A stretch of DNA of 35,929 bases from a virus. Shown piece after piece: positions 1-35,929 of the stretch (its first letter is position 1; every line of letters begins with the position of its first letter). Under the pieces are notes generated by a model that searched no databases, had not been told where the DNA came from, and worked only from the letters and a program-made list of their open reading frames with translations. The stretch spans positions 1-35,929 of the IMG/VR virus record IMGVR_UViG_3300025128_000151. The stretch is one strand, 5' to 3'. Made by a program: the position numbers and the translations under genes.

Positions 1-23
1 GCGTAAAATTTCGTGCGGCGCCG

Positions 24-52
24 ATTCTACCACATTTTGGGCAAAATGTCAA
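24..52 (-). promoter_or_regulatory. Leftward sigma-70-like promoter at the window edge
   Basis: Read on the minus strand there is a TTGACA -35 box (TGTCAA at 47-52 on the plus strand), a 17-bp spacer and a TAGAAT -10 box (24-29). The -35 is preceded by AAAAAGTTC, the extension seen at the other promoters of the window. It points out of the left edge, so its genes are not visible. Confidence 0.75.
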
Positions 53-148
53 GAACTTTTTAAGTTTCTGCTTTTTTAAGCCAAATAGCGAGTCTTACTG
101 GGATAATTACACAAATTTGGGCATAATTGGAAAAAGTTCTTGACATTT
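44..148. repeat. 18-bp perfect inverted repeat containing two -35 regions
   Basis: Positions 44-61 and 131-148 are exact reverse complements (AAAAAGTTCTTGACATTT on the plus strand in the right arm). The left arm is the -35 region of the leftward promoter. The right arm carries a perfect TTGACA at 140-145, but the sequence 17 bp downstream is GC-rich and has no -10 box, so it is an orphan -35 element. Two ATAATT motifs lie between the arms (near 104 and 123) without matching -35 boxes. Confidence 0.7.
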
Positions 149-208
149 CGAGGCCGCGTCCGGCCCGCGAGAGTTCATTTGCGTTCCTGACCAGGCGAAA
201 AATAGTTC

Positions 209-237
209 TTGACTTTTACCTTAACTTCGCGGATAAT
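209..237 (+). promoter_or_regulatory. Rightward promoter for the first gene cluster
   Basis: TTGACT (209-214), 17-bp spacer, GATAAT (232-237), preceded by AAAAATAGTTC. The first start codon (265) lies 28 nt past the -10 box, predicting a leader of about 20 nt that contains the ribosome site GGAAGGGA. Confidence 0.85.
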
Positions 238-264
238 AGTCTCATAGTTTGAAAAGGAAGGGAA

Positions 265-498
265 ATGACGAATAATCAGTTCAATCTACTAATGATGCAC
301 GGCGGAATGATGCGGGACGGACTGAGTTCTGAGGCAGCCCTCAGCATGTTAATTTTCATGCAGGAGCCATCGGGAGATATAATATGGCTAAAAGAATATC
401 TAAAGGCAAGCGCAGAAGCAGAAGGCCCAACGCCCACGGACGCCGCCTTTCAAAAGCTTCGGGAGAGACTGAAGCATATCAAAAGCGCAACCCCGTAG
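265..498 (+). CDS. Small hypothetical protein (77 aa)
   Basis: I do not recognise this protein. It starts at an ATG with a good ribosome site (AAGGAAGGGA, about 5 nt upstream) at the expected distance from the promoter at 209-237. The N-terminal half is methionine-rich and moderately hydrophobic (MMHGGMMRDGL, then AALSMLIFM) and the C-terminal half is a charged helix (KLRERLKHIK). There is no signal peptide or clear membrane segment. The last 115 nt overlap the next gene in another frame, and both frames have their own initiation signals. First gene of the promoter-proximal cluster. Confidence 0.6.
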   Translation: MTNNQFNLLMMHGGMMRDGLSSEAALSMLIFMQEPSGDIIWLKEYLKASAEAEGPTPTDAAFQKLRERLKHIKSATP

Positions 499-590
499 CA
501 AAATTCGGGAGAAAGTTTAACAAAGGTGGGGTTCATAGGGACCGTACCAAGTATTGGAGGAAGAAGAGATGGCAAAAGGACGACGAGTAG
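384..590 (+). CDS. Small very basic protein (68 aa), overlapping its neighbours
   Basis: The protein is rich in Lys and Arg throughout and has a central NPVAKFGRKFNKGGVHRDR segment; I have an impression of similar small basic phage proteins, but cannot assign a family. Such composition suggests RNA or DNA binding, which is inference. The ATG follows GGGAGATATAAT, a usable ribosome site, and lies inside the upstream gene in a different frame. The end overlaps the next gene by 22 nt. There is no membrane segment and no cysteine. Confidence 0.6.
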   Translation: MAKRISKGKRRSRRPNAHGRRLSKASGETEAYQKRNPVAKFGRKFNKGGVHRDRTKYWRKKRWQKDDE

Positions 591-787
591 TAAACAAGCA
601 AAAGCAGCCCCAGCGTGTTAGAATGCTGAATGGCGAAGTGGTAACCCCTGTTCGCTGCTACTCTAATGTAGTGGGACAGCGTTGGAACCTCATGGGTGGA
701 CAAGTTGGTCGTGATGGCGAGTCTATTAAAGGCTCTGACGGTCGGCCTGTGCCCTTTCAATCAATCGGCGAGTTGGTCTGGAAGTAA
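569..787 (+). CDS. Small hypothetical protein (72 aa)
   Basis: Not recognised. The open frame extends upstream to 554, but ATG 569 has a strong ribosome site (TTGGAGGAAGAAG) and gives a protein starting MAKGRR. The N terminus is basic (RRVVNKQKQPQRVR); the rest is rich in Gly and Val and looks like a small beta-fold (GQRWNLMGGQVGRDG, then PVPFQSIGELVWK). It overlaps the basic gene by 22 nt and ends 10 nt before the next -35 box, so it closes the first cluster. Confidence 0.6.
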   Translation: MAKGRRVVNKQKQPQRVRMLNGEVVTPVRCYSNVVGQRWNLMGGQVGRDGESIKGSDGRPVPFQSIGELVWK

Positions 788-797
788 AAAATAAATC

Positions 798-826
798 TTG
801 ACAACTTGGTTAAAATACGAGATAAT
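798..826 (+). promoter_or_regulatory. Promoter for the first HTH paralogue and structured RNA block
   Basis: TTGACA (798-803), 17-bp spacer, GATAAT (821-826), preceded by AAAAAATAAATC, a variant of the common extension. The predicted +1 is near 833. No terminator is apparent before 2071, so the same transcript probably runs through the HTH gene and the whole structured region. Confidence 0.85.
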
Positions 827-881
827 AGTTGTCATGAAATTGAGAGATAAAGTTAAAAAATTATTGTTTGGGAGAACAAGT

Positions 882-1196
882 ATGGCAGAAGTTCAAAAAA
901 ATTACACTGACGAGATGGTAGTATCCATGGTCGATCAGTATACCGCAACCCCGACTCGCGCTACTGTAGATGCGCTGGCAATGGAGTTTGGTAAGTCGGC
1001 ACGCAGCGTCATCGCAAAACTTTCACGCGAAGGTGTTTATGTAGCCCAAAAGCCAACGACTAAGTCTGGCGCTCCAATTGTGAAGAAGTCAGAATTGGTT
1101 GAGCAGATCGAAGGGCATCTTGGTATTAGTGTACCGTCTCTTGCAAAAGCGACGAAAACTGATCTTGATAGCTTGGTACAATCGCTCACCAACTAA
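882..1196 (+). CDS. Small HTH DNA-binding protein, paralogue family copy 1
   Basis: A 104-aa protein. Residues about 8-55 form a predicted HTH unit (YTDEMVVSMVDQYTATPTRATVDALAMEF, then GKSARSVIAKLSREGVYV). The same framework with a different sequence recurs at 3543-3848, 15002-15355 and four times in 17913-18638. A second region (about 63-104: KSELVEQIEGHLGISVPSLAKATKTDLDSLVQSL) matches the C terminus of the 3543 protein. ATG 882 has the ribosome site GGGAGAAC; an in-frame ATG at 834 would add 16 basic residues but lies almost at the predicted +1. A role in regulating phage transcription or packing DNA is inference. Confidence 0.75.
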   Translation: MAEVQKNYTDEMVVSMVDQYTATPTRATVDALAMEFGKSARSVIAKLSREGVYVAQKPTTKSGAPIVKKSELVEQIEGHLGISVPSLAKATKTDLDSLVQSLTN

Positions 1197-1210
1197 AAGG
1201 GTGCAACCCA

Positions 1211-1377
1211 GGCCTCCGGGGAGATAGGAGGCCTTCAGGCTTCACTGGAAGTCATATTGTTGAAGATGCGACGCTAGGTGCGAAACACCTGTTAGATGCT
1301 ACGCATGTATCCGAGAGGATGTGACGTAGCTAGCGCTGATACAGTATGCGAAGGTTCAATCCCTTCGGAGGCCACCA
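1211..1377 (+). ncRNA. tRNA-like domain with encoded CCA and oversized variable region
   Basis: The ends form a perfect 7-bp acceptor stem (1211-1217 with 1367-1373) followed by A and CCA (1374-1377). The T arm is canonical: GAAGG, loop TTCAATC, CCTTC (1350-1366). A D-arm-like GGAG/CTTC (1220-1223 with 1233-1236) has GG in its loop. The anticodon position is abnormal: GGCTT/AAGTC with a 6-nt loop CACTGG, which can also close to a tetraloop. Then 96 nt are inserted before the T arm, with their own helices CATATTG/CAGTATG (1253-1259 with 1342-1348), CGCTAG/CTAGCG and two inner hairpins. It is not an ordinary tRNA, and it lacks the G3-U70 pair of tmRNA. Confidence 0.55.
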
Positions 1378-1433
1378 GATAAGGCTACCTACGTAGTAGC
1401 GACCCTTACCCTCCCGGGGCATAGTAGGGAGGG

Positions 1434-1497
1434 CATTTGAAAGTATGTTTGGACGAAAATTGGTATTGATTCCTATGGACAAGCATACTTTCAAATG
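1434..1497 (+). other. Long perfect hairpin (14-bp stem)
   Basis: CATTTGAAAGTATG at 1434-1447 is exactly complementary to 1484-1497, enclosing a 36-nt loop. An upstream helix CCCTCCC/GGGAGGG (about 1409-1433) ends next to it. This is one arm of the proposed large RNA. Confidence 0.7.
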
Positions 1498-1602
1498 TGG
1501 GGAAGCCAGGGACTGTTCCGTGCTAGACACGGGTGCAAATGAAACAGATAAGGCAGTAAAGATTTCGGTGAAAGTACAATGCCCTGCCGAAGCCTCGCAT
1601 TT

Positions 1603-1752
1603 GTCTGATAGTGCAAATACTATCCGTGAGATTTACGGCCCACGCGTCACAAGGGCTAACCGACCCCTACCAGTAAGCTAGGTGCGATGAAAAAGGGGGT
1701 GCAGGAATCAGTAACCTGCAATATGGTCTGATAGTGCCTACACTATCCGTGA
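1603..1752 (+). repeat. Two copies of a 27-nt hairpin with identical arms and different loops
   Basis: GTCTGATAGTG and ACTATCCGTGA flank a 5-nt centre at 1603-1629 (caaat) and again at 1726-1752 (cctac). All 22 arm positions match, while the loops differ except for the first base. GATAGT/ACTATC forms the stem. In each copy the shared CCGTGA leads into a second pairing element with a GCCC/GGGC helix. Duplication of a structural module with only the loop diverging argues for RNA function. Confidence 0.7.
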
Positions 1753-2020
1753 AAGATGCCCGATACACGTTAACTGACTGGGCGCACTTAAAGTAAAAAA
1801 GGAGAAGTCCTTAGGCGAGAGAGATGGAATTTTGGAAGTGGTCCTTTCAACAGGCTCTTTCTTTAAGGCAGGTTATATGTTGTGAAAATCACGATTTCCC
1901 TTGAACTTAGATTCTACGCCATTGTGTCGTAGTCTACTGAGGAATAAAAAATCGTATTAACGAAGGGCGGTTGTTGTAAACAATGCTACCCTAACCAGGG
2001 AGCGGCGTGGGACAACCATT

Positions 2021-2068
2021 CAGTAAAAAGGCGGAGGGTTTTACTGCAAACTATATAGTTTGGTAAAA
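2021..2068 (+). promoter_or_regulatory. Mutually exclusive hairpins ahead of the terminator
   Basis: CAGTAAAA (2021-2028) pairs perfectly with TTTTACTG (2039-2046). The same TTTTAC can instead pair with GTAAAA (2063-2068), stacking on the self-complementary CAAACTATATAGTTTG (2047-2062). Only one pairing can form at a time. The geometry resembles an attenuator switch, but no ligand or leader peptide is evident. Confidence 0.45.
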
Positions 2069-2070
2069 AG

Positions 2071-2107
2071 AACTTCCTCGATCTTCGGGTCGGGGGAGTT
2101 TCTTCTC
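2071..2107 (+). terminator. UUCG-capped terminator-like hairpin
   Basis: A 13-bp stem (2071-2083 with 2088-2100, several G-U pairs) is capped by TTCG and followed by TTTCTTCT, a moderate U tract. It closes the structured RNA block 20 nt before the next start codon, so it may also be a processing or stability element. Confidence 0.65.
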
Positions 2108-2120
2108 GAAAGGAGTATAA

Positions 2121-2300
2121 ATGCGAGAGTATGAAGTCGAAATTCTAGAATCCTATGAGCGTGTCAGGCGCATTACGGTAAAAGCTGGTAATGAGAAACT
2201 TCTAACGGAAAGGTTAGAGGACATGATCGAGGCGCGACGACGCAGAATTGGAATGGATGAAGCCGACGTAGTAGTACTTGAGCTAACACTCATTGAATGA
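2121..2300 (+). CDS. Small hypothetical protein (59 aa)
   Basis: ATG 2121 follows the strong ribosome site CGAAAGGAGTATAA and gives a 59-residue protein that is not recognised. It is strongly charged, with an N-terminal beta-like stretch (YEVEILESYERVRRITVKAG) and a helical, arginine-rich middle (LTERLEDMIEARRRR). Such a layout often occurs in small phage inhibitors or modulators, but no function can be assigned. It stands alone between the upstream RNA terminator and its own terminator at 2328. Confidence 0.65.
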   Translation: MREYEVEILESYERVRRITVKAGNEKLLTERLEDMIEARRRRIGMDEADVVVLELTLIE

Positions 2301-2327
2301 GGAGGTGACAAATATTTAATTAAGGAA

Positions 2328-2351
2328 GGGTTGCTTAGGCAGCCCTTTTTT
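2328..2351 (+). terminator. Rho-independent terminator
   Basis: GGGTTGC (2328-2334), loop TTAG, GCAGCCC (2339-2345), then six T. One G-U pair in a 7-bp stem. It lies 27 nt after the 59-aa gene and 6 nt before the next -35 box, insulating the following promoter. Confidence 0.85.
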
Positions 2352-2356
2352 ATTTC

Positions 2357-2386
2357 TTGACAAAGTACCTCAAATATTGTTATAAT
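2357..2386 (+). promoter_or_regulatory. Promoter for the 2431-4127 small-gene cluster
   Basis: TTGACA (2357-2362), 18-bp spacer, TATAAT (2381-2386), preceded by TTATTTC, a weaker version of the common extension. The first start codon is 45 nt past the -10 box. Confidence 0.85.
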
Positions 2387-2430
2387 ACTCATCAGAAAAA
2401 TAATCTACAATTTTTATAAGGAAAATTTTT

Positions 2431-2823
2431 ATGGCTGGTAAGGTAATTGACTTTAGTGAAGCCCGAGAACGGCTCACTAACAGACCTTCGGACACTGATT
2501 TCTCTGTGGAGAAAGAAATGGAGTGGGCCAACGCAGAACTCGATGCGGCAGACCTAGAGTTGGATAAAATCACTGAGGAGTTAGATAATTTGACTCAGTA
2601 TATGATCGAACTAACTAGTTATCTTAGTGGTATTTCTGTAGCCCAAACAATCAAAGACGACGGCTACGACGAGTTTATCGCAACTATTGAGGCACAAAGA
2701 AAACACAGAGAGTACGAAGAAAGCGGTGAAGCTCCAATACAACTAGAGCTTGAGATGGGAGAAGGTGAAGAAGCACTTCTAGTAGATTTTACACCTGACT
2801 TTGAGATTGACGATGATAGTTAA
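2431..2823 (+). CDS. Acidic hypothetical protein (130 aa)
   Basis: Not recognised. The protein is strongly acidic with a predicted long helix or coiled coil in residues about 28-70 (MEWANAELDAADLELDKITEELDNLTQYMIELTSYL) and an acidic tail (LELEMGEGEEALLVDFTPDFEIDDDS). ATG 2431 has the ribosome site ATAAGGAAAA. It is the first gene behind the promoter at 2357-2386, with the next start just past its stop. Acidic phage proteins of this kind can mimic DNA or bind host proteins, but nothing here demonstrates that. Confidence 0.7.
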   Translation: MAGKVIDFSEARERLTNRPSDTDFSVEKEMEWANAELDAADLELDKITEELDNLTQYMIELTSYLSGISVAQTIKDDGYDEFIATIEAQRKHREYEESGEAPIQLELEMGEGEEALLVDFTPDFEIDDDS

Positions 2824-2830
2824 AGGCAGT

Positions 2831-3109
2831 ATGAGTTATACAGCCAGCGGAAGAAAGAAAAAACCAATCAAGACTAGAAAAAGGAAAGAGCATGACCGAC
2901 GTAATCTTAGTAGTTCTGGGGATAGTAGTTACCGTGGGGATTCTATTGGGAGTCACAGCACTAACACTGCATTTAACGGGCAAAAGTTATCCCCGGAATG
3001 GGAAGCAGAACGACGAGCTATAAGTAGTAATTATACTATAGCCCCTGCATATAACAAAGGGGCTTATCAAGTTATCGGCAAAAACGAAGTGGAGGATATT
3101 GGGAAATGA
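2831..3109 (+). CDS. Small basic hypothetical protein (92 aa)
   Basis: Reading from ATG 2831 (AAAGG 4 nt upstream) gives a protein starting MSYTASGRKKKPIKTRKRK. The N terminus is very basic, the middle is Ser/Gly-rich and the C terminus is less biased (GAYQVIGKNEVEDIGK). The Ser-rich middle coincides with an out-of-frame hydrophobic ORF at 2892-3023, so its odd composition may be imposed by that overlap. The stop overlaps the next ATG as ATGA, consistent with translational coupling. Function unknown. Confidence 0.55.
   Translation: MSYTASGRKKKPIKTRKRKEHDRRNLSSSGDSSYRGDSIGSHSTNTAFNGQKLSPEWEAERRAISSNYTIAPAYNKGAYQVIGKNEVEDIGK
2892..3023 (+). CDS. Single-span membrane mini-protein (43 aa) nested in another gene
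   Basis: ATG 2892 has the ribosome site AAAAAGGAAAGAG. The frame encodes a textbook transmembrane helix from residue 4 to about 28 (VILVVLGIVVTVGILLGVTALTL) and a short polar tail. It lies wholly inside the 2831-3109 gene in another frame. A clean hydrophobic helix with a good ribosome site is unlikely to be chance, but codon statistics would be needed to decide between one or two real genes. No function can be assigned. Confidence 0.5.
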   Translation: MTDVILVVLGIVVTVGILLGVTALTLHLTGKSYPRNGKQNDEL

Positions 3110-3402
3110 GTAAAATTGGATCATACAATATAGAGCTGGAAGACGCAGTATACTCTATGATTGACGAAGGTGAGCAGTTCGACGACATTGTTGAATATGT
3201 CAGAAAAACTTTTAAAATGAGCGATAACGGAGCGTACGATACAGTTGGAAAGCTATGGGACGAGATAGCTAATGTAGAGTCACAGTACGAACGTTTAAGT
3301 CATGGAGTCAACGATATGTCCGACGATGCGGAAGCTTTAGCTTCTGCTGGCTGGGGCACAGACGAAGACTATGGAGGTTACTCTAATGAAGATTACTTTT
3401 AG
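3106..3402 (+). CDS. Acidic hypothetical protein (98 aa)
   Basis: Not recognised. Residues 10-60 look helical (LEDAVYSMIDEGEQFDDIVEYVRKTF, then a DNGAYDTVGKLWDEI segment that could be an HTH-like turn). The C terminus is a low-complexity acidic, Gly/Tyr-rich tail (GWGTDEDYGGYSNEDYF). The ATG overlaps the previous stop, with GGAGGATATTGGG as ribosome site. It overlaps the next gene by 17 nt. Confidence 0.65.
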   Translation: MSKIGSYNIELEDAVYSMIDEGEQFDDIVEYVRKTFKMSDNGAYDTVGKLWDEIANVESQYERLSHGVNDMSDDAEALASAGWGTDEDYGGYSNEDYF

Positions 3403-3556
3403 GAGAGATTTCTTTAACTGTTTCAAAGCCAACAAGGAGTTTTTGTTGCTACCATGTCTAAAGATAGATTGGTACTATGGGATTGGAATCCATGGAGGAT
3501 TCCTGTGTTGGAGATTCTTTTTAGAGTGGGAAAATAACAAAAGTGGCAAACTATAA
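3386..3556 (+). CDS. Small aromatic-rich hypothetical protein (56 aa)
   Basis: ATG 3386 is preceded by ATGGAGG at 8 nt. The product is rich in Phe and Trp (WYYGIGIHGGFLCWRFFLEWENN), with three Cys and a basic N terminus. It is hydrophobic but broken by charges, so it is more likely a small beta-protein or peripheral membrane protein than a clean membrane span. Overlaps both neighbours by 14-17 nt, typical of the compact genes here. Function unknown. Confidence 0.5.
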   Translation: MKITFRRDFFNCFKANKEFLLLPCLKIDWYYGIGIHGGFLCWRFFLEWENNKSGKL

Positions 3557-3848
3557 CGAAGAACAAGTCCAGCGTATGATTGACGAATACAACCTCACGC
3601 CTTCGCGTGAAACCGTAGAAGCCCTGGCGAAAGAATTTAACAAAAGTCCTAAATCAATCATAGGCAAGCTAGCACGCGAAGGCGTATACCAGAAACAGAT
3701 ATATGTCTCTAAAACTGGCGAAAAACCAATAACGAAAGTCGAGATTGTGAGAGAAATCGCGGAAAACCTTGGCTTAACTGAAACACAACTGAGCGGGCTG
3801 GAGAAGAGCCCAAAAGGAGTATTAAAACTATTATGCGACAATATATAA
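3543..3848 (+). CDS. Small HTH DNA-binding protein, paralogue family copy 2
   Basis: A GTG-started 101-aa protein closely matching the 882-1196 product over its whole length: Y(N/T)-(E/D)E--V--M-D-Y--TP-R-TV-ALA-EF-KS--S-I-KL-REGVY in residues 3-48, then K-E-V--I-E-LG in the C-terminal part. It is a within-genome duplication with one HTH-type domain plus a short helical tail. The ribosome site is weak (GAGTGGGAAAA), and translation may be coupled to the gene it overlaps by 14 nt. Likely DNA-binding by fold; the target is unknown. Confidence 0.75.
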   Translation: MANYNEEQVQRMIDEYNLTPSRETVEALAKEFNKSPKSIIGKLAREGVYQKQIYVSKTGEKPITKVEIVREIAENLGLTETQLSGLEKSPKGVLKLLCDNI

Positions 3849-4042
3849 TTGCGCTGAACCTAAGCCTACAAGATCACGAAAGCCCAGAACAGTGGTTAAA
3901 CAAACGTCTGGGATCTATTAATTTGGCTGGGGTTGGAGTCCATATCGAGGAGGTTAACAATGGCCAAGATAATACTAAAAGCAGAACTAGACGTAGTAGT
4001 TCTGGAGAAACTAAGGGAAATTCTGAGAAATCATCAAATTGA
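3833..4042 (+). CDS. Small hypothetical protein (69 aa)
   Basis: Not recognised. The N-terminal 42 residues read as an ordinary folded protein (YIIALNLSLQDHESPEQWLNKRLGSINLAGVGVHIEEVN), while the last 25 are Ser/Lys/Arg-rich where they overlap the next gene out of frame. ATG 3833 lies 16 nt inside the HTH paralogue, with AAAGGAG about 13 nt upstream, a little far. Translational coupling is plausible. Confidence 0.5.
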   Translation: MRQYIIALNLSLQDHESPEQWLNKRLGSINLAGVGVHIEEVNNGQDNTKSRTRRSSSGETKGNSEKSSN

Positions 4043-4127
4043 GTGGGAAGAGAATATAATTGTGCCGGAAAGAAAGGAATCGGATAAGAGATTGGTTGAA
4101 AACCGAGAAGAGTCGTATGAGATTTAA
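3960..4127 (+). CDS. Small charged helical protein (55 aa)
   Basis: ATG 3960 follows the very strong site GAGGAGGTTAACA. The product is a charged, mostly helical protein with a Leu/Val-rich first half (KIILKAELDVVVLEKLREILRNHQI) and an Arg/Glu-rich second half. No family recognised. It overlaps the previous gene by 83 nt in another frame and is the last confident gene before the gene-poor stretch. Confidence 0.6.
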   Translation: MAKIILKAELDVVVLEKLREILRNHQIEWEENIIVPERKESDKRLVENREESYEI

Positions 4128-4374
4128 GTATCGCGAAACCGGCGAAAATTGGAAGGGCGGTAGCAGCTTTGGGAAGAAGTTGAGGTGTGTTAACTTATTA
4201 GTTGATTACAAAAGTCATGTTTTGTTTCAGGGTGTTTATCGAATAAATCAATTATATCTAGCATTTTCTTCGATCAGATACAAGCTCTCTCAGTGCTTGC
4301 TCCTAAAGTCGCAAGCGTCGAGAGGTAGTACTCAATCAAATAGAAAATTCGATACAAGCGATTTATTCCGTTGA
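4117..4374 (+). CDS. Doubtful ORF (85 aa)
   Basis: An open frame from ATG 4117 gives an 85-residue product with no recognisable domain. Only the first 20 residues (MRFKYRETGENWKGGSSFGK) look typical of neighbouring genes. The rest coincides with AT-rich DNA containing a hairpin and a 9-nt direct repeat. There is no good ribosome site. It may be a decayed gene or a non-coding stretch that happens to be open; I regard it as more likely not a gene. Confidence 0.2.
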   Translation: MRFKYRETGENWKGGSSFGKKLRCVNLLVDYKSHVLFQGVYRINQLYLAFSSIRYKLSQCLLLKSQASRGSTQSNRKFDTSDLFR

Positions 4375-4509
4375 TTCAATTGACTGTAGTAACTAACAAG
4401 TTATAAAATATTTTATCACACTTTTCAACATAACACAAGTATTCTTTTTGACCATGTGGATGTATGAACGGATTGTGATTTGCTAGATTAACGGAAAAAA
4501 GTTTTATTT
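4128..4509. other. Gene-poor AT-rich region with hairpin, palindrome and direct repeat
   Basis: No confident gene in about 380 nt. Visible structure: a two-part hairpin CTCTC-GCTTGC/GCAAGC-GAGAG (4287-4324), a direct repeat GATACAAGC at 4277-4285 and 4351-4359 flanking it, and a 14-nt perfect palindrome ATAAAATATTTTAT (4403-4416). No complete promoter of the common type is present. It could hold a small RNA, a replication start or gene debris; the sequence alone does not decide. Confidence 0.4.
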
Positions 4510-4644
4510 ATGACTAGTACAGACGAAAAAATACTCGAAGAAATACTGCGAGGGCAACGCACGGTATTGGAATTATCGGACCAACGCTGCCGTAGAATAC
4601 TTCTCTTACTAGTAAGGCGTATACGCAGGGAGAATTCACGATGA
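4510..4644 (+). CDS. Small basic helical protein (44 aa)
   Basis: ATG 4510 begins a 44-residue protein, acidic at the N terminus (TDEKILEEILRG) and strongly basic and leucine-rich at the C terminus (RRILLLLVRRIRREN), most likely one long amphipathic helix. The ribosome site is poor (ACGGAAAAAAG, about 8 nt). Its stop overlaps the glutaredoxin start as ATGA, the coupling style used throughout the window, and this is the main support for it. Confidence 0.45.
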   Translation: MTSTDEKILEEILRGQRTVLELSDQRCRRILLLLVRRIRRENSR

Positions 4645-4880
4645 ATGTAGAAATATTTGGACGGCCAGCATGTGGCTTTTGTGTCGCTGCTAGAAATGTT
4701 TGCGAGAAAGCTGGTATTGAGTACACTTATTACGAGCTGAACGAGGACTTTACCGTAGATGAGTTGTTTATAAAAGTGCCTTTTAGTACTTATCCTCAGA
4801 TATTTGTGGATGGAGTACCCGTAGGAGGCTATAGCGACTTTATGGTCATACTAGGAGAAGCAACAGGAGGAATTATATGA
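4641..4880 (+). CDS. Glutaredoxin-like thiol-disulfide oxidoreductase
   Basis: A 79-aa thioredoxin-fold protein of normal glutaredoxin size. The redox motif is C11-G-F-C14 after a beta strand (MNVEIFGRPA); the cis-proline is P52 in STYPQIF, followed by VDG and the GGYSDF loop that contacts glutathione. Glutaredoxins reduce ribonucleotide reductase and other disulfides in the cytoplasm, and a class I RNR alpha subunit is encoded at 33835-35610, so it may recycle that enzyme. Dithiol glutaredoxins can also handle Fe-S clusters, relevant to the IscU and IscA genes just downstream. The CGFC sequence differs from the usual CPYC. Confidence 0.9.
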   Translation: MNVEIFGRPACGFCVAARNVCEKAGIEYTYYELNEDFTVDELFIKVPFSTYPQIFVDGVPVGGYSDFMVILGEATGGII

Positions 4881-5056
4881 GTCCATACGAGAGCTTTTGT
4901 CAACGAATGTGGCTTGACTACTGTGATGAACATCAGCAGCCAATCGGTGGAGAAAAGTTGTTAAATTATGACGAATACTGCGATCAGTATTCAACTTACT
5001 TGGAGGAGAAATATGTGGCAGGCATTACTAAAACTGTCTCTACTCTTAGTCATTAG
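4877..5056 (+). CDS. Small acidic hypothetical protein (59 aa)
   Basis: ATG 4877 overlaps the glutaredoxin stop (ATGA) and has the excellent site ACAGGAGG. The product is acidic and aromatic (SPYESFCQRMWLDYCDEHQQPIGGEKLLNYDEYCDQYSTYLEEKY) with three Cys. It resembles small acidic phage proteins that I cannot name. The last 15 residues overlap the lipoprotein gene in another frame. Confidence 0.65.
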   Translation: MSPYESFCQRMWLDYCDEHQQPIGGEKLLNYDEYCDQYSTYLEEKYVAGITKTVSTLSH

Positions 5057-5198
5057 TGGTTGTGCTACAGAATTCAAACCAGACTACTACGACTATCCAG
5101 TAGAATGTTACGAAGATGAAATAAAAATTTGCGATGGGCACACGCCCAGGAATTTAGAGTGTAAATGCTACACTCGAATTGTAAGGACCACTTATTAA
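5013..5198 (+). CDS. Small cysteine-rich lipoprotein (61 aa)
   Basis: ATG 5013 has GGAGGAG at 6 nt. Residues 1-18 form a signal peptide with the lipobox VISGC, so lipidation would fall on the Cys of that motif. The mature part is about 44 residues, with Cys at VECYEDEIKICDG and LECKCYTR, a pattern suited to disulfides in the periplasm. Its stop overlaps the IscU start (taATG). A periplasmic lipoprotein next to cytoplasmic Fe-S genes is odd; no function is assigned. Confidence 0.75.
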   Translation: MWQALLKLSLLLVISGCATEFKPDYYDYPVECYEDEIKICDGHTPRNLECKCYTRIVRTTY

Positions 5199-5572
5199 TG
5201 GCTTACTCAGATAAAGTGTTGGATCACTACCAGAATCCGAGAAACGTAGGAAAATGGGAAGAATCCGAAGATATCGGTACAGGTATGGTGGGAGCACCCG
5301 CCTGTGGAGACGTTATGCGTCTACAGATAAAGGTGAAAGACGGCATCATAGAAGATGCTAAGTTTAAAACTTATGGTTGTGGAAGTGCTATAGCTTCGAG
5401 TTCTCTTTTGACCGAATGGGTGAAAGGAAGGACGTTGGACGAAGCGAATAGTATTAGAAACACCGAGATCGCGGAAGAGCTTGCTCTACCTCCAGTAAAG
5501 ATTCATTGTTCAGTACTGGCAGAGGATGCGATTAAAGCAGCTATTCGTGATATAAGGGAAAAGCAAACATGA
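5198..5572 (+). CDS. iscU: IscU-type Fe-S cluster scaffold protein
   Basis: A 124-aa protein with every diagnostic feature of IscU: C36 in GAPACGDVM with D38, C61 in TYGCGSAIASSS, and C104 in LPPVKIHCSVLAEDA, where the LPPVK stretch is the HscA chaperone recognition motif. Length matches cellular IscU (about 128 aa). IscU assembles [2Fe-2S] clusters from IscS-derived sulfur in the cytoplasm. IscS, HscA and HscB are not seen here, so the phage scaffold presumably uses host partners. ATG 5198 overlaps the previous stop and has AAGGA upstream. All ligands are intact, so it is probably functional. Confidence 0.95.
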   Translation: MAYSDKVLDHYQNPRNVGKWEESEDIGTGMVGAPACGDVMRLQIKVKDGIIEDAKFKTYGCGSAIASSSLLTEWVKGRTLDEANSIRNTEIAEELALPPVKIHCSVLAEDAIKAAIRDIREKQT

Positions 5573-5889
5573 TCAGTTTAACCCCCGTTGCAGCTTCACA
5601 TATAACCAATTACCTAGAAAACCGTGGAAAAGGAATCGGCATACGTGTTGCCGTACAGACCACAGGATGCTCAGGTTTCATGTATGTGCTAGAACCAGTG
5701 GATGAACGAAATACCGAAGATGAACACTTTTTTAGTCAAGGCGTGGATCTGTTCGTAGACAAGAAAAGTCTTCTCTACGTGCAGGGCACAGAAATGGATT
5801 ATGTAAAAGAGGGGCTGAATGAAGGGTTTAACTTTAAGAATCCTAATGTTTCAGCAGAATGCGGTTGTGGCGAGAGCTTCAACATTTAG
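5569..5889 (+). CDS. A-type Fe-S cluster carrier (IscA/ErpA family)
   Basis: A 106-aa HesB/IscA-fold protein with the three invariant cysteines: C34 in TTGCSGFMYVLE and C98/C100 in the C-terminal ECGCGESF. A-type carriers accept clusters from IscU and hand them to apo-enzymes. The ATG overlaps the iscU stop by 4 nt, so the two are translationally coupled and probably form a scaffold-carrier pair. Whether it is closer to IscA, ErpA or SufA cannot be told by eye. Candidate clients in this window are not obvious; an Fe-S host protein or a phage protein elsewhere is possible. Confidence 0.93.
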   Translation: MISLTPVAASHITNYLENRGKGIGIRVAVQTTGCSGFMYVLEPVDERNTEDEHFFSQGVDLFVDKKSLLYVQGTEMDYVKEGLNEGFNFKNPNVSAECGCGESFNI

Positions 5890-5898
5890 GAGAGTAAC

Positions 5899-6090
5899 AT
5901 GGAGAGCGAACTACCAGACGACTTAACAATTATAGACAATAGATTAGTTCAGTATCTAATACTGACAGGCTATTACTTGTATCAGGGACATAATTTGGAG
6001 GACATTTCTACAAATTCTTTATCTAACTTAAAAGAGCTTGTAGAACTTGAAATCCTGTATAGACAGAACAAAGAAGAATTTGAGGCATAG
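5899..6090 (+). CDS. Small hypothetical protein (63 aa)
   Basis: ATG 5899 has the site TAGGAGAGTAAC. The product is acidic and predicted helical (DDLTIIDNRLVQYLILTGYYLYQGHNLEDIS, then LKELVELEILYRQNKEEFEA). No family recognised. It follows the Fe-S carrier by 9 nt, so is probably in the same transcript. Confidence 0.6.
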   Translation: MESELPDDLTIIDNRLVQYLILTGYYLYQGHNLEDISTNSLSNLKELVELEILYRQNKEEFEA

Positions 6091-6091
6091 T

Positions 6092-6322
6092 ATGGAAAAG
6101 ACAGAACTACACAGTTTTATTAGTAAAGATAAGGAATTTGAGGCAAAAGTATTTATATATGAAGATAAGTTTTCTGCTTATCGTCATGTTGTAGAAGTCT
6201 ATCGTGAGGGCGCACACACGGCTACTTATGATTTCAGTAATGAAAACATGGCTAAGTATTGGGCCGATGATTGTATGCTAGACTATGAATTATCCCGCGT
6301 TGCTAAGAGAGGAGAAAACTAA
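6092..6322 (+). CDS. Small hypothetical protein (76 aa)
   Basis: ATG 6092 is 1 nt after the previous stop; AATTTGAGG serves as ribosome site. The product is a mixed alpha/beta protein (LHSFISKDKEFEAKVFIYEDKFSAYRHVVEVYREGAHTATYDFSNENMAKYWADDCMLDYELSRV). Not recognised. It is the last rightward gene before the convergent minus-strand operon, and its 3' end overlaps the 6290-6478 gene tail to tail by 33 nt. Confidence 0.6.
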   Translation: MEKTELHSFISKDKEFEAKVFIYEDKFSAYRHVVEVYREGAHTATYDFSNENMAKYWADDCMLDYELSRVAKRGEN

Positions 6323-6478
6323 TTCTAAGTACTCTCCTCGTAGCTCCTCTGGACATACATCAATACTTGGATATAACTCCAGTATCGAAACTTCAGGTTG
6401 TGGTAAGTTCTTTTTAGGCTCTTTTCTGGGTTCCTTTCTTGGGAATCCCTGGGCCTTGTAGTACTTATAAGCTCTCAA
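6290..6478 (-). CDS. Small hypothetical protein (62 aa), end of leftward operon
   Basis: On the minus strand, a TTG start at 6478 has the good site GGAGATAATTC. The N terminus is basic and Pro/Lys-rich (YYKAQGFPRKEPRKEPKKNLPQPE) and the C terminus acidic (EELRGEYLELVFSSL). Not recognised. It follows bS21 by 4 nt and is last in the four-gene leftward operon. Its 3' end overlaps the last rightward gene, and no terminator is visible between the two. Confidence 0.55.
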   Translation of the reverse strand: MRAYKYYKAQGFPRKEPRKEPKKNLPQPEVSILELYPSIDVCPEELRGEYLELVFSSLSNAG

Positions 6479-6482
6479 AGAA

Positions 6483-6689
6483 TTATCTCCTCTTTGTCGG
6501 GCCGTCCCTCATTTGTTGTCTCTTCTGAGACCTTAACGTTCCTTCCATTTTCTGGCGTCTTCGTTTTGCTGAGGGCTTCTCATAATGAGTCCTCGATCGA
6601 ATTAATTGGAGCTTTCCATCCTCTTCGACCTTACGTTTAAACCTTGAAATTGCTTTTTCAATGTTATTATTTTTAACTTCCACTCTCAC
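6483..6689 (-). CDS. rpsU: Ribosomal protein bS21
   Basis: A 68-aa basic protein with the bS21 layout: beta start (MRVEVKNNN), helix with ISRFKRKVEEDGKL, the diagnostic THYEKPSAKRRRQK (compare EFYEKPTTERKRAK in E. coli S21) and a long basic C-terminal helix. Cellular bS21 is about 70 aa, exchangeable on the 30S subunit and close to the anti-Shine-Dalgarno region, so a phage copy could bias initiation towards phage mRNA; that role is inference. bS21 is known from other phages. It starts at GTG 6689 (GTG 6683 possible) and overlaps the upstream gene by 17 nt. Confidence 0.9.
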   Translation of the reverse strand: MRVEVKNNNIEKAISRFKRKVEEDGKLQLIRSRTHYEKPSAKRRRQKMEGTLRSQKRQQMRDGPTKRR

Positions 6690-6930
6690 TCTCTTTTAAG
6701 TTTTCCATAAATTTTGATAATCTGTTAGCAACACCTAGTTGGTTGTCTACCAGTACCTCTGTGAACTTCATGACCCATGCCATGTCGTAACAAAACTGTT
6801 GATCAGAAACATCTAGATCTAGGTGTTCCTGTGCGTATTCTACAAATTGAAGAGCTAGCATATCAGCAAACTCCTTTGATCTTTTTTGACGTGTGTAATA
6901 TTCGCCCGTAAACTCTAATACTTTACCCAT
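6673..6930 (-). CDS. Hypothetical protein (85 aa) in the bS21 operon
   Basis: From ATG 6930 on the minus strand: a helical protein starting MGKVLEFTGEYYTRQKRSKEFADMLALQFVEYAQEHLDLDVSDQQFCYDMAWVMKFTEVLVDNQLG. The central FCYDMAWVMKF is striking but not assignable by eye. The frame extends to GTG 6969, but that start would lie inside the HTH gene, whereas ATG 6930 falls 7 nt after the HTH stop. Second gene of the leftward operon. Confidence 0.65.
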   Translation of the reverse strand: MGKVLEFTGEYYTRQKRSKEFADMLALQFVEYAQEHLDLDVSDQQFCYDMAWVMKFTEVLVDNQLGVANRLSKFMENLKESESGS

Positions 6931-6937
6931 AATATTC

Positions 6938-7099
6938 TCATTTTGGTGGCCTAGAAAATCTCCAGCCACGCTTCCTCAAGTACTGAACTTGTAGTCTTAT
7001 TGCATTAGGACTGCGCTTTAGATGTTCTGCGCACTGTTCGACTGTTAACAAATAATAGTTCTCCCTAAGCCAAACCCTTTCTCTATCTGTCCAACGCAT
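6938..7099 (-). CDS. Small Myb/SANT-like HTH protein (53 aa)
   Basis: From ATG 7099 on the minus strand: RWTDRERVWLRENYYLLTVEQCAEHLKRSPNAIRLQVQYLRKRGWRFSR. This has the W-spaced first helix and the RS-NAIR--V--L recognition-helix pattern of small Myb-like/HTH proteins of phages, with strong positive charge. It is promoter-proximal in the leftward operon, 29 nt from the -10 box, so it may regulate the divergent promoters or the operon; that is inference. No good ribosome site is seen. Confidence 0.7.
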   Translation of the reverse strand: MRWTDRERVWLRENYYLLTVEQCAEHLKRSPNAIRLQVQYLRKRGWRFSRPPK

Positions 7100-7127
7100 A
7101 TTTAATTTACTTTTTGAGGATACGAGT

Positions 7128-7157
7128 ATTATAATACAGCAGACGTATAAATGTCAA
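7128..7157 (-). promoter_or_regulatory. Leftward promoter of the bS21 operon
   Basis: Minus strand: TTGACA (complement of 7152-7157), 18-bp spacer, TATAAT (complement of 7128-7133), preceded by AAAAAAATATC. It is back to back with the hsp20 promoter 58 bp away, forming a divergent pair. Confidence 0.85.
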
Positions 7158-7214
7158 GATATTTTTTTAACTATGCCTTAAATAAAGCTTGTATTACCAC
7201 GTTAAAAATAGTTC

Positions 7215-7243
7215 TTGACATTCACATATGAACCCTGTATAAT
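7215..7243 (+). promoter_or_regulatory. Rightward promoter of hsp20
   Basis: TTGACA (7215-7220), 17-bp spacer, TATAAT (7238-7243), with the full extension AAAAATAGTTC: a consensus-perfect promoter. The predicted +1 is about 7250, leaving an unusually long leader of about 199 nt. Confidence 0.9.
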
Positions 7244-7249
7244 ATACGG

Positions 7250-7443
7250 ATCGAATGGTAAATCGTTTATCATTCGTGCAGGCGTAAGTGGATAGGAAGT
7301 AACTTACCTATCGGGTGGGCTGGTCATAGGTAGAGGTCGCACTCCAACGAAGATTGCTACTTATATGGGATTTTACGCCTTTCAATAACTCGTGGTTCCG
7401 TTTAGGACCACAATTCGCCTTCCGTATGGGGGCTTATAGGAGA
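7250..7443 (+). promoter_or_regulatory. Structured 5' leader of hsp20 (candidate RNA thermometer or riboswitch)
   Basis: The predicted transcript begins 3 nt before a 10-bp hairpin (7253-7262 with 7266-7275). An 8-bp helix AGGCGTAA/TTACGCCT (7280-7287 with 7373-7380) closes an 85-nt domain that contains GATAGG/CCTATC (7291-7312) and further potential pairing. A GTGGT/ACCAC hairpin (7392-7411) follows, then GCCTTC/GGGGGC just upstream of the ribosome site AGGAGA (7438-7443). The layout suggests post-transcriptional control; no known riboswitch consensus was recognised. Confidence 0.55.
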
Positions 7444-7448
7444 AATAA

Positions 7449-7877
7449 ATGACTACAGTACAAGCACTGTCGAACGATACGTTCAACCGTATGTGGCTCG
7501 GTTTTGACCACATTCACAACCATATGACGAATATGGCTAAATTCAATAATATAGAGTATCCAAGGTATAATATAAAGACCGTAAATGGCGATGATTATGT
7601 TCTTGAGATGGCCCTTCCTGGTTGGAAGAAGGAATGGGTTCATATTGACCACTCTAAAGTTGAGAACAGCCTCTTAATCAGAGGTGAGAGACCAAAAACA
7701 GAAAACGAAGAGTCTTATGTTCATAAAGGGATTAGTGGAAAATCATTCACTAGAGACTTTCGACTAGCAGAGCACCTAGAGGTATCAAGTGCAAAACTAG
7801 AAGATGGACTTTTAACGCTTGAGTTAAAACTTAATACGCCTGATGAACTGCAGCCCCAAGTTATAGAAATAGAATAA
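7449..7877 (+). CDS. Small heat-shock protein (Hsp20/alpha-crystallin family)
   Basis: A 142-aa protein with an N-terminal arm (NRMWLGFDHIHNH, like the IbpA start) and an alpha-crystallin domain at about residues 38-130: YPRYNIKTVNGDDYVLEMALPGWKKEWVHI, LLIRGER, and FTRDFRLAEHLEVSSAKLEDGLLTLELK. The C-terminal extension ends PQVIEIE, supplying an I-x-I-type anchor (VIEI). Hsp20 proteins hold unfolding proteins in soluble form; phage copies may protect virion proteins during assembly. It is monocistronic, with its own promoter, structured leader and terminator. Confidence 0.93.
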   Translation: MTTVQALSNDTFNRMWLGFDHIHNHMTNMAKFNNIEYPRYNIKTVNGDDYVLEMALPGWKKEWVHIDHSKVENSLLIRGERPKTENEESYVHKGISGKSFTRDFRLAEHLEVSSAKLEDGLLTLELKLNTPDELQPQVIEIE

Positions 7878-7904
7878 GTTAATAGCTTATCAGGCAAAGT
7901 AAAA

Positions 7905-7935
7905 GGCTCTGCGTTTAACTACGTAGGGCCTTTTT
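7905..7935 (+). terminator. Rho-independent terminator after hsp20
   Basis: GGCTCTGCGT (7905-7914), loop TTAACT, ACGTAGGGCC (7921-7930), then TTTTT. A 10-bp stem with G-U pairs. No promoter is seen between it and the following genes, so read-through must supply them or their promoter is of another type. Confidence 0.85.
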
Positions 7936-7955
7936 CGCTTTAGGAGAAGTGAAAA

Positions 7956-8168
7956 ATGGATACAGACCTATTTAGGGACTCCCTTAAACTGGGAGTTGAT
8001 CCAATCGATGTAATGAAAGTCTATCGTTCCGTAGTAACAGGACTTATCGATAAGATCAGAGAAAAGTTGAGAGATATATGGGACGCAGGCCATGGAGCAA
8101 TACCCATGGTTGGAACCATCTTCGCAGTACTGGCAGCCCCAGTATATGCAGTATGTGCGTTAACGTAG
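7956..8168 (+). CDS. Small membrane protein before lysozyme (holin candidate)
   Basis: ATG 7956 has TAGGAGAAGTG. The 70-aa product has an amphipathic helical first part (RSVVTGLIDKIREKLRDIWDAGHG) and one C-terminal hydrophobic segment (AIPMVGTIFAVLAAPVYAVCAL, about residues 48-69). Its position 18 nt before the lysozyme makes it a holin or lysis-helper candidate, but a C-terminal single span without a positively charged tail is not typical of characterised holins. Confidence 0.55.
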   Translation: MDTDLFRDSLKLGVDPIDVMKVYRSVVTGLIDKIREKLRDIWDAGHGAIPMVGTIFAVLAAPVYAVCALT

Positions 8169-8186
8169 AGAGTAAGGAGTAAATAT

Positions 8187-8645
8187 ATGCAGATGAGTCA
8201 AACGGGCGTTGCCCTTTTAAAGCACTTTGAAGGACTAGAGTTAGAAGCCTACCAAGATTCGGTGGGAGTATGGACTATTGGATATGGACATACTAAACAC
8301 GCTATTAAAGGTATGGTTATAACAGAAGAAGAAGCCGAGGAGATGCTAGTAGAAGAGTTGCCCGAGTACCAGGATTATGTTAGAAACAGTTGTAACATTA
8401 TATTGCAACAACATGAATTTGACGCTTTAGTATGTTGGACATACAATCTTGGGCCTACTAATCTTAATTCCAGTACCATGTTGAGGAAGTTAAACAACGG
8501 GGACTCTAATGAAGTTCCGTTTCAAATGAAGAGATGGGATAAGGCTGGAGGAAAGACTTTGTTAGGACTGTCTCGTCGCAGGAATGCTGAAGCTCTTCTT
8601 TTTAAAGGAGAGGATTGGCAGGATTACTTAGAGGTAGATGCATAG
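8187..8645 (+). CDS. Endolysin, T4-type lysozyme (GH24)
   Basis: A 152-aa muramidase with the GH24 catalytic triad E15 (KHFEG), D24 (AYQDSVG) and T30 (WTIGYGHT), in the E-8-D-5-T spacing of phage lysozymes. Later conserved parts include FDALVCWTYNLG and the C-terminal MKRWDKAGGKTLLGLSRRRNAEALLF. It cleaves peptidoglycan at lysis. No signal peptide is seen, so it needs a holin to cross the inner membrane. Ribosome site AGTAAGGAG. The stop overlaps the spanin start (taGTG). Confidence 0.95.
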   Translation: MQMSQTGVALLKHFEGLELEAYQDSVGVWTIGYGHTKHAIKGMVITEEEAEEMLVEELPEYQDYVRNSCNIILQQHEFDALVCWTYNLGPTNLNSSTMLRKLNNGDSNEVPFQMKRWDKAGGKTLLGLSRRRNAEALLFKGEDWQDYLEVDA

Positions 8646-9052
8646 TGCAGTATATATTTATTATTGCGCTACTAGGATCTCTAGGTGGCCTTGGATACAA
8701 GATGTATACCGATACTATGAATCGGATGCAATCTATAGCAAACGAAAAGGCCGCTCTAGAGGTCCAACTTCAAGAACAAGCAGCAGCTATGGAAGCTCAG
8801 TTAGAAGCCATGAGGTTGCAAACAGAATCTTTAAATGAGATGAATGATAGGGCCGCTATAGTAGAGGCTCAAATGACTTCTTATTTAAAAATTTTTAAGG
8901 ATCACGACCTTACGCGCCTCGCGCGCGCAAAGCCTGGAATGATTGAAACACGGGCAAATAAAAGAACAGATGAAATATTCACGGAGGTAGAAAATGATAC
9001 TAAGCAGGTTGTTGCCACTGACGCCCCTGCTTCTGATGACAGCGTGCGTTAG
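8645..9052 (+). CDS. Inner-membrane spanin subunit (Rz-like)
   Basis: A GTG-started protein of 135 aa: an N-terminal membrane anchor (residues 3-20, YIFIIALLGSLGGLGYKM), then a periplasmic coiled coil rich in Gln/Glu/Ala (about 30-80) and a polar tail, the domain order of i-spanins. It follows the lysozyme directly, and the next gene, a lipoprotein, starts inside it in another frame, as in Rz/Rz1. Spanins fuse inner and outer membranes at the last step of lysis, so the host has an outer membrane. An in-frame start at 8615 would lie within lysozyme. Confidence 0.85.
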   Translation: MQYIFIIALLGSLGGLGYKMYTDTMNRMQSIANEKAALEVQLQEQAAAMEAQLEAMRLQTESLNEMNDRAAIVEAQMTSYLKIFKDHDLTRLARAKPGMIETRANKRTDEIFTEVENDTKQVVATDAPASDDSVR

Positions 9053-9482
9053 TACACCCATCACAGAAGTAGAAATTATTACAAAGCCTATCGAAATTGA
9101 GATAGCGCAACCTGAAAGGCCCCGTGAAGTCAAACTGGAGAGACCTCGATGGTTTGTGGTCAACTCATCCAACCTAGAAGAATTTTTGGCAGAAATAAAA
9201 AGAATACAGAGCGATGAGCCTGTATTTTTTGCGTTTACCCCTCAGGACTATGAGAAAATGTCCTATAACCTACAAGAATTAAGACGATACGTTCTGCAAC
9301 AGAACGAAATAATTGTATACTATGAAAAAATGACCGCGCCGAAGACCACAGAAGAGAAGTCCGAAGAGTTACGGGAGGAACAGCTCGAAGAAGTAAAAGC
9401 AACCGCTACACCAGCTGAAAAACCAGCTAAGTGGCAAGATAGAGTACGGGGGGTGTTTAAACGTGAGAAAAAAGAAGATTAG
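8994..9482 (+). CDS. Outer-membrane lipoprotein, probable o-spanin (Rz1-like)
   Basis: A 162-aa protein with a signal peptide and lipobox LLMTAC, lipidation at about C18. The mature part has a Pro/Glu-rich start (TKPIEIEIAQPERPREVKLERPRW), a mid-region helix (PQDYEKMSYNLQELRRYVLQQNEIIVYYEK) and a charged C terminus. It starts 59 nt inside the i-spanin gene in a different frame, with GGAGGTAGAAA as ribosome site, which supports the o-spanin call. At 162 aa it is long for Rz1, so it may have an extra role. Confidence 0.75.
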   Translation: MILSRLLPLTPLLLMTACVSTPITEVEIITKPIEIEIAQPERPREVKLERPRWFVVNSSNLEEFLAEIKRIQSDEPVFFAFTPQDYEKMSYNLQELRRYVLQQNEIIVYYEKMTAPKTTEEKSEELREEQLEEVKATATPAEKPAKWQDRVRGVFKREKKED

Positions 9483-9693
9483 AGGTAGATTCAGGGGTAA
9501 AACAGGTCAAACAATGGAGGATATGGTTATGTCAGCCCTGGCTAATAGCCAGTATAGGGAAGAAGTTGATAATTACTTTGCTGCACCTGAGCATGAGAAC
9601 TGCGGTACACCAGATTGTTGTAACTCATGCGATGATGAAGAAGGGTTAAACTGGGACAGTCTTGTCCCTCTGCCTAAGAAAGTGGGAAAGTAA
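9463..9693 (+). CDS. Small cysteine-containing hypothetical protein (76 aa)
   Basis: GTG 9463 start, 20 nt inside the o-spanin gene. The N terminus is very basic (RKKKIRGRFRGK). A cluster CGTPDCCNSCDDEEG in the C-terminal half has four Cys within nine residues and could bind a metal. Not recognised. The ribosome site is weak (GGGGGG about 9 nt upstream). Confidence 0.55.
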   Translation: MRKKKIRGRFRGKTGQTMEDMVMSALANSQYREEVDNYFAAPEHENCGTPDCCNSCDDEEGLNWDSLVPLPKKVGK

Positions 9694-9729
9694 TGACGGA
9701 TGATAGGTGGAACTGGTATGGGGAAGAGG

Positions 9730-10182
9730 ATGAAACTAGCAATTGGAAACGATCACGTAGGAATTGAGTTGAAGCTTCAGTTAGACAAATACTTTCACTT
9801 AGGCGGCATAGATACTAAACATTTTGGTGCTTTTAATTCGGATAGGATGAATTATCCAGAAGTTGGTTTTCAAGTTGCTAATGCAGTTAGTTATGGAGAC
9901 TTTGATGTAGGAATTCTAATTTGTGGGACGGGTGTCGGTATGTCTATTGTAGCCAATCGAGTTCCTGGTATTTTTGCTGTTGTCTGTAGTGAGCCGTACT
10001 CAGCAAAAATGTCTAGAGAGCACAATGATTCCAACATTCTTTGTTTAGGAGCAAGAGTAATTGGTCCCGAACTAGGGGAAATGATTGTAGATACATGGTT
10101 GAAAGCAGAGTATAAAGGCGGCCGGCATCAGGTCAGATTGGATATAATTAATAATTATGAAGAAAAAAGACTTAGATACTGA
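9730..10182 (+). CDS. rpiB: Ribose-5-phosphate isomerase B (RpiB/LacAB family)
   Basis: A 150-aa protein matching RpiB in length and motifs: MKLAIGNDHVGIELK (the DH substrate contacts), the catalytic C65 in ICGTGVGMSIVANRVPGIFAVV, and SREHNDSNILCLGARVIG. RpiB interconverts ribulose-5-P and ribose-5-P; ribose-5-P feeds PRPP and nucleotide synthesis, which fits the purN, purM, thyX and RNR genes of this phage. ATG 9730 with GGGAAGAGG is chosen; the frame extends to 9700, but those residues do not match the family. NDHVG replaces the usual SDHAG. Confidence 0.93.
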   Translation: MKLAIGNDHVGIELKLQLDKYFHLGGIDTKHFGAFNSDRMNYPEVGFQVANAVSYGDFDVGILICGTGVGMSIVANRVPGIFAVVCSEPYSAKMSREHNDSNILCLGARVIGPELGEMIVDTWLKAEYKGGRHQVRLDIINNYEEKRLRY

Positions 10183-10444
10183 AATAGAAATTATACCAAA
10201 TGGTAGGTGGGATTGGTACGGAGAAAGTATGAAAAACGAACACAATATTTATAAAGCAAAGTTCTGGATATATGAGGAACAAAAATATGGAACCTGGGAA
10301 GAAAGCCAAGAGTTTTACCGCAAGCTGGACGAGGAGAAAAGAGTTCAAACCACTGAAGCCTATATCCGACAACACCTTTCGTCCAGACCCTCTTCTGGCA
10401 CGCCCGCGTGGAGCGACCTTCGTCGCCGGTTGGTGGAAGACTAA
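10157..10444 (+). CDS. Hypothetical protein (95 aa)
   Basis: Starts at ATG 10157, 26 nt inside rpiB. The product is charged, aromatic and mostly helical (WDWYGESMKNEHNIYKAKFWIYEEQKYGTWEESQEFYRKLDEEKR), with an Arg/Ser-rich C terminus. Not recognised. No clear ribosome site, so expression probably depends on coupling with rpiB. Confidence 0.55.
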   Translation: MKKKDLDTEIEIIPNGRWDWYGESMKNEHNIYKAKFWIYEEQKYGTWEESQEFYRKLDEEKRVQTTEAYIRQHLSSRPSSGTPAWSDLRRRLVED

Positions 10445-10549
10445 ATGACTTTACAAGAATACTACGAAAAATATGGTAGAGATTTTGATTTCTCTGAAGT
10501 ACTTGGAGGTCGTTGTAACGAGGAGGAAGAATGTATTACTTTATACTAA
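10445..10549 (+). CDS. Very small acidic protein (34 aa)
   Basis: ATG 10445 follows directly after the previous stop with GGTGGAAG as ribosome site. It encodes 34 residues (MTLQEYYEKYGRDFDFSEV, then an acidic GGRCNEEEE stretch). It overlaps the next gene by 19 nt. Reported because the spacing and ribosome site are good; no function is visible. Confidence 0.4.
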   Translation: MTLQEYYEKYGRDFDFSEVLGGRCNEEEECITLY

Positions 10550-10824
10550 AATCAATACTTGGTTCCATAGTAGGCAGCAGCTTTTATACCTGGTGGCAGG
10601 ATACTCGTATGGGTGTCTGGTTCCAGAAAAAATTAAATGATACTCTTGATGCATTAGACTGGGAAGTTTTGAAGAAGGAAGAAAAATGGAGAAAAGCGTA
10701 CCCTAATCTAGCATTACAAATGGAAGAAATTCTAGCAGAAAGAGAACGATTAATAACCCGAGTAGAGCGACTCGAAGGCGCTATGGATATACTAGTTCCA
10801 GAGCGTAGGCAAGGAGCAGACTAA
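10531..10824 (+). CDS. Membrane-anchored coiled-coil protein (97 aa)
   Basis: ATG 10531 has the strong site ACGAGGAGGAAG. Residues 1-22 are hydrophobic (YYFILKSILGSIVGSSFYTWW), followed by DTRMGVWFQKKLNDTLDALDWEVLKKEEKW and a C-terminal coiled coil (LQMEEILAERERLITRVERLEGAMDIL). Probably an inner-membrane protein facing the cytoplasm. Function unknown; it sits in a run of three small membrane proteins. Confidence 0.65.
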   Translation: MYYFILKSILGSIVGSSFYTWWQDTRMGVWFQKKLNDTLDALDWEVLKKEEKWRKAYPNLALQMEEILAERERLITRVERLEGAMDILVPERRQGAD

Positions 10825-11000
10825 TGAGCTGGATTAAAAAACGCATGTGGGAACGAACTTCCTTGGATGGTGTAAGTCTAATACTTATAGCAGGATTGGT
10901 ACTAATAGCTGCTCCAATAGTAAAACTATTGGCGTGGCCAGCATTGGCGTACGGAATTTATACTCTAGTGAAGAGCGAAGATAATGAGCAAGACTCTTGA
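10824..11000 (+). CDS. Small membrane protein (58 aa)
   Basis: ATG 10824 overlaps the previous stop (taATG), with AAGGAG upstream. The product has a basic start (SWIKKRMWERTSLDG) and one or two close hydrophobic helices (VSLILIAGLVLIAAPIVKLLAWPALAYGIYTL), most easily read as a hairpin in the inner membrane. It overlaps the next gene by 17 nt. A role in lysis or in the neighbouring EF-hand membrane protein complex is possible but not shown. Confidence 0.65.
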   Translation: MSWIKKRMWERTSLDGVSLILIAGLVLIAAPIVKLLAWPALAYGIYTLVKSEDNEQDS

Positions 11001-11301
11001 GCCCGGATCTAGATTTGCGAAATTCGATGTAGATGGAGACGGTGTAGTCACTGACGAAGAGATGGAGCAGTCTACAGCTATGTTGGAGTTGGAGTTGAGA
11101 GAAGAGAAATCTGATGCTCAACGTCGAATGGCTTGGATAGCAATGGCTTCTATGATAGTATTTACCATAGGACTTTTTGCCCCAATTTTTACGGACAGTA
11201 GAATTAATGCTTTAGCTGATATATTAGGATTATTCTACATTGCCCAGGCGGGAGTCGTGGGCGCATACATGGGAGTCTCCGCATGGATGAGCAAAAAATA
11301 A
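10984..11301 (+). CDS. EF-hand membrane protein, holin-like (105 aa)
   Basis: Residues about 14-26 form a canonical EF-hand loop (DVDGDGVVTDEEM), followed by a charged helix and two transmembrane segments (WIAMASMIVFTIGLFAPIFT and LADILGLFYIAQAGVVGAYMGVSAWM). The topology suits a small pore or channel. It could be the true holin, with calcium binding by the cytoplasmic or periplasmic EF-hand; this is inference. Overlaps the genes on both sides by 17-19 nt. Confidence 0.7.
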   Translation: MSKTLEPGSRFAKFDVDGDGVVTDEEMEQSTAMLELELREEKSDAQRRMAWIAMASMIVFTIGLFAPIFTDSRINALADILGLFYIAQAGVVGAYMGVSAWMSKK

Positions 11302-11441
11302 CAAAACTAGCAACCTTCTTTGAAGAAATTAAGAGGCTAATACTTAACGGAAGCAAGGAAATAGACGAAGAAGACGAAAAACTCTCTGAGTTTGAGTACG
11401 CCCGTAAGTATAGTAAAACTAATTCTATGGCCCAAGAATAG
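11283..11441 (+). CDS. Small acidic helical protein (52 aa)
   Basis: ATG 11283 lies 19 nt inside the EF-hand gene. The product is helical and acidic (KITKLATFFEEIKRLILNGSKEIDEEDEKLSEFEYARKY). The stop overlaps the next GTG start (taGTG). Not recognised; supported by tight coupling on both sides. Confidence 0.55.
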   Translation: MDEQKITKLATFFEEIKRLILNGSKEIDEEDEKLSEFEYARKYSKTNSMAQE

Positions 11442-11953
11442 TGGATGTATATATTCAAAAAGGGGCTTTCCCCCCTGCTCTTTGCGATCTAATAAAGTAT
11501 AAAGCTTATACTGATCATGTACCCGTTGCAGGATTAATTGGACCCGCAGAGAAAGATAAGCTTAGAACCTCTGAAGTACGTTGGCTGCGTAGGGGTGATG
11601 AGTGGAATAACCTTTTTGAATTAATGGAACAAACAAGTGCTAAAGTAGGCTGTGAAGTTTTTGAGACATTTTGTCTTGCTTTAGAGCCTATTCAATTTAG
11701 TACTTATGTACCTGGCTGCTCCTATGGTTGGCACTCTGACTGGTCTCCTACTGTACCGCGTAGACTAAGCTTTACGATACAGTTAGATAACTATGAAGAC
11801 TATGAAGGAGGAGACCTGGAGTTTAAAGATGCTGCTCTTCCTGAGAATGCATTTTTAAAAGGCGCTTTAATTATATTTAAGTCTGAACTATGGCACAGGG
11901 TTACTCCTGTAGTATCAGGCACCCGACATTCTCTAGTCGGCTGGTTTCGATAG
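11441..11953 (+). CDS. 2-oxoglutarate/Fe(II)-dependent dioxygenase (prolyl-4-hydroxylase-like)
   Basis: A 170-aa double-stranded beta-helix enzyme with the complete facial triad H98-x-D100 (YGWHSDW) and H152 (ELWHRVTPV), plus the 2-oxoglutarate-binding R162 (SGTRHSLVGWF). RRLSFTIQLDNYEDYEGGDLEF between them is typical of the P4Hc/PKHD group. Such enzymes hydroxylate proteins or nucleic acids in the cytoplasm; the substrate cannot be predicted. GTG start overlapping the previous stop. The stop abuts purN without a gap. Confidence 0.9.
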   Translation: MDVYIQKGAFPPALCDLIKYKAYTDHVPVAGLIGPAEKDKLRTSEVRWLRRGDEWNNLFELMEQTSAKVGCEVFETFCLALEPIQFSTYVPGCSYGWHSDWSPTVPRRLSFTIQLDNYEDYEGGDLEFKDAALPENAFLKGALIIFKSELWHRVTPVVSGTRHSLVGWFR

Positions 11954-12472
11954 ATGATTGCAGCTTTAGCTTCTGGCACAGGGAGCAATCTCGAAGCACT
12001 ACTTGCAGCTAATATTCCTATAGATCTAGTAGCTTCTGATAAGCCTAACTGTAACGCTTTAAAGATAGCTTCAAACTATGGAGTTCCTAATATATTTGCA
12101 TATAAAAAACTAAAAAGACTCGAAGAAGCACTGAGTAAGCATTCTTATGAGCTAATAATTTTAGCAGGATTTATGAGAGTACTTAGCCCTTCGTTTGTGC
12201 AAAAATACAAGATAATAAATATACACCCTTCTTTACTACCTGAGTTTAAAGGCTTACATGCAATTGAACAGGCTCTAGAAGCTGGAGTACCCCATACTGG
12301 TATAACAATACATTATGTAGACGAGGGAGTAGATACTGGTAAAGTTATTTATCAACAGAGCTGTCTTATTTCTTCAACAGACACAGCATTAACTTTACGA
12401 CACAAACTTCAAAAAATAGAGCATAAGATGTACCCTGAAGTTATTCGTCGTTGCTTTAGCGGGCTGACTTAG
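11954..12472 (+). CDS. purN: Phosphoribosylglycinamide formyltransferase (GAR transformylase)
   Basis: A 172-aa protein with all PurN motifs: SGTGSNLEALL (phosphate loop), IILAGFMRVLS, and the catalytic set N89, H91 (IINIHPSLLPEFKGLHAIEQAL) and D127 (HYVDEGVDTG). It formylates GAR in step 3 of purine synthesis using 10-formyl-THF. It is shorter than cellular PurN (about 200-212 aa), mainly by trimmed loops, with the active site intact. The phage also carries purM (35610 onward), so two steps of purine synthesis are reinforced. Confidence 0.95.
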   Translation: MIAALASGTGSNLEALLAANIPIDLVASDKPNCNALKIASNYGVPNIFAYKKLKRLEEALSKHSYELIILAGFMRVLSPSFVQKYKIINIHPSLLPEFKGLHAIEQALEAGVPHTGITIHYVDEGVDTGKVIYQQSCLISSTDTALTLRHKLQKIEHKMYPEVIRRCFSGLT

Positions 12473-12613
12473 ATGAAGCAACTAGACCTCTTTGATAAAG
12501 AGGAAGAAGAAGAAACCTTAACTCTCCTGCAAGCAATAAAAAATGACCCCATACAGCCTATAATACTTAGTATAGCTATGACAATTTTTATAGCAGGTGC
12601 CTTCCTTACCTAA
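12473..12613 (+). CDS. Small tail-anchored membrane protein (46 aa)
   Basis: ATG 12473 directly follows the purN stop. The first half is acidic (LFDKEEEEETLTLLQAIKNDP) and the C terminus is a single membrane span (IQPIILSIAMTIFIAGAFL). The last codon abuts the upstream extension of the next promoter. No ribosome site is clear; translation is probably coupled to purN. Function unknown. Confidence 0.5.
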   Translation: MKQLDLFDKEEEEETLTLLQAIKNDPIQPIILSIAMTIFIAGAFLT

Positions 12614-12622
12614 AAATAGTTC

Positions 12623-12651
12623 TTGACAACTTTCTTAATATTTGAGATAAT
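12623..12651 (+). promoter_or_regulatory. Promoter for the mazG cluster
   Basis: TTGACA (12623-12628), 17-bp spacer, GATAAT (12646-12651), full AAAAATAGTTC extension. The mazG ATG is 27 nt past the -10 box, with AAGGAGAG in the leader. Confidence 0.9.
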
Positions 12652-12677
12652 ATTTTCTAAGAATTAAGGAGAGTTTT

Positions 12678-13106
12678 ATGAGATCAAACCTTGTTGATAT
12701 AGATTTGACAAGCTACCGTGACTTTGTTCTAGAAGTCACATCGGAACCAAGTATGAAACATTCAGCCTTGGTTGATCGTTTAGAAGAACTCCAATATGCG
12801 GCTAGTACAAGTAAGGTTAATTGGCCTGAAATTCTTACCGCAGCTATCGGCCTTCAGGCCGAAACCGGCGAGTTTGCAGAAATAGTTAAAAAGTGCATAT
12901 TCCAAGGCAAAGAGATGGATGAAGCCGCTCAGTATCACGCTATGCGAGAGCTGGGGGATATTCTATGGTACTGGATACATGCCGTTAACTCTCTCGGTCT
13001 CGATCCAAACGAGGTAATTAGGGAAAACATTAAAAAGTTGGAAGTAAGATACCCTGGAGGATTTGAGATAGCTCGCTCTGAAAACAGAAAGTCAGGAGAC
13101 ATTTAA
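12678..13106 (+). CDS. MazG-like nucleotide pyrophosphohydrolase
   Basis: A 142-aa all-helical protein. The MazG core spans about residues 48-110: LTAAIGLQAETGEFAEIVKKCIFQGK (E-x2-E metal site within ETGEFAE) and ELGDILWYWIHAVNSLGLDPNEVI (second E-x2-D site), then a REN--KL--RYP-GF tail. Phage MazG proteins hydrolyse dNTPs/NTPs or (p)ppGpp and may delay the host starvation response or spare dNTPs. First gene behind the promoter at 12623; its stop overlaps the next start. Confidence 0.88.
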   Translation: MRSNLVDIDLTSYRDFVLEVTSEPSMKHSALVDRLEELQYAASTSKVNWPEILTAAIGLQAETGEFAEIVKKCIFQGKEMDEAAQYHAMRELGDILWYWIHAVNSLGLDPNEVIRENIKKLEVRYPGGFEIARSENRKSGDI

Positions 13107-13396
13107 TGAATAAAGACAATAAGACTGAGTTTACTTACTCAGTCAGTGATTATAATATTGAAGCTCCTGTATACCATTCGGTAGAAAGGCCTCAGCACTA
13201 TAGTAGTTCAGGTACTATTGAATGTATTGATGCTATGGTGGCAGCTTTTGGAAGTGACTCAGTTAAAGATTATGCGAGAGTAAATGCTTTTAAATATCTT
13301 TGGAGGGCTCACGAAAAAGGAAAAGAGGAGGAGGATATTCGTAAAGCTATTTGGTACTTAAAGTTTAGTATTGGAGATGACCCGCGTGGTCGCTAA
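13106..13396 (+). CDS. DUF3310-family protein (T7 gp1.7-like domain)
   Basis: A 96-aa protein whose residues about 27-90 (ERPQHYSSSGTIECIDAMVAAFGSDSVKDYARVNAFKYLWRAHEKGKEEEDIRKAIWYLKF) match the DUF3310 pattern: P-HY-----IECID----, N--KYL-R---K----D--KA-WYL. The domain occurs in T7 gp1.7, a nucleotide kinase, and in many phages. Its position next to mazG and before ligase suits nucleotide metabolism. The short N-terminal extension is unusual. taATG overlap with mazG. Confidence 0.8.
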   Translation: MNKDNKTEFTYSVSDYNIEAPVYHSVERPQHYSSSGTIECIDAMVAAFGSDSVKDYARVNAFKYLWRAHEKGKEEEDIRKAIWYLKFSIGDDPRGR

Positions 13397-14084
13397 GCGA
13401 GTAAAGAAAAAATCACACGAAAAACTTACTGATGTCAATATTCAGCATGTAATGGGACTGCTACAAGCAGAAAGTCCAATTACTAAAAAAGAAGCGTGCT
13501 CTATATTAAACATTAGTTATAATACTACAAGACTCAATAGTATTATTGAGGAATTTGTAGAAAGAAGGGAGTACCGAGAAAAGCGTAAGTCTGAAAACAG
13601 GGGAAAACCTGCATCAAAGCACGAGATAACAAATGCTATCGAGTCCTTTTTGAATGGTGTCCCAATTTCAGAAATTTCCGCTAGAATGTTTCGCTCACCA
13701 GGTTTTGTAAAAGGAATCGTTGAGAGAGCGGGAGTACCAAGAAAAAGGTCTAAAGAAGAGAAGGATGGTTATGAACCATACTTTTTACCAGACGAATGTA
13801 TTAGGGAAAGTTTTAGAGACAATGAAATAGTTTGGAGTGCTTGTTATGATCAAGCCGCTGAAATAATGCGAGAAGACACAACTAAGGACTATGAAAGCAT
13901 ATATGGATCGAAATGCTACCAAATTTATGTCTTTGAAATGTTAGAGTGGAATCCTGATATGTTAGTTCGTGGTTGGGTAGGAGAACATAAAGTAGGCTTC
14001 TATGCCCATTCTTTAGCGTATGATTTAGGAAGTTTAGAGCACCTGGAATCGTATGGAGTAGATATAACGAGATTACAGGGATGA
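13386..14084 (+). CDS. HTH protein, possible phage transcription regulator (232 aa)
   Basis: Two HTH-like units are visible: ITKKEACSILNISYNTTRLNSIIEEF (about residues 30-58) and EITNAIESFLNGVPISEISARMFRSPGFVKGIVERAGVP (about 78-118). Basic linkers (KRVKKKSHEK, REYREKRKSENRGKP) suit nucleic-acid binding. The C-terminal half (about 120-232) is acidic and aromatic with no recognised fold. GTG 13386, with GGAG 9 nt upstream, is preferred; ATG 13377 sits too close to that site. Overlaps the DUF3310 gene by 11 nt. DNA binding is likely, but the target is unknown. Confidence 0.7.
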   Translation: MVAKRVKKKSHEKLTDVNIQHVMGLLQAESPITKKEACSILNISYNTTRLNSIIEEFVERREYREKRKSENRGKPASKHEITNAIESFLNGVPISEISARMFRSPGFVKGIVERAGVPRKRSKEEKDGYEPYFLPDECIRESFRDNEIVWSACYDQAAEIMREDTTKDYESIYGSKCYQIYVFEMLEWNPDMLVRGWVGEHKVGFYAHSLAYDLGSLEHLESYGVDITRLQG

Positions 14085-14087
14085 AAC

Positions 14088-14351
14088 ATGACATTAGACG
14101 AATTTATGATTCTTTACCTCGCTTTTGCGATGTCGGGGGCAGTAGTAATGATAATAACTATATTTCTTCCTGCTATGAAAATGGTGGAAGAGATAGAGCC
14201 TTGGAATCCTTTATTGCACCCCATAACTGCAAGTGTGGCGGCCGGAATCATGTACATTTTATTTTTCCTTAGCGGACCATTAATGATTATGGTTATGTTC
14301 CGTAGGGAATCTTTTTTAGAACATTTTGTGGAGGGATTGTTAAACAAATGA
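14088..14351 (+). CDS. Two- or three-span membrane protein (87 aa)
   Basis: Hydrophobic segments at about residues 5-30 (EFMILYLAFAMSGAVVMIITIFLPAM) and 43-72 (HPITASVAAGIMYILFFLSGPLMIMVMF), joined by a short acidic loop. Inner-membrane protein of unknown function. GGATG serves as ribosome site 4 nt after the previous stop; its stop overlaps the next ATG. Confidence 0.65.
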   Translation: MTLDEFMILYLAFAMSGAVVMIITIFLPAMKMVEEIEPWNPLLHPITASVAAGIMYILFFLSGPLMIMVMFRRESFLEHFVEGLLNK

Positions 14352-14584
14352 TTAGAGAAAACCTAATAATTGCATTGCTTTCCAAATACGAAGGTGAAAT
14401 GGCAGAAGCGAAGGCTAATATCGAAGTGTACCTATCAAATCCTGTAGGGATTGGGGAGCATCCAGATATTATTGCTGCGCTTGATTCTCAAGTAGCTAAG
14501 TATGCGGAAGCAGACGAGAAGTGGAATGTAGTTAATGATAACTTTCTCGATAGCGATGAAAGTGAAGACTATGGCCAATCATAG
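14348..14584 (+). CDS. Acidic helical hypothetical protein (78 aa)
   Basis: ATG 14348 overlaps the previous stop (ATGA). The protein is helical: LIIALLSKYEGEMAEAKANIEVYLSNPVGIGEHPDIIAALDSQVAKYAEADEKW, with an acidic tail. The NPVGIGEHPDII segment looks like a conserved turn, but no named family comes to mind. Overlaps the next gene by 14 nt. Confidence 0.65.
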   Translation: MIRENLIIALLSKYEGEMAEAKANIEVYLSNPVGIGEHPDIIAALDSQVAKYAEADEKWNVVNDNFLDSDESEDYGQS

Positions 14585-14759
14585 TGGTAGAATTATTTCT
14601 TATGAGGAAGCAATGAAAGAACAGATTGCCGATATGAATAAGCACCTTTATGATGCTTATAAGAAGATAGTATGTCTTCAAGAAGAAAATAAAAAGCTCC
14701 GTAGTACTCTAACTGAGCTAAGCGAGCAAGGGCTAGGAATTGGTGTTAAAAATGGCTAA
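14571..14759 (+). CDS. Small coiled-coil protein (62 aa)
   Basis: ATG 14571 is chosen over the upstream in-frame ATG 14535, because GAAAGTGAAG precedes it and the extra residues look like a shadow of the previous gene. Residues about 10-50 form a coiled coil (YEEAMKEQIADMNKHLYDAYKKIVCLQEENKKLRSTLTELSEQ) with zipper-like heptads. Function unknown; dimerisation is likely. Confidence 0.6.
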   Translation: MANHSGRIISYEEAMKEQIADMNKHLYDAYKKIVCLQEENKKLRSTLTELSEQGLGIGVKNG

Positions 14760-14937
14760 TTGTCCTCAATGTAGATCAACAGAATACGAAGAAGCATCCG
14801 ATGTAGTACAGTTCTTGTACAATAATCGTCAGATTGCTGTGATCGTACCTGTTATGACGTGTTGGGATTGCGGTCATAAGTGGACGGACGAAAGGGCCAA
14901 GGACATACAGTATAAGGCTATTTTAGAAGCAACTTAA
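14752..14937 (+). CDS. Small zinc-ribbon protein (61 aa)
   Basis: Two CxxC knuckles, CPQC (residues 4-7) and CWDC (about 42-45) followed by GHKW, flank a strand-rich middle (DVVQFLYNNRQIAVIVPVMT): a classic zinc ribbon, as in YgiT-type N-terminal domains. Probably binds nucleic acid or a protein partner. ATG 14752 is 8 nt inside the previous gene. The stop is followed at once by the next promoter extension. Confidence 0.7.
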   Translation: MANCPQCRSTEYEEASDVVQFLYNNRQIAVIVPVMTCWDCGHKWTDERAKDIQYKAILEAT

Positions 14938-14946
14938 AAATAGTTC

Positions 14947-14975
14947 TTGACATACATGTTATTTTTTGGCATAAT
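14947..14975 (+). promoter_or_regulatory. Promoter of the third HTH-family gene
   Basis: TTGACA (14947-14952), 17-bp spacer, CATAAT (14970-14975), full AAAAATAGTTC extension. The start codon is 27 nt past the -10 box; the leader contains TTGGAGAAT. Confidence 0.88.
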
Positions 14976-15001
14976 ATTTAGACATTTTTGGAGAATAAAA
15001 A

Positions 15002-15355
15002 ATGGCTTGGGACGACGATAAAAAAGCGCAAGCAGTTTCCATGTACGAGGAGCAAGACCCAACTCCTGAGACTAGTATGGAAATCGTAAAGGAAATCGCG
15101 GAAGAATTGGATGAAAGCCCGAATGGGGTTCGCATGATTCTCACGAAAGCAGGGGTATACGTTAAAAAGTCCCCTGCAACCAATGGTGGTAATGGCTCCT
15201 CCGGCGGAGGCCGTGTTAGCAAACAGGCTATGCAGGATGAGTTGTCAGCGGCTATTTCAGACGCGGGGCAAACTGTTGATGAAGATATCATTAGCAAGTT
15301 GTCTGGAAAAGCGGCGCAATACCTTGCAGGAGTTATTCGCACCATAAATGACTAG
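15002..15355 (+). CDS. Small HTH DNA-binding protein, paralogue family copy 3
   Basis: A 117-aa protein. Residues about 2-52 repeat the family unit: DDDKKAQAVSMYEEQDPTPETSMEIVKEIAEELDESPNGVRMILTKAGVYVKK, with the V-MY-----TPE--MEIVKEIAEEL pattern and the S-N-VR--L-KAGVY recognition segment. A Gly/Ser/Asn linker (PATNGGNGSSGGGR) separates a second helical domain (KQAMQDELSAAISDAGQTVDEDIISKLSGKAAQYLAGVI). Monocistronic, with its own promoter and a strong terminator, implying high, separately controlled expression. Confidence 0.75.
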   Translation: MAWDDDKKAQAVSMYEEQDPTPETSMEIVKEIAEELDESPNGVRMILTKAGVYVKKSPATNGGNGSSGGGRVSKQAMQDELSAAISDAGQTVDEDIISKLSGKAAQYLAGVIRTIND

Positions 15356-15372
15356 CTGGTAAAGCTGGTCAC

Positions 15373-15436
15373 ACTCGGAACTACTACTCGCCACCCGGCT
15401 AATCTAACCAGAAGTAGTAGTAGTTCCGGGTTTTTT
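15373..15436 (+). terminator. Strong rho-independent terminator
   Basis: A 15-bp stem (15373-15387 with 15415-15429; CTCGGAACTACTACT in the left arm), a 27-nt loop and seven T (15430-15436). No common-type promoter follows before the next gene. Confidence 0.9.
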
Positions 15437-15495
15437 TCTACCCAGGAAAACAACCTAGCACCTCGTTGACGTGGATTTCTAACTAGGAAATCTTC

Positions 15496-15768
15496 GTGAA
15501 TAAAAAAGAATTTAAAGATGCTGTCTCCAAACATGGAGACGCAATAATAACGTATAGAAGCACAAATTCCAAAAAACTAAAGTATAATGTCTGTACTTTA
15601 GACTTTTCCACCCCCTACATAAAAGGTAAGAAAAATAGAGCAAAAGAAACAGATTCTAATGTCCTTTTGTTCTGTTGGGATACCGATTCCTATAGACTCC
15701 TTCGCCCCGAGAATGTTACCAGCATTGTCCCTTTATCTAGTGTACTCCGTAACGGGGACACAAAATGA
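15496..15768 (+). CDS. Hypothetical protein (90 aa)
   Basis: GTG 15496 with AACTAGGAAATC upstream. Basic N-terminal half (KEFKDAVSKHGDAIITYRSTNSKKLKYNVCTLDF), then LLFCWDTDSYRLLRPENVTSIVPLSSVLRNGD, which has the look of a small SH3-like beta-barrel. No named family recognised. Its stop overlaps the PC4-like gene start by 4 nt. Confidence 0.65.
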   Translation: MNKKEFKDAVSKHGDAIITYRSTNSKKLKYNVCTLDFSTPYIKGKKNRAKETDSNVLLFCWDTDSYRLLRPENVTSIVPLSSVLRNGDTK

Positions 15769-16073
15769 TAGATCTATGGCAGACTCCAGAAGAATTCAGT
15801 AGGGTTGTACATATATCAGAGGAAGGAGATTACCAAGTAAGATTAACTGTAAATACCTTTCGTGGTAAAGAGTATCTACACTTACGAAAGTATTATTTAA
15901 GTTTTGATGAAGAATGGCTTCCTACTAAAGATGGGATAGCCTTACCATTGGATTTAGATAATTCTTATCAACTATTTACAGGCCTAGTAGAAATACTCTC
16001 ATTAGCAGAAAGTCGAGATCGGGTACTTGAGCATTTTAAAGATGCTTTTACCGAAGCTTATATTAGTTCTTGA
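15765..16073 (+). CDS. PC4-like ssDNA-binding protein
   Basis: A 102-aa protein whose residues about 20-72 (DYQVRLTVNTFRGKEYLHLRKYYLSFDEEWLPTKDGIALPLDLDNSYQLFTGLVEIL) follow the PC4/p15 transcriptional coactivator pattern: V-----F-GK-YL-LR-YY----EW-PTK-GIAL-L and a closing amphipathic helix. PC4-fold proteins bind single-stranded DNA as dimers and act in transcription or replication. Its own promoter is not obvious. The last codons overlap the next -35 box. Confidence 0.7.
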   Translation: MIDLWQTPEEFSRVVHISEEGDYQVRLTVNTFRGKEYLHLRKYYLSFDEEWLPTKDGIALPLDLDNSYQLFTGLVEILSLAESRDRVLEHFKDAFTEAYISS

Positions 16074-16098
16074 CAAAACCCTTATTTTTTGCGATAAT
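16070..16098 (+). promoter_or_regulatory. Promoter of the ligase N-terminal subunit
   Basis: TTGACA (16070-16075), 17-bp spacer, GATAAT (16093-16098), preceded by ATTAGTTC. The -35 begins inside the PC4-like coding region. GTG 16125 is 27 nt past the -10 box. Confidence 0.88.
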
Positions 16099-16124
16099 AT
16101 CTTTTCAGAAATTGAGGAAGCCCA

Positions 16125-17096
16125 GTGAGATTGAAAGCACAAGTAATCGAGCTGCTAGAGAAAGCTAGTAAAGCCTATTATGAAGGAGAGCCTATTATGC
16201 CCGACGATCAGTTTGATCGTTTGGCAGAGTCGCATGACTGGAATAGAGTAGGGTATACTCAAGAAGGCGAAAGAGTAAAACATCTATATAGGTTGTATAG
16301 TCTACAGAAACATTTTACAGATGAGGGCGATGAACACGCCCTATCCACTTACAAAAAGACTGTAGTTACTACCCCTAAGTTAGATGGAGCTTCGATTTCT
16401 GTTCTCTACAAAGAAGGATCGCTTGCACAGGTTATAACACGAGGAGATGGAATTACAGGTATAGATATTACCTCTAAATTCTTATCCCGAGTGTGTTTCC
16501 TGGTTCCAAAAACTATTCAGTTTACGGAGTGTGACTTCCAAGTCACGGGAGAGGTAGTTTCTCCCAAAACAATACCCAACGCTCGCAACTATGCTGCAGG
16601 TGCTTTAAACCTGAAGGATGTTAGCGAGTTTCTCTCCCGTGACTTGACCTTTGTAGCTCATAGCTGTTTTCCTTGGCAGGCGGACTGCTATACTAATGAT
16701 ATGAGACGATTAGTCGGATTAGGATTCCGAACAGTATTAGATAGAGATTATAATGAATTTCCCCAAGACGGTACAGTATGGAGAATAGATGATAATACCA
16801 ATTATGAAAATGAAGGGTATACTTCTCACCATCCGAGAGGGGCTTTTGCATTAAAGTCTAGAAAAGAAGCTGTGGTGACAACTTTAAGAGATGTAGAATG
16901 GCAAGTAGGTAAATCTGGGGTAGTATCTCCAGTTGCTATCCTAGAGCCTATTCAAATAGAAGATGCTCTGATAAGTAGAGCAACATTACATAATATATCA
17001 TACATTGAAAGTTTGAACCTAGAGATTGGTTGTCAAGTAAAAGTCATAAGGTCGGGAGATATAATTCCTAGAATTACTGGACGTGTGGAAAAATAA
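16125..17096 (+). CDS. NAD-dependent DNA ligase, N-terminal (adenylation and OB) subunit
   Basis: A 323-aa protein covering LigA domain Ia remnant (AYYEGEPIMPDDQFDRLAE), the nucleotidyltransferase core with the adenylated lysine K85 in TPKLDGAS, TRGDGITGIDIT, TGEVV, RGAFALKSR and the OB fold (VEWQVGKSGVVSPVAILEPIQIEDALISRATLHN, GCQVKVIRSGDIIPRI). It stops where the zinc finger would begin; that part is a separate gene 60 nt downstream. A ligase in two subunits is known in T5-like phages. It seals nicks during replication. GTG start with GAGGAAG; the spacing from the promoter supports it. Confidence 0.9.
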   Translation: MRLKAQVIELLEKASKAYYEGEPIMPDDQFDRLAESHDWNRVGYTQEGERVKHLYRLYSLQKHFTDEGDEHALSTYKKTVVTTPKLDGASISVLYKEGSLAQVITRGDGITGIDITSKFLSRVCFLVPKTIQFTECDFQVTGEVVSPKTIPNARNYAAGALNLKDVSEFLSRDLTFVAHSCFPWQADCYTNDMRRLVGLGFRTVLDRDYNEFPQDGTVWRIDDNTNYENEGYTSHHPRGAFALKSRKEAVVTTLRDVEWQVGKSGVVSPVAILEPIQIEDALISRATLHNISYIESLNLEIGCQVKVIRSGDIIPRITGRVEK

Positions 17097-17099
17097 TTC

Positions 17100-17129
17100 T
17101 TGACTTTTGTTGATTGTCTTTGCTATAAT
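17100..17129 (+). promoter_or_regulatory. Promoter between the two ligase genes
   Basis: TTGACT (17100-17105), 18-bp spacer, TATAAT (17124-17129), preceded by AAAAATAATTC. It begins right after the first ligase stop, and ATG 17156 is 27 nt past the -10 box. Confidence 0.87.
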
Positions 17130-17155
17130 ATCCGCATACTTTGAGAAAAGAGCAA

Positions 17156-17911
17156 ATGGAAAAACAAATTATTCCGCCAGACCTGTGCCCCAGTTGTGAT
17201 TCAAGTCTAGTATGGGAAAACGACATACTTTACTGCAGGAACACAGAGTGTAGCGCAAAGAACGCGAAAATGGTTGAGCATTTTGCTAGAACCCTAAAAA
17301 TTAAAGGATTAGGGCCAAAAAGTATCGAAAAATTAGGATTGGAAAATATTTCTGATATTTATTCAATGGATAAGAGTTTTATGGTTTCAAGGTTGGGAAG
17401 TACGTTAGTCAGTGACAAACTGCTTCAACAAATAAATGATAGTAAAACAGCAGGTCTACAGGAACTGCTTCCCGCCTTTTCAATTCCTTTGTTTGGAAGG
17501 ACTGCCTCAGAAAAACTATGCCAAAAAGTATCTAATATAAATCAAATTAGTAAAGAGGTATGTAGTGCTGTAGGTATTGGTCCGAAAACCACTGAGAACT
17601 TGATGACTTGGTATGAGAAATCTTATAAATCATCTTACCATACCCTACCCTTTAGTTGGAAAGCGGTACACTCTACCGAAATCCCATTAGAAGGACCAGA
17701 AGTAGTCATTACTGGTAAACTGGTTTCCTTCAAGACTAAAGAAATAGCTAAAGCTGTTCTGCAAAAGAATGGATTTTTAGTTAAAAACAGTGTCACTAAG
17801 AATACTGAGTTTTTAGTGAATGAAAGCGGGATTCCTTCGGCTAAAACGAAAAAAGCAGAAGCAGAAGGCATCTCAATAGTAACAAATATAAACGAATTAC
17901 TGGAGAATTGA
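17156..17911 (+). CDS. NAD-dependent DNA ligase, C-terminal (Zn finger, HhH, BRCT) subunit
   Basis: A 251-aa protein: four-Cys zinc finger (CPSC at about 11-14 and CRNTEC at about 28-33), helix-hairpin-helix region (about 45-155: LKIKGLGPKSIEKLGL and VGIGPKTTENLM) and a BRCT domain (about 175-250: LEGPEVVITGKLVSFKTKEIAKAVLQKNGF to AKTKKAEAEGISIVTNINELL). These are the domains that follow the OB fold in LigA, so it should complement the 16125-17096 subunit. Start: ATG 17156, 20 nt from the predicted +1; TTG 17141 is too close to the promoter. Together about 574 aa against about 670 for bacterial LigA. Confidence 0.88.
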   Translation: MEKQIIPPDLCPSCDSSLVWENDILYCRNTECSAKNAKMVEHFARTLKIKGLGPKSIEKLGLENISDIYSMDKSFMVSRLGSTLVSDKLLQQINDSKTAGLQELLPAFSIPLFGRTASEKLCQKVSNINQISKEVCSAVGIGPKTTENLMTWYEKSYKSSYHTLPFSWKAVHSTEIPLEGPEVVITGKLVSFKTKEIAKAVLQKNGFLVKNSVTKNTEFLVNESGIPSAKTKKAEAEGISIVTNINELLEN

Positions 17912-17912
17912 T

Positions 17913-18638
17913 ATGGCAGTACCCAAGTGGACTGAAGATCGCACCACAGAGTTGACAAACTTTGTAGGTAGTGAAAGCCCGGTATCTCAAGCAACCGTTG
18001 CCCAAGCGGCAGAATCGCTTGATACTAGTTCTCGTTCAGTATCCTCGAAGTTGCGAAAAATGGGCTATGAAGTGGAACTCGCTTCCGCTACTAGCACTCG
18101 CACCTTCTCAGATGCAGAAGAGGCCACTCTACAACAGTTTGTAGAGGATAATTCTGGTGCATATACTTATGCAGAGATTTCTGACACCTTTGCTGGTGGT
18201 AAGTATAGTGCAAAATCCATCCAAGGAAAAATTCTTTCGATGGAACTCACCGATCACGTTAAACCCGCTGAAAAGCCTGTTAGTGTACGGACTTACAGCG
18301 AAGATGAGGAAGCTACCTTTCTTGATTTGGTTGCAGATGGGGCCTTTGTCGAAGATATCGCAGAAGCTCTCGATCGTCAAGTGAATTCTATCCGAGGTAA
18401 GGCATTGTCTTTCCTCCGAACAGGTGAAATTGACGCTATTCCTCCCCAGCGTGAGACTAAGTCTGCGTCAGCGGTTGATCCGCTCACGGAGCTTGGTGAC
18501 ATCTCCGACATGACTGTCGAAGAAATCGCTGAGGAAATCGGTAAGACTGAACGTGGTGTAAAAACCATGCTTACTCGACGTGGTCTGGTTGCATCAGATT
18601 ATGATGGAGCTGCAAAGAAAGAAAAAGCCGCAGGTTAA
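17913..18638 (+). CDS. Four-repeat HTH/Myb-like DNA-binding protein
   Basis: A 241-aa protein built from four related HTH units: about 4-52 (KWTEDRTTELTNFVGSES to SVSSKLRKMGYEVE), 60-110 (RTFSDAEEATLQQFVEDN to SIQGKILSMELTDHV), 119-165 (RTYSEDEEATFLDLVADG to SIRGKALSFLRTGE) and 180-230 (DPLTELGDISDMTVEEIAEEIGKTERGVKTMLTRRGLV). Each ends in S/G-(V/I)--K--(M/L)--- like the recognition helix of the single-domain paralogues (882, 3543, 15002). It should contact several sites or coat DNA. It lies 1 nt after the ligase subunit, with TGGAGAATTG as ribosome site, and is followed by a terminator. Confidence 0.78.
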   Translation: MAVPKWTEDRTTELTNFVGSESPVSQATVAQAAESLDTSSRSVSSKLRKMGYEVELASATSTRTFSDAEEATLQQFVEDNSGAYTYAEISDTFAGGKYSAKSIQGKILSMELTDHVKPAEKPVSVRTYSEDEEATFLDLVADGAFVEDIAEALDRQVNSIRGKALSFLRTGEIDAIPPQRETKSASAVDPLTELGDISDMTVEEIAEEIGKTERGVKTMLTRRGLVASDYDGAAKKEKAAG

Positions 18639-18656
18639 TCTTTCTTAGCCGACACA

Positions 18657-18686
18657 AAGGTGGGCATCTCATGGTGCCCGCCTTTT
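18657..18686 (+). terminator. Rho-independent terminator
   Basis: AAGGTGGGCA (18657-18666), 8-nt loop, TGCCCGCCTT (18675-18684), with TTTTCTT at the end. A 10-bp stem. The helicase gene begins 30 nt later without a recognisable promoter. Confidence 0.8.
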
Positions 18687-18715
18687 CTTGGCTTCGAAAA
18701 AACTAAGAATATAAG

Positions 18716-20050
18716 ATGAATATTGCCTCGGCCCTTCTCAGTTCGTTGATTAATGAACAGGATCTCGAAACCTGGGGGAACCTGCAACTTCATTATTTAC
18801 CCAAAGAATTTCATAGTATTTATCGAGCTATCTCTAAACACTTTGAGCTGGAAAATGCTCTTCCCACTTTCGATGACCTAATACTTAGTATACCAAGTAG
18901 AGAAGTCAAAGAGAAAATAACCGCCTTAAAGTCTTTAGAAATAGAATCGGAACCCTACCTTCTTCTTGAGTATCTTAAAAATGAGTATGCTCAAGGGGAG
19001 ATACTAGATGAAATTGACACTTATTTAGATAATTCTGTAGCTATGTCTAGGGCTGACGAGAACATCGAAGCCATAGAAGAAATAGTATTAAATCTTAGAA
19101 ATAAGGTAGAATTAGATACAGAATCAGTAAGTATGCAAAAAATTTCAATTCTAGCCACAGAAGAGGATATACAGAGTTATATTCCGTTAGGTCTGAATGA
19201 CGAATACGATCAAGGTATGCGTTTTTCAAAACAAGACTTAATTCTTCTGGGAGGAAGAAGAGGCGCAGGTAAATCTTTTACTTGCACTAATATAGCTGTA
19301 AACCAATACTTGAATGATGCGAGTTCTTTATACTTTACGATAGAAATGACTAAAGAACAGGTCTTTAGAAGGATGGTTTCTACGGCTACAGGTATTCCAT
19401 TGAAGAGAATAAACGAAAGAATGATCTCTGATATAGAGTACGAAATGCTTGCTAAATTTCAAGCAGGCAGGTTTGAAGGGAGTGAAGAAACGTTAAATCG
19501 ATACCTAGAAACAAAAGATTTTGATCAGTTTCAACAAGACGTTACCAAATTAGAACTACGAGAAGTCCAAATGGACATTGTCTATGAACCGTCCCTTACT
19601 CTAGCAAAGATTAAGTCTGAGATAGAGCATAAGATATCGGTGTCAGATGTAAAAGTAGTGATCGTGGATTATCTAAACCAGGTTAAACGTTCTAGTGTAC
19701 CTGGAAGGAATGGACAGTACGATTGGACGGAGCAAATCGAAGTTAGTAAAGCATTAAAGCAATATGCTCAAGACTACGGAGTGCTCATCTTCTCTCCTTA
19801 CCAAACTGATGCAACCGGCGAAGCACGCTTCGCAAAAGGCATTTTAGATGCGGCCGATGCCGCATACTCACTAGAAGCTTGGAGCCCAACAGACGCTTGT
19901 ATAACTTTTGAATGTAGAAAGATGCGTAATGGGGCTATGGAAGATTTCACAAGTGAGATGGATTGGGATACTCTAAAAATTGGACCAAAATCAGCTTTGA
20001 GTCCTACAGAAAAAGCTAAGCTAAAAGAGCAGATGGAAGATGATGAATAA
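18716..20050 (+). CDS. Replicative DNA helicase, DnaB-type
   Basis: A 444-aa protein: N-terminal helical domain (about 1-150) and RecA-like ATPase with Walker A GGRRGAGKS (about 178-186), the H1a-like IEMTKEQVFRRM, Walker B VVIVDYLNQVKR (about 320-330), GVLIFSPYQTDATGEARF and a closing FECRKMRNG. This matches phage DnaB/gp4-type helicases, which form hexamers on the lagging strand. A separate CHC2/Toprim primase is encoded at 21030-21866, so primase and helicase are not fused. The start lacks a good ribosome site. An acidic C-terminal tail ends EQMEDDE. Confidence 0.92.
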   Translation: MNIASALLSSLINEQDLETWGNLQLHYLPKEFHSIYRAISKHFELENALPTFDDLILSIPSREVKEKITALKSLEIESEPYLLLEYLKNEYAQGEILDEIDTYLDNSVAMSRADENIEAIEEIVLNLRNKVELDTESVSMQKISILATEEDIQSYIPLGLNDEYDQGMRFSKQDLILLGGRRGAGKSFTCTNIAVNQYLNDASSLYFTIEMTKEQVFRRMVSTATGIPLKRINERMISDIEYEMLAKFQAGRFEGSEETLNRYLETKDFDQFQQDVTKLELREVQMDIVYEPSLTLAKIKSEIEHKISVSDVKVVIVDYLNQVKRSSVPGRNGQYDWTEQIEVSKALKQYAQDYGVLIFSPYQTDATGEARFAKGILDAADAAYSLEAWSPTDACITFECRKMRNGAMEDFTSEMDWDTLKIGPKSALSPTEKAKLKEQMEDDE

Positions 20051-20264
20051 TCTAGTAGACGCATTGAAGTCTTCGGAAGTAGTAATTAAGTATAAAAGCA
20101 TACTTTCTGGAAACTTAAAAGAAGTGAGAGGAACTTTACTTCCTCCACATTTTGTGCCTCAAAATCCTCATAATGACGCTATAGTAATGTGGGACGTAGA
20201 AAATGAAAGATGGGAGGATATAAGAGTAGATACAATAATTAGTTGGATAAGGACTAGCGTATGA
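20040..20264 (+). CDS. Small DUF2693-like protein (74 aa)
   Basis: The sequence ALKSSEVVIKYKSILSGNLKEVRGTLLPPHFVPQNPHNDAIVMWDVENERWEDIRVDTIISW has the pattern of small phage SH3-like proteins: V---K--G--R---CTL-P, then VWD-----WR--RV--I. I assign the family from memory of that pattern only. It starts at ATG 20040 (or 20043), 11 nt inside the helicase gene. Function unknown; possibly replication-linked from its location. Confidence 0.6.
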   Translation: MMNNLVDALKSSEVVIKYKSILSGNLKEVRGTLLPPHFVPQNPHNDAIVMWDVENERWEDIRVDTIISWIRTSV

Positions 20265-20341
20265 TGAAAGAAAGCAGGTTTTGGCTTTGCGTTCTGGCTT
20301 TAGCGATATTTGCATTTCTGCTGGACAGTTGCGGAGTTTAA
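20261..20341 (+). CDS. Very short hydrophobic peptide (26 aa)
   Basis: ATG 20261 overlaps the previous stop (ATGA) and encodes a basic start followed by a hydrophobic helix (FWLCVLALAIFAFLLDSCGV). It could be a membrane peptide or a minimal lipoprotein, though LLDSC is a poor lipobox. It ends 2 nt before thyX. It may serve mainly to couple translation; weak support. Confidence 0.35.
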   Translation: MMKESRFWLCVLALAIFAFLLDSCGV

Positions 20342-20343
20342 TA

Positions 20344-20991
20344 ATGAACGTTAAATTAATTAGCTATAGTCAATCGCATTATTCGGCCTGGCCCTCAGCT
20401 CCAACTCCTTTGGATCTTGTTGCGTTTTGTGCGAGGGTATCAAACCCTACAAACCAAAAAAATACTAAAACGAGTAAGAAGTTGATAAAGTATTTGATTA
20501 AAAACAAACACTGGTCTCCGCTAGAGATGGTTAGTGCTTGTTTAGAAATCGAAACAACTCGTGATATTGCGCGACAGATTTTGCGTCACAGGAGCTTCTC
20601 TTTTCAAGAGTTCTCCCAAAGATACGCAGATCCCACAAAAGAGTTAGAGTTTCAAATGAGGGAAGCCCGTCTGCAGGATACTGAGAACAGACAGAATAGT
20701 ATCCCTACAGACGATAAAGCCCTTCAAGCAAAATGGTTAAGTTGGCAAATGACAATATCCAAAGCTGCAAAAGAAGGGTATACGTGGGCTATAGAAAATG
20801 GAATTGCAAAAGAACAGGCAAGGGCTCTTTTGCCTGAGGGATTGACAGTAAGTCGATTATATATGAATGGAACTTTAAGAAGTTGGGTTCATTATATTGA
20901 TCTTAGGAAAGAGAATGGAACTCAGCTAGAGCATGCGGAAATAGCATTAGCAGTAGCTGAAGTAATCAATGAGCTATTTCCTTTAAATTAA
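20344..20991 (+). CDS. thyX: Flavin-dependent thymidylate synthase
   Basis: A 215-aa ThyX with the signature RHRSFSFQEFSQRY (about residues 81-94), which binds dUMP and FAD, preceded by HWSPLEMVSACLEIETTRDIARQIL and followed by ARALLPEGLTVSRLYMNGTLRSWVHYIDLR, the typical active-site helix. It methylates dUMP to dTMP using methylene-THF and NADPH. ATG 20344 with GGAG 7 nt upstream is chosen; the frame is open further up, but those residues are not family-like. Supplies dTTP alongside RNR and MazG. Confidence 0.95.
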   Translation: MNVKLISYSQSHYSAWPSAPTPLDLVAFCARVSNPTNQKNTKTSKKLIKYLIKNKHWSPLEMVSACLEIETTRDIARQILRHRSFSFQEFSQRYADPTKELEFQMREARLQDTENRQNSIPTDDKALQAKWLSWQMTISKAAKEGYTWAIENGIAKEQARALLPEGLTVSRLYMNGTLRSWVHYIDLRKENGTQLEHAEIALAVAEVINELFPLN

Positions 20992-20994
20992 ATC

Positions 20995-21023
20995 TTGACA
21001 TTTATGTTAAAGTTTGAGATAAT
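20995..21023 (+). promoter_or_regulatory. Promoter of the primase-polymerase genes
   Basis: TTGACA (20995-21000), 17-bp spacer, GATAAT (21018-21023), preceded by AAATTAAATC. The predicted +1 (7 nt past the -10 box) coincides with the A of ATG 21030. Confidence 0.87.
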
Positions 21024-21029
21024 ATACAA

Positions 21030-21866
21030 ATGGATGTAATAGAGCTTCTGAATAAGCAACAATTAGTTTATACTGTCTCTGGGCAGGATTTTCAAATTAG
21101 GTGCTTAAATCCCGATCATGACGACCGTAACCCCTCTCTTCGAGTGGACAAGGTTACGGGAGTCATGCATTGCTTTAGTTGTGGATTTCGTGGTAATATA
21201 TTTACTCACTTCGGAACTGCCCCTACTGCCAAAGAAGTAAGACTTCATAAAGTACGGCAAAAAGTAGAGAGTATACGCTCCGAAAATGTGGGTCTAAAAA
21301 TACCTGAGAAGGCCACTAGGTTTGTAGGATCTTTTCGTGGAATAAGCGCGGAGACTCTAACAGAGTTTGAAGCATTTACTCACTTTGAGAAATCGTACGC
21401 AGGACGTTTAGTATTTCCTATACGAGATATTACAGGAAAAATACGCGTATTCCTCGGTCGAGCAATGGATAATACAGTAGAACCAAAATATATGATCCAT
21501 CCTCGTGGTAGTAAGATGCCCTTGTTTCCTTCTTATCCAGAAATAACAGAAGGGCAGATTATATTAGTAGAAGGCATTTTTGATGCTCTTAATCTTATAG
21601 ATAAGGGTCTTAGAAATGTTGTTTGCTGTTTTGGAACAAACAATATGGATATTTATAAAGTATCCCTATTAAAAATATTAGGAGTAAAAGGTATACACAT
21701 CTTCTTTGACGGAGATAGCGCAGGACAGGCCGCAGCAGAAGGCGTAGCAGATTTATGCAATGAAGCTAGTATCCAGTCAGATGTGTTACCTATTGCTACA
21801 GGAACAGACCCCGGAGATTTGACTCGGGAAAGGGTAGAAAACTTAAAGGAATTTTTATATGGCTAA
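21030..21866 (+). CDS. DNA primase (CHC2 zinc finger plus Toprim)
   Basis: A 278-aa primase: zinc-binding domain at about residues 20-60 (RCLNPDHDDRNPSLRV, then MHCFSCGFRGNIF), a linker, a core FPIRDITGKIRVFLGR (about 130-145) and Toprim motifs VEGIFDALNL (about 180), IFFDGDSAGQAAA (about 230) and GTDPGDLTRE (about 257). It lays RNA primers for the DnaB-type helicase encoded at 18716-20050. The predicted transcript starts at this ATG, and no ribosome site is visible, so it may be translated from a leaderless mRNA or by read-through from thyX. The stop lies 8 nt inside the polymerase gene. Confidence 0.93.
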   Translation: MDVIELLNKQQLVYTVSGQDFQIRCLNPDHDDRNPSLRVDKVTGVMHCFSCGFRGNIFTHFGTAPTAKEVRLHKVRQKVESIRSENVGLKIPEKATRFVGSFRGISAETLTEFEAFTHFEKSYAGRLVFPIRDITGKIRVFLGRAMDNTVEPKYMIHPRGSKMPLFPSYPEITEGQIILVEGIFDALNLIDKGLRNVVCCFGTNNMDIYKVSLLKILGVKGIHIFFDGDSAGQAAAEGVADLCNEASIQSDVLPIATGTDPGDLTRERVENLKEFLYG

Positions 21867-24141
21867 TGTGGCACTTGTAGAAAAAGTACCTAGCAAAACA
21901 GACTTTGTTAGGCATTTTTCAAATGAGTTTCAGTTTGACAGATTTTCTTTATGTTCAGATAGGACAAAAAAGAAGATACTCAAACGTGACGTAGATATTG
22001 AAATGGATACGGATGAGTATGATTTTGTTATCCTTGTAGGCTCAGAAGCCTTGCAACACTATACAAAAGAACGTTCTATTACAGAGCACTGTGGTAGGCT
22101 CATTCAGGATAAATTTATTCCTGTTATTAATCCGGGCATGCTAGCTTTTAAACCAGAAGCTAGAGAGACCTGGGATGATGCATTGGATAAACTTAAGAAG
22201 TATATATCTGGAGAACTTACATCTGTCAAGATTGACGAAACTAAGTTTTACGGTATTACAGATACTGCCGAGGCATTGGCGTGGGTAAAAGAAGCCAGGG
22301 CTAGTATCTCTACGCATATTGCAGTAGATACTGAAACAACAGGACTATATCCCCGTGATGGGTATATTCTGGGTATTAGTATGGCAGTAGATGAAGATAC
22401 TGCTGTGTATATTAGTACAGATTGTATTGATGATGAAATAGTCAGTGAAATACAGGCTATATTTAGAGAAAAACAAGTAATAATGCACAACGCTAAGTTT
22501 GACTTAGCAATGCTTGAGTATCATTTTAACTTTGAGTTCCCCACCATAGATGACACGATGTTAATGTCCTATATGCTGAATGAACTTCCAGGAAATCATG
22601 GTCTTAAGCAGTTAGCAATTAAGCATACTCCCTACGGAGACTACGAGAAGCCGATGTACGACTTCATAGATGATTATTGTCGTAGGAATGGTATGCTTAA
22701 AGGTGATTTTACTTGGGATATGATTCCTTTTGATCTAATACAAGTATACGCTGCTATGGATGCCTGTGTAACATTACGAATATTTAATGTTTTCACAGAA
22801 GAGCTAAATAAAGACCCACAGATCCGTAGAGTCTATAAAAATCTACTTATTCCTGCCATGCGTTTTCTAAAAGATGTGCAGGAAACAGGAGTCCCGTTTG
22901 ACAGAAAAAGACTAGAAGTTTCTCAGAATCTTATGGAAGATGACATACAAAAGGCTATACAGCTTTTGGAGAGACACGAAGAAGTACAGAATTTTCAAGA
23001 CTTTCAGGACAAGGATTTCAACCCGAACAGTACCGTTCAACTACGAAAGTTATTGTTCGATTTTATAGGGCTTCAGCCCACAGGTAAAAAGACAGGGACT
23101 GGTGCTCATTCTACCGATGCTGAAGTTCTTCAAGAACTAGGAGAAGTAAATGAGGTACCAAAACTCATTCTCGATATTAGGCAGAAGAGCAAGATCAAGA
23201 ATACTTATCTTGATAAGATCATTCCGCAACTGGATCGCGACTCCCATCTCCGTACCAATTTTAATCTTCATGGTACTACTTCTGGGCGTCTTAGCAGTTC
23301 CGGCAAACTAAATATGCAACAAATCCCTCGTGACAATCCAATCGTCAAGGGGTGTATTAAAGCAAAAGAAGGACACCAAATAGTTGCAATGGATTTAACT
23401 ACCGCAGAAGTATATGTGGCAGCAATCCTCGCAAAAGATAATAAGCTGCAAAATGTATTTAGACAAGGAGGCAACTTCCATAGTACAATCGCTAAAACAG
23501 TATTTCATCTTCCATGTGAAGTAGAAGAAGTAGCAGAATACTACTCTGTTAAGCGACAAGCAGCAAAAGCCGTAACATTTGGAATTATGTATGGCGCAGG
23601 GCCAAATAAAATATCACAACAAGTCACAAAAGACTCAGGAACCTATTTTAGCCTTAGTGAAGCACAAGAAGTAATTAATGATTACTTTGGAGAGTTTTCA
23701 AAGCTAAAATATTGGTTGGAGAATATGAAAGATGAAATTCAACGTAAAGGATATATTTACTCTATTTTTGGCCGCAAGCGCAGGCTTCCTAATGTGTTTA
23801 GCAGTGATAAAGGAATCGCCTCCCATGAAGTACGAAGTGGTATTAACTTCCTCGTGCAGTCCACAGCATCCGACATAAATTTGTTGGGAGCTATAGAAAT
23901 GAATGAACACATAAAAGAACACGGCTTGAAGAGTAGAATCTTTGCTCTTGTGCACGACTCGGTTCTCGCAGAAGTGCCTGAGCATGAGATTGATTACTAT
24001 CAAGATAAACTAAAATACTTCGTTCAGAAACCCCGTGAAGGTTGTATGATAGAAGGAGCCCCTGTAGGCTGTGACTTCGATGTTGGTGATGATTACAGCT
24101 TTGGGAAATTTGAGAAGACGTATGGAGAGATGGTTGGTTAG
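21859..24141 (+). CDS. DNA polymerase, family A, with 3'-5' exonuclease
   Basis: A 760-aa polymerase. Residues about 50-115 (YDFVILVGSEALQHY to PVINPGMLAFKPEA) resemble a worn uracil-DNA-glycosylase fold. The exonuclease spans about 135-310: AVDTETTGLYPRDG (Exo I), MHNAKFDLAMLE (Exo II), YAAMDACVTLRIF (Exo III). The polymerase has LRTNFNLHGTTSGRLSS, motif A AMDLTTAEVYVAA (about 510), motif B KRQAAKAVTFGIMYGAG (about 565) with Phe in the O-helix, and motif C ALVHDSVLAEV (about 698), where the usual HDE reads HDS. It is the replicative enzyme, coupled to primase by an 8-nt overlap. Confidence 0.95.
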   Translation: MANVALVEKVPSKTDFVRHFSNEFQFDRFSLCSDRTKKKILKRDVDIEMDTDEYDFVILVGSEALQHYTKERSITEHCGRLIQDKFIPVINPGMLAFKPEARETWDDALDKLKKYISGELTSVKIDETKFYGITDTAEALAWVKEARASISTHIAVDTETTGLYPRDGYILGISMAVDEDTAVYISTDCIDDEIVSEIQAIFREKQVIMHNAKFDLAMLEYHFNFEFPTIDDTMLMSYMLNELPGNHGLKQLAIKHTPYGDYEKPMYDFIDDYCRRNGMLKGDFTWDMIPFDLIQVYAAMDACVTLRIFNVFTEELNKDPQIRRVYKNLLIPAMRFLKDVQETGVPFDRKRLEVSQNLMEDDIQKAIQLLERHEEVQNFQDFQDKDFNPNSTVQLRKLLFDFIGLQPTGKKTGTGAHSTDAEVLQELGEVNEVPKLILDIRQKSKIKNTYLDKIIPQLDRDSHLRTNFNLHGTTSGRLSSSGKLNMQQIPRDNPIVKGCIKAKEGHQIVAMDLTTAEVYVAAILAKDNKLQNVFRQGGNFHSTIAKTVFHLPCEVEEVAEYYSVKRQAAKAVTFGIMYGAGPNKISQQVTKDSGTYFSLSEAQEVINDYFGEFSKLKYWLENMKDEIQRKGYIYSIFGRKRRLPNVFSSDKGIASHEVRSGINFLVQSTASDINLLGAIEMNEHIKEHGLKSRIFALVHDSVLAEVPEHEIDYYQDKLKYFVQKPREGCMIEGAPVGCDFDVGDDYSFGKFEKTYGEMVG

Positions 24142-24220
24142 ATGGAAATGGTTTTACGAAATACTCGGCGTAATTACTTGTTGTTTCATTATGGCTAACA
24201 TATTAATAGGATGGTCTTAG
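24122..24220 (+). CDS. Single-span membrane mini-protein (32 aa)
   Basis: ATG 24122 lies inside the end of the polymerase gene, with GAGAAG 5-6 nt upstream. The product begins with an aromatic-basic stretch (ERWLVRWKWFYE) and has one hydrophobic helix (ILGVITCCFIMANILIGW). It overlaps the following gene by 10 nt, bridging what would otherwise be an unusual 69-nt gap. Plausible but unconfirmed. Confidence 0.45.
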   Translation: MERWLVRWKWFYEILGVITCCFIMANILIGWS

Positions 24221-24693
24221 GACAGTTAACATTCCCTTTATTTATTTTGCCTCAGGATGCAGACATCGAAGAAATTGATGGAATTTTATTCGCCGATGGA
24301 AAGTGTTTGGACGATAGAAATATAAAAGCGGACAGGTTAGGAGTAAGGAGACTACAGACTTCTTACCCTAGCCTGTATCCGTTACAAAAAGCAGTGCACG
24401 ATATACCTTCTCTACTCAAGTCTTCAGCTAAAAGATTTATTAATGAAGCAGGAGAGGTATTTTCGTACGAAAAAACTAAGATGGCGGATTTAAAATATCA
24501 TCTAATAAAGAAAGTACAGACTAGGAATATTGCTAGTATTGTATGGATAGAAGATATTAATTTCCCCTTTACAGTACCTAGGCCTCCAGAAGCAAGTATG
24601 AGGTATGCAGGTATACTATATGAGAAAACATACCCGTGGTTATTGTATGAATTTTCAGAACAACGAAAAAAGGATACAAAACGAAAAATATGA
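24211..24693 (+). CDS. Hypothetical protein (160 aa)
   Basis: A mixed alpha/beta protein, not recognised. Early part: FPLFILPQDADIEEIDGILFADGKCLDD; middle: SYPSLYPLQKAVHDIPSLLKSSAKRFINEAGEVFSYEKTKMADLKYHLIKK; late: IASIVWIEDINFPFTVPRPPEASMRYAGILYEKTYPWLLYEF. No Cys/His metal pattern apart from a single Cys. Its place between polymerase and helicases suggests a replication accessory role. ATG 24211 has only AATAGG next to it; the stop overlaps the next ATG. Confidence 0.7.
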   Translation: MVLGQLTFPLFILPQDADIEEIDGILFADGKCLDDRNIKADRLGVRRLQTSYPSLYPLQKAVHDIPSLLKSSAKRFINEAGEVFSYEKTKMADLKYHLIKKVQTRNIASIVWIEDINFPFTVPRPPEASMRYAGILYEKTYPWLLYEFSEQRKKDTKRKI

Positions 24694-25262
24694 ATATATT
24701 CGTATTAGACAATGATTTAGACAAATGTGCAGAGTATCACGTAGATAAACATGTAGTAAAGATGCCTTTAGAGGCAGCACAAATGCTTTGTACTACACAC
24801 TGGATAGAGAAGTATCTAGGATATATTCCTAGAAAGCTAACCAAAGAAGAGTTAAAAACTCTACGAGAGAGAAAGAAAAATGAACCAAGAGACTTCCCCT
24901 ACTTACCCACGATGGAAAATCATCCTTGTACTATCTGGAGCCGCACTAGCCTTGATAATTATGAATGGCTTTTTTGTTATGCACTCGCTCTTAACGATGA
25001 GTACGGATACCGCTACAACAAAAGCCATAAATCAGTGCATTCAGTCATCCTTAGCCTACCCGAACTTTATTCAATACCAAGACTCGGCCTCACTCCATTT
25101 GCATTGGCTATGCCAGAACAGCTACAGGGACAAGATGCTGTTGCATCATATAGAAGATTCTACCATAAAGATAAAGCCACCTTCGCAACTTGGAGATGTC
25201 GAGAAAAGCCACCGTGGTGGGTAGAAGAAGAAGCTAATTATGGACAACGGATAACGAGATGA
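24690..25262 (+). CDS. Conserved-looking phage protein of unknown function (190 aa)
   Basis: Starts MNIFVLDNDLDKCAEYHVDKHVVKMPLEAAQMLCTTHW, continues with NHPCTIWSRTSLDNYEWLFCYALALNDEYGYRYNKSHKS and ends with TPFALAMPEQLQGQDAVASYRRFYHKDKATFATWRCREKPPWW. The DKHVVKM, WSR, YR-NK-H and YRRFY motifs look like conserved catalytic or nucleic-acid-binding positions. I have an impression of a widespread phage family with this pattern but cannot name it. An overlapping out-of-frame ORF (24880-25224) is judged a shadow. Coupled at both ends by ATGA overlaps. Confidence 0.75.
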   Translation: MNIFVLDNDLDKCAEYHVDKHVVKMPLEAAQMLCTTHWIEKYLGYIPRKLTKEELKTLRERKKNEPRDFPYLPTMENHPCTIWSRTSLDNYEWLFCYALALNDEYGYRYNKSHKSVHSVILSLPELYSIPRLGLTPFALAMPEQLQGQDAVASYRRFYHKDKATFATWRCREKPPWWVEEEANYGQRITR

Positions 25263-26848
25263 AATTTATACAACGAGATTCTCCCTGGAGAGCTATAGTA
25301 AATAAACTAATACAAGGAGGAGGAACTACTCGGACCTTAAGAAAAGGCAAGGAAGCTATAGGGCAAGGTGCCTTATGTATTTTTATGACACAAAGCCTTA
25401 ATAAAGTGCTAGAAGATGCTTATTATAAAGCAGTAAACGAAATAAAAATTAATGAAGATGATATTATATTTCACCAAGAAGTAAAGGAAATCATTCCAGA
25501 ACATACAAATTTTAAAGGAAAACTAATAATTGCCAGTAAACACCCTACTTACTGTAAAGTGCTAGCACAAGTTATATTACTAGCAAGAGCGGACGAAATT
25601 CCAGTAGTTTTTGTTTGGGATGAATACGATACTGATTGTGCGGGCTATGAATTTATTAGTGGCAGCGTTAAAAAGGATATTAATCTTAATGCTCTCAGTG
25701 AGGCAGCTGATTATGTTTATTGCGTAAGTGCAACTAACTTTGCAGGAGTATTAACAGATTGGGAGTGGAACGAAGTAATAGATCTTTCAGTAGGGCGTGA
25801 ATACTTAGGTTTTGAAGATTTGGAGTTTTTTACAGTAACAAAAGAACATTTAGAAGAACTTACATGTGGAAATATAACTCCTGCAATCTCTACGTTTTTA
25901 AAAGATCGTTACAGTGAAGGAGTTCTCATTCGTGTAGATAGAGAAAGAGCTAAACACGAAGATATGAAAGAGAATATAGAAAAACAATTAAACTTAAAAG
26001 CAACTATTATAAATACAGATAATAATGATGTATCACCTAGAGATGTTAAAGGAATTCTTATTGCAAACGGTTCTGTGCCTCGCGCTATTACTCTTCCTAG
26101 TATTCATCACGAAATAGTTGCTTTTAGTGGTGAGACCCCTCAAAATACTATTATACAAAGTCTTAGAATATTAGGCTACGGCAAAAAATTAAAAACTAAA
26201 AACTATATTTTATGTGATGAAACGGACAAACAAAAGTTAATAGTAGCACATAAAGTAGACAAAGATATAAGAGAAAAAAATATTTTGAAACAATCAAAAA
26301 AAGAAAGAGATAACTGGTTAAAAACATATGAGTTTCCTAACGGATTTAATGCTATATCTCGGGATAAAAATAATCACTATCTTAAAACAGGGGTGAAACA
26401 CGAAAAATTAAGTCCTCTCTTTAAAAATTTAGCTGAAGATATAATTAAAGGTATGGACGTACCTATACTGGATTCAAAAATAACACAAAAAAAGTTAGAA
26501 CAATTAACAAAGCGTAAAAACGCGGGGGCTTATGAAGGGTTTTGGACTGCGGATATTTTAGTTAGTAATGTCTCAAATACTCATCCCCAGCAAATGGTTC
26601 GTTCTATGGAACGTAGGAAGTATATTCCAATTCCAGATTATATAAACGGCAACTATGTAAAAGCTAAGAGAGGAAATCCAAACCAGGGGATATGGGACTT
26701 GTCATATCGATCTAAATTTGACTATAGCTCTGCCAAGGCAGTAGCCACACTAAATCCTAATGGAACTTACAACGTATGGCATACGTTAAATCAACAAGAT
26801 ATGGTACGCTTAAATAGTACGGCCTATACCCACGAGAGGGACATGTGA
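25259..26848 (+). CDS. Degenerate SF2-helicase-like protein (529 aa)
   Basis: A 529-aa protein. FVWDEYD (about 118-124) occupies the place of a DExx Walker B box and YCVSATNFAG (about 154-163) that of motif III. GVLIRVDRERA (about 221), GILIANGSVPRAITLPSIHHEIVAFSG and TIIQSLRILGYGKK (about 298-311) recall motifs IV, V and VI. The N-terminal segment GGGTTRTLRKGKEAIGQGALCIFMTQS lacks a normal GxGKT Walker A, so ATPase activity is doubtful. The C-terminal third is unrecognised. It is coupled to the intact SF2 helicase downstream and could act with it. Confidence 0.6.
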   Translation: MKFIQRDSPWRAIVNKLIQGGGTTRTLRKGKEAIGQGALCIFMTQSLNKVLEDAYYKAVNEIKINEDDIIFHQEVKEIIPEHTNFKGKLIIASKHPTYCKVLAQVILLARADEIPVVFVWDEYDTDCAGYEFISGSVKKDINLNALSEAADYVYCVSATNFAGVLTDWEWNEVIDLSVGREYLGFEDLEFFTVTKEHLEELTCGNITPAISTFLKDRYSEGVLIRVDRERAKHEDMKENIEKQLNLKATIINTDNNDVSPRDVKGILIANGSVPRAITLPSIHHEIVAFSGETPQNTIIQSLRILGYGKKLKTKNYILCDETDKQKLIVAHKVDKDIREKNILKQSKKERDNWLKTYEFPNGFNAISRDKNNHYLKTGVKHEKLSPLFKNLAEDIIKGMDVPILDSKITQKKLEQLTKRKNAGAYEGFWTADILVSNVSNTHPQQMVRSMERRKYIPIPDYINGNYVKAKRGNPNQGIWDLSYRSKFDYSSAKAVATLNPNGTYNVWHTLNQQDMVRLNSTAYTHERDM

Positions 26849-28125
26849 AAGCAGTAGTTTCTGATAAAATATACATGAATATAGATCCAGAGAGTCAAGC
26901 TCTAATAGATAAAGAGTTGACATACTCTATACCTTCATATAATCCTCTTGATCCGCCTACTATTATTAAGAATATGGGGCTTATTAAGCAGGGTATGATA
27001 ACAGTTCCGACGGGTCGATTTGATTTAGTACCTGAGGGGTATGAAATATCGGATAAAAGAACGCTTGCGCCGACCACCTTCCCAAAGTTTCGCTACGAGT
27101 TACGTGCGAGTCAAAAAGACGTATATGACGCAGTTGAAGACAATTGTATAATTAACGCTTGGGTAAGCTGGGGCAAGACATTTACAGGTTTAGCTATTGC
27201 TAGTAAACTCAAGCAGAAAACATTAGTAATTGTTCATACTGTAGCACTAAGAAGTCAGTGGGAACGTGAAGTAGAAAAAGTATTTGGAATTAAACCTGCC
27301 ATAATAGGTAGTGGTAAATTCGACCTAACAGGTCCAATTGTCATAGGCAATGTACAAACACTCACAAGGCGAGTACCCGACATAGCTAATGAATTCGGGA
27401 CAATCATACTTGATGAGATGCACCATGTATCGTCTCCGACGTTTAGGAAAATTATCGATAAGTGTCGTGCACGGTACAAGATTGGATTGTCAGGAACAAT
27501 TGAGAGAAAAGATGGAAAGCATGTCGTATTTAGGGATTATTTTAGCCCTACAGTTTACTTTCCACCTAAAGAAAATTATATGCCGCCTAGAATAAATATC
27601 ATTCATTCAGATATACGATTTCTAGACGGTGGTGGTACTCCTTGGGCTAAAAAGATAAATCATCTTGCTTATAATGAAGAGTATCAACATGAAGTAGCAA
27701 TCATAGCTGCAACTTATGCTGCAAAAGGGCATAAAGTTTTGGTAGTAGGAGATAGAGTAGAGTTCTTAAAGAAGTGTGCCAATTTAGTGGGGGACAGTGC
27801 TATTGTTATAACTGGAGAAATTCCGCACGAGGAAAGGCCCGCTATGATGGAAAGAATAAATAAAGATAAAAATGTATTGTTTGGCACACAATCAATATTT
27901 TCAGAAGGAGTGTCTTTAGATGCACTAAGTTGCCTTGTGCTTGGTACTCCTGTAAACAATGATCCTTTGTTGACGCAATTAATAGGTCGTGTCATAAGAA
28001 TAAAAGAAGGGAAAAAAGACCCTGTAATTGTGGACATTAATTTAAAAGGCAATACCGCTAGAAAACAAGCTAATAATCGTACGGGGTATTACATGAAGCA
28101 GGGATATGAAATCAAAAACATATAG
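26845..28125 (+). CDS. SF2 DNA helicase (UvsW/RadD-like)
   Basis: A 426-aa helicase: Q-like lead FRYELRASQKDVYDAV, motif I NAWVSWGKTFTGLAIA (about 104-118), Ia LVIVHTVALRSQWEREV, motif II ILDEMHHVSSPTF (about 188-200), motif III IGLSGTIERKDG (about 212), motif V FSEGVSLDALSCLVLGTP and motif VI QLIGRVIRIKEG (about 378). In T4, UvsW of this type remodels branched DNA and controls recombination-dependent replication. GTG start within ATGTGA overlapping the previous stop. With the gp46/47-like nuclease genes downstream it forms a recombination module. Confidence 0.88.
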   Translation: MKAVVSDKIYMNIDPESQALIDKELTYSIPSYNPLDPPTIIKNMGLIKQGMITVPTGRFDLVPEGYEISDKRTLAPTTFPKFRYELRASQKDVYDAVEDNCIINAWVSWGKTFTGLAIASKLKQKTLVIVHTVALRSQWEREVEKVFGIKPAIIGSGKFDLTGPIVIGNVQTLTRRVPDIANEFGTIILDEMHHVSSPTFRKIIDKCRARYKIGLSGTIERKDGKHVVFRDYFSPTVYFPPKENYMPPRINIIHSDIRFLDGGGTPWAKKINHLAYNEEYQHEVAIIAATYAAKGHKVLVVGDRVEFLKKCANLVGDSAIVITGEIPHEERPAMMERINKDKNVLFGTQSIFSEGVSLDALSCLVLGTPVNNDPLLTQLIGRVIRIKEGKKDPVIVDINLKGNTARKQANNRTGYYMKQGYEIKNI

Positions 28126-28136
28126 AAAAATAGTTC

Positions 28137-28165
28137 TTGACATTCCCTGCCTACTTTGATATAAT
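28137..28165 (+). promoter_or_regulatory. Promoter ahead of the ssDNA-binding protein genes
   Basis: TTGACA (28137-28142), 17-bp spacer, TATAAT (28160-28165), full AAAAATAGTTC extension: consensus-perfect. It lies so close to ATG 28168 that this codon would be upstream of the expected +1 (about 28172). Confidence 0.9.
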
Positions 28166-28167
28166 AT

Positions 28168-28569
28168 ATGGTACTTTACAACTGGAAAAAGATAGTAAAG
28201 AAAACAGGTGGCAAAACCAAACATATTTTTGCTATAATGCATTGGTTAACTTTTAAGACGGTTCCTTTGGATAACAAAGATATACTTTACAAGTATTTCG
28301 ACGAAAGTTTTAATGGAGATTCTTTTTTAACAAATGCAGAACCCCTGTTTCATGATAGATTTAACTACAGTACTTCAGAGATAATGCAGTATTTTTCTCT
28401 AGCAAGTTATCGTAGTTTTGCTCAGTACGTGCATGAACGTACTATAACACTAGACTTGCTTCACTCTCGGGTGGAGGAAGACGCAATTGACAGCAACAGA
28501 CTTCTTACTTTAGAGGATGGACTTATCCACTTTAAGTATGAAGACGCAAGGAGAAAAATATGGCTCTAA
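28168..28569 (+). CDS. Hypothetical protein (133 aa; start uncertain)
   Basis: Not assigned. It begins MVLYNWKKIVKKTGGKTKHIFAIMHWLTFKTVPLDNKDILYKYFDESFNGDSFLTNAEPLF and ends RLLTLEDGLIHFKYEDARRK, mixed helix and strand with no metal motif. ATG 28168 keeps the YNWKKIV segment, which reads like real protein, but would lie upstream of the +1 of the promoter at 28137-28165. ATG 28237 (110 aa) is the next in-frame choice and lacks a good ribosome site. Read-through from the helicase gene would solve this. Overlaps the ssDNA-binding protein gene by 10 nt. Confidence 0.6.
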   Translation: MVLYNWKKIVKKTGGKTKHIFAIMHWLTFKTVPLDNKDILYKYFDESFNGDSFLTNAEPLFHDRFNYSTSEIMQYFSLASYRSFAQYVHERTITLDLLHSRVEEDAIDSNRLLTLEDGLIHFKYEDARRKIWL

Positions 28570-29192
28570 AATTTGGAGACGCAAAAGGTTCCGCCCAGAA
28601 ATCATCCCTAGTACAGTATCAGTACGTGGATGGAGACAATAGTGTACGAATGGTGGGAGATATCCTTCCCCGATATGTATACTGGGTTACGGGCGACAAC
28701 AATAAAAACATTCCTATGGAATGCTTAGCATTTAATCGAGACTCTGAGACTTTCGATAATGTTGATACAGATTGGGTTAGGAAATTCCATCCCGAAAAGA
28801 AGTGCGGCTGGGCATATGCTATTCAGTGCATTCATAACGGAGAGGTTAAAATTCTTAATCTCAAGAAAAAATTGCTTGAGCAAGTAATGTTGGCAGCGGA
28901 GGAACTTGGTGATCCCACGGACCCCGAAACCGGCTGGGATATTAACTTCAAGAGAGTTAAAACTGGCCCTAACGTGTATAACGTTGAGTACCAGCTTCAA
29001 GCACTTAAATGCAAAGTTCGCTCTTTAGATAAAGACGAGCAAAAATTGGTCGAAGGACTAAAATCTATGGAAGAACTTCTTCCTCGTCCTACTCCAGACT
29101 CTCAACGAGAGTTCTTGGAAAATGTTAGCCGAGGCTCTGCGGATGTCCCTAGCGACGTCGAGGAAGAGCTTAAAGAGGATCTACCTTACTAA
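28560..29192 (+). CDS. Single-stranded DNA-binding protein (gp32-like role)
   Basis: A 210-aa protein with the look of phage ssDNA-binding proteins: SVRMVGDILPRYVYWVTGDNNKNIPMECLAFNRD, HPEKKCGWAYAIQCIHNGEVKILNLKKKLLEQVMLAAEELGDPTDPETGWDINFKRVKTG and NVEYQLQALKC, followed by an acidic tail ending EEELKEDLPY, comparable to the acidic C termini of SSB and gp32 that recruit partners. It would protect the template for the polymerase. Strong site AAGGAGAAAA. It is coupled to the Mre11/Rad50-like genes. The family is judged from pattern, so gp32 homology itself is not proven. Confidence 0.75.
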   Translation: MALKFGDAKGSAQKSSLVQYQYVDGDNSVRMVGDILPRYVYWVTGDNNKNIPMECLAFNRDSETFDNVDTDWVRKFHPEKKCGWAYAIQCIHNGEVKILNLKKKLLEQVMLAAEELGDPTDPETGWDINFKRVKTGPNVYNVEYQLQALKCKVRSLDKDEQKLVEGLKSMEELLPRPTPDSQREFLENVSRGSADVPSDVEEELKEDLPY

Positions 29193-30142
29193 TGAGTATA
29201 CTGTTTACTGCCGACTGGCACTTGAAAGTAGGCCAGAAAAACGTTCCACAAGAATGGGCACGTAAACGGTACTCTATGTTTTTTGAAAAGATACATTCTC
29301 TTGAGAAAGATATTGATCTTCACGTGATTGGAGGGGACTTGTTTGATCGAGTTCCTACCATGACCGAGTTAGAGTTATACTTTGAGTTCATCAGTGGCGT
29401 GGGGGTACGTACCCTTATATACGACGGAAATCATGAAGCCACTAAAAAACATCAAACTTTTCTAACACAATTGAAAAAAGCATCTAAGGAGGTGAATCCA
29501 TTAATAGAGGTGGTAGACTCTATCTACAATGAAGATCGATTCGGGGTGCTCCCCTATTGTGAGCTACACGGAGATTGGCATGCTAAAGACTTTAACATAA
29601 GGCAGCCACTGTTTACTCACGTACGGGGAGCTATCCCACCTCATGTAACTCCAGAAGTAGATCTTAAAAGATTTGCTCCTTTTCCTGTTATATTTGCGGG
29701 AGATTTACATAGTCACACAAATACACAACTAAATATTGTATATCCTGGTAGTCCTATGACTACACAGTTTCATCGTACTCTAGTAGAGACAGGATATATA
29801 ATCATACATGAAGACAGTTGGGACTGGCACAAATTCGACCTACCACAACTACTTAGAAAAACTGTTACTTCAGAAGAGGGGATGGTGCCTACAGACTACC
29901 ATCATACTATATATGAATTAGAAGGGGATATGGCAGACTTATCTGCGGTAGCCAACACAGAACTTTTAGATAAAAAAGTTATTAAAAGAAAGACAGAGAC
30001 CGCACTTCTTCTTGATAAAGAAATGACTATAGAAGAAGAATTAGTAGAATATCTGAGTTATATTCTAGAGTTAGACGACACTAAAGTGAAGGATGTATTA
30101 AGTACTTTTCATGATTACTCTAAAGAAATTGCAGTGGGATAA
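29192..30142 (+). CDS. SbcD/Mre11-like recombination nuclease subunit (T4 gp47-like)
   Basis: A 316-aa calcineurin-like phosphoesterase: ADWHLKVG (7-14), IGGDLFDRV (about 46-54), YDGNHEATKKHQ (about 77-88), LFTHVRGAI (about 141) and FAGDLHSHTN (about 170-179), giving the full set of metal ligands. With the downstream ATPase it forms a double-strand end-processing complex, as T4 gp46/gp47 do in host DNA degradation and recombination. ATG 29192 overlaps the ssDNA-binding protein stop; the 3' end overlaps the partner gene by 32 nt. Confidence 0.92.
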   Translation: MSILFTADWHLKVGQKNVPQEWARKRYSMFFEKIHSLEKDIDLHVIGGDLFDRVPTMTELELYFEFISGVGVRTLIYDGNHEATKKHQTFLTQLKKASKEVNPLIEVVDSIYNEDRFGVLPYCELHGDWHAKDFNIRQPLFTHVRGAIPPHVTPEVDLKRFAPFPVIFAGDLHSHTNTQLNIVYPGSPMTTQFHRTLVETGYIIIHEDSWDWHKFDLPQLLRKTVTSEEGMVPTDYHHTIYELEGDMADLSAVANTELLDKKVIKRKTETALLLDKEMTIEEELVEYLSYILELDDTKVKDVLSTFHDYSKEIAVG

Positions 30143-31916
30143 TTGTTTCAGTTATGGTAGTAATAATTCAATAGATTTAAATGATACTACAGTAACACAG
30201 CTTTTAGGAAAAAATGGTGCAGGAAAATCTTCAATACCTCTTATTTTAGAAGAGGTACTTTTCAACAAGAATTCCAAAGGCATTAAGAAAGCTGAGATTC
30301 AGAACCGAGAATATAACAAGGGGTATAACATATTCCTTGATTTTTCTGTGGAGAATGAAAAGTACCGAGTAGAAGTACGAAGAAGTAGAGGAACAATTAA
30401 AGTAAAGTTGTTTCAGGGCAAGGAAGATATATCGAGCCATACAGCTACAAATACTTATAAAACGTTAGAAGGAATTCTTGGTCTTGACTTCAAAACCTTT
30501 TCTCAATTAGTATATCAGAGTACAAATGCTAGTTTACAGTTTTTGACAACTACGGATGCTAATCGAAAAAAGTTTTTGGTAGACTTATTTGGTGTTGAAG
30601 AATATGGTAAATATTACGAGGTGTTTCGAGAAGTTTCCAAAGAGATTAATACTAAGCTAACAGCGTTTTCAGCCAAGTCAGATACTATATTAAAATGGCT
30701 CGAAGATAATAAATTGGAGACTACCAATATACTACCCGAGTTAAATTTACCAAAAATCTCGGAAGAAGACGAGACGCAATTACGTTCTTTACGATTAGAT
30801 TTTGAAAATATTTCCGAAAAAAACAAAAAAATTAGAGAAAATAATACATACAAAGAACTACTTTCTAAAATATCTCCTACCGACTTCACGCTAGTAGGAG
30901 AGGAAGAAGAAGGAATTCAGGAAACCGAGGATTTAACATTATTCCTGGGTAGGGCGAGACTAAAAATTGATGAAGCCGCCCAAGAGCTTAAGCATTTAGA
31001 TAAGCTAGACAAGGAGTGCCCGACATGCCATCAGGAGGTAGATCGTACAGTAATTCAAAGCCTAAGAAGCCAAAGCCAGCTAAAAAGCCAAAACGCGGAA
31101 AGCGAGGCAAAAAGTCTTGAGCAAGATATAACCAGAAGGAAAGGGCTTAATCTTATTATTAGAAATAAGCAAAAAATGCAAAGAGACTTTGAAGAGCTAT
31201 TCACTAAAATGGATAGCTCTTTACCTTCGCAGGTTTTAGATGCTAATGAGTTAAACAGTGGTATCTCTGAACTTAAACTTAAAATCTCAAGGGCAAGAGA
31301 GGAACTGCAGGAGGTTATAAATGAAAATTCGAAAAGACAAAAGCACAACACAAGAATCCAAGTCATACTCGAACAAACAGAAGAATTTGAACGAGAACTT
31401 GAAAAGATTACGGAAGGACTATCTGAACAAGAAAAGATCTCGACGAACTTAGAGGTTCTTAAAAAAGCTTTTTCTACAAACGGGCTAATAGCTTATAAGC
31501 TAGAAAACTTAGTTAAAGAGTTTGAGGATTTAACTAACGAGTACTTGGCTGAACTTAGCGATGGCCGTTTTAATATAAATTTTGTTGTTGAAAACGATAA
31601 GTTAAATGTATCGCTTTCGGACAACGGAAATACAGTAGATATCCTTGCACTCAGTAGTGGTGAGTTGGCGAGGGTGAATACTGCTACTCTAATATCTATA
31701 CGAAAATTAATGAGTAGTATCTCTAAAAGTAGGATAAATGTTCTCTTTTTAGATGAAGTTATAAATGTACTAGACGAAACAGGTAGGGAAAAATTAGTAG
31801 AGGTTCTCTTAACAGAAGAAGGACTTAATACTTATATAGTTTCCCATGGCTGGACACACCCACTTTTAGAAAAAGTAGAGGTTATAAAAGAGTCCAAAAT
31901 AAGTAGGTTAGAATGA
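30111..31916 (+). CDS. SbcC/Rad50-like recombination ATPase subunit (T4 gp46-like)
   Basis: A 601-aa SMC-type ATPase: Walker A GKNGAGKS at 33-40, Q-loop region FKTFSQLVYQSTNASLQFL, a long coiled coil interrupted by the zinc hook CPTC (about 303-306), the returning coil, the signature LSSGELARVN (about 513-522) and Walker B NVLFLDEVINVLDETG (about 543-558), then YIVSHGW. The arms are short compared with cellular Rad50 (about 850 aa or more) but similar in size to T4 gp46. It partners the nuclease subunit just upstream. Confidence 0.93.
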   Translation: MITLKKLQWDNCFSYGSNNSIDLNDTTVTQLLGKNGAGKSSIPLILEEVLFNKNSKGIKKAEIQNREYNKGYNIFLDFSVENEKYRVEVRRSRGTIKVKLFQGKEDISSHTATNTYKTLEGILGLDFKTFSQLVYQSTNASLQFLTTTDANRKKFLVDLFGVEEYGKYYEVFREVSKEINTKLTAFSAKSDTILKWLEDNKLETTNILPELNLPKISEEDETQLRSLRLDFENISEKNKKIRENNTYKELLSKISPTDFTLVGEEEEGIQETEDLTLFLGRARLKIDEAAQELKHLDKLDKECPTCHQEVDRTVIQSLRSQSQLKSQNAESEAKSLEQDITRRKGLNLIIRNKQKMQRDFEELFTKMDSSLPSQVLDANELNSGISELKLKISRAREELQEVINENSKRQKHNTRIQVILEQTEEFERELEKITEGLSEQEKISTNLEVLKKAFSTNGLIAYKLENLVKEFEDLTNEYLAELSDGRFNINFVVENDKLNVSLSDNGNTVDILALSSGELARVNTATLISIRKLMSSISKSRINVLFLDEVINVLDETGREKLVEVLLTEEGLNTYIVSHGWTHPLLEKVEVIKESKISRLE

Positions 31917-32347
31917 CGATAACATATAAAATGGCGGAATCCTTAGCAGATGTCACTGAAAATTTTGAGTATCTATCTGATACGAAACAGTTTCAAGCAA
32001 GGGACGCTTGGTATATTATGAAAGAAGCTCCCTATATCGGGGACTGCGAAGATTATGCTCTTACAGTTCTTTATAATATCTGTAATAGAAAGATATTCAT
32101 GATGGCGTTGAGTCTCTTAATAGGAAGGAGTAAGATTTGTTTTACTATATCTCCTAGTGGAGGAGGTCACGCAGTTCTTCGGCATAGAGGTTTATATACT
32201 GATAACTGGCAAAAGAAGTGGTTAACTAAGCAGGAGTATATAGATAAAGATTACGTCTTTCATAAAACATGGTTTTGGGGTAATACTACTTTGATTAAAG
32301 TGTATCAGGGATATAAAATTTCCCGAAGAAAGGAGAAAGAGAGTTGA
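31913..32347 (+). CDS. Transglutaminase-like cysteine peptidase (BTLCP-like) candidate
   Basis: A 144-aa protein with a papain/transglutaminase-type triad arrangement: C45 in YIGDCEDYALTVL, H86 in GGGHAVLRHRG and D97 in LYTDNWQKKW. GDCEDYA and H-VL----YTDN are the hallmark spacing of bacterial transglutaminase-like cysteine proteinases. It has no signal peptide, so it acts in the cytoplasm. Substrate unknown. It sits in the recombination and nuclease cluster with ATGA overlaps on both sides. Confidence 0.65.
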   Translation: MTITYKMAESLADVTENFEYLSDTKQFQARDAWYIMKEAPYIGDCEDYALTVLYNICNRKIFMMALSLLIGRSKICFTISPSGGGHAVLRHRGLYTDNWQKKWLTKQEYIDKDYVFHKTWFWGNTTLIKVYQGYKISRRKEKES

Positions 32348-32571
32348 GTCCTGAAAAAGTATATAATACAATCCTAAGTTGTTTTACTGAGGGAGAGTAT
32401 ATTACGGCAAGAGAGATAACTCAAATACTACGGCGAAGAGAAGAGGTTGAGATTGCAACAAACTTACCGTGGCAAGTGCGGTATCTTTTAACAGACCTTC
32501 ACGACAAGAATAGATTAGAGTATGATAGCAAAACCGCTTCATATAAACGAAAGGAGAAGGACAATGGTTGA
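32344..32571 (+). CDS. Small winged-helix-like protein (75 aa)
   Basis: A TTG start at 32344 with AAGGAGAAAGAG. The pattern VYNTILSCFTEGEYITAREITQILRRREEVEIATNLPWQVRYLLTDLHDKNRLEYDSKTASYKRK is that of a winged helix: helix, ITAREI turn, helix, recognition helix WQVRYLLTDL, wing RLEYD---ASYKR. It probably binds DNA. Neighbours are a nuclease and a peptidase. Overlaps the next gene by 8 nt. Confidence 0.65.
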   Translation: MSPEKVYNTILSCFTEGEYITAREITQILRRREEVEIATNLPWQVRYLLTDLHDKNRLEYDSKTASYKRKEKDNG

Positions 32572-33055
32572 TTCCCGAGCAAAGGGAGCCCAGGGTGAGA
32601 AGCAACTAAAAGAAATATTGAGAAAGCATACGGGACTTCCTTTTGAAAGAGTTCCTATGTCTGGGGCATTACCCTTTATGAAGGGTGATTTATTTATCCC
32701 AGATACTGCGATGAATTACTGTATAGAAGTAAAATTCTATAAAAATTCTCATTTTGATGACAAAGTGTTAACTAATAAGTCAAATGAGTTTACTAGGTGG
32801 TGGGACCAAGCCATCCGACAAGCAAAAACAGCGGGCAAAAAGCCTGTATTGTTTTTTAAGTACAATAGGTCTAAGTTCTTTGTTGTAGTTCGCGATGAGC
32901 CTATTAGAACTAAGAAGTATATGTATGTAGGACACTTGGGTTGCTATGTTATGCTAGCAGAAGAGTGGTTAATAAACGAGAAACCGAGATTTATAAATGG
33001 CGAAAACGTTTCAGAGCTTGAAGACACGAGACAAAAGAAGAGTATTAATAGTTGA
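32564..33055 (+). CDS. PD-(D/E)xK nuclease, probable Holliday junction resolvase
   Basis: A 163-aa protein starting MVDSRAKGAQGEKQLKEILRKH (conserved Glu in the first helix), then FERVPMSGALPFMKGDLFIP (active-site D) and CIEVKFYK (E-x-K), the complete PD-(D/E)xK set in the order seen in archaeal Hjc-like and phage resolvases. The rest (WWDQAIRQAKTAGKKPVLFFKYN) continues the core sheet. It would resolve branched DNA before packaging. ATG 32564 with AAGGAGAAGGAC is clearly better than the upstream 32522 option. Confidence 0.78.
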   Translation: MVDSRAKGAQGEKQLKEILRKHTGLPFERVPMSGALPFMKGDLFIPDTAMNYCIEVKFYKNSHFDDKVLTNKSNEFTRWWDQAIRQAKTAGKKPVLFFKYNRSKFFVVVRDEPIRTKKYMYVGHLGCYVMLAEEWLINEKPRFINGENVSELEDTRQKKSINS

Positions 33056-33824
33056 TGCCCTAAACCTGGGCTTTAGATGGAAACATCAAAATAGAACAGA
33101 CTTCTCAGAAGATTATATCAAAACTGTAAATTCTTTCGCTTCCTCTTATGGGTGCGGAACGATTATTATGACCTGTGATAAAGGTAGCAGTAGGTATAGG
33201 AAAGAAATCTATCCAGAGTACAAAATGGATAGGAAAGAGCGGTACGAGAAACAGACAGACCAAGAGAAAGAAGCTTTTCAAAGATTCTACGATGAAATGC
33301 ATTATACTCTTAGATGTCTGGAAGAGACATGTATAGTGTTGCAATATGATGGCGTAGAAGCAGATGATATTGCAGGATACTTATGCAAGTCTATAGATGC
33401 TGATGATATCTGGTTAATAAGTTCTGACAGAGATTGGGACTTATTAATTAGAAAAGGAGTATCAAGGTTCTCTTATGTAAATAGAACAGAGACTACAGTG
33501 GGGAACTGGAAAAGCTCCCATGATTTCGAAATTGATGACTATATTACAATTAAATGCCTAACTGGCGACAGTGGGGACAACATTCCAGGTATTCCAGGAA
33601 TCGGTCCAAAACGCGCAGCCACTCTGGTATCCCAATATGGAACTCTTTTTGATATCTACGATGCTTGCCCTATAAATAGCAAGTATAAATATATTCAAAG
33701 TTTGAATGAGCACAAAGAAGTGCTTCTGAGAAACTTTGATATCATGGACTTACAATCATATACCAATGAAGCTATTGGTACAGAGAATATAGCAGATATA
33801 GACCAAAAATGTGCTATTATATAA
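32997..33824 (+). CDS. 5'-3' flap exonuclease (FEN family)
   Basis: A 275-aa FEN-type nuclease: RVLIVDALNLGFRW (about 15-28), MTCDKGSSRYRKEIYPEYKMDRKER, the acidic cluster GVEADDIAGYL (about 119-129), SSDRDWDLLI (about 141-150) and the helix-hairpin-helix TGDSGDNIPGIPGIGPKRAATLV (about 188-210). It removes RNA primers and flaps, the job of the 5' nuclease absent from the polymerase encoded at 21859-24141. Starts 59 nt inside the resolvase gene and ends just before the RNR gene. Confidence 0.92.
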   Translation: MAKTFQSLKTRDKRRVLIVDALNLGFRWKHQNRTDFSEDYIKTVNSFASSYGCGTIIMTCDKGSSRYRKEIYPEYKMDRKERYEKQTDQEKEAFQRFYDEMHYTLRCLEETCIVLQYDGVEADDIAGYLCKSIDADDIWLISSDRDWDLLIRKGVSRFSYVNRTETTVGNWKSSHDFEIDDYITIKCLTGDSGDNIPGIPGIGPKRAATLVSQYGTLFDIYDACPINSKYKYIQSLNEHKEVLLRNFDIMDLQSYTNEAIGTENIADIDQKCAII

Positions 33825-33834
33825 GGATATCAAA

Positions 33835-35610
33835 TTGCAACTAAACTATACAAGGGACGAATTACTACCGGAGTTTAGTATAAAAACTCTAAATGATAGA
33901 TACTTGTTAGAGAATGAGAATTCTCCTCAAGAGGCTTTCGCACGTGCGGCGAGAACTTTTTCTGACGACGATGAAATGGCACAAAGATTGTATGATTACT
34001 CAAGCCAGCTATGGTTTATGTTCTCTACTCCAGTTCTTTCAAATGGAGGAAGTAGTAGAGGATTGCCAATCAGTTGTTTCCTAAATTATGTAGGAGACAG
34101 CCGTGGCGGGATTGCAGGGCATTATACTGAAAATGCATGGCTTTCGTCCGTGGGCGGAGGTATTGGAGGATATTGGGGAGATATAAGAAGTGTTGGATCT
34201 AAAACAAGTCACGGAAGTGAAAGTACAGGAGTTATACCTTTTCTAAAAGTTGTTGACGCTGAAATGCTCGCATTTAGTCAAGGAGTAACTAGGAGAGGAA
34301 GCTATGCGGCATATTTACCAATCAACCATCCTGAGATTGAGGAGTTTCTTGATGTACGGAAACCCACAGGAGGCGATATTAATCGTAAGTCTATTAATTT
34401 GCATCATGCTGTCATAATATCGAATAAGTTTATGGAACTTATCGCAAATGCTACAAGTACTGAAGGATTTGATGATAGCTGGGATTTAATAGACCCACAT
34501 TCGGGGGAAATTAAAAAGACTGTTTCTGCAAAAGTATTATGGATAAAGATTATCCAGAATCGAGTAGAAACTGGCGAACCCTACATAATGTTTGAAGATA
34601 CTATAAATGATGCGCTCCCAGAGTTTCAAAAAGCTCTTGGGCTAAAAGTTCATCAAAGCAACTTATGTAGTGAGATTACTCTCCCTACTGACGATACGAG
34701 AACAGCAGTGTGTTGTCTATCGAGTGTAAACTTGGAGAAATTCGATGAGTGGTCAACTTGCGAAACTTTTATTCCTGACCTTATACGCATGCTTGATAAT
34801 GTTATCGAGTATTTTATCACGAATGCGCCAGATGAGTTGGCGCGTGCGAGATTTTCTGCGTCTCAAGAAAGATCAATTGGGCTCGGGGCCATGGGTTTTC
34901 ACGCCTACTTACAGAAACGTGGAATACCATTCGAAAGCGCTATGGCAAAGAGTTTTAACCTTCGGGCATTCTCGCACATTAAGAATGAGGCATCCCGAGC
35001 TACTAGAGATTTGGCAGCAGAGCGTGGAGAATGCCCAGATAGCAAGTGGTTCAGCGGCGGTGTTCGTAACGCTCATCTGCTTGCCATTGCTCCTAATGCT
35101 TCTAGCAGTATTATTTGTGGCAATACTTCTCCCAGTATTGAGCCTTATCGCGCTAATGCATTTACTCAGAAAACTAAAACCGGGAGTGCCCTCCTAAAGA
35201 ACAAATTTTTAGAAGGTATACTTGAAACGAAAGGCGAGAATACAGAGGAGACTTGGAAATCCATTATTACGAATAACGGATCAGTACAGCACCTTGATTG
35301 TTTAAGCCAGTATGAGAAAGATGTGTTTAAGACAGCGGTAGAAATTGATCAGAAATGGGTTGTAGAACACGCAGCAGATAGGCAAGAACATATTTGTCAA
35401 GCACAGAGTGTAAATATGTTTTTCCCCGCTGATGTTTCAAAACAAGAACTACATAATGTACATTTAATGGCTTGGAATCGAAAGTTAAAAACTTTGTATT
35501 ATCTAAGGAGTGAGGCTTTGAAAAGAGCTGAGACTATCTCTGATGAGAAACTACGAGAGTACATTTTTGACTTTGATGATGAAGAAGCCTGCTTAGCGTG
35601 TGAGGGATAA
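33835..35610 (+). CDS. Class I ribonucleotide reductase, alpha subunit
   Basis: A 591-aa catalytic subunit. Visible: FSTPVLSNGGSSRGLPISCFL (first redox Cys), SVGGGIGGYWGDIRSVG, NLCSEITLPTDDTRTAVCCLSSVNLEK (thiyl Cys with Asn and Glu, then the second redox Cys), SIGLGAMGFHAYLQK, IAPNASSSIICGNTSPSIEP and the C-terminal CLAC thiol pair that accepts electrons from a glutaredoxin or thioredoxin. No N-terminal ATP cone, so overall dATP inhibition is probably lost. TTG 33835 with AAGGAT is preferred; ATG 33811 overlaps the upstream gene. The beta subunit must lie outside the window. Confidence 0.93.
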   Translation: MQLNYTRDELLPEFSIKTLNDRYLLENENSPQEAFARAARTFSDDDEMAQRLYDYSSQLWFMFSTPVLSNGGSSRGLPISCFLNYVGDSRGGIAGHYTENAWLSSVGGGIGGYWGDIRSVGSKTSHGSESTGVIPFLKVVDAEMLAFSQGVTRRGSYAAYLPINHPEIEEFLDVRKPTGGDINRKSINLHHAVIISNKFMELIANATSTEGFDDSWDLIDPHSGEIKKTVSAKVLWIKIIQNRVETGEPYIMFEDTINDALPEFQKALGLKVHQSNLCSEITLPTDDTRTAVCCLSSVNLEKFDEWSTCETFIPDLIRMLDNVIEYFITNAPDELARARFSASQERSIGLGAMGFHAYLQKRGIPFESAMAKSFNLRAFSHIKNEASRATRDLAAERGECPDSKWFSGGVRNAHLLAIAPNASSSIICGNTSPSIEPYRANAFTQKTKTGSALLKNKFLEGILETKGENTEETWKSIITNNGSVQHLDCLSQYEKDVFKTAVEIDQKWVVEHAADRQEHICQAQSVNMFFPADVSKQELHNVHLMAWNRKLKTLYYLRSEALKRAETISDEKLREYIFDFDDEEACLACEG

Positions 35611-35929
35611 TGGTAGATCAATTATTGGCAGATTATTTTGCCGCAGAATTAGGATTTTCAGAATATGCCCCTGTTGTTGATGGTATAGCCATGACTACAG
35701 ATGGAGTAGGAACTAAGCTATTAATAGCAGAACACTTTAACATATTCGATACAGTCGGTATAGATTTAGTCGCAATGTGTGCTAATGACCTGCTTTGTGC
35801 GGGGGCGGAGCCTACCTGCTTTATGGATTATTATGCCACAGGAGACTTAGATTTAGGTAAAAGTTTTGAGATACTATCAGGAGTAAATGAAGGGTGTAAA
35901 ATAGCTGGAGCAAAATTAGTTGGGGGAGA
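35610..35929 (+). CDS. purM: Phosphoribosylaminoimidazole (AIR) synthetase, 5' part only
   Basis: ATG 35610 overlaps the RNR stop (taATG). The 106 visible residues match the PurM N-terminal domain: PVVDGIAMTTDGVGTKLLIAE, FDTVGIDLVAMCANDLLCAGAEPTCFMDYYATGDL (nucleotide and metal site DLVAM--NDL) and SGVNEGCKIAGAKLVGG. PurM closes the imidazole ring, two steps after PurN in the pathway. It lacks the first 20 or so residues of cellular PurM. The gene is cut by the window edge. Confidence 0.93.
   Translation, partial: MVDQLLADYFAAELGFSEYAPVVDGIAMTTDGVGTKLLIAEHFNIFDTVGIDLVAMCANDLLCAGAEPTCFMDYYATGDLDLGKSFEILSGVNEGCKIAGAKLVGG

Follow-up and report, generated by a model that had tools for sequence, protein, structure and literature searches.

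GOLLD is a large structured RNA encoded by phages in which a conserved part stands beside a more variable one, which often lies near tRNAs or contains them, and which forms a 14-mer RNA cage (PMC12286853). ROOL is a large RNA of phages and prophages found near tRNA islands (PMC12286853). For positions 1198-2107 of the viral contig IMGVR_UViG_3300025128_000151, whose 35,929 bases constitute the window analysed here, the original prediction had proposed a giant structured RNA, possibly of one of these two classes. The class assignment is not supported: no Rfam family reaches its gathering score on the window, neither GOLLD nor ROOL is found among the Rfam matches up to E 10 in 700-2500, and neither attains the gathering score in 23 related loci. 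The locus shares with GOLLD the character of a large structured phage RNA having a more variable part next to a conserved one, as well as the predicted association with tRNA-type elements, which takes the form of tRNA-type genes in relatives and of a mere tRNA-like fold in the window itself. It differs from GOLLD in that its conserved domain, designated M3, is situated at the 5' end of the RNA in stand-alone relatives while that of GOLLD is at the 3' end. At 0.9-1.0 kb, the “giant” size applies to the RNA of the window and of its nearest relatives, whereas most relatives, again differing from GOLLD, measure only about 330-670 nt. From ROOL the M3-bearing RNA is set apart by its construction from modules which change in order and number. 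Many relatives have permuted tmRNAs (RF04321) at this locus or close to it, and these share the tRNA-type acceptor and T-arm with the tRNA-like fold of the window; M3, however, is a separate RNA, and a tmRNA or permuted tmRNA is recognised by ARAGORN at default settings or by Rfam in L086 and other relatives but not in the window. Group I and group II introns are likewise compact pseudoknotted RNAs occurring in phage genomes, yet the locus yields no Rfam match to them and no gene is interrupted here. In the literature searched, outside of which lay most subscription journals and bioRxiv, no earlier description of an M3-bearing RNA was found.

The gene set of the contig is T5-like, comprising a split NAD-dependent DNA ligase, a DnaB-like helicase, a DNA polymerase, a helicase, SbcD/SbcC-like proteins and ribonucleotide reductase. 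In comparison with Demerecviridae, for example Proteus phage Stubb and Vibrio phage phi 3, its polymerase reaches about 42% identity, and the order ligase A, ligase B, D5, helicase, primase, polymerase is common to these phages and the contig. The D5-like protein encoded directly upstream of the RNA (Table 1) gives no tblastn match in annotated phages; its gene has a paralogue at about 3543-3848, and position 18638 marks the end of a longer D5 relative. Between this gene and a 59-aa gene, which is preceded by a ribosome-binding site and starts 14 nt after the end of the RNA, the stretch 1198-2107 indeed lacks a credible gene, as had been proposed. Its longest ATG/GTG/TTG reading frames comprise 78 aa (+, 1445-1681) and 66 aa (-, 1330-1530), and none is kept as a protein. 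Translated matching to relatives revealed no conserved protein frame across 1198-2107; the matches obtained are short, fall on M3 and on a second domain, M2, and occur in several frames and on both strands, as for a conserved RNA, in contrast to the flanking D5-like gene which matches its relatives normally. Between the three codon phases GC content hardly differs in the region (0.46, 0.48, 0.49), unlike in the neighbouring genes. The minimum free energy of 1198-2107 amounts to -316 kcal/mol compared to -276 +/- 10.5 kcal/mol in shuffled sequences (z -3.8; none of 20 shuffles as good). Both the inverted repeats (at low stringency 21 pairs measuring 8 nt or more, among which an 18-nt stem at 94%, 1434-1451/1480-1497, is the best) and the internal duplication (27 nt at 89%, 1603-1629 and 1726-1752) were recovered. 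A blastn search of the region against annotated phages returned nothing beyond 26-base chance matches. That 1198-2107 is an RNA gene is nearly certain. We further consider it likely that its product is a large structured noncoding RNA belonging to a new family in uncultured T5-like phages, and propose with less assurance that the released RNA may act in trans in a manner similar to GOLLD and ROOL; the large structured phage RNA as such is borne out by covariation, by recurrence and by stand-alone transcription units in relatives.

Table 1. Features of the RNA locus and its surroundings (positions refer to the window unless a locus is named).
Feature	Position	Strand	Basis or remark
Sigma-70-type promoter TTGACA-17-GATAAT	798..826	+	11/12 consensus matches; start of transcription unit
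D5-like small DNA-binding protein gene, 104 aa	882..1196	+	upstream neighbour of RNA; PHROG 323 “D5-like transcriptional regulator”, E 1.5e-4
M1 hairpin, copy 1, stem AGGCCTCC/GGAGGCCT, loop GGGGAGATA	1210..1234	+	perfect inverted repeat
tRNA-like fold	1211..1377	+	geometry search, 0 in 100 simulated windows
M1 hairpin, copy 2, CCCTCCC/GGGAGGG, loop GGGGCATAGTA	1409..1433	+	read from sequence
M2 domain, long stem around conserved ACGAAAATTGGTAT..ATTCCTATGG element	1434..1497	+	18-nt inverted repeat
M3 domain, 106 nt, four helices and pseudoknot	1495..1600	+	covariance model R1, 103 bits
M4 domain, copy 1: hairpin TAGTGCAAATACTA, CCGTGA, second hairpin	1603..1660	+	27-nt duplication, 89%
Middle domain: GACCCC..GGGGGT helix, GCAGG..CCTGC hairpin	1661..1721	+	aligns with L003 and L004
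M4 domain, copy 2	1726..1785	+	27-nt duplication
3' domain, ending in hairpin at about 2071-2100	1868..2107	+	L003/L004 alignment
Small downstream gene, 59 aa, in transcription unit of RNA	2121..2300	+	protein identity 68-70% in L003 and L004
Strong intrinsic terminator of transcription unit	2321..2352	+	followed by 12/12 promoter
Second tRNA-like RNA, examples	L011 1398-1466, L032 388-456, L034 2133-2201, L039 5351-5419, L060 5339-5407	+	model matches

Relatives of the locus were gathered by scans with the D5-like protein, which provided L003-L006, then 80 loci and then 80 more, many of them overlapping; many of the first 80 contain about 1 kb or more without a long reading frame after the D5-like gene. 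A corresponding single-sequence scan with the 59-aa protein returned no relatives although L003 and L004 encode one. Shared blocks M1, M2 and M3 were first seen by eye upon comparison of the window with L003, L004, L005/L028 and L086. M3, the best supported of them, consists of an outer stem P1, a GCC/GGC helix, a variable hairpin P2, a hairpin P3 and a GGG/CCC pseudoknot, and its conserved elements follow each other in the order GGGAAGCCAGGGAC .. GATAAGGCAGTAAAGAT .. CGGTGAAAG .. CCGAAGCC. In a MAFFT alignment of 23 members which was not fitted to the covariance model, compensatory double changes are observed in 14 of the 18 pairs, those of the pseudoknot included, and RNAalifold returns P1, the GCC/GGC helix and P3 (12 pairs, nine with double changes). 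The covariation score of 0.481 compares to 0.173 +/- 0.017 in shuffled controls and to at most 0.139 when the pairing partners are slid. P2 differs in sequence and length between groups while folding back as a hairpin beside the conserved loops in nearly all members. We would like to note that in L188 (8304-8433), L191 (6417-6563) and L201 (2400-2563) this hairpin includes a tandem repeat of variable copy number with a unit of about 17 nt (ACAGTTTTGTACTTGAT).

The covariance model of M3, built from 11 sequences, recovered diverged members outside this set, for example L054 (E 1.8e-7), L004 (1.1e-6) and L003 (2.1e-6), as well as L111, L115, L122, L125, L129 and L141. Combined with pattern scans, the first of which found 13 stretches and the second, using a different pattern, 27, it places M3 in about 45 distinct viral contigs including the window, so that a structure supported by covariation recurs in different phages, as is to be expected of a new family. 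Pattern matches in the bacterial or archaeal genomes L101-L103 (model E 0.5-1.5) and in L104 (no model match up to E 10) were discarded as chance. The stretches from Vibrio phage phi 3 and Proteus phage Stubb, both cultured and T5-like, yielded no M3, their best score being 11.5 bits (E 1.7); M3 had no match in plasmids, and the RNA of one relative had none in phages.

The remaining modules are arranged in the window in the order M1, tRNA-like fold, second M1, M2, M3, M4 twice, middle domain and 3' domain, with M4 counted twice around the middle domain (Table 1). M1-equivalent hairpins directly follow the D5-like stop codon in L003, L004, L005 and L054; the stem and the GGGG..TA loop pattern of copy 2 are the same as in M1 of relatives, while the 5' strand of copy 1 may alternatively serve as the acceptor 5' strand of the tRNA-like fold. 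In the by-eye comparison the M2 block appears as ACGAAAATTGGTAT..TCCTATGG in a stem, and its core is present in ten M3 loci as well as in L187 and L188. For the eight loci in which both M2 flanks could be taken mechanically, a locus's own flanks pair at a mean of -15.2 kcal/mol versus -5.8 kcal/mol for mixed flanks, one of 20,000 permutations being as good. M4 copy 1 is homologous to L003 at about 4726-4776 and to L004 at about 8905-8960. In the 3' domain 11 of 54 RNAalifold pairs show double changes, a figure obtained from only three sequences, so the covariation in the M4, middle and 3' domains shared with L003 and L004 is suggestive. Overall, covariation is strong in M3, fair in M2 and thin in the rest of the window RNA with its three sequences. 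At the sequence level, M3 and M2 are shown to be conserved RNA domains whose structure is maintained by compensatory substitutions.

In 16 of 25 loci a promoter matching the consensus at 11-12 of 12 positions precedes M3, with 9-31 nt between the end of its -10 box and M3, and an intrinsic terminator is situated about 335-670 nt downstream; by these sequence signals the M3 RNA is a stand-alone gene in most relatives, with M3 as its 5' domain. The compact RNA of L088, for instance, measures about 450 nt. In a compact form M3 occupies the 5' end, M2 lies in the middle and a AGTAGGCAGGTAGTC-like motif near the 3' end, so that, given the M1-M2-M3 succession of the window class, the domain order varies. 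The motif AGGCAGGTTATATG of the window was compared with AGTAGGCAGGTAGTC by eye only, and we do not claim the two to be equivalent. The window RNA is expanded to about 0.9 kb by extra M1 and M4 copies, the tRNA-like insert and an extra 3' domain, and is probably read behind the D5-like gene, having no recognisable promoter of its own. The predicted consensus promoter is present but precedes the D5-like gene rather than the RNA itself, as it does in L003, L004 and L054. Similarly, the hairpin taken for the final terminator is a conserved helix but a weak terminator, the strong one being located after the small gene. Given these two signals, the transcription unit measures about 1.5 kb and has the window RNA as its middle part. 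A perfect 12/12 promoter at 2357-2386 directly follows the terminator of this unit.

The predicted tRNA-like fold is indeed found. Its acceptor stem comprises 7 bp (1211-1217/1367-1373) followed by ACCA (1374-1377), and its T-arm (1350-1366) a 5-bp stem, GAAGG TTCAATC CCTTC. Only these two elements are present, an insert of about 130 nt replacing the D and anticodon arms, so that the fold is no canonical cloverleaf with an anticodon arm. It scores below the ARAGORN default; only when the threshold is lowered does the program list it, as a tRNA with an intron. The tmRNA and intron-tRNA interpretations that such relaxed settings produce for the window come together with obvious nonsense and were rejected. 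It competes with the M1 hairpin and with an alternative of lower energy. Since L003, L004, L005 and L054 each possess one M1 and no insert, the insert is likely a gain in the window phage. tRNA-type genes occupy the same place in relatives: a tRNA-Met beside the RNA or D5-like gene in L028, a tRNA-Cys 14 nt after M3 in L115, and permuted tmRNAs matching RF04321 beside the RNA or D5-like gene in L086 (5294-5625), L105 (3393-3714), L109 (2748-3069), L111 (2237-2605), L118, L119, L121 (4281-4709), L188, L191, L198, L201 and L203 (1901-2244). The latter encode tags such as ANDDVYQLAA, and some of the genes overlap the end of the D5-like gene. Shortly after the D5-like stop codon, sister phages that lack M3 have a second tRNA-like RNA, consisting of an acceptor stem, a D-arm-like GUGUCUACGGAAGCAC and a T-arm, with neither an encoded CCA nor an anticodon arm of normal size. 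Its model gives 29 matches at E below 1e-10, all on the + strand, in 29 sister-phage loci, while no Rfam match was obtained in the loci tested. Double changes occur at nine of its 15 pairs and, like the model matches, speak for this RNA; the 100% pairing of the nine seeds is by construction, as these were picked for perfect pairing. At the equivalent place the sister phages L034 (about 2310-3450) and L039 (about 5480-6600) show a number of promoter-like sites together with another extended noncoding stretch which ends in a terminator-like hairpin and has no M3 match, possibly another large RNA family.

An acceptor/T-arm minihelix is the minimal RNase P substrate, and for this reason we propose RNase P processing of the tRNA-like fold. 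The transcript containing the window RNA would start at the promoter that precedes the D5-like gene and end at the terminator behind the small gene, and the fold, placed just after the D5-like stop codon, would be cut by RNase P and perhaps also by the tRNA 3'-end enzyme, separating the mRNA from the RNA. In relatives the tRNAs, tmRNAs or other tRNA-like RNAs at the same place could serve an equivalent role. With less assurance than the processing, we put forward that the RNA, once released, might work in trans while the phage infects its host, in a structural or scaffolding capacity resembling GOLLD or ROOL and either by itself or attached to host machinery, for instance the ribosome. A trans-acting structural RNA, GOLLD/ROOL-like in manner and not in membership, seems the most likely role because most relatives have the M3-bearing RNA as a separate unit, because it is not bound to any particular gene downstream, and because its compact pseudoknotted core is retained. 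More tentatively, the RNAs may represent a modular family of large trans-acting phage RNAs whose domains are exchanged, repeated and reordered round an invariant pseudoknotted core, with anticodon-less tRNA-like “punctuation” freeing the RNA from the mRNA and, possibly, RNA-only assembly or binding to a host machine.

Alternatively, the locus could be a cis-acting intercistronic region that controls the flanking genes as a riboswitch-like element, an attenuator or a translational control. As the RNA lies within an operon without a promoter of its own, action on the D5-like mRNA or on the 59-aa gene, before whose ribosome-binding site it ends at such short distance, is possible in the window; the nearest relatives, too, co-transcribe the RNA with the D5-like gene. 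Moreover, the position is conserved, D5-like and/or VIDF-like genes flanking M3 in 24 of 25 loci with the D5-like gene upstream in most, and in L094, L203, L201 and L187 the gene of a small membrane protein comes after M3 or after the RNA. On the other hand, a strong terminator succeeds the RNA in most relatives, the next gene has its own promoter past this terminator where it was read (L088, L089, L095, L097), and the RNA domain persists where its neighbours differ. Seven further contigs (L187, L188, L190, L191, L198, L201, L203) have neither a D5-like nor a VIDF-like gene nearby, and in L187, L201 and L203 M3 is followed, as judged by eye, by the small (~50-aa) membrane-protein-like gene and a bacterioferritin-associated-ferredoxin-like gene. 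We consider cis control unlikely. Far less probable still is a self-splicing intron or self-cleaving ribozyme with M3 as its catalytic core: a pseudoknotted domain of about 100 nt with long invariant loop stretches is reminiscent of ribozymes, but neither an intron nor a known ribozyme is matched by Rfam in the window, the D5-like gene is intact, and M3 stands alone behind a promoter in relatives. We give hardly any credence to functionless remains of a decayed tRNA/tmRNA island. The tRNAs, permuted tmRNAs and tRNA-like folds at the same place and the abnormal fold of the window would fit such decay, yet compensatory changes need continued selection, which contradicts it for M3 and M2, and dedicated promoters and terminators are present; for the insert at 1235-1408 alone this explanation may apply. 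A very diverged GOLLD or ROOL RNA, suggested by similar size, phage origin and nearness to tRNA-type genes (PMC12286853), is equally improbable in view of the Rfam results for the window and the 23 related loci.

Large structured phage RNAs form a sparsely populated class in which GOLLD and ROOL are the most prominent, and to which the M3-bearing family adds about 45 contigs. The conserved core is compact enough for testing, and most members have a clear transcription unit, so that structure, partners and phenotype of the RNA can be studied. With so many kinds of tRNA-type element at one place, the processing of phage transcripts at tRNA-like structures also becomes open to direct testing.

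Follow-up and report, generated by a model that had tools for sequence, protein, structure and literature searches.

The DNA analysed here, called the window below, is a 35.9-kb virus record from an uncultured T5-like phage. It carries T5-like replication genes (a two-piece NAD ligase, a DnaB-like helicase, a polymerase, SbcCD, a D5-like regulator and RNR), and its polymerase is about 42% identical to those of T5-like phages of enteric bacteria, Aeromonas and Vibrio. On the plus strand, where all features of the locus lie, one transcription unit is opened by a promoter, TTGACA-17-GATAAT (798-826; an 11/12 consensus match only), and ended by an intrinsic terminator (2321-2352), right after which a perfect promoter is found at 2357. 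Between them lie P0001 (834-1196), the gene for a 120-aa D5-like DNA-binding protein (PHROG 323/1725, E ~2e-4), about 0.9 kb devoid of a conserved ORF, and a 59-aa gene (2121-2300) downstream of the RNA. Three syntenic relatives of the window, L003, L006 and L007, keep this 59-aa gene and encode P0001 homologues with 62-74% identity, upstream of which a similar promoter arrangement can be read; no P0001 homologues were found in cultured phages. Directly after the P0001 homologue, all relatives have an RNA slot, which in the window contains a tRNA-like element (1211-1377) starting 14 nt 3′ of the P0001 stop codon. On the plus strand, a consensus scan of the window gave no promoter match from 870 to 2350; within the noncoding stretch, the sole promoter-like match is a minus-strand one.

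A previous sequence-only reading had described this element as a textbook tRNA in its acceptor, encoded CCA and T arm, with a 6-nt anticodon loop and a 96-nt insertion, and these parts were read directly at the positions claimed. The 5′ strand, GGCCTCC (1211-1217), is common to a leader hairpin, the tRNA-like acceptor and a rod-shaped fold. A possible D arm, GGAG-ATAGGAGGC-CTTC (1220-1236), recognised by reading the sequence and in the ARAGORN drawing, overlaps the loop and the 3′ stem strand of the leader and is not conserved. It is followed by the anticodon-position hairpin GGCTT-CACTGG-AAGTC (1238-1253), which is retained in the minimum free energy (MFE) fold, and by the structured insertion (1254-1349), predicted by folding to form a long imperfect hairpin. 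The 3′ part (1350-1377) comprises the T arm GAAGG-TTCAATC-CCTTC (1350-1366), the acceptor 3′ strand GGAGGCC (1367-1373) and ACCA (1374-1377). GGAGGCC occurs twice, at 1227-1233 and 1367-1373, and that GGCCTCC has two identical partners is, as had been stated, a fact of the sequence. The 167-nt element folds far better than its shuffles (z -5.8, 0/200).

At default settings, neither ARAGORN nor Rfam (RF00005) finds a tRNA at 1211-1377, and the reading as a tRNA gene was rejected at these thresholds. A tmRNA, standard or permuted, was likewise rejected, with no Rfam or ARAGORN match there and low-threshold chance calls only. When introns were allowed and the cut-off was lowered, ARAGORN ranked 1211-1377 as the best tRNA of the whole window (95.3; next 89.0). 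Shuffled sequences also reach this score (4/200 for the local 1.4 kb and 1/15 for the whole window), and the program requires a 79-nt intron to invent an anticodon, GAC; the low-cut-off ranking alone is not decisive. A strict rule for the 3′ half demanded a 5-bp T stem with a TTCRANY loop, pairing of the next 7 nt with a 7-mer no more than 250 nt upstream, and then NCCA. Applied to both strands of a redundant 2.47-Mb set of related virus DNA, the rule matched tRNA genes, one permuted tmRNA and the window element. Further, the 18-nt core of the T arm is present in eight cultured-phage records, every copy being inside an annotated tRNA gene. Because of the specificity of the strict rule and the confinement of this core to annotated tRNA genes, the T arm, the 7-bp acceptor and ACCA are beyond chance, and the tRNA-like character of the 3′ half of the element is genuine. 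The case for a complete cloverleaf is weaker, because the anticodon loop has 6 nt and this fold falls short of the MFE rod by about 10 kcal/mol. The element thus has the 7-bp acceptor, the T arm with TTCRANY and the CCA of a tRNA, and its loop, CACTGG, does not provide the 7 nt, the U33 and the readable anticodon.

The 5′ strand of the element also belongs to a leader motif, GCRACCC followed by a stem that closes a GGGG..TA loop. Two copies are present in the window and one each in L003, L006 and L007, where the leader lies immediately 3′ of the P0001 homologue. Copy A (1203-1234) is composed of GCAACCC, the stem AGGCCTCC/GGAGGCCT and the loop GGGGAGATA, and copy B (1399-1433) of GCGACCC, the stem CCCTCCC/GGGAGGG and the loop GGGGCATAGTA. 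All five leaders have a completely paired stem, and 7/8 of its pairs change in a compensatory way among them. The check proposed at the outset, namely which GGAGGCC covaries, singled out the local copy; the conserved, covarying partner of GGCCTCC is the one in the local hairpin (1211-1217 with 1227-1233). The T arm, the distal GGAGGCC and CCA were not found in L003, L006 and L007 and were seen in the window only. The two-partner reading is therefore upheld by conservation for the local copy, whereas the distal copy is private to the window. Because the bases of ACCC and GGGG are invariant across the five copies, a possible H-type pseudoknot between the upstream ACCC and the loop GGGG is something we can only infer.

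Nearest-neighbour folding of 1211-1377, with an energy model that excludes tRNA tertiary contacts, gave -73.7 kcal/mol for the rod, -67.2 for the local hairpin and -63.9 for the cloverleaf. The long rod is thus favoured over hairpin and cloverleaf, and there are three states by energy, not two. The suggested bistable 5′ strand is sound as a statement about sequence. In a transcript covering 1197-1395, folding predicts that the first 160 nt form the leader hairpin and that the rod arises only once the 3′ copy has been made. The rod pairs GGGG of the leader loop with CCCTT, so that the loop could serve as a toehold for refolding. A switch between the folds is, in these models, physically plausible.

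A frame of 167 nt turned out to be too small, as the element is the first module of a structured noncoding region of about 900 nt (~1197-2100). The second part of this region is orthologous to an RNA of about 1 kb in L006 and L007. Its start is marked by leader B, as blastn aligns window 1395-1505 at 74% with the initial ~108 nt of the L006 RNA, and leader A and the tRNA-like body (about 1197-1394) are an addition in the window relative to its relatives. The RNAalifold energy is below that of column-shuffled alignments for L006 and L007 (z -7.7) and when the window is included (z -10.0), and the doubly changed pairs exceed every shuffle in both alignments (25 versus at most 14 and 30 versus at most 26, respectively). 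Compensatory (double) changes affect 41 pairs of the conserved structure. After leader B comes a hairpin with 18-nt arms and the conserved loop CG..AAATTGGTA..ATTCCTATG (1434-1497), which is also the second hairpin in L003, L006 and L007. Further downstream are the first copy of a 27-nt repeat (1603-1629; hairpin GATAGT-GCAAAT-ACTATC, then CGTGA), which aligns to TAGTAGTACAATAACTACTCGTGA in L006/L007, a hairpin conserved in the alignment with relatives, TGCAGGAATCAGTAACCTGCA (1700-1720), and the second copy of the 27-nt hairpin unit (1726-1752). Both 27-nt units end in CCGTGA, and a similar unit exists in L006/L007. Towards the 3′ end, the stem of the hairpin CAGTAAAA-AGGCGGAGGG-TTTTACTG (2021-2046) covaries (CAGTGAG/CTTGCTG in L006, CAGTAGG/CCTACTG in L007 and GTGTAAG/CTTACAC in L003), and a terminal hairpin, ACTTCCTCGATCTTCGGGTCGGGGGAGT (2072-2099), is located 5′ of the ribosome-binding site of the next gene.

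No ORF in the RNA region is common to the window, L006 and L007, and a coding region was rejected: for the ORF at 1445-1681, neither a counterpart in L006/L007 nor a Pfam match was found. Rfam searches of window 1-3000 and L007, at gathering or relaxed thresholds, gave no match, and at the DNA level cultured phages yielded chance matches only and no homologues. It is a large structured phage RNA outside any Rfam family. A self-cleaving ribozyme was also considered for the leader, and no match to known consensus sequences was recognised. In L003, a 75-aa ORF at 6717-6944 with a ribosome-binding site breaks up the RNA region, which suggests that the RNA is split or rearranged there. Only short stretches of the L003 region (the leader, the ATTGGTA hairpin and the 3′ hairpin) are recognisable, by visual inspection or by motif, and blastn does not recover them. 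The similarity of L003 GAGGCCACCA (6521) to window 1368-1377 (E 0.36), with no T arm before the L003 copy, was taken as chance. Hairpins with the loop CG..AAATTGGTA(NN)ATTCCT(A/G)TG and differing outer stems are present in ~20 distinct virus contigs (among L077-L121), frequently immediately ahead of a terminator or close to tRNAs or permuted tmRNA, and have no Rfam match.

P0001 homologues were also used as bait. In many of the marine T5-like phage contigs retrieved with them, the slot is occupied by a compact tRNA-like element consisting of the D-arm-like AAGTGNCTACGGAAGCAY, a 3-bp hairpin, a T arm and an acceptor-like stem. The T loop is TTCRACT or TTCRAGT, the D-loop-like sequence is invariant, the acceptor-like stem has up to 11 pairs and there is no CCA. 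Covariation is well above that of shuffled alignments (78 cells with double changes versus 29.5), as is its score (0.562 versus 0.227; slid alignments reach no more than 0.214). A core scan of IMG/VR, independent of P0001, recovered 35 matching stretches. Twenty of the 21 distinct compact copies lie 45-172 nt after the stop codon of a P0001-family gene, including all six distinct member-like ones found by the DNA scan only (L131, L138, L139, L143, L155 and L156); the sole exception, L134, scores at chance level. Examples are L012, L018, L023, L025, L027 (387-463), L028, L031, L039 and L043, and further contigs with the element include L050, L053, L058, L062, L131, L139 and L143. None of the loci tested has an Rfam or ARAGORN match, and the compact elements seem to be a new RNA family. 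Matches to the core in cellular genome contigs (14-23 bits versus 76-90 for true copies) were dismissed as chance, and the A3 protein search of genome contigs found no cellular protein homologues. The window element was considered as a member and rejected, since the covariance model of the family, R1, scores only fragments of it (best 6.3 bits, the T arm 1350-1366). It shares with the compact family the slot after the P0001 homologue and is its positional and architectural counterpart, not a sequence member. A weak R1 match is also seen at window 1788-1873 (13.6 bits).

Other RNAs are found in the same position. In L060 and L070 the slot is filled by a permuted tmRNA; phage-encoded genes of this type (RF04321) were located at L060:4294-4625, L070:4284-4667, L081:4659-4836, L095:9165-9433 and L096:2682-2857, and the tags called by ARAGORN are ANDDIYETALAA in L060 and ANDDVYSLAA in L070. 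More distant relatives have structured elements in the slot that are not tRNA-like (L004:7420-7590, L072 from 4303 and L074 from 4916), and the stretch common to L072 and L074 ends in ATAAGATGGA(C/T)TAA followed by GC-rich, terminator-like sequence.

Several known systems offer points of comparison. The defining property of GOLLD and ROOL is the formation of an RNA-only multimeric cage. They are very long, ornate phage or prophage RNAs, often near tRNAs, and the GOLLD linker sometimes contains phage tRNAs (PMC12286853). The window RNA is also phage-encoded, very long and elaborately folded; unlike them, it follows a D5-like gene, has its tRNA-like part at the 5′ end and matches no GOLLD or ROOL covariance model of Rfam. 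With tRNA genes that carry an intron or a long variable arm, the element shares the 7-bp acceptor, the T arm and the encoded CCA; it differs in its 6-nt anticodon loop and 96-nt structured insert, in a 5′ strand that is part of a conserved leader hairpin, and in falling below the default ARAGORN and Rfam cut-offs. In eukaryotes, RNase P cuts the long noncoding RNA MALAT1 at a tRNA-like element, mascRNA, thereby making its 3′ end. Here too a tRNA-like element adjoins a long noncoding RNA, but it lies 5′ of it and cleavage is only proposed. Permuted tmRNA is a recognised form (RF04321; PMC11915505). It has a tRNA-like domain with CCA, as the element does, whereas in the latter the parts follow the normal order, and a resume codon, a tag and an Rfam match are all lacking. 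In the part of the literature that was covered, nothing was found on a large RNA or a tRNA-like element in this position.

The best explanation, for which we consider the case evenly balanced, is that 1211-1377 may be a tRNA-like processing module which incorporates a conserved leader hairpin and heads a long structured RNA. The sequence itself shows that the 3′ half is tRNA-like, that the leader is duplicated, that the second part of the RNA has orthologues in L006/L007 and that an internal promoter match is lacking. For this last reason, the RNA would most likely be excised from the P0001 transcript. During transcription the leader hairpin would fold first; as the T arm and GGAGGCC-CCA emerge, part of the molecules would rearrange, and host tRNA enzymes would then act on them, with cleavage by RNase P at 1210/1211 and processing of the 3′ end at 1377. 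The products would be the P0001 message, a tRNA-like piece and the large RNA beginning with leader B. In broader terms, the role of the module would be tRNA-like processing or protection, a function that we infer. The promoterless position within one unit, together with the tRNA-like RNAs in the slot of relatives, favours a tRNA-related role. Against the processing module stand the 6-nt anticodon loop, a cloverleaf that is the least stable of the three folds, the lack of sequence membership in the compact family and the lack of the T arm and CCA in the two nearest relatives, where the tRNA-like part is therefore not needed for the large RNA.

A close alternative is that the element mimics the tRNA elbow, either in place of processing or in addition to it. 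In the pure form of this reading, which we consider unlikely, the element would be a mimic or decoy whose elbow is recognised, with no cleavage, by a tRNA-binding protein of the host or by a defence factor that targets tRNAs, and the compact family would do the same job. The compact relatives keep the invariant D-loop-like sequence and the T loop with no CCA and an overlong, 11-pair acceptor-like stem, so that it is the elbow and not a charged tRNA that seems to be kept; the window element, however, has only slot and architecture in common with them and, having no anticodon, would not be a decoy for anticodon nucleases. It is likewise improbable that the tRNA-like 3′ half is a functionless remnant of a captured tRNA, a recombination footprint or former attachment site, with only the leader and the large RNA mattering. 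The T arm and CCA are private to the window, the leader copies flank the tRNA-like part as if by duplication, and the core of the T arm is identical to the one in real phage tRNAs. Random capture, however, would not give an acceptor 3′ strand that exactly complements the leader 5′ strand at tRNA spacing, with complementarity extending into the rod, and no integrase is among the families matched by the window ORFs searched. Very unlikely is a long rod hairpin that only happens to resemble a tRNA and serves, say, as an RNase III site or to protect the 5′ end: it is the MFE fold (-73.7 versus -63.9 kcal/mol for the cloverleaf), with pairing that reaches GGCCTCCGGGG with CCCTTCGGAGGCC, but a rod needs neither TTCRANY nor CCA, a combination otherwise found only in tRNA and tmRNA genes.

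To our knowledge, large structured RNAs are rare in phages and lack an explanation, as does the fact that the known classes lie near tRNAs or carry them. A separate candidate with a tRNA-like first module, in a slot that repeatedly draws tRNA-like RNAs, makes this association testable and raises the question of whether long phage RNAs are cut, capped or hidden by means of a tRNA shape. The presence of other tRNA-like RNAs in the slot of many marine relatives points to a recurring use of tRNA shapes by T5-like phages. More tentatively, and with rather low confidence, T5-like phages may keep a slot behind a D5-like gene for tRNA-shaped RNAs, in which one lineage would have a new class of ornate RNA of about 1 kb with a switchable leader/tRNA-like head, the protein and the RNA being paired to act against or upon the tRNA machinery of the host.
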